From Bacteroidota bacterium (GTDB lineage Bacteria > Bacteroidota > Bacteroidia > UKL13-3), in the NCBI GenBank assembly GCA_027491355.1, contig JAIXWI010000027.1, positions 1 to 38,120 on the forward strand: a DNA stretch of 38,120 nt, given 5' to 3'. Position numbers and translations under genes: made by a program. The notes under the pieces are model-generated. The model did no database searches, was not told the DNA's origin, and saw nothing but the letters and a program-made list of their open reading frames with translations. Below, piece by piece: positions 1 through 38,120 of this stretch. Numbering within the stretch: the stretch's first letter is position 1; each line of letters opens with the position of its first letter.

Positions 1-29
1 CAATACGCCAACATTTTTTTAAGCATTAC

Positions 30-59
30 TTTGTTTATTACAAAGGATGCTTATATTTG
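30..59 (+). promoter_or_regulatory. Bacteroidota-type promoter of tRNA-Pro
   Basis: TTTG at 30-33 and TATATTTG at 52-59 are separated by 18 bases and match the -33 (TTTG) and -7 (TAnnTTTG) elements of the Bacteroidota primary sigma factor. Transcription would start near 65-66, about 65 bases before the tRNA. The leader contains a tandem boxA-like repeat. The match is seen in the sequence; the start site is inferred. Confidence 0.65.
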
Positions 60-88
60 CACCCACCAAAATCAAATAATTGATTTGG

Positions 89-126
89 CAGTTCTTTAAA
101 AACTTGTTTTACAGTTCTTTAAAAAA
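89..126 (+). repeat. Tandem boxA-like direct repeat in tRNA leader
   Basis: The 14-base word CAGTTCTTTAAAAA occurs at 89-102 and again at 112-125, a 23-base period, between the promoter and the tRNA. Its core GTTCTTTAA differs by one base from GCTCTTTAA, the core of the boxA antitermination signal in E. coli rRNA leaders. A role in processing or antitermination of the stable RNA is inferred. A simple local duplication of the leader is the alternative. Confidence 0.55.
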
Positions 127-130
127 CAAT

Positions 131-204
131 CGGGGTGTAGCGTAGCCTGGTATCGCGCCACATTTGGGATGTGGAGGTCGTAGGTTCGAATCCTGCCACC
201 CCGA
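131..204 (+). tRNA. tRNA-Pro, anticodon TGG
   Basis: This is a 74-base cloverleaf. The acceptor stem CGGGGTG (131-137) pairs with CACCCCG (197-203), and the discriminator base is A204. The anticodon stem is CCACA/TGTGG with the loop TTTGGGA, giving anticodon TGG, which reads CCN proline codons. The T arm contains GGTTCGAATCC. The 3' CCA is not encoded and would be added by CCA-adding enzyme. The gene stands alone with its own promoter and terminator. Confidence 0.97.
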
Positions 205-215
205 CTTAACAGGTA

Positions 216-246
216 AAAGCCCTTGAATTTCAAGGGCTTTTTTTTT
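216..246 (+). terminator. Intrinsic terminator after tRNA-Pro
   Basis: AAAGCCCTTG (216-225) pairs perfectly with CAAGGGCTTT (231-240) around a five-base loop and runs into a T tract (238-246). This ends tRNA transcription before mrp. Confidence 0.9.
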
Positions 247-325
247 GATTCTTGCCTGTTATTTAACAAGTAAAATTTGCCGAACAATTCTTTGTTTGGT
301 GTGTTTTAAATTAAATACTCTATTC

Positions 326-1393
326 ATGAATATAACAGAAAAAGAAATTTTAGCGGTACTTTCAACTGTACAGGAACCAGATTTTAGGAAAGATTTGGTG
401 ACTTTGAACATGATTCAACAGTTGACAATTAATGGAAACCGAGTTTCTTTTCAAGTAGTTTTAACCACACCTGCTTGCCCTTTTAAAGAAAAAATTGAAA
501 AAGATTGTCGTTTGGCACTTCACAAAGCATTTGGAGATGCGCTTGATGTTCACATTGAAATGACGGCCAATGTCAATACCAAAAGACAAGATAAATTGGT
601 ACTCCCTCAAGTAAAAAATATCATAGCTGTAGCCTCCGGAAAAGGTGGTGTAGGTAAATCATCAGTTGCTGCTGGAATTGCCATGTCTTTGTCCTTAAAA
701 GGAGCCAAGGTGGGATTATTGGATGCCGATATTCATGGACCCTCTGTTCCAATGATGTTTGGAGAATTAACCGCCAGGCCACAAATGAAAGAAGTAGCTG
801 GCAAATCATTGATGGTACCCATTGAAAAATTTGGCATTAAACTGCTATCAATAGGTTTTTTAATAGAGCCTGAACAAGCAGTTGTTTGGAGAGGACCCAT
901 GGTTTCATCTGCGCTCAGACAAATGGTGAATGATACAGATTGGGGGGAACTCGATTATTTAATCATAGATTTGCCTCCAGGCACCGGCGATATTCATTTA
1001 ACGATGTTACAAGTAGTTCCATTAACTGGAATAGTCATGGTAACAACGCCACAAGCAATTGCTTTAGCCGATGCTTACAAAGCTGCCACTATGTTCAACA
1101 TGACGCCCGTTAAAGTACCAATTTTAGGAATGGTAGAGAACATGGCTTATTTTACTCCTGCTGAATTGCCAGATAACAAATACTATATTTTCGGATATGG
1201 TGGAGGTAAAACCATGTCAAATGAGCTAGATGTTCCATTTTTAGGTGAAATTCCAATTTACATGGAAATCAGAGAAGGGGGTGATACCGGTAAGCCTGCA
1301 GTCATGGATAACAATTCACCAGTTCAAAAAGCATTTTTTATGCTCACAGAAAAATTGGCCCGACAAATTGCTGTTATCAATGCCAATATTTAA
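326..1393 (+). CDS. mrp: Mrp/ApbC/NBP35-family P-loop ATPase (iron-sulfur carrier)
   Basis: A 355-residue Mrp protein, thought to carry or insert iron-sulfur clusters in the cytoplasm. The N-terminus is a DUF59/MIP18-like domain (about residues 1-80, with a TTPACPF motif). It is followed by a ParA/MinD-type ATPase with the deviant Walker A GKGGVGKS at 105-112 and a Walker-B-like stretch LIIDLPPGTGD near residue 213. The ATG at 326 is chosen because it starts the DUF59 fold; an in-frame TTG at 245 would add 27 unlikely residues. Where E. coli Mrp has ENMS followed by CSNC, this protein has ENMAYFTPAELPD, so the C-terminal CxxC that bridges a cluster between subunits is absent. A NifU-like cluster protein follows six bases downstream, suggesting a functional pair. 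Confidence 0.93.
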   Translation: MNITEKEILAVLSTVQEPDFRKDLVTLNMIQQLTINGNRVSFQVVLTTPACPFKEKIEKDCRLALHKAFGDALDVHIEMTANVNTKRQDKLVLPQVKNIIAVASGKGGVGKSSVAAGIAMSLSLKGAKVGLLDADIHGPSVPMMFGELTARPQMKEVAGKSLMVPIEKFGIKLLSIGFLIEPEQAVVWRGPMVSSALRQMVNDTDWGELDYLIIDLPPGTGDIHLTMLQVVPLTGIVMVTTPQAIALADAYKAATMFNMTPVKVPILGMVENMAYFTPAELPDNKYYIFGYGGGKTMSNELDVPFLGEIPIYMEIREGGDTGKPAVMDNNSPVQKAFFMLTEKLARQIAVINANI

Positions 1394-1399
1394 TTTGCA

Positions 1400-1642
1400 A
1401 TGACAATGCTTACGGAAATAGAAGAAAAAATAGAAATTGCTTTGAATGGCATGCGTCCATTTTTACAAGCAGATGGTGGAGATGTGGAGTTGGTAGAAGT
1501 TACCAGCGACTACGAGGTTCGTTTGCGCCTTATTGGTAATTGCAGCAGTTGCAGCATGAGCCACATGACCATGAAGGCCGGCATTGAAAGTGGTATCAAA
1601 ACAGCGTTGCCTTTTATAAAAGCGGTAGTTGCTGTTAATTAA
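1400..1642 (+). CDS. NifU-like C-terminal domain protein (Fe-S scaffold)
   Basis: An 80-residue protein made only of the NifU C-terminal (Nfu) domain. The scaffold signature is C48-S-S-C51 followed by SMSHMTMKAGIE, and the family's LQADGGDVELV segment lies at 22-32. Nfu proteins bind a labile 4Fe-4S or 2Fe-2S cluster through this CxxC and pass it to apoproteins. It starts six bases after the mrp stop, so the two are almost certainly co-transcribed. Two ATGs, at 1400 and 1406, are possible starts. It may supply the cluster that the neighbouring Mrp, which lacks its own CxxC, handles; that link is an inference. Confidence 0.92.
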   Translation: MTMLTEIEEKIEIALNGMRPFLQADGGDVELVEVTSDYEVRLRLIGNCSSCSMSHMTMKAGIESGIKTALPFIKAVVAVN

Positions 1643-1660
1643 AACAAACATGAATGCATA

Positions 1661-1687
1661 AAAAAAGCAGCTCATGGCTGCTTTTTT
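1661..1687. terminator. Bidirectional terminator between nifU-like gene and icd
   Basis: AAAAAAGCAGC (1661-1671) and GCTGCTTTTTT (1677-1687) form a perfect 11-bp stem with loop TCATG. It presents a U tract on either strand, so it can end both the mrp operon and the convergent icd transcript. Confidence 0.9.
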
Positions 1688-1689
1688 GT

Positions 1690-2922
1690 TTAGTTCAATG
1701 CAAGTTTTTGTTTGAGTGCCAAATCTATCGCATCTAAAAACTCTTCTGTGTATAGGTAATGTTTACCGTGTTCTACTTTATTGCCATGTATACAAACTGC
1801 CAAATCTTTGGTCATTTTACCGCTTTCTACCACTTCTACACATACAGTTTCAAGCGCTTTACAGAAATCAATTAATTGGGTATTGCCATCTAATTTACCT
1901 CTGAATTCTAAACCCCTGGTCCAAGCAAAAATAGATGCAATTGGATTGGTTGAGGTTGGTTTTCCAGCTTGGTGATCGCGGAAGTGTCTTGTTACAGTAC
2001 CGTGAGCTGCCTCTGCTTCCATGGTTTTGCCATCAGGAGTTACCAAAGTAGAGGTCATCAATCCCAATGAACCAAACCCTTGAGCTACGGTATCTGATTG
2101 AACATCTCCGTCGTAATTTTTGCATGCCCAAACAAAGTTACCATTCCATTTCAAAGCTGAGGCCACCATATCATCAATCAAACGGTGTTCGTAAGTGATG
2201 CCAGCCGCAGCCATTTCAGCCTTAAATTCTTGTTCGTAAACTTCTTGGAAAATGTCTTTGAAGCGACCATCGTATTTTTTAAGAATGGTATTTTTGGTTG
2301 ATAAATACAAAGGCCATTTTTTCATGATTGCTTGGTTGAAACATGCCCTTGCAAAACCTCTGATAGACTCTTCAGTATTGTACATGGCCAGTGCAACTCC
2401 ATCCCCTTTAAATTGGTATACTTCATGCTCAATGACTGTGCCATCTTCGCCTTCAAATTTGATTGTTAATTTCCCTTTCCCTTTGGTTACAAAATCTGTT
2501 GCCCTGTATTGGTCTCCAAAAGCGTGTCTGCCTATGCAAATAGGAGCAGTCCAATTAGGAACCAATCTAGGTACATTTGCGCAAACAATTGGTTCACGGA
2601 ATACGGTACCATCTAAAATATTCCGAATGGTACCATTTGGGCTCTTCCACATTTGCTTCAGGTTGAATTCTTTTACCCTTGCTTCATCTGGTGTGATGGT
2701 AGCACATTTGATGCCTACATTGTATTTTTTAATTGCTTCAGCAGCATCAATGGTTACTTGGTCATTGGTTTGGTCACGGTATTCCATTCCCAAATCATAA
2801 TACTTGATGTCTAAATCTAAGTACGGAAGGATCAATTTATCTTTGATGAATTTCCAGATAATTCTGGTCATTTCATCACCATCCAATTCAACAACTGGAT
2901 TGCTTACTTTAATTTTTGTCAT
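1690..2922 (-). CDS. icd: NADP-dependent isocitrate dehydrogenase (eukaryotic-like type)
   Basis: A 410-residue enzyme that oxidatively decarboxylates isocitrate to 2-oxoglutarate in the TCA cycle, yielding NADPH. It belongs to the dimeric subfamily that also contains mitochondrial and cytosolic IDH1/2 rather than to the E. coli Icd type. Examples are [14 protein letters not shown] near the start, the substrate loop KSPNGTIRN at 93-101, and the metal-binding region [12 protein letters not shown] with NYDGDVQSD. Length is normal for the subfamily (about 400-415). The stop lies three bases from a bidirectional terminator. It sits 13 bases downstream of ald on the same strand, so the two probably form an operon. 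Confidence 0.96.
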
Positions 2923-2935
2923 TGGTTTTTGCTAA

Positions 2936-4051
2936 TTAGTTCAATACTTCAGAAACTGAATGGTAAGGCAAGTTAAATGCGTCTGATACGCCTTTGTATA
3001 CCACTTTACCATTTACTACGTTCAAGCCTAATCTCAGCTCTTCATTATCTGTACAAGCTTGTTTCCAACCTTTGTTTGCCAATTGTAATGCATAAGGTAA
3101 GGTAGCATTGGTCAAAGCCAATGTAGAAGTATAAGGAACTGCACCTGGCATGTTAGCAACGCAATAATGAATGATACTATCAATCACATAAGTTGGATTT
3201 TCATGAGTTGTTGGTTTACATGTTTCTATACAACCACCTTGGTCAACTGCTACATCTACCAAAACAGTGCCTGGTCTCATGTCTTTCAGCATGTCTTTTG
3301 TAATCAAATGAGGGGCTTTAGCTCCTGGAATCAATACGGCACCAACAATTAAATCAGCATTTTTGATAGCCTCACGTATGTTGTATTCATTCGAGAAAAC
3401 AGTTTTTACATTTTTAGGTAAAATATCATCCAGCTCTCTCAAACGAGGAATAGAAATGTCCATGATAGTAACATCTGCAGCCATACCAGCAGCCATTTTA
3501 GCCGCTTGTGTTCCTACAATACCACCACCTAATATCAATACATTGGCAGGCTTCACACCTGGAACGCCACCTAATAAAATTCCTCTTCCACCCATTGGTT
3601 TTTCTAGGTATTTGGCGCCTTCTTGAATACTCATTCTACCGGCTACTTCACTCATTGGAACCAACAATGGCAACGACCTGTCTTTTTTCTCAACAGTTTC
3701 GTAAGCCAAACAAATGGCTTTGCGCTCAATCATTGCATTGGTTAGCGGCTCATAAGAAGCAAAGTGGAAATAAGTAAATAACAATTGGTTTTCTTTGATT
3801 AAAGGATATTCCACTTCAATGGGTTCCTTCACTTTAATAATCATGTCAGCTATGGCATAAATCTCTTCAATGGTTGCAAGCATGCTTGCACCAGCTGCTT
3901 TGTACTCCTCATCACTAAACCCACTGCCAATACCAGCAGTTGCTTGTACATATACTGAATGTCCTGATTTGCAAAGTGCAGAAACACCTGCAGGAGTTAA
4001 ACCAACGCGGTTTTCGTTGTTTTTAATTTCTTTTGGAACGCCAATTATCAT
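2936..4051 (-). CDS. ald: Alanine dehydrogenase (NAD-dependent)
   Basis: A 371-residue enzyme interconverting L-alanine and pyruvate plus ammonia with NAD. The N-terminal motif GVPKEIKNNENRVGLTP contains R15. Lys75 in KVKEP and His96 in FTYFHFA match the substrate and catalytic residues of characterised alanine dehydrogenases. The Rossmann nucleotide motif is LGGGIVG (174-180) with D198 at the end of the second strand, and D270 lies in VDVAVDQGG. Length matches the family (about 370), separating it from transhydrogenase alpha subunits. A perfect -7 box lies upstream at 4071-4078, and icd follows after 13 bases. Confidence 0.95.
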   Translation of the reverse strand: MIIGVPKEIKNNENRVGLTPAGVSALCKSGHSVYVQATAGIGSGFSDEEYKAAGASMLATIEEIYAIADMIIKVKEPIEVEYPLIKENQLLFTYFHFASYEPLTNAMIERKAICLAYETVEKKDRSLPLLVPMSEVAGRMSIQEGAKYLEKPMGGRGILLGGVPGVKPANVLILGGGIVGTQAAKMAAGMAADVTIMDISIPRLRELDDILPKNVKTVFSNEYNIREAIKNADLIVGAVLIPGAKAPHLITKDMLKDMRPGTVLVDVAVDQGGCIETCKPTTHENPTYVIDSIIHYCVANMPGAVPYTSTLALTNATLPYALQLANKGWKQACTDNEELRLGLNVVNGKVVYKGVSDAFNLPYHSVSEVLN

Positions 4052-4070
4052 AATCTAGTTTTTAGGTCGG

Positions 4071-4098
4071 CAAACTTATGACTTAAAACTTGAACAAA
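4071..4098 (-). promoter_or_regulatory. Promoter of ald-icd
   Basis: On the minus strand TAAGTTTG (4078-4071) is a perfect TAnnTTTG box. A TTTG (4098-4095) lies 16 bases further upstream, slightly closer than usual. The start would be near 4064, giving a leader of about a dozen bases before the ald ATG. Confidence 0.55.
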
Positions 4099-4158
4099 AA
4101 AATTGTTGTACATCAAATTTTAGGCGGCAAACAGAATGATAAACCTTAACTTAATGGG

Positions 4159-4869
4159 TTAAACCACAAGGTATTCGCCTAAAAGTTTTGGCACCTTTTG
4201 GGTGTAATCCAATTGGCTACAGAAAGCAACATCATCAGTATGGAGGTGTAGCAATTGAAAACGGTTTGCATGCGATGATTTTCTAATAATTTCAGCCAAT
4301 TTATCGGCGTGGTGTTCATACAGATCTATGGCAGCAATACAAGCATCGTCTGTTTTCGTGAATTGTTCGCTTAACTGCGAAGCAACAGCCCCTGCAAAAA
4401 TTGAATCTTCTAAATTGTATTTGTCTTTCCAGCCAGCACACAATAAAACCACATCCAATTGCTGGGCTTCAATGTGTTTGCACAATGCCGATAAGTTTAA
4501 GAATGACCCAATTACAATTTCTTTGGCACCTTGCATTTTGGCCATTTTCAGGGCTTTCGTGCCATTTGTAGTTGTAAAAGCAATGTTCTTGCCTGCAAGC
4601 AAAGGGTTTTGAAATTCAAAAGGGGAGTTGCCTAAATCAAAAGTTGGTACTTTTACCGCATTTCTCTCTGCAGCAATTAAAAAGTCAAAATCTTTGAACA
4701 TGTAGCATTCATCAATTCCTGCAACTGGCAAAACTTTGTTTACGCCAGTCTCAAAAGCAACACAAATGGTACTGCTGGCTCTTAGAATATCTATGACAAC
4801 AACAAGCTTGCCATTTAAATCATACAATGGCAACAATTTTGGTGAGTATACAACCTCTATCGACTTCAT
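4159..4869 (-). CDS. comB: 2-phosphosulfolactate phosphatase family protein (ComB-like)
   Basis: A 236-residue ComB-family protein. The founding enzyme in methanogens hydrolyses 2-phosphosulfolactate to sulfolactate for coenzyme M synthesis, and homologues occur in many bacteria where the substrate is less certain. Conserved stretches are IDILRASST (26-34), LGNSP (79-83), TTTNGT (99-104), LLCAGW (142-147) and EDSIFAGA (154-161). It begins eight bases after gcvT and is surely in the same transcript. No other coenzyme M gene (comA, comC-E) is present here, so the physiological role is open; sulfonolipid or sulfolactate metabolism is one possibility (inference). Confidence 0.85.
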   Translation of the reverse strand: MKSIEVVYSPKLLPLYDLNGKLVVVIDILRASSTICVAFETGVNKVLPVAGIDECYMFKDFDFLIAAERNAVKVPTFDLGNSPFEFQNPLLAGKNIAFTTTNGTKALKMAKMQGAKEIVIGSFLNLSALCKHIEAQQLDVVLLCAGWKDKYNLEDSIFAGAVASQLSEQFTKTDDACIAAIDLYEHHADKLAEIIRKSSHANRFQLLHLHTDDVAFCSQLDYTQKVPKLLGEYLVV

Positions 4870-4877
4870 AAAATCGC

Positions 4878-5954
4878 TTACAAGAAAGGAATCTTAACCA
4901 CTTTTGCTTTTACTGGTTTTTCTCTGATTTCAATAAAAATTTCTTGCTCTGGTTTGCTATAGTTGGTACTTACATAACCCATTCCTATTGCTTTGTTCAA
5001 TGAGGGTGATTGGGTACCAGAAGTTACTTCTCCAATTAGGTTGCCATTGGCATCTTTAATTGGGTAGTGTTGTCTAGGAATACCTCTTTCAATCATTTCA
5101 AAACCAACTAATTTCTTTTCTACACCATTGGTTTTTAGTTGTTGGTGGTGTTCATGCATGATGAAAGGTTTGGTGAATTTAGTAATCCAACCTAATCCAG
5201 CTTCAATAGGTGATGTTTCATCGTTGATGTCATTTCCGTATAAGCAAAATCCTTTTTCCAATCTTAAGGTATCTCTTGCTCCTAATCCTGCTGGAACAAT
5301 TTCAAATTCTTTACCAGCATCAAAAATGGCATCCCACATTTTGCGTGCGTCTTTGTTCCAAACATAAATTTCAAAACCGCCAGCGCCAGTGTATCCTGTG
5401 TTAGATATAATCACGTCTTCACAACCCGCCATTTCCCCGCCACAAAAAGTGTAATATTCCATTGCACTCAAATCAACAGTTGTAAGTTTTTGTAGCGCTT
5501 TAATGGCATTAGGACCTTGAACAGCCAATAAACTCATTTCTTCACTTAGGTTCTTCATTTCTACACCGAAAGTATTGTGTTGACTGATCCAATTCCAGTC
5601 TTTTTCTATGTTTGAGGCATTTACAACCAAATAGTATTCATCTGCACGCCAACGATAAACCAATAAGTCATCAACTATACCACCTTTATCATTGGGCATG
5701 CAACTGTATTGAACTTTGCCATCTGTTAATTTAGAGGCATCGTTAGAAGTTACTAGCTGAATCAAATCAAGTGCTTTTTCTCCTCTTAATACAAATTCTC
5801 CCATATGACTCACATCAAAAACCCCTATACTGTTTCTGACAGCAAGGTGTTCTTGAATTAAATTTGTGTATAGCACAGGCATGTTATATCCAGCAAATTC
5901 AATCATTTTGGCGCCAAGGGCTACATGTAAGTCATTCAATGCAACTGTTTTCAT
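4878..5954 (-). CDS. gcvT: Aminomethyltransferase (glycine cleavage T protein)
   Basis: A 358-residue T protein of the glycine cleavage system. It releases ammonia from the aminomethyl group carried on lipoylated H protein and transfers the one-carbon unit to tetrahydrofolate. Family features are FAGYNMPV (20-27), DVSHMGE (47-53), [12 protein letters not shown] near residue 190 and [15 protein letters not shown] near 245-259. The length is normal (about 360). gcvH and gcvP are not in the window, so the system is scattered. A possible but imperfect -7 box (TAAATTCG, minus strand 5988-5981) lies upstream. comB follows. Confidence 0.96.
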
Positions 5955-6000
5955 TTGTATAGAGTTATTTTAAGTGGGAACGAATTTATAGCTTGTTTGT

Positions 6001-8652
6001 TTAAATTCTTCTATCGTCGTACCAATCTTTTTTCTTAGGTATTTTTAAATCTTGTAACACACTTGATTTTACATTGATGTTGAATAAGAAATAATTAGTG
6101 CCATAAGCAGAAAGGGGTGTCCAATTAAAAGTAAACTGCCAGCAATGTAAATCTCTTCTCAAGTCTATTGAAATATGCGATATTTTATTGAGTTTGAAGT
6201 CGAACCCTGTATTGAAATTGATGAACCAATTTTTGGTTGGATTGATATTGCCAGATCCAGATAATGTTTGTGTCATTCCTTCGTTTACTTTGCTCAATTT
6301 ACTTCTGTAGTCGTAAGCAACTGTGTAGTTAAAACTAAACGACCATGGAATGTCAAGTGGCATAAATCCAAGCGATTCCATTTCTTTTTTTCTGAGCTTA
6401 ACTTTTTCCTCTTTGCCTTTGAACAAATCTTGGTTCAAACTTGCCGATAAGCCCAAATTTGATGAAGTTAATATGGCTGGAATGCCATTTTCAAAATTGA
6501 ATTGGTTGATACGTCTGTATGATTTAAAAGTACCGCTTTCAACAACAATGTTTTGATAAGGGTCAAAAACTGCCGCACCAATTATTGAAATAAATTTAAA
6601 CAAGGTAGTTCTACCTGAAACATTGATTGTACTTAGGTTCAAGGAATCGGCCAATAAGTTGTAAGAGCCACTACCTCTTATGCTTTCAATGATTTTAACC
6701 TTGGTTACTTTTTGTGCGGTGTCTTTACCTTTTTTCCATTTTATCTCTAGGTTGTTGTCTAAAGAGAAATTGATATTCCCCTGACGACCTGCTCCTGGTC
6801 CTCCAAATAAGGTCCCTTCGAAACGAGAGTATTTCTCAGTATTGCCAGCAGTATCTCTTTGAACATTAGAATAAAAGCCAAATTTGTCAGCACTGAAATC
6901 AGGAGCATAACTGAAATCAGCACTTGGGTTCATTACATGTCTGATTGCAACCAATTTCCCTTTTTTAAAATTCTTCATTCCATACCAACGGGTACTCAAA
7001 CCAGTTCTGAATGAAAAGCTATAGGCACGGTCAAATCCGCTGTTGAAACCTGATTGAATGGTTCTACTTGTTTCATTCCATGTTTTTTGACGGGTTTTAA
7101 AGGTCCAACTTTCATTGTAATCCATGCCCATTGAAATGGTGTAATATTTAAACAGGTTGAAACTGTTTTGTATATTAACGGAGTGTCTTAAGCCATTGTT
7201 AAAAGCGGTATCGGTATATTTCTGCCATTCAGTATTGCTCCTTTCTTTGAACAACAATGAATCTTTGGTATTGATGTTTTGCTGAAACAATCCAGTATAA
7301 TTCATGCTTATTTTCTCATACCAACGATCGGCTGTTGGTTTTGCTTTTGGTTTAAAAGGTTGAAAAGAAGCAACGGTAAATGTAAGGTCAGGAAGTGTTA
7401 AGCTGAGATCTCTGGTTTGTAAATTTTGAGAGGCTCTTGCAGATGCATTTAAACTTTGTTTGCCTTTGTTAAAAACCTTTCCAAAATAAATACTTGAGTT
7501 TAAAACATTGTTGAAGGATTGATTGGAGTATGCGTTGTAAACCAAATACTGATTGCCCACAATATTTACATCCGCTCCAAAAGTAACACCTGGTCTTGCT
7601 TTTGCGTCTACTCTATGATTCCATTGAACTTGGAATGTTTTGAATTGACTGTAGTTGGGGTCCTCAGGATTATTTTGTTTGTTGTACGCATAGTTTGCAT
7701 TGAATGACCCTGCAAATTTGTATTTAAAATTGTAATTGAATCTACTGCCCAATCTCCAACTCGTATTGGTATAGATGTCTCCTAACATGGTCAGGTCATA
7801 ATGGTCTCCCAAGCCTAAATAATACCCACCTTGAGCCAAGAAAAAACCTCGCCCAACCGCATTCCCATAACTCGGGATGATGATCCCCGATTGTTGACCA
7901 CGTTTTAGAGGAAATATACCAAGTGGCACAAAAAGTGGTGTGCGAACCCCTTCAATTACCAAATTAGCAGGACCGGTAATTACTTTGTTACCTGGAATTA
8001 CCTTTAGTTTTTCTGCGGCAATGTAAAAATGCGGATGGTCGTCGCTACAGGTTGTGTAGTAAGAATGATTGATAAAGAAATTGTTGTTCTCGTCGCGTTT
8101 TACCTTTTCACCTTTAATGAAACCCTCACCCTCATTGGTTTTAAACTCCTTCATGATGCCTCGCTTGGTTTCGTAGTTAAAGGTTGCTTCCTCCACTTTG
8201 TATTCACTGCCACCTTGTTTGAAAACTGGTGTTTGGGTTAACTTGTTGGCACTGTCTTTTAGGCCAATTGCATGTACAGTATTTTTATTGATGTTGATGT
8301 CTATCTGGTATGATTTAACTGCTAAGTCTTGATAATTCACATCAGATTCACCATACAGAGTGGAGGTTTTAGTTTCTGTATGGTATACAATAGAATCTTT
8401 ACAAGAGTAACTTACCAACGATTTGAGTGCAGCACTGGTTCTTGGCAAATAATTGCTATCTTTTTTTAAACTGTCTTGTTTTGCTTGTAACAAGCTATCA
8501 ATGGCTAATGCTTCGTAAAATAAACGCTTTGAATATGCTGCTTTAACAAGCATGTGGTTGTTTTTAGCGTTTAACTCAACTGTATGCAATAGCAACAGGC
8601 TTATGATTGCCGACAAAATGCCGAAAATTGTATATTTGCTATTGAATTTCAA
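6001..8652 (-). CDS. lptD: LptD-like outer-membrane LPS assembly protein
   Basis: An 883-residue Bacteroidota-type LptD, the outer-membrane barrel that inserts lipopolysaccharide into the outer leaflet. A hydrophobic N-terminal segment (about residues 9-22) followed by VELNA-K looks like a signal peptide. The region from about 85 to 230 resembles the OstA/LptA-type periplasmic domain, and the rest is rich in alternating aromatic beta-strands ending in a barrel-like C-terminus. The only start that keeps the signal peptide is TTG at 8652-8650: an in-frame stop lies two codons upstream and the next ATG is codon 34. Its first codons carry the promoter of the divergent amidase gene. Recognition rests on overall pattern and length (usual range about 750-950). 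Confidence 0.85.
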   Translation of the reverse strand: MKFNSKYTIFGILSAIISLLLLHTVELNAKNNHMLVKAAYSKRLFYEALAIDSLLQAKQDSLKKDSNYLPRTSAALKSLVSYSCKDSIVYHTETKTSTLYGESDVNYQDLAVKSYQIDININKNTVHAIGLKDSANKLTQTPVFKQGGSEYKVEEATFNYETKRGIMKEFKTNEGEGFIKGEKVKRDENNNFFINHSYYTTCSDDHPHFYIAAEKLKVIPGNKVITGPANLVIEGVRTPLFVPLGIFPLKRGQQSGIIIPSYGNAVGRGFFLAQGGYYLGLGDHYDLTMLGDIYTNTSWRLGSRFNYNFKYKFAGSFNANYAYNKQNNPEDPNYSQFKTFQVQWNHRVDAKARPGVTFGADVNIVGNQYLVYNAYSNQSFNNVLNSSIYFGKVFNKGKQSLNASARASQNLQTRDLSLTLPDLTFTVASFQPFKPKAKPTADRWYEKISMNYTGLFQQNINTKDSLLFKERSNTEWQKYTDTAFNNGLRHSVNIQNSFNLFKYYTISMGMDYNESWTFKTRQKTWNETSRTIQSGFNSGFDRAYSFSFRTGLSTRWYGMKNFKKGKLVAIRHVMNPSADFSYAPDFSADKFGFYSNVQRDTAGNTEKYSRFEGTLFGGPGAGRQGNINFSLDNNLEIKWKKGKDTAQKVTKVKIIESIRGSGSYNLLADSLNLSTINVSGRTTLFKFISIIGAAVFDPYQNIVVESGTFKSYRRINQFNFENGIPAILTSSNLGLSASLNQDLFKGKEEKVKLRKKEMESLGFMPLDIPWSFSFNYTVAYDYRSKLSKVNEGMTQTLSGSGNINPTKNWFINFNTGFDFKLNKISHISIDLRRDLHCWQFTFNWTPLSAYGTNYFLFNINVKSSVLQDLKIPKKKDWYDDRRI
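8607..8638 (+). promoter_or_regulatory. Promoter of amidase-mce genes inside lptD 5' end
   Basis: TATATTTG at 8631-8638 is a perfect -7 box, and TTG at 8607-8609 lies 21 bases upstream as a -33 element. The start would be near 8645. The box overlaps codons 5-8 of lptD on the opposite strand. Confidence 0.6.
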
Positions 8653-8659
8653 TTGTTAA

Positions 8660-9529
8660 ATGAGAATCAGTTTGTTTTTAAAATCTGTTGCAAAACTAAT
8701 CAAAGTGCCAAAATTCCCTAAGCACGAAAAAATTATGCCAATTTATTTGCTCTTTTTGTTTATTGCAGCGGTACCAATTGATCAACCTAAACAAAAGAAA
8801 AAAGGAATTCAAACCGTTATCATTGATGCTGGGCACGGTGGGCATGATGCTGGCTGTATGTATGGTGGTGTCAAGGAAAAAGACCTCACATTGCGCATGG
8901 CTTTGGCGCTTGGAACTCGAATAACTGAGTTGATTCCAGATGTAAAAATTATTTACACGCGCAAAACAGACAAATTTGTTGAGTTATGGGAACGTGCAGA
9001 CATTGCCAACAGAAACAACGCCGATTTATTCATTTCCTTGCATTGCAATTCTTCACCAAATCCAAAAACCTCTGGTACAGAAACATTTGCAATGGGTTTG
9101 CACAAAGCATATAGTAATTTAGCGGTTGCCAAAAGAGAAAACGATGTTTTGTTACTTGAAACCGATTACCAAAACAAGTATGATGGTTTTGATCCCAATT
9201 CGCCTGAATCTCATATTTATTTTTCTTTGTTCCAAAATGCCTACATGGAGCAAAGCATCAAATTTGCATCTAAAGTTGAAGCGCATATTTCTAAATCCGT
9301 TCACCGTCCAAGTAGAGGGGTTAAACAGGCAGGATTTGTGGTGCTCTGGAAAACAGGTATGCCCAGTGTTTTGGTTGAAGCAGGTTTCTTGAGTAATAAA
9401 AGCGACAGAGAATATTTGGGCAGTGAAGAAGGATTGTTCGAATTTTCTAACGCCTTGGCTCTGGCTTTTAAAGATTATAAACTACAATTTGAAGGCGCAA
9501 TCAAACAAAATAATTCAGGTTCCAAATAA
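8660..9529 (+). CDS. N-acetylmuramoyl-L-alanine amidase (Amidase_3 family)
   Basis: A zinc-dependent peptidoglycan amidase that cleaves the bond between MurNAc and the stem peptide. The catalytic domain runs from VIIDAGHGGHDAG to the C-terminus. The expected zinc ligands and catalytic acid appear in GHGG (His), KEKD (Glu), SLHCNSS (His) and VEAGFLSN (Glu), as in AmiC and CwlM relatives. The N-terminus has a short hydrophobic stretch YLLFLFIAAVPI that may be a signal peptide or anchor. Two starts are possible: ATG 8660 (289 aa) and ATG 8735 (264 aa). The second would begin right at the hydrophobic segment and leave the lptD promoter in non-coding DNA. The gene leads a run with an MCE protein and a small membrane peptide, an envelope context. 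Confidence 0.93.
   Translation: MRISLFLKSVAKLIKVPKFPKHEKIMPIYLLFLFIAAVPIDQPKQKKKGIQTVIIDAGHGGHDAGCMYGGVKEKDLTLRMALALGTRITELIPDVKIIYTRKTDKFVELWERADIANRNNADLFISLHCNSSPNPKTSGTETFAMGLHKAYSNLAVAKRENDVLLLETDYQNKYDGFDPNSPESHIYFSLFQNAYMEQSIKFASKVEAHISKSVHRPSRGVKQAGFVVLWKTGMPSVLVEAGFLSNKSDREYLGSEEGLFEFSNALALAFKDYKLQFEGAIKQNNSGSK
8691..8698 (-). promoter_or_regulatory. -7 box of lptD, facing the amidase promoter
   Basis: Minus-strand TAGTTTTG (8698-8691) is a perfect TAnnTTTG box. It would start lptD near 8684 with a leader of about 32 bases. No convincing -33 element is seen. It points toward the plus-strand promoter at 8631-8638, so the two 5' leaders would overlap. Confidence 0.45.
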
Positions 9530-9540
9530 AACTAAAAACG

Positions 9541-9548
9541 TATTTTTG
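9541..9548 (+). promoter_or_regulatory. -7 box upstream of mce gene
   Basis: TATTTTTG is a perfect TAnnTTTG box 14 bases before the ATG of the MCE gene. It implies an own start near 9555 with a leader of about eight bases. No clear -33 element is seen, so it may be a secondary promoter inside the amidase operon. Confidence 0.45.
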
Positions 9549-9562
9549 ACACAAATTCTATC

Positions 9563-10576
9563 ATGATAAAAATAAAAAGGGAAGCGAAGATTGGGTTATT
9601 TGCAGTTGTATCTCTGGCTGCACTGTATTTTGGTTACAATTTTTTAAGAGGTAAGAAGCTGTTTTCAGGACAATACATTTATTATGTAGTATATGATAAC
9701 ATAGATGGAATCAATAAATCAACGCCTATTTATTACAAAGGTTTAAAAGTTGGTCAGGTTGAGGAGCTAGCTTTTTTAGCAACGGACAGTGCTAATAGAA
9801 TCATTGCCTCACTTGCAATTGATAAAAATGTTGTACTGTCTACTTCTACTCAAGCTTGTATTGTTAGTCCAGATATTTTAGGAGGCAAAGCCATTTCTTT
9901 AATTGTACCTGATATCATCAATCCAATTGCTAAGGGAGATACCATTGATGGCACACAGGAAATTGGAATTGGGGAATCTATTTCTGGGATGATAGAGCCT
10001 GTTAAAAATAAAACAGAAAATGTGTTGGTTTCCTTGAATAAAGTGTTAGGCGAATTGCAGGTTGTATTGGGCAACGGTGGGTCGCAGCAATTGGCTTCTG
10101 GCCTAGAAGATTTATCCATTACTATGAAAAACTTGAGCCAAGTAAGCTCAAACTTAAACGCCATTGTCAAAAGCGAGTCAGATCATATTGCAAAATCATT
10201 GGCAAATGTTGAATCACTCACCACCAATTTGAAAAACAACAACAAAGAAATAGCAAGTAGCATACAAAATGTGCATGCCATATCGGATTCACTGTCGAAA
10301 GCTCCTGTAAAAAGTATGATTGTAGAATTGAATGAAACTGCAAAATCGCTCAACCAGTTAGCTCAAAAACTCAATACTGGTAATGGCTCTGCGGCAAAGC
10401 TTATAAGTGATTCTATGTTGTACAACAACCTCAATCAATCGGCTTTTGAATTACAAGCTTTGTTAAAAGATTTAAGAACTTACCCAGCAAGGTATGTCAA
10501 TGTTTCTGTTTTTGGAAATGCTGCTCAAAAAGCAGACAAACAGCGTGCAAAAGATTTGAAAAAAGGCAATAAATAA
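9563..10576 (+). CDS. MCE (MlaD-like) lipid-transport protein
   Basis: A 337-residue MlaD-family protein. The N-terminal membrane anchor (about residues 10-26, GLFAVVSLAALYFGYNF) is followed by one MCE domain (about 37-117), including DNIDGINKSTPIYYKGLKVGQV and ILGGKAISL. A long helical, Asn/Ser/Lys-rich tail covers about 130-320. Single-MCE proteins form hexamers that move phospholipids between inner and outer membrane with an MlaEF-type ABC transporter, but mlaE and mlaF are not in the window. The helical tail fits a tube or bridge across the periplasm, as in PqiB or LetB-like proteins (inference). It follows the amidase by 33 bases and is followed after nine bases by a micropeptide gene. 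Confidence 0.9.
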   Translation: MIKIKREAKIGLFAVVSLAALYFGYNFLRGKKLFSGQYIYYVVYDNIDGINKSTPIYYKGLKVGQVEELAFLATDSANRIIASLAIDKNVVLSTSTQACIVSPDILGGKAISLIVPDIINPIAKGDTIDGTQEIGIGESISGMIEPVKNKTENVLVSLNKVLGELQVVLGNGGSQQLASGLEDLSITMKNLSQVSSNLNAIVKSESDHIAKSLANVESLTTNLKNNNKEIASSIQNVHAISDSLSKAPVKSMIVELNETAKSLNQLAQKLNTGNGSAAKLISDSMLYNNLNQSAFELQALLKDLRTYPARYVNVSVFGNAAQKADKQRAKDLKKGNK

Positions 10577-10585
10577 ATCAGTTTT

Positions 10586-10690
10586 ATGAAAAATAAATCG
10601 ATGTGGGTTTTTGTTGCTGGAATGTTAACAGGTTTGATAGCAACAATAACTGTTCAGTATTTTAGAAACAAGAGAAACTCAAAGTATTAA
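10586..10690 (+). CDS. 34-residue single-pass membrane peptide
   Basis: This is a short reading frame: ATG 10586, TAA 10688-10690. The peptide starts MKNKSMWVFVAGMLTGLIA, continues TITVQYF and ends in a basic tail RNKRNSKY. The central ~20 residues form a transmembrane helix with glycine spacing (GxxxG), flanked by lysines and arginines on both sides. The start lies nine bases after the mce stop on the same strand. The final TTAA is shared with the stop of the convergent TerB-like gene. I do not recognise a named family; the pattern recalls YtxH-like short membrane proteins. A role as a small partner of the MCE system is inferred from position only. Confidence 0.6.
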   Translation: MKNKSMWVFVAGMLTGLIATITVQYFRNKRNSKY

Positions 10691-11052
10691 GCTAAATCCC
10701 ATGCGTCAAATAGCGCATTGATAAAGCTGTTTTCTTTTTGTTCCATTTTTTTATCAGCCATCACAACTTTCATTGCAAACTCAATGAGTTTGTGTCTCTC
10801 ATCTTCAGTGGTTAATTTGTAAAGATGCTCGGCAGTTTCATGCAAGTGATTTTTTCTATCATCTTCAGGCAATGCCCTTAAAAAGGCTTGTTCTTTAATA
10901 ATCTCAATAGGCTCGTGGAAGTTTTTTTCTAAAAAGTCAAGAATTATTGAGCTTTCAGCTTTTTGTATGGATCCATCGGCTAGGCTGAGTATCATCAACA
11001 GGTGGAAACCTGCTTCTGTTTTATTCATTTTTTTGATAAACTGAGTTGGCAT
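10687..11052 (-). CDS. TerB-like (tellurite resistance B family) protein
   Basis: A 121-residue all-helical protein resembling the TerB/DjlA N-terminal fold. Two acidic metal-binding-type motifs are seen: LSLADGSIQKAES near residue 25-37 and VMADKKMEQKENSF near 92-105. These occupy the expected positions of the two TerB repeats. TerB domains bind metal and act as cytoplasmic or membrane-associated adaptors in stress systems. No other ter gene is nearby, so tellurite resistance should not be assumed. Starts at 11052 or 11028 (MNKTEAGF) are both possible. Its stop overlaps the stop of the small membrane peptide gene. Confidence 0.7.
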   Translation of the reverse strand: MPTQFIKKMNKTEAGFHLLMILSLADGSIQKAESSIILDFLEKNFHEPIEIIKEQAFLRALPEDDRKNHLHETAEHLYKLTTEDERHKLIEFAMKVVMADKKMEQKENSFINALFDAWDLA

Positions 11053-11102
11053 TGGTTTTTCTTTCTAAGTTTTAGCAAATTAAAGCCCTTATAAAATGCT
11101 AC

Positions 11103-11110
11103 CAAAATTA
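11103..11110 (-). promoter_or_regulatory. -7 box of the TerB-like gene
   Basis: Minus-strand TAATTTTG (11110-11103) is a perfect TAnnTTTG box about 50 bases before the ATG. The start would be near 11096. It is back to back with the metB promoter, 31 bases away. Confidence 0.45.
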
Positions 11111-11141
11111 ATTCTGGTTTCTTTCCTAACATTTTCGGGTG

Positions 11142-11149
11142 TAAGTTTG
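11142..11149 (+). promoter_or_regulatory. -7 box of the metB-like gene
   Basis: TAAGTTTG is a perfect TAnnTTTG box, 26 bases before the ATG at 11176. The start would be near 11156, which excludes the in-frame GTG at 11149 as the initiation codon. No strong -33 element is seen. Confidence 0.5.
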
Positions 11150-11175
11150 TGGGCATATTGCAAATAATATACACA

Positions 11176-12321
11176 ATGAAATTCGGAACTAAAGCCATTC
11201 ATGCAGGTCAAGAACCTGATCCAAGTACAGGTGCAGTAATGACTCCCATCTACCAAACATCCACATTTTGGCAAGCAAGTCCAGGCAAACACCAAGGTTA
11301 TGCTTATGCAAGAGGAAAGAACCCTACCAGAACTGCGCTTGAAAAATGTTTGGCTGCTTTAGAAAATGCAAACCATGCGCTTTGCTTTAGCAGTGGAATG
11401 GGAGCCATAGATGCAGTTGTGAAATTGCTGCAACCTGGTGATGAAGTCATTACCGGAAACGACTTGTATGGCGGAACTTACCGAATGTTTACCAAAGTTT
11501 TTGCCTTGTTTGGTATTCAGTTTCATTTCATTAATCTGTCGGATGCAAACAATATCAAGTCATACATCAATGATAAAACCAAGTTAATTTGGATTGAAAC
11601 ACCTACCAATCCAACAATGCAGATAGTTGATATTGCTGCCTTTGCAAACATTGCCAAAGCGCACCAGTTGTTATTGGGAGTAGACAATACATTTGCTTCA
11701 CCTTATTTGCAAAACCCACTCGATTTAGGTGCTCATATTGTCATGCACAGTGTAACCAAATACCTTGGTGGGCACTCGGATGTAGTGATGGGAGCTTTGT
11801 GTGTAAACGACCAAACCTTATACGAGCGTTTGGCTTTCATACACAATTCATGTGGCGCAACTCCTGGTCCTCAAGATAGTTTCTTGGTATTAAGAGGGCT
11901 CAAAACTTTGCATTTAAGAATGAAAGCTCATTGCGAAAATGGTATTGCTGTAGCCAATTATTTGAAGCACCATCCTAAAATTGAAAAGGTTTATTGGCCT
12001 GGATTTACAGACCATCCAAACCATGAAATTGCCAAAAAACAAATGCGTGGTTTTGGAGGCATGATCTCAATCGTATTAAAAGGTGCTAGCCTAGAAGATA
12101 CTTTCAAGTTTGCGGCTGCATTTAAAGTATTTACTTTGGCCGAGAGTTTGGGAGGGGTAGAAAGCCTTATCAATCATCCTGCAACCATGACGCATGCTTC
12201 TATTCCAAAAGCTGAAAGAGAGCAAGCCGGCGTTGTAGACAATTTATTAAGGCTGAGTGTAGGTGTTGAAGACATTGAAGACTTGTTGCAAGATTTAGCA
12301 CAAGTATTAGACAAAGCTTAG
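11176..12321 (+). CDS. Cys/Met metabolism PLP enzyme (cystathionine gamma-synthase/lyase type)
   Basis: A 381-residue fold-type I PLP enzyme of the transsulfuration family. The start MKFGTKAIHAGQEPDPSTGA and the segment PIYQTSTFWQ are typical. The phosphate-binding SSGMGAIDAV and the Schiff-base lysine K195 in MHSVTKYLGGHSDV are intact, as is DNTFASPYLQNPL before it. Members make cystathionine from O-acyl-homoserine (MetB) or split cystathionine to cysteine (CGL/MccB); the sequence alone does not separate these. The ATG at 11176 fits the family start and the promoter. It stands alone with no SAM-type riboswitch visible. Its TAG overlaps the stop of the convergent propeller gene. Confidence 0.93.
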   Translation: MKFGTKAIHAGQEPDPSTGAVMTPIYQTSTFWQASPGKHQGYAYARGKNPTRTALEKCLAALENANHALCFSSGMGAIDAVVKLLQPGDEVITGNDLYGGTYRMFTKVFALFGIQFHFINLSDANNIKSYINDKTKLIWIETPTNPTMQIVDIAAFANIAKAHQLLLGVDNTFASPYLQNPLDLGAHIVMHSVTKYLGGHSDVVMGALCVNDQTLYERLAFIHNSCGATPGPQDSFLVLRGLKTLHLRMKAHCENGIAVANYLKHHPKIEKVYWPGFTDHPNHEIAKKQMRGFGGMISIVLKGASLEDTFKFAAAFKVFTLAESLGGVESLINHPATMTHASIPKAEREQAGVVDNLLRLSVGVEDIEDLLQDLAQVLDKA

Positions 12322-15056
12322 TGCTTCCAAATTTTCTTGCTCCATTTTCTTTGACCTTCATGCACTACCAATAGGTAAGCACCTGTTTGTAGTTGACTCA
12401 TTGTAAGTGCCAGTTGCTGCTCTTCACACCACACATTCATCAGCATTTTTCCATTTAAAGTGTACAAGGACACTTGTCTTTTTGCTGCATGCTCAAATTC
12501 AAGTTGGAGTTTTTCAATCACAGGATTTGGATAGGCTTGAACAAATATCTTGGCCTCCTGTTTGTCTTGTAAGCTGTTGCTAGATTCAAGAGAAGTAACT
12601 TTGCCTGTAAACACACCGCCACCATATGTAGCAACCGCCAACAAACCATCACTCTTTCTATAGTCCATCATCATCACTACCTGATTGCCAATGATACTTC
12701 CTTTTTGTTTGTACCAAACAGTTGACATGCCATTCAATTGTTTGCTGCTATACAATCCTGTACTGGTTCCTAAATAATAAATATTGCTGTCTCCAACTTG
12801 TGTAATGGTGAGCCACCTGCACGAAGGTCCATTGCCTGCTCCTGAACTGGCCTCTTCTAAATTCCCAGAGATTGCCTGCCAAGATTTACCAGCATCTATA
12901 CTTTCAAATACACTCAGAACCCCATAATTGGTAAATACAACGTACAATTTATTTGGGTTTTTGGGGTCTTGTGTGATACAATTCATGTACCCTGAAGGAA
13001 AATTCTTATTGCTTAAATTAATGGGTGTTGCGGTATCTGAACTGGCATTGTTTAATTTATACAATCTACCATTTGATGTACCATAATACAAAACATCTTG
13101 TTCTATTTTAGAACTATAAACTGCGGTTATTTCATCACCACTGGTTGGGAGTAAAGTATTTTGTAATTGGTGCCAATTGGTTGTATAACTTGTACTGTCA
13201 GGAATATTTTTTAATGGAATTGCTGTTACATCGTCATTTCTCCATAAAATATTTCCAGCAGGGATATAAATTTTATCGAAATTATTTGCATCAGGGGTGA
13301 ACGGATTAATGAATTGGTATTTACTTTTATCAACCCCCCTTGGGTCTATTCTTGTATAATGTTTGAGCGATCCATCTTCATTCAAAACTAAGCGCATCAC
13401 TCTTCCTTGTTGAATACTCATGTAATACTCATTTAATTTTGGTGATACAAAACAAAAGCTACCATCGTAACTCAGAGGTTGAATCCAATTTGTATTTGTA
13501 TTAGGGTTCAGACAAAGCAATGTGCCATTGTCTTGCAACCCTCCAATTACCCTATTGTCTCCTGCATTTTGGCTAATGGCAACTGTGTAAAACTGAGTAT
13601 TGGTGTAACCGTTGTTCAAAGAATTCCAAAGTACTTCTTTAGCTAAAACATTCTCAGTTGCTGAAATTCCACCATCATGAACTGAATAAACTTTATTGGC
13701 GTCATTTTTGTCAAACAAAACAAAATGATTATCTGGGTGATGGTTTTCATAAATTTTGAAGTCAGGTAAAAATGTTCCAGGCTTGTATCCACCAATCCAT
13801 GTAATGTTGTTTGTACTGCGGAATGCATCTGTTGATCGGTATAAATTGGTTCCACTAAGAAAAACAACGTTCGTGTCTTTAGGGTGAAATTGTATGTCTA
13901 TGCAATAACCACCTTGTGCAATAAAATCGCCGAATGCGCCGCCTATGGCTGGAATATTCTGTGAGCGATCAGACCAAATACCATTGCTTCCTGCACCGTC
14001 ACCAGTTATATAGGTATACTTCCAAAGGCTGTTCCACTCTGCATTGCCTTCAAAGTTTTTGCTTGATTTTCCAGCTCCTGGGGTGTTGGCTACAAAAAAC
14101 AATTGATTTTCATCTTGTGGAGACACACACATGACCACCCTTTCAGTTGATGCAGGAAAATAAGTTGGAGATATGTTAGTCCAGGTATTGCCATTGTCTT
14201 TAGAACGCCAAATACCTGCATGGTTGCCACCGCCAGAAAGTGCAGCATATACTATGCCTGATGGCGTTACCAGAACATCTGTAAAATAACTTTTTCCTGC
14301 TACCAGTCCACCACCTCTTCTTTTACTCCATGTTAATCCACCATCAATGCTTCTGAATATCCCATCAAAATTTGCAGCAAATAAAACAGTGATTGAATCA
14401 ATGGTAGTATTAATGGCCAAGCGATGAACCACACTCCAATTATTCGCCAATGAGCCAGGAGGTGTAATTAAATTTCCAAGTCTGCTCCATGTTATGCCAC
14501 CATTGCTTGATTGATAAACGCCGTTACCTGCATAAAATGCACCTGGCAAATTACCCCCATACAATTCACCAGTACCGGCATACCAAATATGATGTTTACC
14601 TTTTCTGCTGTCTTGAATCATACAAGAAATATTGTTCACTTCAGGAGCAGTTGTACACTTGTTCCAAGTTTGTCCATTGTTACCGCTACGCCATATTCCA
14701 CCCATTGTTGAACCTGCTAATAATACACTGGAGTTGTCTATGTCCTGAGCAAATGATCGGGTTCTACCACCAACATTGTAAGGTCCAATTTGAGTAAACA
14801 TTGCGTGTTTACCCAAAAAGTTTTCTTCGGGTAAATTTGCTGAAAATGCCAATTCTGCTTGTCTGATTCCTGCAGGTATTTCATGGGTTACAGGGTTTGC
14901 CAATGTTTGGTTCATCCATTCTGCACGCTCGCGCAAATCTTCTTCCATGCCTTCTATTTCTTTGCTTTCCTCAAAGTCTTCAAATGAAGCCATCTGAAAA
15001 CCGATACTGCCAATTGTAATAGCCAATGACAAACATGCAATTACGAACCTTCTCAT
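12318..15056 (-). CDS. T9SS-secreted Asp-box/BNR beta-propeller protein
   Basis: A 912-residue exported protein. The N-terminus MRRFVIACLSLAITIGSIGF is a signal peptide, followed by an acidic linker and then FTQIGPYNVGGRTR, common at the start of sortilin-like (VPS10) propellers. Asp-box repeats of the form SxDxGxTW are visible at 124-131, 183-190, 236-243 and 285-292, with another (SIDAGKSW) in the C-terminal third. The last ~80 residues, from AYPNPVIEKLQLEF to KKIWKH, form a type-A C-terminal domain that routes cargo through the type IX secretion system and is then cleaved for surface attachment or release. The substrate is unknown; sugar or protein binding and hydrolysis are both possible for this fold. 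Confidence 0.92.
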   Translation of the reverse strand: MRRFVIACLSLAITIGSIGFQMASFEDFEESKEIEGMEEDLRERAEWMNQTLANPVTHEIPAGIRQAELAFSANLPEENFLGKHAMFTQIGPYNVGGRTRSFAQDIDNSSVLLAGSTMGGIWRSGNNGQTWNKCTTAPEVNNISCMIQDSRKGKHHIWYAGTGELYGGNLPGAFYAGNGVYQSSNGGITWSRLGNLITPPGSLANNWSVVHRLAINTTIDSITVLFAANFDGIFRSIDGGLTWSKRRGGGLVAGKSYFTDVLVTPSGIVYAALSGGGNHAGIWRSKDNGNTWTNISPTYFPASTERVVMCVSPQDENQLFFVANTPGAGKSSKNFEGNAEWNSLWKYTYITGDGAGSNGIWSDRSQNIPAIGGAFGDFIAQGGYCIDIQFHPKDTNVVFLSGTNLYRSTDAFRSTNNITWIGGYKPGTFLPDFKIYENHHPDNHFVLFDKNDANKVYSVHDGGISATENVLAKEVLWNSLNNGYTNTQFYTVAISQNAGDNRVIGGLQDNGTLLCLNPNTNTNWIQPLSYDGSFCFVSPKLNEYYMSIQQGRVMRLVLNEDGSLKHYTRIDPRGVDKSKYQFINPFTPDANNFDKIYIPAGNILWRNDDVTAIPLKNIPDSTSYTTNWHQLQNTLLPTSGDEITAVYSSKIEQDVLYYGTSNGRLYKLNNASSDTATPINLSNKNFPSGYMNCITQDPKNPNKLYVVFTNYGVLSVFESIDAGKSWQAISGNLEEASSGAGNGPSCRWLTITQVGDSNIYYLGTSTGLYSSKQLNGMSTVWYKQKGSIIGNQVVMMMDYRKSDGLLAVATYGGGVFTGKVTSLESSNSLQDKQEAKIFVQAYPNPVIEKLQLEFEHAAKRQVSLYTLNGKMLMNVWCEEQQLALTMSQLQTGAYLLVVHEGQRKWSKKIWKH

Positions 15057-15106
15057 ACTTGTTTTTTTAGCAATTTATAAAATGCATCGACCAATTAAAA
15101 AAAGTA

Positions 15107-15139
15107 TTGTACACCTTTTCATTTGCAAGTGTATATTTG
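15107..15139 (+). promoter_or_regulatory. Promoter of the MORN-vWA gene
   Basis: TTG at 15107-15109 and the perfect -7 box TATATTTG at 15132-15139 are 22 bases apart. A start 7-8 bases downstream falls on the ATG at 15147, predicting a leaderless or nearly leaderless message. Confidence 0.6.
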
Positions 15140-15146
15140 GGCTTTC

Positions 15147-16292
15147 ATGCAAAGACTTTTCTTATTTATTTGTGTATTCATTTTTGTATCAAAACCTATA
15201 GGCGCACAAACATTTGAACGCTATGAAGGAGATACCATTAACCTGACCCTCTTAAACGGGAAGAAACAAGGTTTTTGGCGTTATTTTTGGCCTAATGGCG
15301 ATTTAAAATACGAGGTATATTACGACAATGGCGAGAAAGAGGGTTTAGAAATCAAGTACTTCGACAATCAAGATTGCATAGAGTTTAGCAATACTTATTT
15401 AAAAGGCGTTTTAAACGGACCTAGTGTCTCTTTCTTTCCAAATTGTAGTACCAAAACTGAAGAAATATACCAAGGCGGTCAAAAAAACGGATATGAACGA
15501 AATTTTGATCAGAATGGAATTTTATTAACTGAAGGTCAGTTTTCAAAAGGAGAATTGGTAGGAAGTTATGCCCATTTCGATAAAAAGGGAACTGTAACAT
15601 ACGAGAGTCCTACCAAAGAAACCACCCTTAAGTTCGACAAATTTTTAAGTGGTGAATACAAAATAAGAGACTCTACCATTTTTAAAGTTTTTCAACGGAA
15701 CAACAAATGGAAAAATGTATTGCTGGTGGTTGATATGACTGGTTCTATGTTTCCATACATAGGTCAATTGTTAGTTTGGTTCAAACAAACTTACGAAGAT
15801 GGCAACATTAACTACTACTCATTGTTCAATGATGGCGATAACATGGACGACCTCAAAAAGGTAATTGGTAAAACGGGTGGAGTTCATTTGTTTGAAGCAA
15901 AAGATTATAAAAAGCTCAAAAGAGATGTAGAAGAAGTGCGTAAAATGGGAGAGGGTGGCGATGATCCAGAAAATGACATTGAAGCCCTGATTACTTCTCA
16001 ACTCAATTGTAGAAATTACTCAGAAATTGTATTACTTGCTGATGACAGTCAAATCAGAGACATGGCCTTGCTCAAAAGACTCAGAAAACCAATACGTGTT
16101 GTTTTATGTGGCACCAAAAAAGGAGTCAATGATCAGTATTTAAAATTGGCACTCCATACCAAGGGAAGCATCCATACCACTCATACAGATGTTGACATGA
16201 AAAAACTAAAAGATGGCGACGATGTGCTCATTGAAAAAGATTTATTCAAGTTCAAGGCGGGTCAATTTGAATGGGTTGATTTAATAGATTAG
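15147..16292 (+). CDS. Secreted MORN-repeat (YwqK-like) plus vWA domain protein
   Basis: A 381-residue protein with a clear signal peptide (MQRLFLFICVFIFVSKPIGA, cleavage before Gln21). Residues about 30-165 hold MORN_2/YwqK-type repeats: the recurring pattern is G-x-W/Y-x-x-x-x-x-N-G-x-x-x-x-E, e.g. GFWRYFWPNGDLKYE. Residues about 190-360 form a von Willebrand A domain with the MIDAS motif D196-M-T-G-S and a later EGGDDPENDIEAL resembling the GGGDxPE loop of VWKA-type vWA domains. vWA domains bind partner proteins through a metal ion. No catalytic domain is visible. The ATG at 15147 is chosen for the signal peptide. maf follows two bases downstream, so they are co-transcribed. The domain pairing is uncommon and the function unknown. 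Confidence 0.82.
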   Translation: MQRLFLFICVFIFVSKPIGAQTFERYEGDTINLTLLNGKKQGFWRYFWPNGDLKYEVYYDNGEKEGLEIKYFDNQDCIEFSNTYLKGVLNGPSVSFFPNCSTKTEEIYQGGQKNGYERNFDQNGILLTEGQFSKGELVGSYAHFDKKGTVTYESPTKETTLKFDKFLSGEYKIRDSTIFKVFQRNNKWKNVLLVVDMTGSMFPYIGQLLVWFKQTYEDGNINYYSLFNDGDNMDDLKKVIGKTGGVHLFEAKDYKKLKRDVEEVRKMGEGGDDPENDIEALITSQLNCRNYSEIVLLADDSQIRDMALLKRLRKPIRVVLCGTKKGVNDQYLKLALHTKGSIHTTHTDVDMKKLKDGDDVLIEKDLFKFKAGQFEWVDLID

Positions 16293-16294
16293 AC

Positions 16295-16861
16295 ATGAAG
16301 TTAATATTGGCATCTAAGTCACCAAGAAGGCAGGAACTCATTAAAGGATTAGGCTTTGATTACACCATTTGTAGTTATGATACAGAGGAGTCATTTCCCG
16401 CACATTTGCAGGCAGGTCACATTCCTGCTTTTTTGGCACAAAAAAAAGCCACACACTACCCAAGGGTGTTGTTACAAGATGAGGTATTGCTGACTGCAGA
16501 TACAGTTGTCTGGATCAATGGAAAAGTTCTGAATAAGCCTGAGTCGGAAGCAGAAGCAATGCAAATGCTCGATCAAATATGCGGACATACACATGAAGTG
16601 TATACAGGCATTTGCTTAAAAGGAAATGCATTCGAACATGTTTTTGTAGAACAAACTTTTGTTACCTGCAGTCAGCTCACCAACGCCGAAAAAATGTATT
16701 ACATTCAAAACTATAATCCTTTTGACAAAGCCGGTTCTTATGGCATTCAAGATTGGTTCGGTTTTGCAGCAGTTCAAAAAATAAATGGCTGTTTTTACAA
16801 TGTCATGGGATTGCCCGTACACAGGTTAAGGCAAGAACTGAAAGCACTATTCTTGATTTAA
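16295..16861 (+). CDS. maf: Maf nucleoside triphosphate pyrophosphatase
   Basis: A 188-residue Maf protein, a house-cleaning enzyme hydrolysing non-canonical or excess nucleoside triphosphates (dTTP/UTP type in YhdE relatives) to monophosphates. The signature ASKSPRRQEL lies at 6-15, LTADTVVW near residue 66-73, and KPESEAEAMQML with GHTHEVYTGICL follows. The QDWFGFAAVQKINGCFYNVMG region matches the C-terminal part of the family. The length is typical (about 190). It starts two bases after the vWA gene stop, and its stop shares TTAA with ppx. Confidence 0.94.
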   Translation: MKLILASKSPRRQELIKGLGFDYTICSYDTEESFPAHLQAGHIPAFLAQKKATHYPRVLLQDEVLLTADTVVWINGKVLNKPESEAEAMQMLDQICGHTHEVYTGICLKGNAFEHVFVEQTFVTCSQLTNAEKMYYIQNYNPFDKAGSYGIQDWFGFAAVQKINGCFYNVMGLPVHRLRQELKALFLI

Positions 16862-17784
16862 ATTTCGGAAAAAAATACCCCTTCTTTTAAAGCATAATCA
16901 ACTACAATCAGGGCTTCAAAAGAATGCATTTCTAAAACGCTTTCCACTAACAATGCACCTATAACAATTAAATCTTTTCTGAATGGAATCAGCCCTTTTA
17001 ATTGGCTCCTCTGTTCAGTAGTTGTCTGTTTTAGGGTAGCTGAAAGTTTCAGGAATGCTGCAATTGGAACAACCGCGGCATGCCTGTTTTTTGCCTCCAA
17101 TTCCACTTGAAAATGCTGGTTTAGCATTTCTTTAAAAGATTCAAAAGGACCAGCAGTACCTACTAAACTATTTACAGGATATTCAGCCAGTGCTGCTTTT
17201 AAACCAAGCATAAGTTTTTGACAATGCATTTTCAGTGCTTCTATTTGTTCTGAACGCATTGGATCTTGGTCTTGAAACATTGCTGACAATCTCAATGCGC
17301 CCATTTCAAGGCTCTGTTTCCATAGTAGTTGCTGAGCATTGCCAATAATAAATTCTACACTTCCACCACCAATATCCATGACTAAAAAATTACCAGCATG
17401 GTTCAAAAGCACCTGCTTGGCTCCCTCATAAATATAGGCTGCTTCAGTATTACCAGTAATTGTAAAAAGTTGATATTTGAATTTATTTTCAATTAATTGG
17501 GCAAATGCTTTCCCATTGGTGGCATTTCGGATAGCAGAAGTGGCAAACGCTTTTACCGTTTCAACACCATGTTGTTGAATGATGACATCAAATTGTTCTA
17601 AAACTGCCAAGGCTCTCTGCATACCTGCCTCAGTCAGCATGTTGTTTTGAATGCCACCTTTTCCAAGCATTACAGGCAGTTCCCATTCATACACAATTTC
17701 TTTGTGTTGCAAATTAACTTTCCCAATTAATAGATTAAAAGTATTGGTGCCTAAATCAACAATAGCTATGGTTGTAGCATTCAT
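16858..17784 (-). CDS. Ppx/GppA-family exopolyphosphatase
   Basis: A 308-residue ASKHA-fold phosphatase of the Ppx/GppA family, hydrolysing polyphosphate and/or pppGpp. Phosphate-1 loop VDLGTNTFN lies at 9-17, the ATSAIRNATN segment at 81-90, TGNTEAAYIYEG with the catalytic glutamate E114 at 110-121, and phosphate-2 loop MDIGGGSVEF at 136-145. It is the short form without the C-terminal HD domain (E. coli Ppx and GppA are about 500 residues), common in Bacteroidota. It is transcribed away from DUF2805 and ends in a stop shared with maf. Confidence 0.93.
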   Translation of the reverse strand: MNATTIAIVDLGTNTFNLLIGKVNLQHKEIVYEWELPVMLGKGGIQNNMLTEAGMQRALAVLEQFDVIIQQHGVETVKAFATSAIRNATNGKAFAQLIENKFKYQLFTITGNTEAAYIYEGAKQVLLNHAGNFLVMDIGGGSVEFIIGNAQQLLWKQSLEMGALRLSAMFQDQDPMRSEQIEALKMHCQKLMLGLKAALAEYPVNSLVGTAGPFESFKEMLNQHFQVELEAKNRHAAVVPIAAFLKLSATLKQTTTEQRSQLKGLIPFRKDLIVIGALLVESVLEMHSFEALIVVDYALKEGVFFSEI

Positions 17785-17852
17785 GCTTGGTTTAAAAGTT
17801 CAAGATAACAAATTGTGCAGATAAAAAACATTCAATCCATAAGCGTGTTTAA

Positions 17853-18131
17853 ATGTTCATGCTCACAACAAATGAAATAGACCGTATCATTGAAATGGCC
17901 TGGGAAGATAGAACCCCCTTTGAGGCCATCGAATTTCAGTTTGGGTTAAACGAGGCTGCTGTTATCAAACTCATGAGAAATGAACTCAAAAGAAGTGCAT
18001 GGAAGCGTTGGCGTAAAAGGGTTAATAGCGGTGTTTCTCAAAAACACCTCAAACTTAGAAATCCTGAAATAGACAGGTTCAAATGCAATTTGCAAAGACA
18101 CATTACAGGTAATAAAATTTCGAAAAGATAG
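17853..18131 (+). CDS. DUF2805 / TIGR03643 family protein
   Basis: A 92-residue basic protein. The sequence LTTNEIDRIIEMAWEDRTPFE followed by AIEFQFGLNEAAVIKLMR is the recognisable core of the DUF2805 family, and SAWKRWRKRV with many lysines and arginines follows. The helix-rich N-terminal half has the look of a helix-turn-helix, suggesting nucleic-acid binding, but no function is established. A second ATG at 17859 is equally possible. A strong bidirectional terminator lies 12 bases after its stop. Confidence 0.82.
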   Translation: MFMLTTNEIDRIIEMAWEDRTPFEAIEFQFGLNEAAVIKLMRNELKRSAWKRWRKRVNSGVSQKHLKLRNPEIDRFKCNLQRHITGNKISKR

Positions 18132-18143
18132 CAATGAGCTAAA

Positions 18144-18180
18144 ACAAAAAAAGAGCCTTCATTGAAGGCTCTTTTTTTGT
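18144..18180. terminator. Bidirectional terminator between DUF2805 gene and E2 gene
   Basis: A perfect 17-bp stem: seven A residues then GAGCCTTC (18153-18160), loop ATT, GAAGGCTC (18164-18171) then seven T residues, flanked by AC and GT that also pair. It provides a U tract in both directions. Confidence 0.93.
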
Positions 18181-18194
18181 TTGTTGACAAGGCT

Positions 18195-19427
18195 TTATAC
18201 CAACATCATTACTGGATTTTCTAAGAAATTTTTGAGACTTTGTAAGAAAGCAGAACCTACTGCACCATCCACCACACGGTGGTCGCAGCTCAAGGTTACT
18301 TTCATGACATTGCCAACTTGCATTTGACCATTCTCTACAACAACAGTTTCTTTAGCAGCACCAACTGCAAGAATACATGCATCAGGCGGGTTAATGATGG
18401 CTGTAAACTCATCTATACCAAACATACCTAGGTTGCTAATGGTAAAAGTATTTCCTTCAAACTCCTGTGGTTGTAATTTTTTGTTCTTAGCCTTATCAGC
18501 CAATTGTTTTACCTCTGTACTGATATGTGCAATGCTTTTGTTGTCTGCAAATTTAACTACAGGTACAATGAGGCCATCTTCAATGGCAACAGCTACCCCA
18601 ATGTGTATGTGGTTGTTGTACCTGATTTTATCGCCCAACCATGAAGCATTTACAGCTGGGTTTTTTCTCAAGCTCAATGCCACAGCTTTTACTATGATAT
18701 CGTTCATGGAAATTTTCACATCACTCATGCTGTTCATTTGTTTTCTGGCCTCCATGGCTTTATCCATTCTGATAGACATGGTCAAGTAAAAATGAGGAGC
18801 GGTGTGTTTGCTTTCGCTCAAACGCTTTGCAATGACTTTACGCATTTGGCTCAAGCTTACTTCTGTATAACTTTCACTTGCTACAATTTGTGGCAGTGCT
18901 ACTGCTACAGATTTGCTGCTAGTACTAGTAGTATTTACATTTTCTAAATCTTTCTTGACAATTCTGCCTTGGTCTCCACTGCCTTGAATGGCACTCAAGT
19001 CAATGCCTTTTTCTTTGGCAATATTTTTAGCCAATGGAGAAGCTTTTATTCTACTGTCATTACCTGTTGCAGCAGGTGTTGCTGCTAATGGAGCCGCAGT
19101 TGTACTTGCAGGAGCAGGAGCTGTTGGAGCGGCTTCTGTTTTAGCAGAAGGAGCAGCTGAACCATTCAACAAAGCAGCAATGTCTTCACCTTTTTCACCC
19201 ACAATGGCAATCAATGCATCTACTGGAACTGAACCTCCGGCAGGAATACCTATATGCAACAAAGTACCTTTTGAATAATTTTCCAATTCCATGGTTGCTT
19301 TGTCTGTTTCTACTTCAGCAAGGATATCTCCGGGTTTCACAACATCGCCCACATTTTTCAGCCAAGAAACAATGACACCTTCGGTCATTGTATCACTCAT
19401 TTTGGGCATTCGGATTACTTCAGCCAT
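18195..19427 (-). CDS. Dihydrolipoamide acetyltransferase (pyruvate dehydrogenase E2)
   Basis: A 410-residue E2 with one lipoyl domain (about 1-80; lipoyl-lysine K43 in EVETDKATME). An Ala/Pro/Thr-rich flexible linker (about 90-122) leads to the peripheral subunit-binding domain containing KASPLAKNIAKEKGIDL. The catalytic domain ends in H383-R-V-V-D-G388, the acetyltransferase active site, and the C-terminus is MMLV. The start at 19427 (MAEVIRMPKMSDTMTEG) matches E2 proteins and sits downstream of a perfect promoter box. E1 and E3 are not adjacent. Family members acting on 2-oxoglutarate or branched-chain acids are possible, but the PKMSDTMTEG start favours pyruvate dehydrogenase. Confidence 0.93.
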   Translation of the reverse strand: MAEVIRMPKMSDTMTEGVIVSWLKNVGDVVKPGDILAEVETDKATMELENYSKGTLLHIGIPAGGSVPVDALIAIVGEKGEDIAALLNGSAAPSAKTEAAPTAPAPASTTAAPLAATPAATGNDSRIKASPLAKNIAKEKGIDLSAIQGSGDQGRIVKKDLENVNTTSTSSKSVAVALPQIVASESYTEVSLSQMRKVIAKRLSESKHTAPHFYLTMSIRMDKAMEARKQMNSMSDVKISMNDIIVKAVALSLRKNPAVNASWLGDKIRYNNHIHIGVAVAIEDGLIVPVVKFADNKSIAHISTEVKQLADKAKNKKLQPQEFEGNTFTISNLGMFGIDEFTAIINPPDACILAVGAAKETVVVENGQMQVGNVMKVTLSCDHRVVDGAVGSAFLQSLKNFLENPVMMLV

Positions 19428-19451
19428 AATTTTATCTTTTTTAGCGAATGG

Positions 19452-19481
19452 CAAAAATAAGATTTGGATTGTCTATTGCAA
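19452..19481 (-). promoter_or_regulatory. Promoter of the E2 gene
   Basis: On the minus strand TTG (19481-19479) is 19 bases upstream of the perfect -7 box TATTTTTG (19459-19452). The start near 19445 gives an 18-base leader to the ATG at 19427 and rules out the in-frame TTG at 19454. Confidence 0.65.
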
Positions 19482-19570
19482 TAAAATCAAAGATTTTAGC
19501 AAGTATTTCAGTCATATATTTCAAATATTTTACATTCTTTGGCTAAATTAGTGCCCATCAAATTACCATT

Positions 19571-20365
19571 ATGAATCAATATGAAGGACTGCTCAAGCAG
19601 GTATACGAAACAGGCACATTCAAATCTGACAGAACTGGCACTGGAACCAAAAGCTTATTTGGTGCTCAGCTCAGGTTCAATTTGAGTGAAGGTTTTCCTT
19701 TGGTTACTACTAAAAAAGTGCACCTTAAATCCATCATTCATGAATTGTTATGGTTCATTAAAGGCGAGACAAACACCAGCTATTTAAAAGAAAATGGAGT
19801 CAGTATTTGGGATGAATGGGCAGATGAAAACGGCGAATTGGGCCCAGTTTATGGTTACCAATGGAGAAGTTGGCCTACCACAGACGGCAAACACATAGAC
19901 CAATTGTCAGAATTGATACACACCATCCAAAACAATCCTGATAGCAGAAGAATGATTGTGAGTGCATGGAATGTAGCAGATTTATCTAAAATGGCCTTGA
20001 TGCCTTGCCATGCATTTTTTCAATTTTATGTTGCTGATGGTAAACTCAGTTGTCAATTGTACCAACGCAGTGCTGATATGTTTTTAGGAGTTCCATTCAA
20101 CATTGCAAGCTATGCATTGTTGACCATGATGGTTGCCAAAATTTGTAATTTAGAAGCAGGCGATTTTATACATACCTTCGGCGATGCACACATATACAGC
20201 AATCATTTCGAACAGGTTGAATTGCAGTTGTCAAGAGATGCAAGGCCTTACCCTGTTATGAAAATAAACGGTCAACAACAATCCATTTTTGACTTTAAAT
20301 ACGAAGATTTTGAATTGCTTCAGTATGATCCACATCCTGCAATCAAAGCACCAGTGGCCATTTAA
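19571..20365 (+). CDS. thyA: Thymidylate synthase (ThyA)
   Basis: A 264-residue enzyme that methylates dUMP to dTMP using methylene-tetrahydrofolate, the same length as E. coli ThyA. The catalytic cysteine is C146 in [11 protein letters not shown], at the same number as in E. coli. The dUMP-binding [18 protein letters not shown] follows, and the phosphate-binding [10 protein letters not shown] is near residue 19. The stop directly abuts the stop of the convergent DUF4783 gene. dhfr, often downstream of thyA, is not present. Confidence 0.98.
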
Positions 20366-20752
20366 TTATTCCCGTTCTATTCTAAACTCATGAATGTTCA
20401 TGAGTCCATTACCAGCATCTTTCATAAAAATATAAGCTCTGAATTTACCATTGCCTGCTTCATAATTTGCAATGGCGTACTGCGCTCCTTGTCCGGATGC
20501 ACCTTTGTGTTGTAAGGTAATTTGTTTGGCAGGGTATTTTAGAAAGAAACTCTTGAGCATTTGTTCTGCTTGTTGTTTGCTGTATATACCTTCATTTTCA
20601 AGTAAAGTCAATTCAATGTTTGCATTGAAATTTTTTACTATTTCTTTGGCATTACCACTTCGCAAGGCTTGCAACAAATCATCAAATGAATCTGCCATTG
20701 TAAACAGCGGGAATACAAAAGCGGTTAAAAAAAGAAATGATAGTTTTTTCAT
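20366..20752 (-). CDS. DUF4783 family exported protein
   Basis: A 128-residue protein with a signal peptide (MKKLSFLFLTAFVFPLFTMA, then DSF). The mature part, LLQALRSGNAKEIVKNF through LKYPAKQITLQHKG to the C-terminal FRIERE, matches DUF4783, a small Bacteroidota family with an NTF2/SnoaL-like alpha-beta look. It is likely periplasmic; the function is not known. It is divergent from gpmI and abuts thyA tail to tail. Confidence 0.82.
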   Translation of the reverse strand: MKKLSFLFLTAFVFPLFTMADSFDDLLQALRSGNAKEIVKNFNANIELTLLENEGIYSKQQAEQMLKSFFLKYPAKQITLQHKGASGQGAQYAIANYEAGNGKFRAYIFMKDAGNGLMNIHEFRIERE

Positions 20753-20842
20753 GACAAGAATTTCTACTGCAATTTACCAAAATCATGCCAAATAGAACCA
20801 TATTTTTATTCAATGCTACAATAATTTGCAGGCTTAAATAAT

Positions 20843-20850
20843 TAACTTTG
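20843..20850 (+). promoter_or_regulatory. -7 box of gpmI
   Basis: TAACTTTG is a perfect TAnnTTTG box 17 bases before the gpmI ATG. The start would be near 20857 with an 11-base leader. The nearest TTTG (20825-20828) is only 14 bases upstream, shorter than usual. Confidence 0.5.
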
Positions 20851-20867
20851 TTGTTCAGCAACCTGTT

Positions 20868-22400
20868 ATGAAAAATAGAGTTATTTTATTGATACTAGAC
20901 GGATGGGGAAATGGTAAGCCTTATCAAGGCAATGCAATTCATTTAGCAAATAAACCAAATTTTAATCAATTGTTACAGCAATACCCAAATGCTGAATTAA
21001 AAACTTGTGGCCAATGGGTAGGTCTTCCGGATGGCCAAATGGGTAATTCAGAAGTTGGACACATGAACATTGGCGCCGGTAGGGTTGTATACCAACAATT
21101 GGTTTTAATCAACAAGGCCTTTGATGCTAAGACTATTCTTGAAAATAACTTGTTAAAAACAGCCATTGAGAAAGCCAAATCTGCAAACCAAAAAATACAC
21201 CTGATTGGGCTTGTCAGTGACGGAGGTGTTCACAGCAGTTTAGCACATTTACTAGGACTTTGTGATTTGATGCAGTTTCATAAAGCTGAACAATTTTATG
21301 TACATGCTTTCACTGATGGCAGAGATACAGATCCAAAATCTGGAGTGAGTTTCTTAAATACCTTGACAGAAAAACTAAAACATACCAGTGGGCAATTGGC
21401 TTCAGCTACTGGAAGGTACTATGCCATGGATAGAGACAAAAGGTGGGAGCGTGTTCAGTTAGCTTATGATGCAATGGTCAAAGGGAAAGGAATACATACT
21501 TCAAACATCATTCAAAGCATACAAGAACAATATGAGCTGGGAGTTACGGATGAGTTTTTAAAGCCAATGGTTGCAGTTAATGAAAAAGGCATACTTGGTA
21601 CAATTGCTCCTGGCGACTTGGTCATTAATTTTAATTTCAGAACAGATAGAGGCAGAGAAATTTCTGAGGTATTGACCCAAACTGCATATCCAGAATTTGA
21701 AATGCATCCAATTGCCATCGACTATATAACCTTAACCGAATACGACAAAACATTTAAAAATGTAGGCGTTGTTTTTCCAGATATTGAATTAAAAAATACC
21801 TTGGGAGAAGTATTGGAACAAAACAATAAAGTTCAAGTTAGAATTGCCGAAACCGAAAAATATCCCCATGTTACCTTCTTTTTCAGTGGTGGACAAGAAA
21901 TTCCTTTTAAAGGTGAAAGACGTCACATGGCCCCATCGCCTAAAGTTGCTACCTACGATTTGCAACCCGAAATGAGTGCAGATTTGGTATGTCAGTTTGC
22001 CTTAGAAGAAATTGAGAAAAACGAATTTGATTTCATGTGTGTCAATTTTGCAAATCCAGATATGGTAGGCCATACTGGAGTTATTTCAGCCGAAATAAAA
22101 GCTGTAGAAAAAGTTGACGATTGTTTGGGTAAAATTGTTCCAGCTGCTTTGAAAAACCAGTTTTCTTTGTTGGTTACAGCAGACCATGGTAATGGGGAAT
22201 ACCTCATAAACGAATCTGACAATACGCCCAATACAGCTCATACTACCAACGATGTGCCTCTGATTTTAATACAACCCCAAGCACAGTATAACATCAAATC
22301 AGGTAAACTTGCCGACTTGGCTCCAACCATTTTAGCCTTGATGGAATTAAATAGACCCAAAGAAATGGACGGAGACAATTTACTATGCGCACTGGATTAA
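20868..22400 (+). CDS. gpmI: 2,3-bisphosphoglycerate-independent phosphoglycerate mutase
   Basis: A 510-residue glycolytic enzyme interconverting 3- and 2-phosphoglycerate through a phosphoserine intermediate with two Mn ions. The metal aspartate D11 is in LILDGWG and the catalytic serine S61 in GQMGNSEVGHMNIGAGR. FTDGRDTDP, GRYYAMDRDKRWER, NFRTDRGRE, the C-terminal NPDMVGHTG and TADHGNGE metal sites are all intact. The length is typical (505-515). A lipoprotein gene overlaps its last 16 bases. Confidence 0.98.
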   Translation: MKNRVILLILDGWGNGKPYQGNAIHLANKPNFNQLLQQYPNAELKTCGQWVGLPDGQMGNSEVGHMNIGAGRVVYQQLVLINKAFDAKTILENNLLKTAIEKAKSANQKIHLIGLVSDGGVHSSLAHLLGLCDLMQFHKAEQFYVHAFTDGRDTDPKSGVSFLNTLTEKLKHTSGQLASATGRYYAMDRDKRWERVQLAYDAMVKGKGIHTSNIIQSIQEQYELGVTDEFLKPMVAVNEKGILGTIAPGDLVINFNFRTDRGREISEVLTQTAYPEFEMHPIAIDYITLTEYDKTFKNVGVVFPDIELKNTLGEVLEQNNKVQVRIAETEKYPHVTFFFSGGQEIPFKGERRHMAPSPKVATYDLQPEMSADLVCQFALEEIEKNEFDFMCVNFANPDMVGHTGVISAEIKAVEKVDDCLGKIVPAALKNQFSLLVTADHGNGEYLINESDNTPNTAHTTNDVPLILIQPQAQYNIKSGKLADLAPTILALMELNRPKEMDGDNLLCALD

Positions 22401-22918
22401 TTTATGTGATTGTAATTTTCATTTTTGCCTGTTCACACAAGCAAGCTGCGCAACCAAATACTGTTAATATACAAGCATTTTTAAAAGCAGAAATTCAGTT
22501 CTTGACCCAACACCAAATGGGCCTTCAAAAAACATTGCAATTCAAAAATCATGGAGCCAATTTGGTGCTTAAAAAAGTTAATTGGGAACAAGAATTGCGT
22601 CCATTTCTAGAGCTGAAATATCTAGGAATTGCCCAGTTAAATGATTATCAACTTACATCAGTTCAAATCAACTCATCTGCCAGAATGGTCATTTTAAAAG
22701 CTATCAATAGCCAAGCACAATATAATTTTATAGAGTTGTTATTAGTACAAGAAAAATTGGTTTCATTCACTTGCTATCAATTACACACACAATTGTTCAG
22801 TCACTCTGCAAGCTATTTCAGCTATCAGTCCAAAAAGGGCTATCGCCTTCAATTGTATAATCAATTAATTGGCAAGCAAAAGCTGGTTTATGATGTTCAA
22901 GGTAAAATTTTGCATTAA
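22385..22918 (+). CDS. Putative lipoprotein of unknown function
   Basis: A 177-residue protein with a lipoprotein signal peptide: MRTGLIYVIVIFIFAC with the lipobox cysteine C16 followed by SHKQ. The mature region is a mix of predicted helices and strands, and I do not recognise a domain. The frame begins 16 bases before the gpmI stop, so translation is likely coupled to gpmI. Its TAA shares a TTAA with the stop of the convergent mazG-like gene. Membrane side and function are not predictable beyond lipid anchoring. Confidence 0.75.
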   Translation: MRTGLIYVIVIFIFACSHKQAAQPNTVNIQAFLKAEIQFLTQHQMGLQKTLQFKNHGANLVLKKVNWEQELRPFLELKYLGIAQLNDYQLTSVQINSSARMVILKAINSQAQYNFIELLLVQEKLVSFTCYQLHTQLFSHSASYFSYQSKKGYRLQLYNQLIGKQKLVYDVQGKILH

Positions 22919-23241
22919 ACTAGCTTGGAATTGTCTTGGTGGCGGTTTTTATCCCTTGCTGTTTTTTTGTCCATGTTTTTTTCAAAGGCATCAGTTAAAT
23001 CAATTCCAGTTTGATTGGCAATACAAATCAATACCCACATTACATCGGCTAATTCATCGGCCAAATCAATTTTTTTATCAGACTCTTTAAAAGATTGTTC
23101 TCCGTATTTTCTTGACATGATACGGGCAACTTCTCCTACTTCCTCCATTAAAATAGCCGTATTGGTCAATTCGTTGAAATACCTTACACCATAGGTTTGA
23201 ATCCATTGGTCAACTTGTTTTTGTGCGTCTTTTATTGTCAT
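22915..23241 (-). CDS. MazG-like nucleotide pyrophosphohydrolase
   Basis: A 108-residue all-alpha NTP pyrophosphatase. The metal-binding pattern EExxE (33-37, in LMEEVGEVAR) and ExxD (63-66, in ADELADVMWVL) is intact, as required for Mg-dependent hydrolysis of dNTPs or modified nucleotides. The single domain resembles RS21-C6/iMazG types rather than full-length tandem MazG. It is the last gene of the crcB-rsgA-dtd run, its start overlapping the dtd stop by four bases. Confidence 0.88.
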   Translation of the reverse strand: MTIKDAQKQVDQWIQTYGVRYFNELTNTAILMEEVGEVARIMSRKYGEQSFKESDKKIDLADELADVMWVLICIANQTGIDLTDAFEKNMDKKTARDKNRHQDNSKLV

Positions 23242-23690
23242 GTTTTGTTTTTTGAGTCTATGAGAATGGTTACTGGCCCGTCATTGAGCAAGCTCACTTT
23301 CATGTCAGCACCAAATACACCGCTTGGAATAGCTTGTTGGAGCACTTGTGACAATTTCAGTCTGAATTGTTCAACCATTGGTGCGGCCTGAGTAGGAGCG
23401 GCAGCCTCCATAAACGAAGGCCTGTTTCCTTTTTGTACAGCAGCATACAGCGTAAATTGACTGACCAAAAGAATGCTGCCTTTTATATCCAAAACAGATA
23501 GGTTCATTTGTCCGTTTTCATCTGCAAAAATTCTAAGTTGGGTGATTTTTTTACACATCCAATCTAAATCTGCTTCAGTATCTGAATGGGTAATTCCCAC
23601 AAACAATAGCAATCCTTTGCCAATTTTTGCGCAAGTATTTTGTTCAATATCAACTTGCGCATGAGCCACTCTTTGCACTACCACCCTCAT
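23238..23690 (-). CDS. dtd: D-aminoacyl-tRNA deacylase
   Basis: A 150-residue DTD that removes D-amino acids (and glycine from tRNA-Ala) wrongly attached to tRNA. The start MRVVVQRVAHAQV, the SQFTLYA motif (SQxT), and the C-terminal SGVFGADMKVSLLNDGPVT (the Gly-Pro motif region) are all present. The length is typical (about 145-150). Overlaps of four bases with rsgA upstream and mazG-like downstream suggest translational coupling. Confidence 0.96.
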   Translation of the reverse strand: MRVVVQRVAHAQVDIEQNTCAKIGKGLLLFVGITHSDTEADLDWMCKKITQLRIFADENGQMNLSVLDIKGSILLVSQFTLYAAVQKGNRPSFMEAAAPTQAAPMVEQFRLKLSQVLQQAIPSGVFGADMKVSLLNDGPVTILIDSKNKT

Positions 23691-24607
23691 TCGTAAATAT
23701 CTTCGTTTTGTAATATACTCAAATAGCTGTGGTACCTGCTTTGGGCAATTTCACCATTACCAACCGCAGCCATCACAGCGCATCCTGGTTCGTTCAAGTG
23801 GATACAATTGTTGAACTTACAACTGCCAATCAAGCCCTTCATTTCTTTGAAAAAATGTGAAATTTCTTGTGATGAAATATCTACCACTCCAAATTCTCGA
23901 ATACCTGGTGTATCAATTAAAAAACCTCCAGTAGATAAGGCATGCATTTCTGCAAAAGTGGTGGTGTGTTGACCCTTGTTTGAAGCACTTGAAACAATAG
24001 CTGTTTTCAAATTCAATGTGGGTTCAATGGCATTGATGAGGCTCGATTTTCCAACCCCTGAGTGGCCACTCAATAAATTGGTTTTATTGTTTAGCAGTTG
24101 TTTGAACTCCTCCATGCCCAGGCCATTTTTTACAGAGGTTTTTAAACAACGGTAGCCAATTTTTTCATATACACCTATTATTTCATCTTGAATGGCTTCA
24201 AATGCTTCATTCATTAAATCTTGCTTGTTAAATACCAGCACGCAAGGAATGTGATAAGCCGCTGAGGTTAATAAAAAGCGGTCAATAAAGCCAGTAGATG
24301 TTCTTGGAGAAACCAAACTTACAACTAAAATAGCTTGATCAATGTTACTGGCTATAATATGGGTTTGTTTAGACAGGTTATTCGACTTTCTAATGATGTA
24401 ATTGTGTCGGGTTTCAATGGCATCTATGACCCCATTTCCTTCATTTCCTTCTAGCTCAAAATTTACCCAATCTCCAACTGTTACTGGATTGGTATGTTTG
24501 ATACCATTTAACCTGAATTTGCCTTTTATTCTGCAAGAAAAAATAACCCCTTCTGTTGTGCAAACTTGGTACCAACTACCAGTAGATTTAATGACACGTC
24601 CTCTCAT
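23687..24607 (-). CDS. rsgA: Ribosome small-subunit biogenesis GTPase RsgA
   Basis: A 306-residue circularly permuted GTPase that checks late 30S assembly. An N-terminal OB fold (about 1-70) precedes the G domain in the order G4 NKQD (127-130), G1 GHSGVGKS (181-188), G3 DTPG (242-245), the permuted order diagnostic of RsgA. The C-terminal zinc finger uses C273, C278, H280 and C286. It overlaps crcB by one base (TAATG) and dtd by four bases. Confidence 0.97.
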   Translation of the reverse strand: MRGRVIKSTGSWYQVCTTEGVIFSCRIKGKFRLNGIKHTNPVTVGDWVNFELEGNEGNGVIDAIETRHNYIIRKSNNLSKQTHIIASNIDQAILVVSLVSPRTSTGFIDRFLLTSAAYHIPCVLVFNKQDLMNEAFEAIQDEIIGVYEKIGYRCLKTSVKNGLGMEEFKQLLNNKTNLLSGHSGVGKSSLINAIEPTLNLKTAIVSSASNKGQHTTTFAEMHALSTGGFLIDTPGIREFGVVDISSQEISHFFKEMKGLIGSCKFNNCIHLNEPGCAVMAAVGNGEIAQSRYHSYLSILQNEDIYE

Positions 24608-24984
24608 TAATCAATCAATCTAATGGATGTAACAGCGCCCCAATAAGCAGCCAAATAGCCCAAGCCGTTGCTGGCTATTAAATATAAAATTGCTGTAATA
24701 GTTTGTCCGCTGCCAAACAAATGAATGCCTTCTAATGCAAAGGAAGAGAAAGTAGTAAATCCTCCAAGTAAGCCTATCATCAGTAAGGGTTTCACCCAAG
24801 CCAAATGAGGGCTTGTTTGGCTCATTTGAAAAAAGTAGCCAATAAAAAAACAGCCCAAACAATTGATGAGCAGAGTAGCATACGGAAAATCTGTTTTTAC
24901 AATTTGGTTCATACCTGTGCTGATACCATACCTAAGTACGGTGCCAATCATGCCGCCTAATGCTACTAAAAACAAATTTTTCAC
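24607..24984 (-). CDS. crcB: Fluoride channel CrcB/Fluc
   Basis: A 125-residue four-helix membrane protein exporting fluoride as a dual-topology dimer. GGMIGTVLRYG contains the conserved Arg (R18), INCLGCFFIG the conserved Asn (N41), and GGFTTFSSF (74-82) the family signature with the fluoride-track phenylalanines. The start is GTG, since an in-frame TAG precedes it directly. No fluoride riboswitch was recognised upstream, though a nested stem-loop is there. It heads the run rsgA-dtd-mazG. Confidence 0.95.
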   Translation of the reverse strand: MKNLFLVALGGMIGTVLRYGISTGMNQIVKTDFPYATLLINCLGCFFIGYFFQMSQTSPHLAWVKPLLMIGLLGGFTTFSSFALEGIHLFGSGQTITAILYLIASNGLGYLAAYWGAVTSIRLID

Positions 24985-24992
24985 CTATGCAA

Positions 24993-25040
24993 GGTATTAA
25001 ATAATTGTTTTAAAATGAAGGCTTGTCCTTCATCAATACC
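24993..25040 (-). promoter_or_regulatory. Nested stem-loop between DUF429 gene and crcB
   Basis: Read on the minus strand, GGTATT (25040-25035) can pair with AATACC (24998-24993). Inside, TGAAGG (25032-25027) pairs with CCTTCA (25021-25016) around a five-base loop, followed by TTTTAAAA. It may be a weak terminator of the DUF429 gene or a structured leader of crcB. It does not match the fluoride riboswitch pattern as I know it. Confidence 0.35.
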
Positions 25041-25716
25041 AAATACGTTCATCTGTATTGCCTTCAAATTGTGCTTGCTGTTCATTGATATTGAGCGCTA
25101 TTGCTAAACAAATACAGGCATCAATGACATGCCAACTTTTGGTTTCGGGTATTTCAAAAGGAAATTCTTTGCGAGTGGCTTCAATAAAATCAGTAATTTT
25201 TGTGGGTTCTTTCTTTACATAATTTGCGCTGAGTTTTCTGTATTTGATAAACGCTGCAGGATACGTTTCAAATACCGCTATTTTTTGTTTCATCAATACT
25301 TTTTTTAATGCAATAGCACGCGCCGTTAAACCACCTAAAAATAGTGGAGACATTGCTCCAAGTTTTTTGTCTGCATCTCTGTAAAAACAATCAGAGTCAT
25401 TGTTTAAATCTAGTAAGCCTTTGGGTATACTTAAAGGAGCATCTAAACCAATCAATTCTGTATTTAGTTGAGCAATGTGTTCTAAGATAAAAGTATCTGC
25501 ATTTTGGTTTTTATCAGATTGTTTAAAATGTACTTGCCCTTTTTTATCTATCCAAGCAAGTGCTGTAGTACCAGCAGTTTTGCTGCCATAGTCTATACCT
25601 AATATGCTATGTTGTGCTACTTTTTTTTCTTTTCCATTCGACATTTGTTGCTGCAATAAATGACTTGTTCCCAATTTTGTTCCCATTTTTTTCTCCATGT
25701 AAATGGTCTGTTGCAT
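25033..25716 (-). CDS. DUF429 family protein (RNase H-like fold)
   Basis: A DUF429 protein of about 200-227 residues. The core begins at [12 protein letters not shown], an RNase H-like first strand with an acidic residue, followed by [11 protein letters not shown] and [12 protein letters not shown]. The C-terminal [14 protein letters not shown] also carries a family-typical aspartate. These acidic positions suggest a metal-dependent nuclease-like or ATPase-like site, but no activity is established. The start is uncertain: ATGs at 25716, 25698, 25686 and 25644 are in frame, and the last (MSNGKEKK) begins closest to the conserved domain. Confidence 0.72.
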
Positions 25717-25772
25717 TGCAAACAAATTTTAGATGGAAGGTTTGTTTTTTTTACACCTCTCATACAACACAA

Positions 25773-26696
25773 TTATGGTTTCAATGTTTTATTTTTTTTC
25801 TGAGCCCTAGGGTGAAATTGTAAAATCGTATCGTGTAAATAAGCCCTGTCTATATGGGTATAAATTTCTGTGGTAGTAATGCTCTCATGACCGAGCATTT
25901 GTTGAACTGCTCTTAAGTCTGCACCTGCTTCCACCAAACTACTTGCAAAGGAATGTCTCAAGGTATGCGGACTGATAGATTTATAAATACCCGCTTTTTT
26001 TGCTAAGTCTTTGAGTATGTAAAAAATCATGACCCTGCTTAATTTTGCACCCCTTCTGTTTAGAAAAAGAAAATCTTGATTGCCATTTTTAACGGTCATT
26101 TTTAAGCGTTGATCGGTCAAATAAAATTGTATAAATTTCAATGCTGTTTGCCCAATTGGAACCAACCTTTCTTTGTTTCCTTTTCCTGTTACTTTTATGT
26201 ATTCTTCCTCAAAATTAATATTTGAAATTAAGAGCCCACAAGTTTCAGATACCCTCAGTCCGCAGCTAAACATGGTTTCTAAAATAGCTCGGTTACGCAA
26301 TCCCTCACCACTCATTGTATCTATTTGTGCAGCCATTGCATCAATTTCATGCGTTTCTAAAACATCAGGTAATTTTCTTGTAATTCTTGGACTCTCTAAT
26401 AAATCAGCAGGGTTTTTTTTAATAACATCCTCCATGAGTAGGTAATGAAAAAATGATTTCACACCAGACAATATTCTTGCTTGAGAAGTATTGCACAATT
26501 GAATTTCATTCAGGTATTTTAAAAATTGTCGGAGTTGCTGAATATTGGTAGTTTCTGGGCTTGTTCCTGGAAAGTTTAAATTCATAAACTGATGCAACAA
26601 CCGCACATCATGAAGGTAGGCTTCTATGCTATTTTTTTGCAACGATTTTTCAAGTTGCAAGTACACTTGATACCCCTTTATAAAGCTACTCCACAT
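25773..26696 (-). CDS. xerD: Tyrosine recombinase XerD
   Basis: A 307-residue chromosome-dimer-resolution recombinase that works with XerC at dif and is activated by FtsK. An N-terminal SAM-like core-binding domain (about 1-90) precedes the catalytic domain. The catalytic set is visible: Arg in SCGLRVSE (about 146), Lys in GKGNKERLVPIG, HTLRH (about 243-247), His in MLGHESITTTE, and Tyr in IYTHI (about 279). The length and the HTLRHSFAS motif fit Xer proteins rather than phage or transposon integrases, and no attachment site or cargo is nearby. ATG 26696 is chosen over an upstream TTG that lies within a terminator hairpin. Confidence 0.93.
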   Translation of the reverse strand: MWSSFIKGYQVYLQLEKSLQKNSIEAYLHDVRLLHQFMNLNFPGTSPETTNIQQLRQFLKYLNEIQLCNTSQARILSGVKSFFHYLLMEDVIKKNPADLLESPRITRKLPDVLETHEIDAMAAQIDTMSGEGLRNRAILETMFSCGLRVSETCGLLISNINFEEEYIKVTGKGNKERLVPIGQTALKFIQFYLTDQRLKMTVKNGNQDFLFLNRRGAKLSRVMIFYILKDLAKKAGIYKSISPHTLRHSFASSLVEAGADLRAVQQMLGHESITTTEIYTHIDRAYLHDTILQFHPRAQKKNKTLKP

Positions 26697-26720
26697 GTGA
26701 ATGAATTGAATGTAAAGATA

Positions 26721-26750
26721 CAAAAAAGGGCTAACCAATTGGCAAGCCCT
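26721..26750 (-). terminator. Intrinsic terminator after nadC
   Basis: On the minus strand AGGGCT (26750-26745) pairs with AGCCCT, with the palindrome CCAATTGG between them, followed by a T run and G. It lies just after nadC and about 25 bases before the xerD ATG, so xerD needs readthrough or a promoter at the hairpin. A near-match -7 box TATCTTTA lies at 26720-26713 on the minus strand. Confidence 0.75.
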
Positions 26751-26788
26751 ATACTTAAAGTTTAATCTTGTAAGAGGTATTCAGCTCT

Positions 26789-27646
26789 TTATTTTTTATA
26801 AGCCCGCATACTCAAGTCTATGCTTTTAGAACTATGAGTCAATGCCCCAACAGATATAAAATCTACACCAGTTTCAGCATATGCTTTTATAGTTGAAAGT
26901 GTGATGCCACCTGACGCTTCTGTTTCATAAGTATCACCAATCAGAAGCAATGCATCTTTAATCTGTTCGGGTGTAAAATTATCCAACATGATTCTGTGAA
27001 CACCTCCTTTTTCCAATACTTGTCTTACTTCATCAATGCTCCGTGTTTCTATTTCTATTTTAAGGTCTAAATTGTGTGAGGCTAAATAACTTTTAGTTTT
27101 ATCGATGGCTGCTGCTATGCCACCAGCAAAATCTACATGGTTGTCTTTTAACATAACCATATCGTACAAACCCATTCTATGGTTTTCACAGCCACCTGTT
27201 TCAACTGCCCATTTTTCTAAAATACGCATGCCAGGTGTTGTCTTTCTTGTATCTAAAATGGTGGTTTTATAGCCGTTCAATAATTGTTTAATTTGGTAAC
27301 TTTGGCTGGCAATTCCACTCAGTCTTTGCATAAAATTCAATACCAATCTTTCAGCAGTTAAAATACTGATATCAGATCCTGCAACATCAAAAATATGGTC
27401 GCCTTTTTGTATCAAGTCTCCATCTTTTTTGGAGGGAGTGTATACCAAATTTGCATCAATTCTGTGGAATAATTTACGCGCCAATTCAATCCCTGCAATG
27501 ACACCTGATTCTTTTGCTATGCAGTAAGCAGTTCCTGTTTGTTCGCTAGGAATACAAGCAATTGAGCTGTGGTCTCCGTTTCCAATGTCTTCTCTGATGG
27601 CAATTTCAATCAAATCATTGACATCTGGGTGGTTTAAACAATACAT
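26789..27646 (-). CDS. nadC: Nicotinate-nucleotide pyrophosphorylase (quinolinate phosphoribosyltransferase)
   Basis: A 285-residue NAD biosynthesis enzyme converting quinolinate and PRPP to nicotinate mononucleotide. EDIGNGDHS lies at 19-27, DTRKTTPGMR at 132-141 and HRMGLYDMVMLKDNH at 156-170, all active-site signatures. The C-terminal SGGIT and VGALTHS phosphate-binding loops are present. The length is normal. It follows hutH by four bases; nadA and nadB are not here. Confidence 0.97.
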   Translation of the reverse strand: MYCLNHPDVNDLIEIAIREDIGNGDHSSIACIPSEQTGTAYCIAKESGVIAGIELARKLFHRIDANLVYTPSKKDGDLIQKGDHIFDVAGSDISILTAERLVLNFMQRLSGIASQSYQIKQLLNGYKTTILDTRKTTPGMRILEKWAVETGGCENHRMGLYDMVMLKDNHVDFAGGIAAAIDKTKSYLASHNLDLKIEIETRSIDEVRQVLEKGGVHRIMLDNFTPEQIKDALLLIGDTYETEASGGITLSTIKAYAETGVDFISVGALTHSSKSIDLSMRAYKK

Positions 27647-27650
27647 GTTT

Positions 27651-29150
27651 TTAGTTTAATTGTTGTACAAACAAAATGCTGTTTTGAATATCTGCATGTA
27701 AATATCGGTCATTCTGTAACATGCTCACTTTATTTCTGTATGCAGCATGTAATTTTTCAATTGCTGTAGCACTTTTTAAAGGTCTTCTGAATTCCAATGC
27801 CTGGGCTGCATTCATCAATTCTATGGCTACAATACGCTCCAAATTCTTGTATACTTTTAAACATTTGGTTGCTGCATTTGCTCCCATAGAAACATGGTCT
27901 TCTTGTCCATTGCTGCTTACAATACTATCTACACTGGCAGGGCTACACAATTGTTTGTTCTGACTAACAATTGAAGCAGCTGTGTATTGGGGTATCATAA
28001 AGCCCGAATTTAACCCTGGGTTTGCACAAAGAAATGGTGGAAGTCCTCTTGTTCCACTGATCAATTGATAGGTTCTTCTTTCGGATATGCTACCAAGCTC
28101 TGCTAAAGCAATGGCTAAGAAATCTAATGCCAATGCAAGTGGTTGTCCATGAAAATTACCACCAGACAGAATCAAATCTTCTTCAGGAAAAACATTTGGA
28201 TTGTCAGTAACAGATTGTATTTCTGTTTCTATGACTTGCTTTACATAGTTAATGGTATCAAATGAAGCTCCATGTACTTGTGGTATACACCTAAAAGCAT
28301 ATGGATCTTGCACATGTTCTTTTGGTTGTGCTATGATTTCACTGCCAGTTAAGAGATTGCGCATTTGATTGGAAACTTCTATTTGTCCGGCATGAGGTCT
28401 GACAATGTGTAAGGCAGGGTGAAAAGGCTCTATTCTGCCATCAAATGCATCTAAAGACATTGCTGCAATGCAATTTATTTTTGGAAACAAATCAATCGAT
28501 TGTATCAGCAAATAAGTGCCATACGCACTCATAAATTGAGTGCCATTTATCAAAGCCAAACCTTCTTTAGATTTTAGTTGAATGGGTTTTAAGTTATGTT
28601 TTGCTAATGCCTCAGCTGCAGTTATTTTTTCGAAAGTATTTTCTTGGTTTTTTACATATACCATTCCGTTTCCAAATAATGGAATACACAAATGTGCTAA
28701 AGGAGCTAAATCACCTGATGCACCTAGTGAACCTTGTTCAAAAACTACTGGTAAAATAGAATGGTTAAAAAATGCAAGCAACAATTCAACAGTTTCAAGT
28801 TGCACTCCACTTTTTCCAAATGCCAATGATTGTACTTTAAGCAATAGCATGATTCTTACTATTTCTTTTGCAACTTCATCCCCTGTTCCACATGCATGAG
28901 AAAGCAATAAATTCTCTTGTAGCAAATTCAGTTCACCTGCCGATATTTTTGTATTACAGAGTGAGCCAAATCCTGTATTGATTCCATAAAATGCTTGCTC
29001 ACTGTTTGCTGTTTTTTTGTCTAAATATGCTCTACATGCAATGATTCTTTTTTTAGCAGCCTCAGCCAATACAACTGTTTTATTTTCTGCTAAAATTATT
29101 TTTATAGAAGCAATACTCAATTCATTGTTGAGTTCAAATACCTTGTTCAT
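27651..29150 (-). CDS. hutH: Histidine ammonia-lyase
   Basis: A 499-residue MIO-dependent enzyme deaminating histidine to urocanate. The Ala-Ser-Gly triad that cyclises to MIO is A144-S145-G146 in GSLGASGDLAPLAHL. Y55 in FYGINTGFG and H85 in LLSHACGTG occupy the catalytic and selectivity positions, and the SHA context fits histidine rather than tyrosine lyases. The length matches HutH (about 500). It starts directly after the hisS stop (TAAATG). Other hut genes (hutU, hutI, hutG) are not in the window. Confidence 0.93.
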   Translation of the reverse strand: MNKVFELNNELSIASIKIILAENKTVVLAEAAKKRIIACRAYLDKKTANSEQAFYGINTGFGSLCNTKISAGELNLLQENLLLSHACGTGDEVAKEIVRIMLLLKVQSLAFGKSGVQLETVELLLAFFNHSILPVVFEQGSLGASGDLAPLAHLCIPLFGNGMVYVKNQENTFEKITAAEALAKHNLKPIQLKSKEGLALINGTQFMSAYGTYLLIQSIDLFPKINCIAAMSLDAFDGRIEPFHPALHIVRPHAGQIEVSNQMRNLLTGSEIIAQPKEHVQDPYAFRCIPQVHGASFDTINYVKQVIETEIQSVTDNPNVFPEEDLILSGGNFHGQPLALALDFLAIALAELGSISERRTYQLISGTRGLPPFLCANPGLNSGFMIPQYTAASIVSQNKQLCSPASVDSIVSSNGQEDHVSMGANAATKCLKVYKNLERIVAIELMNAAQALEFRRPLKSATAIEKLHAAYRNKVSMLQNDRYLHADIQNSILFVQQLN

Positions 29151-30530
29151 TTATTGGCCTAATTTTTTTATTAAATCTGTGATTGTATACGCGGATTGAT
29201 TTCCAGTGCCGAGCGCTTTTAGCATGATTGTATTTGTTTCTATTTCTGTTTCACCAATGATTCCAACATAAGGGATATTCAATGCATTGGCATAGTCTAA
29301 TTGTTTACTAATTTTTTTTGTGATGTCAGGAAATACCTCTGATGCAATTCCACGAGCTCTTAATTCCAATGTGCAATCTAAGCCTTTATGTTGTCCAGCC
29401 TTATCAAAATAACAGAATAATATTTTTGTATTTTTAGCAGTTAAATTTTCGGGGTATTTATTGAGTTCATTCATGACATCGCATATGCGGTCAAGTCCAA
29501 AAGAAATACCTACACCTGAAACACCATTTAAGCCAAAAATACTTGTTAAATTGTCGTATCTGCCACCACCACCAATACTCATTTTTAAACTGCCAGCATT
29601 TGCTTGAACTTCAACAATAGTTCCAGTGTAGTATCCTAAACCTCTTGCCAATGAAAAATCAACTTCAATGGAAGATTTTATTCTGTTGTTTAAATAATTT
29701 AACAATTCTTCGAGTTCTTCCTTACCCTTTTGAAACGAAGCATTGTTGTTACATATTTGTTCGATTGCGTTCAATGACTCAATACTTTTAGGTAAAAGTA
29801 AATAAGCCTTTATTTTTTCAATTGCGTAATCTTGGATGCCTTCTTTTTGAAGTTCTTCCATTACTTTTTCTAGCCCTATTTTATCTATTTTATCTATACC
29901 AATGGCAATGGTATGAAGTAATTCAATTGATCCGCAAGCTTCGGCTAAGGCGCTTAAAATTTTTCTGTTATTGATTTTAATAGTGACCGGAATTTGCAAA
30001 GACTGAAATACCTGATCATAGCAATACAACAATTCAAATTCATTGAGTAAACTATCACTTCCTATGATGTCTCCATCACATTGCCAAAATTCTCTGTACC
30101 TGCCTTTTTGAGGTCTGTCTGCTCTCCAAACCGGTTGCATTTGGTAACGCTTAAATGGAAATTGAATCGTATTTCTATTCATTGCAACATACCTTGCAAA
30201 AGGAACAGTTAAATCGTAGCGTAAACCTTTTTCTGCAATTAATGGAAGTAACTGTTTTGAAGTTAAGTTGGCATCAACAATTTGAGCATTGTTTTCTACT
30301 ACTTTTTTAAAAAAATCGCCTGAATTTAAAACTTTGTAAAGTAACTGATCTCCTTCATTTCCATATTTACCAGTAAGGGTACTTAAGTTCTCCATGCTAG
30401 GTGTTTCAATAGGCATAAAGCCAGCTCCTTTGAATGCATTTTCAATGCAACTCAATACATATTTTCTTTGTAAAACTTCGGTAGGTCCGAAGTCTCTTGT
30501 GCCTTGAGGAATGCTTGGTTTTTGTGACAT
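29151..30530 (-). CDS. hisS: Histidyl-tRNA synthetase
   Basis: A 459-residue class II synthetase charging tRNA-His. The start MSQKPSIPQGTRDFGP fits the family, so ATG 30530 is chosen over upstream codons. Motif 2 is YREFWQCDGDIIG, and the histidine-specific motifs ARGLGYYTGTIVE and GGGGRYDNL are intact. The anticodon-binding domain covers roughly the last 100 residues. It lies 53 bases downstream of ettA and abuts hutH. Confidence 0.97.
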   Translation of the reverse strand: MSQKPSIPQGTRDFGPTEVLQRKYVLSCIENAFKGAGFMPIETPSMENLSTLTGKYGNEGDQLLYKVLNSGDFFKKVVENNAQIVDANLTSKQLLPLIAEKGLRYDLTVPFARYVAMNRNTIQFPFKRYQMQPVWRADRPQKGRYREFWQCDGDIIGSDSLLNEFELLYCYDQVFQSLQIPVTIKINNRKILSALAEACGSIELLHTIAIGIDKIDKIGLEKVMEELQKEGIQDYAIEKIKAYLLLPKSIESLNAIEQICNNNASFQKGKEELEELLNYLNNRIKSSIEVDFSLARGLGYYTGTIVEVQANAGSLKMSIGGGGRYDNLTSIFGLNGVSGVGISFGLDRICDVMNELNKYPENLTAKNTKILFCYFDKAGQHKGLDCTLELRARGIASEVFPDITKKISKQLDYANALNIPYVGIIGETEIETNTIMLKALGTGNQSAYTITDLIKKLGQ

Positions 30531-30583
30531 ACAATTTTTTTTAGTGAACAACAACGCGCAATGCAATGAGGTTGGTGTTTGTT

Positions 30584-32257
30584 TTAAATTCCTTTGAATC
30601 GCAATCGGTGAGGAGTAGTATCAACCCCTCTTTGTTTTTTGTTTTCTTCGTAGTCAGAGTAGTTACCTTCAAACCAAACTACTTGTGAATTTCCTTCAAA
30701 TGCCAATATATGCGTTGCAATACGGTCTATAAACCACCTGTCGTGACTGATAACAACTACACAACCTGCAAAATTTTCAATGGCTTCTTCTAAAGCCCTC
30801 AATGTATTTACATCAATATCGTTGGTAGGTTCATCTAATAACAACACGTTGCCACCTTCCTTTAGGGTCATGGCTAAATGTACACGGTTTCTTTCACCCC
30901 CAGATAACATTCCAACCTTTTTGCTTTGATCAGTACCATTGAAATTGAATTTTGAAATATAAGCCCTGGCATTTACTTGTTTGTCAGCAACCATCATGGT
31001 TTCTGTACCACCACTTATGACTTCAAATACTGATTTTTCAGGTAATAAATCTTTATGACTTTGGTCTACATAAGCTGTTTTAACAGTTTCGCCAATTTTA
31101 AATTCACCACTGTCTGCTTGTTCCAATCCCATCATCATTCTGAATAAAGTAGTTTTTCCTGCACCATTTGGTCCAATAATGCCAACAATACCACCTTTTG
31201 GTAAAGCAAAACTTAAATTTTCATATAATAATTTGTTGCCAAAACCTTTGCTCACATTTTTTGCTTCAATGACAACATCGCCTAATCTAGGACCTGCAGG
31301 AATGAACAATTCCAACTGTTGTTCTTTTTCTTTTTGCTCTTCATTGAGCATTTTGTCATAGGCATTTAACCTGGCTTTTTGTTTGGCGTGGCGTCCTTTT
31401 GCACCCATCTTTACCCATTCCAATTCTCTTGCAAGCGCTTTGCTTCTTTTGCTTTCTTGTTTTTCTTCAGCCTGTAAACGGTTCCCTTTTTGCTCTAACC
31501 AAGAACTGTAGTTTCCTTTCCATGGAATACCTTCGCCTCGGTCTAATTCTAGTATCCAGCCTGCAACATTGTCTAAGAAATAGCGGTCGTGTGTTACTGC
31601 TATTACAGTGCCTGGGAAGTTTTTCAAATACTGTTCTAGCCAATCAACGCTCTCGGCATCCAAATGGTTGGTAGGTTCATCGAGCAACAAAATATCAGGG
31701 TTACTCAAAAGCAATCTACACAATGCAACCCTTCTTCTTTCTCCACCAGATAAAACATTAACAGGCGTATCTGCTTCCGGGCATCTTAAACTGTCCATCG
31801 CTTTCTCTAGCTTTGTGTCTAATTCCCAAGCATCGTTTTGTTCCAACTGTTCCATAACAACAGCCTGTCTGTCTAAAATTTTCATCATTTCATCACCATC
31901 TAAATCTGGGTCAGCTAATTTGTTATTGATGTTTTCAAATTCATCTAACAAATCTGTAATGTGTTTTACCCCTTCTTTTACAGATTCAATGACTGTTTTA
32001 GATTCATCTAATTGAGGTTCTTGTTCTAAGTATCCTATTTTGTAGTTTTTACTGTCAAATACTACTTCGCCTTGATAATTGGTATCAACCCCTGCAATGA
32101 TGCGTAGTAAACTCGATTTTCCTGAGCCGTTTAAACCCAATACACCAATTTTTGCCCCATAAAAAAAAGACAAGTAAATGTTTTTGAGTACTTGTTTTGA
32201 TGGCGGATAAATTTTACTTACCCCAGCCATTGAAAAGATGATTTTATGATCTGTCAT
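30584..32257 (-). CDS. ettA: Energy-dependent translational throttle protein EttA (ABC-F)
   Basis: A 557-residue ABC-F protein with two ATPase cassettes and no membrane segment. Walker A motifs are GLNGSGKS (41-48) and GPNGAGKT (about 361), signatures LSGGERRRVAL (about 170) and LSGGERNRVHLA, and Walker B LLLDEPTNHLD and LLLDEPTNDID. The arm and linker with a charged coiled-coil (about 240-320) and the length are those of EttA, which binds the ribosomal E site and gates elongation by ADP/ATP ratio. An antibiotic-resistance ABC-F is less likely given the close match to EttA. It heads the transcript ettA-hisS-hutH-nadC. Confidence 0.95.
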   Translation of the reverse strand: MTDHKIIFSMAGVSKIYPPSKQVLKNIYLSFFYGAKIGVLGLNGSGKSSLLRIIAGVDTNYQGEVVFDSKNYKIGYLEQEPQLDESKTVIESVKEGVKHITDLLDEFENINNKLADPDLDGDEMMKILDRQAVVMEQLEQNDAWELDTKLEKAMDSLRCPEADTPVNVLSGGERRRVALCRLLLSNPDILLLDEPTNHLDAESVDWLEQYLKNFPGTVIAVTHDRYFLDNVAGWILELDRGEGIPWKGNYSSWLEQKGNRLQAEEKQESKRSKALARELEWVKMGAKGRHAKQKARLNAYDKMLNEEQKEKEQQLELFIPAGPRLGDVVIEAKNVSKGFGNKLLYENLSFALPKGGIVGIIGPNGAGKTTLFRMMMGLEQADSGEFKIGETVKTAYVDQSHKDLLPEKSVFEVISGGTETMMVADKQVNARAYISKFNFNGTDQSKKVGMLSGGERNRVHLAMTLKEGGNVLLLDEPTNDIDVNTLRALEEAIENFAGCVVVISHDRWFIDRIATHILAFEGNSQVVWFEGNYSDYEENKKQRGVDTTPHRLRFKGI

Positions 32258-32448
32258 AGGGTAGCGAATTTACTACATAACTTGAGAAGTTAAATTTTAA
32301 TGCGTAAAACGTTGAAAATTAATAAATCGTATTTTTAATATTAATTTAATTCAATCAAACGAGTGCATAATTGAAGGCGATTGCGACATTTTTTTGAATT
32401 GATATTACATAGATTATTGAATTTTAGGTAATCTGAGCGTGTTTTGGT

Positions 32449-32480
32449 TTTGTTAGTATCATTATTGATTCATATATTGT
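32449..32480 (+). promoter_or_regulatory. Possible weak promoter of the giant surface-protein gene
   Basis: TTTG at 32449-32452 and TATATTGT at 32473-32480 are 20 bases apart. The -7 box matches TAnnTTTG at four of six fixed positions, so this is only suggestive. A start near 32487 would put the hairpin at the very 5' end of the message. Confidence 0.3.
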
Positions 32481-32482
32481 TG

Positions 32483-32514
32483 TTTCAAACCAAGCTGAAA
32501 AGTTCGGTTTGAAA
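32483..32514 (+). promoter_or_regulatory. GAAA-capped hairpin in the leader of the giant gene
   Basis: TTTCAAACC (32483-32491) pairs perfectly with GGTTTGAAA (32506-32514). After one A-C mismatch the stem continues with A-T, G-U, C-G and T-A pairs and closes on the tetraloop GAAA (32497-32500), a GNRA type. It ends 15 bases before the ATG and has no U tract, so it is not a terminator. A stabilising 5' hairpin, a regulatory RNA element or a DNA operator are possible. Confidence 0.6.
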
Positions 32515-32529
32515 GTAATAAACAGAACA

Positions 32530-35500
32530 ATGAAGAAAATGACTAAACCCATTCAGAAAGCTAAATTAATTGTTTTCAGTTTGATGCTTTTTTTACTCCT
32601 TAGTACAAGTACATTATTAGCACAAGTAACGGTTAGTGGGGCCCTTGTAGGAAATGGTTCATACACTACATTGAATGCTGCTACAGCTGCCATCAATGCT
32701 GGTGTGCAAACAGGTGCTAACATTGTCATTAGCATTACTGGTAACACCTCAGAAGGTTCCTCTCAGATTTTACTAGGGTCTGGTGCATGGAATACCTTAC
32801 AAATAACACCTGTAGGAGGAAATTTCACAATCTCAGGAACTACAACTGCTGGTATTCCAATGCTTGATTTTAATGGTGCAGACAATGTTACAATCAATGG
32901 AAAAAATAATGGAACAGAGTCTTTAACCATTGTTAACAATTCAACCTCATCTTCATCAGGAACTGCAACCATTCGCTTTATCAACGATGCCAAATACAAT
33001 TTAGTTACAAATTGTACCATATTAGGAGGAGCAACAGTTGGACAACTTTCAAACGGAGGAACTATATTCTTTTCTACAGCAAATTCAGGAGGAACTGGAA
33101 ATGACAGTAACACCATTTCATTCAACAATATTGGACCAATCAGTGCTTCACTTTTGCCTGTAAAAGCAATTTATGCCAATGGCACTACTACAAATACTGC
33201 AATTAACAACAGCAACAACGCTATTGTAGGTAATCATATTTACGATTTTTTTGCCGCAGCCTCAAATAGCAATGGAATATATGTAAATGTTGGTAATACA
33301 GCATGGTCAATCTCTGCCAATAAATTTTATCAAACTGCATCCAGAACCATTACAACTGCATCCTCAAATAATCCAATTCAAATTGCCAACACAACTGCTG
33401 GAAGTGGCGAAAATTTTGTCATTACAAACAATATCATTGGTTATTCATCGGCGGCAGGTACTGGAACCTATACCATTGCAGGAACTGTAGCTTCATTGTT
33501 CAACGGAATAATAGTAAGTGCGGCAACAAGCTCTGTGAACAACCAAATAACAGGCAATGTCATTTCTGATATTTCATTGACTACTTCAAGCTCTTCCACA
33601 ACCGGAGGTGGCTATCCTTTTGCAGGTATCAACATTACTACATCTTGTAGCACAGTTTTTGTAAATTCCAATAGAATTAGAAATATTTTGGTTACTGGTA
33701 CAGGTACAGGAAACATTGCAGCAATCGATGTAAACGGATCGTCATCAGGTACATTTCATATTAATAACAATGTAATCAATTCAATTTCAAGAACCTCTAA
33801 CGGATCACTTTATGGAATAAGGTATGCCTCTCCAAACAATGTTATTGTAAACGGCGACTCTGTCACAAATTTGGCCATAAACAATACAAGTTCAACTTCA
33901 GTTTTAGCCGCCATTTTTGGTGCATCAAGTGGAGTGAATGTTACGTATACCAATAATTATATAGCCAATTTAACTTCAACCTCAACCGGCTCAATATCCA
34001 TCATTGGTTTAAGAGAATTTGGTTCATCAGGTAACAAAGTATATGCAAACAATACCATATTGAATTTGTCATTGCCAAATACCAGCACTGGAACAATTAC
34101 TGGTATCAGCGTATCGGCGAGCAGTTCGCCAAATGCAATGGAAATCAGTAGGAATACAATAGGTTCATTTACAGGCGGAACAACTCATTATGGCATCAAT
34201 CAGGCATCAAGTTCAACAGTAGTTAATTTATTCAGAAATAAGATATACGGCTTCACTGCTAACAATGCATTGGGATTGTGTTTTGGCATTTACTGTTCTT
34301 CAGGAACTACTCACAATATTTACAACAATGTCATTGGCGATTTACAAGCAGTTGCTTCAACCGGAACCAATTCTGTTGTAGGAATAGGAGGTGTAGCAAC
34401 TTCAACCTACAATGTGTTTTTTAACAATGTTGTTTTAAGAGCTACCAGTACCTCTACTACAACATTTGGAACAAGTTGTATCAGTTTAACGAGTACAGCA
34501 ACTCAAATTAATCTTAGAAACAATGTATTGGTTAACCTTTCAACACCAGCACAAGAATCGGCTAATTTGGCTTCTAATGGAATTGCTGCTGTTGTAAGAA
34601 TTTCAGGAGGAACCGCTAACACCGTACCTTCTAACTACTCTACAGCGTGTAACAAGAATTTATTTTGGTGTAATCCTGCTGCCGGAACTAATAACCACCT
34701 AACCTATGTTGAGGGCACATCAACAATTACAAATCCGAGAAACACATTGGCAAATGTTAAAAGTTTTTTTGTGAATAGGGAGCAAGGTTCGGTAGAGGAG
34801 TCATTAGGAAGTAACAACACTAATTTGAGTAATCTTACCAGCTTAACTGGAACTGACCTCAACTACCTTGCTATTGCGAATGGAACCTCTTCGCAAGCTG
34901 AAAGTGGTGCCGATGTCATTACTACACCTTCTATTGTTGATGATTTTTTCGGAAATTCAGGAAATAGAGCTTCTTCTCCTGATATTGGAGCGCATGAATT
35001 CAATGGATTATCTCCTGCACCAAATCTCAGTTTAAATTCAATCACTCCTGCATCAAATCAATGTTCAGCAACACCAAGATTGGTATCTTTAAATGCTACA
35101 ACACCAGCAGGAACCGTAACAGGAGTGTCTTTAACTTACAACAACGGAGCAGGCAATACCACAGTAGCAATGGTCAATACAACTGGCAATACATGGGAGT
35201 TTACCATACCAGCTGCTGTACCAACCAACGCCACAGTAACGTGGAGTGCTTTGGTTACAAGTTCAATTGGATTAACAAGGTCATACGCTGGTGCTTCATA
35301 CCAAGACGATCCTTTGTTTGGAGTAACAGCTCAGGTAAGTAGTTCTTCAAATCCAATTTGTATAGGTTCTACTGTTAATTTATCGGCTATCATGTTAAGA
35401 CCTACTACGCTTACTTTAGGCGCAGGGGCTTCAACTTCTTCAGGCGCTGGTTCAACATTTTTACCAGGCTCTTGGGGTGGTGCCAAAACTCAATACCTCA

Positions 35501-38120
35501 TTAGAGCTTCTGAGTTAACAGCAATGGGTTTGAGAGCAGGCAATATTACATCTTTGGGGTTTGAACCAACTACAGCAGGACAAACATATACAGGTTTTAG
35601 TGTAAGTGTTGGGCATACTGCTGTAAATGCAATGAATACAGCATTTATAACAGCAGGTTTAACTCAAGTATTTGCCGGAACCTTAACCAATAATGGTTTC
35701 TTGCCTGTAGCAAATACTGTCAATACCTTAAATTTTGGTACAGGTACTGGCTCAGCATCTTCATTCAATTGGGATGGTGTTTCCAATATTGTAGTGACTT
35801 TCAGTTGGAGCAGTGTGCCATCAGCAACTACTTCTTCATCGTCTACCATGAGAGTAGATGCTCCTGGTTATACTTGTACAGTTTATGCTCAAAATGATAG
35901 TTATACACCCGCTGCCATGTTAGCAGTTACCACAGGAACTACAGCATCTAACAGGCCAAGATTTACTTTTACTGGAAATGCTGGAGCGGCTATTACTTCA
36001 ATTTCATGGAGCGATGGAAACAATACAATTGGTTCAACCAATCCAATTGCAGTTACAGCAAGTTCAACTACAACCTATTCTGCAACTTTAAGTGCAGCGG
36101 GATGTACATTTAATAGCGTACCTTCTGTTACATTAAATGTGGCAAATCCACCTGCTACGCCTACTGCCATTGATGCCTTTAGTTGTCCTGGTTTATCAAA
36201 TGCAATGGTTGTTTCTAACTCAACATTCACTACCACTAAATTTAAATGGTATAACCAAGCAGTAGGTGGAAGCTTATTGCAAAATTCAACTGCAAATAAG
36301 TACCAATTACCACTTTCAGTTGCAACCACTTTTCACGTTTCAGAAATTGATACAACCACACAATGTGAATCGCAGAGGGTTCAGTTAAATGCTGGAATCA
36401 ATACCTTAACCATAACACCAACTACAGGTTCATTTTGTGCTGGTGCCGGAGCTAAATTAGATTCTCTGTATGCTACATCTTCTAACATTCAGTTTACCTC
36501 ATTCACTTGGAATAAACTTACCCCATCAGCTAATTTTACAGGAACTACCTCAGGTTCGGCAACTGAAGTTTCAATTACACAAACCAGTGATTTTTCTTTA
36601 ACCGCTTCAGATGGAAATTGTTCTCAAACAGCATTTGTTTCAATTGGGGTCTATGACTTCCCAATACCGAATTTATCCGTAACTCCAAATGATACAGTTA
36701 CCCAAGGTACTCAGTTTACAGTTAACTCTGGTTTAAGTGCAGGAAACTTCTCTGTTGCTAAAATACCATTTGCACCATTTACCGCACCGAGTAACCAAAC
36801 ATTCTTATGTAACGCTGGAAGTACAACGGCACCAAATGGTACTACCTTAAGCAGTGGTGATTTAGATGATGGTGGTTGGCTCAACATTCCGCTCGGATTT
36901 AGTTTCAACTATTTTGGTAAATCATACAGCAACATTTCAGTTGGTACGAACGGCACCATGATGTTTGGATTAACCAGTGCAACTCCATTAAATACTTATA
37001 CTTTCACAGGCGGATTTCCATCTACCTCTAATCCTGCAAATGTCATTGCAGCAGTTAGTCAGGATAACAGGTTAACAACTGCAGGTAGTATCTCATACTG
37101 GACCACTGGCTATGCACCTAACAGAAAGTTTGTAACACAATACAATGCTGTACCAGCTTATAATTCATCGGGCTTTACTACTGCTCAGGTAATTTTGTTT
37201 GAAACTACAGGTATCATAGAAATTCACATCACAAATTCTACAACTTCATATGCAAAGTATGTAGGCTTGCAAGACAGTTCAAGAACAATTGGTGCAGCGC
37301 CAATTAATGGTGCAACAGCAACCATTACAACAAGCACTGCATACCGCTTCTCGCCACCAAGTAACTACAGTACTGTATGGTCTCCTTCCCTTAATTTAAC
37401 TGGAGCAACATCAGGTACCAATGTTTTCAATACAGCAACAAACTTTGCAACAACTGGTCCATACAATGTTAGTTTAACACTAACCAATTTGGTTACAGGT
37501 TGTACCAATGCGGCAGCTCCATCATCAATAGATTTATGGGTGGTAGATGCGCCGCTCTCTCCAGTTACACAAGGTACAACCATTTGCGGACCTAAAACAG
37601 CAACAATAACAGTAACCAATGCAGCAAGTTTATTGCCATCAGATTCAATTACATGGTATGATGCTGCCATTGGAGGAAATTTAGTTGGTAGGGGTGCAGT
37701 TTTCAATACACCATTGGTTGCTGCAACAACAACTTATTTTGCAGAAACGTATAATTTATATGGTAAAAATATAGGTGGAAGGGTGCCTACATTAGTAACT
37801 TATGTTGCACCACCAGCTTTGCCTATAAGTAGCAATCAAACAGTTTGTAACAACAATGTTTCCAGCTTAACCGTTACCTCACAAAATACAACTTATACCA
37901 ATTTCGATTGGACACCAATTACAAATTTATTTGACGATCCAAGTTGTACCAATCCTGTAGTAAGTGGGGGTAATTATTTTACTGTTTATTTCAAATCAAA
38001 TACGCCTGGTTCTGTAGTATATACTTGTACTGGAAGTAATGTAGTTGGTTGTAAAGAAACAGCATCTTCAATTGTTACTGTTCAACCTGCAGCAAGTGCA
38101 CTGACTATTGCGCCATTAAC
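32530..38120 (+). CDS. Giant secreted surface protein, beta-helix plus Ig-like and nidogen-like modules (partial, 3' end beyond window)
   Basis: An open frame of at least 1,863 codons from ATG 32530 to the window edge with no stop or frameshift. The signal peptide is MKKMTKPIQKAKLIVFSLML then an LLL core, cleaved after LLA31. Residues about 35-825 are Ser/Thr/Asn/Gly-rich with repeated N-N-x-I and NAIxGNxI patterns typical of a right-handed parallel beta-helix, closing with SPDIGAHEF (818-ish), a choice-of-anchor-Q-like ending. Then follow a module with CIGSTVNLSA and TQYLIRASEL (about 940-1160) and Ig-like domains of the CHU_C-associated type (about 1205-1275 and 1672-1755, with ITWYDAAIGG). 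A nidogen-like module (about 1440-1612, FNYFGKSYSNISVGTNG) lies between them. It is probably an adhesin or matrix protein; a T9SS C-terminal domain is expected downstream but not seen. Confidence 0.88.
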   Translation, partial: MKKMTKPIQKAKLIVFSLMLFLLLSTSTLLAQVTVSGALVGNGSYTTLNAATAAINAGVQTGANIVISITGNTSEGSSQILLGSGAWNTLQITPVGGNFTISGTTTAGIPMLDFNGADNVTINGKNNGTESLTIVNNSTSSSSGTATIRFINDAKYNLVTNCTILGGATVGQLSNGGTIFFSTANSGGTGNDSNTISFNNIGPISASLLPVKAIYANGTTTNTAINNSNNAIVGNHIYDFFAAASNSNGIYVNVGNTAWSISANKFYQTASRTITTASSNNPIQIANTTAGSGENFVITNNIIGYSSAAGTGTYTIAGTVASLFNGIIVSAATSSVNNQITGNVISDISLTTSSSSTTGGGYPFAGINITTSCSTVFVNSNRIRNILVTGTGTGNIAAIDVNGSSSGTFHINNNVINSISRTSNGSLYGIRYASPNNVIVNGDSVTNLAINNTSSTSVLAAIFGASSGVNVTYTNNYIANLTSTSTGSISIIGLREFGSSGNKVYANNTILNLSLPNTSTGTITGISVSASSSPNAMEISRNTIGSFTGGTTHYGINQASSSTVVNLFRNKIYGFTANNALGLCFGIYCSSGTTHNIYNNVIGDLQAVASTGTNSVVGIGGVATSTYNVFFNNVVLRATSTSTTTFGTSCISLTSTATQINLRNNVLVNLSTPAQESANLASNGIAAVVRISGGTANTVPSNYSTACNKNLFWCNPAAGTNNHLTYVEGTSTITNPRNTLANVKSFFVNREQGSVEESLGSNNTNLSNLTSLTGTDLNYLAIANGTSSQAESGADVITTPSIVDDFFGNSGNRASSPDIGAHEFNGLSPAPNLSLNSITPASNQCSATPRLVSLNATTPAGTVTGVSLTYNNGAGNTTVAMVNTTGNTWEFTIPAAVPTNATVTWSALVTSSIGLTRSYAGASYQDDPLFGVTAQVSSSSNPICIGSTVNLSAIMLRPTTLTLGAGASTSSGAGSTFLPGSWGGAKTQYLIRASELTAMGLRAGNITSLGFEPTTAGQTYTGFSVSVGHTAVNAMNTAFITAGLTQVFAGTLTNNGFLPVANTVNTLNFGTGTGSASSFNWDGVSNIVVTFSWSSVPSATTSSSSTMRVDAPGYTCTVYAQNDSYTPAAMLAVTTGTTASNRPRFTFTGNAGAAITSISWSDGNNTIGSTNPIAVTASSTTTYSATLSAAGCTFNSVPSVTLNVANPPATPTAIDAFSCPGLSNAMVVSNSTFTTTKFKWYNQAVGGSLLQNSTANKYQLPLSVATTFHVSEIDTTTQCESQRVQLNAGINTLTITPTTGSFCAGAGAKLDSLYATSSNIQFTSFTWNKLTPSANFTGTTSGSATEVSITQTSDFSLTASDGNCSQTAFVSIGVYDFPIPNLSVTPNDTVTQGTQFTVNSGLSAGNFSVAKIPFAPFTAPSNQTFLCNAGSTTAPNGTTLSSGDLDDGGWLNIPLGFSFNYFGKSYSNISVGTNGTMMFGLTSATPLNTYTFTGGFPSTSNPANVIAAVSQDNRLTTAGSISYWTTGYAPNRKFVTQYNAVPAYNSSGFTTAQVILFETTGIIEIHITNSTTSYAKYVGLQDSSRTIGAAPINGATATITTSTAYRFSPPSNYSTVWSPSLNLTGATSGTNVFNTATNFATTGPYNVSLTLTNLVTGCTNAAAPSSIDLWVVDAPLSPVTQGTTICGPKTATITVTNAASLLPSDSITWYDAAIGGNLVGRGAVFNTPLVAATTTYFAETYNLYGKNIGGRVPTLVTYVAPPALPISSNQTVCNNNVSSLTVTSQNTTYTNFDWTPITNLFDDPSCTNPVVSGGNYFTVYFKSNTPGSVVYTCTGSNVVGCKETASSIVTVQPAASALTIAPL

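Follow-up and report, generated by a model that had tools for sequence, protein, structure and literature searches.

The lptD gene and the adjoining gene for an N-acetylmuramoyl-L-alanine amidase probably form, in Bacteroidota, a compact divergent pair with facing sigma-A promoters. Face-to-face promoters with overlapping antisense 5' ends had been proposed by the original prediction for a single stretch of 38,120 nucleotides (the window); the present analysis predicts them as well, and finds the arrangement repeated at this pair of genes throughout the phylum. As judged from sequence, a layout of known type has here a new instance, which extends over the whole phylum. In the window, the lptD ORF, encoding the LPS-assembly outer-membrane protein (6001..8652, minus strand; Pfam LptD_2, 1.2e-151), starts with a TTG at 8652, and the amidase gene (8660..9529, plus strand; Pfam Amidase_3, 3.7e-46) starts with an ATG at 8660. 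The two divergent start codons are only 7 bp apart, so that each promoter falls within the first codons of the other gene. The amidase gene is followed on its 3' side by an MlaD/MCE-domain gene (9563..10576, plus strand; Pfam MlaD, 1.5e-13), which features a motif match of its own, TATTTTTG, at 9541-9548. The MlaD gene is found downstream of the amidase, on the same strand, in 93 of 110 loci.

Two -7 boxes had been claimed at 8631-8638 on the plus strand and at 8698-8691 on the minus strand, and a sequence check located both there. The plus box, TATATTTG, lies inside lptD codons 5-8 and reads into the amidase gene, whose promoter it would constitute (predicted start at about 8643). The minus box, TAGTTTTG, reads into lptD, and is the predicted lptD promoter (start at about 8686). 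This box had been described as located just beyond the first lptD codons; the coordinates are correct, and the box actually sits within the amidase reading frame, at codons 11-13. Thus, the box inside lptD is predicted to serve the amidase, and the box inside the amidase gene to serve lptD. No other correctly oriented exact TANNTTTG sites were found near the starts of the two genes. Both boxes match the -7 box TANNTTTG of the Bacteroidota primary sigma (sigma-ABfr), with a C next on the 3' side. They had been called perfect, which holds for the loose consensus TANNTTTG but not for the minus box at position -10, where TAGTTTTG has a disfavoured G. The preference for no G at -10 and -9, which is not absolute, is respected by the plus box. 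The revised consensus in F. johnsoniae is TAHHTTTG, and G at -10 is nearly absent from promoters (PMC6847099); in the genome of the window, 5 of 56 boxes (9%) found at promoter position carry it. The -33 TTTG element amounts to a weak TT(T)G signal, both in the genome and at aligned promoters, and is weak in F. johnsoniae too (PMC6847099). A weak -33-like TTG (8607..8609, plus strand) precedes the plus box by 21 bp, a spacing that differs by 2 bp from that of the weak own-genome signal.

In the published geometry the -7 box spans -12 to -5 (PMC9723704), and the box-to-start spacing in F. johnsoniae is 4-5 nt (PMC6847099). A box at -12 to -5 places the predicted starts at about 8643 (plus) and 8686 (minus), and the two transcripts would have complementary 5' ends of about 44 nt (8643..8686), with both start codons inside. 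Starts at about 8645 and 8684, and an overlap of about 40 bases, had been originally proposed, which is close to the recomputed values. In other loci the predicted overlap ranges from 3 to 57 nt, and is often near 20 or 43.

The start of the amidase, believed to be ambiguous between 8660 and 8735, is resolved to 8660, and 8735 is rejected, on two grounds: relatives conserve a 25-residue N-terminal extension but not the Met at 8735, and of the two candidates only 8660 has the plus box at modal distance. The claim that lptD must use a TTG start found support: an in-frame TAA (8658-8656) is located two codons upstream, and no alternative start is available upstream. The TTG also fits a phylum-wide shortage of ATG at lptD starts. 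Outside the family to which the window locus belongs, an in-frame ATG is missing in the first 40 ORF codons of 40/69 lptD genes, versus 9/69 amidase genes; the corresponding figure for long ORFs of the window genome is 13/176. Within the family, the search pattern matched 35 loci, and the aligned lptD start position is TTG in 21 of these and ATG in 7. All this suggests that a non-ATG (TTG) start of lptD is widespread across the phylum, and the annotated start of the gene may be wrong in many genomes.

Own-genome counts were made in a 388-kb sample of the genome of the window, which has a G+C content of 36%. In the window, the bare TANNTTTG shows no excess over expectation (48 sites versus 57.8 expected). 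It peaks 11-40 bp 5' of start codons, where 52 boxes were counted versus 9 in the opposite-strand (reverse-complement) control (286 starts, 388 kb). The plus box, at -29 from the ATG at 8660, falls in the highest bin of this promoter peak, and the minus box, at -46 from the TTG at 8652, at its edge. Among the 45 divergent gene pairs of the 388-kb sample, lptD/amidase is the sole one with facing boxes.

The layout was compared across a collection of 147 different amidase loci, of which 60 belong to the own family and 87 are others, mostly from named Bacteroidota genomes. The named loci, 80 in number, were the best among more than 500 candidates, and the genomes are related, so that the shuffle expectations reported here should be read as a guide rather than as probabilities; similarly, the loci share descent, and the counts are not those of independent events. 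lptD is adjacent and divergent to the amidase in all the 128 loci in which it was matched. By a strict count, the minus box is present in 54/59 family loci and in 45/69 loci elsewhere in the phylum; when all loci are considered, a box in the corresponding zone is found in 55/60 family loci and in 58/87 others, 7.3 and 7.8 being expected from first-order shuffles. Pairs of boxes facing each other at a distance of 10-80 were found in 11/60 family loci and 43/87 others, against about one expected in each set (1.1 for the others), and back-to-back pairs in 6/60 and 6/87, respectively. Where lptD was confirmed, facing exact pairs with a plus-to-minus distance of 17-80 are present in 11/59 and 40/69 loci; both boxes are also located 11-60 bp 5' of a possible start codon in 8/59 and 15/69. 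Plus-to-minus distances cluster near 36 and 58-63, and the window pair measures 60. The minus box was also found in 6 of the 16 usable amidase loci lacking a recognised adjoining lptD, a set which makes thus a weak negative control. In four Flavobacterium loci (L065, L071, L099 and L105) two minus boxes, 23 bp apart, lie opposite one plus box, and may mark two alternative lptD start sites. No description of the lptD/amidase facing layout was found in an open-access literature search. Neither lptD nor an amidase is mentioned in the main text of the F. psychrophilum transcriptome paper, nor is an amidase in the B. thetaiotaomicron paper.

Conservation of the motifs, on which the original prediction was made to depend, holds for the lptD box and largely fails, within the own family, for the exact amidase box. 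The latter is identical in the congener G003, is absent at the same place in a third congener (G002), and is missing at the aligned position in most of the family. When the search was relaxed, one-mismatch boxes recurred weakly in the family (d=25 and d=31, 6 loci each), and no amidase promoter could be pinpointed in the large sister genus (g3). Plus boxes are common in non-family loci, where they mostly read TATTTTTG; in Flavobacteriaceae, they are located 5' of the lptD TTG, within the lptD reading frame. In 17 family loci, mostly of one sister genus (for example, L004:1361-1368 in the oriented locus), lptD also contains an exact plus-strand TANNTTTG at a constant distance of about 141 bp ahead of the minus box. 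It may be either a distant amidase promoter or a case of lptD coding conservation.

The minus box mostly falls, in the family, within a coding block for AKL or TNL, and TANNTTTG is a common sequence, with 48 copies in the window. The minus box could hence be kept merely by protein constraint on the amidase N-terminus, the plus box being a chance match in AT-rich sequence. We consider this highly improbable. In the family, the lptD box usually spans amidase codons xCA-AAN-NTA, and the leucine codon within the box is CTA in 45 of the 47 in-frame loci, although CTA accounts for 6.5% of the leucine codons of the genome; when one locus per genus is taken, CTA is found in 8 of 9 genera (P ~3e-9 under codon usage). 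The sequence CAAANNTA is kept while the encoded residues vary among AKL, TKL, TNL and ANL. The box occurs in three reading frames, and nine family entries, some of which are possibly secondary matches, have it in another frame. In other families it often lies 5' of the amidase ORF, in non-coding DNA. Together, the CTA bias, the residue changes that spare the box, its presence in different frames and its occurrence in non-coding DNA exclude protein constraint as the cause of minus-box conservation, and point to the conserved box as a DNA element. As to the plus box, its position within the genome promoter peak (52 versus 9) makes chance unlikely, though possible, for that single site. The G at -10 of the lptD box is found in most family loci, in 23/66 non-family loci, and in 14/36 of those in which the box is non-coding, versus 5/56 promoter-position boxes of the window genome.

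The facing architecture is also compatible with a by-product of compaction. An ancestor would have brought two housekeeping genes tightly together in head-to-head orientation, and overlap or interference would have no regulatory role. The spacing of the start codons by itself forces the promoters to face each other, the overlap varies in length (3-57 nt), and the family shows poor conservation of the plus box. Yet the boxes face each other also in many non-family loci with start codons 40-67 bp apart, and the other divergent pairs of the window genome, mostly separated by 60-200 bp, are back to back where both boxes were seen at promoter distance (388 kb). On balance, this explanation comes close to an even chance, and deserves more weight than a divergent excludon, in which the overlapping 5' ends would act as antisense RNAs, and high expression of one gene would silence the other through duplex formation or RNase III cleavage. 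The original prediction had suggested that expression of the two genes could be mutually exclusive or RNA-regulated. An excludon would fit the window and several other loci, where the predicted overlap takes in both start codons. In several loci, however, the predicted overlap is shorter than 15 nt and leaves both start codons outside; moreover, growing cells need both LPS export and cell-wall maintenance, so that at steady state one would not expect the two genes to exclude each other. We regard the excludon as unlikely.

Face-to-face promoters reportedly form a classical class of divergent layouts (Beck and Warren, 1988). As in that class, opposite-strand promoters would fire toward each other and 5' ends would overlap, as deduced here from sequence and box geometry. 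The lptD/amidase promoters differ from classical cases in being of the Bacteroidota sigma-A type, in lying within each other's coding regions, and in accompanying a single pair of genes throughout a phylum, with no known regulator. Excludons described in Listeria and Edwardsiella (PMC4179725, PMC10936155) share with them divergent neighbours and overlapping antisense transcription, here predicted, but feature a long antisense leader running through the neighbour gene, whereas here the predicted overlap is limited to a few tens of nucleotides of 5' end. Similarly, in bidirectional promoters with a shared -10 element two units are transcribed from one short region, with possible competition for polymerase (PMC12825309, PMC10268837). 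In these, opposite-strand starts flank, or fall within, one -10 element (PMC12825309); in the lptD/amidase pair, two separate boxes, 52 bp apart, face each other in place of one pseudo-symmetric -10 element.

At the lptD/amidase pair, RNA polymerases leaving the two predicted promoters would converge, and the resulting mRNAs would be complementary over their first 44 nt or so, a stretch extending over both start codons. The G at -10 in the lptD box, together with the TTG start, would ensure a low, steady lptD output. The low-output lptD promoter would be opposed by a stronger promoter of common type serving the amidase and MlaD genes, and this stronger promoter, through occlusion or head-on collision of polymerases, would hinder lptD more than it would itself be hindered. 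Interference between polymerases firing head-on at such distances is plausible. In E. coli, bidirectional promoters whose basal activity is low are reported not to compete for polymerase (PMC12825309). Asymmetric interference, with the lptD promoter as the more sensitive partner, is proposed tentatively, as a possibility somewhat short of even. A regulatory node, in which facing promoters, weak lptD box and non-ATG start would hold LPS export below the amidase-MlaD operon, in inverse coupling, throughout the phylum and with no dedicated regulator, seems rather doubtful; were it true, LPS delivery to the outer membrane would be balanced against peptidoglycan cleavage and lipid transport.

To our knowledge, little is known on the balance that Bacteroidota strike between exporting LPS, moving lipids to or from the outer membrane and cleaving the wall. 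A conserved facing pair of predicted promoters for lptD and the amidase-MlaD operon is a concrete place for studying coupling without a transcription factor. A putative promoter held in codons by synonymous constraint, and the non-ATG start of an essential outer-membrane gene, are useful for the annotation of gene starts in the phylum. Far from this locus, the window hosts an ORF of 1870 aa (32509-38118, plus strand) running past the window end. It has a signal-peptide-like start and Ser/Thr/Asn-rich repeats, and probably encodes a large secreted or surface protein.
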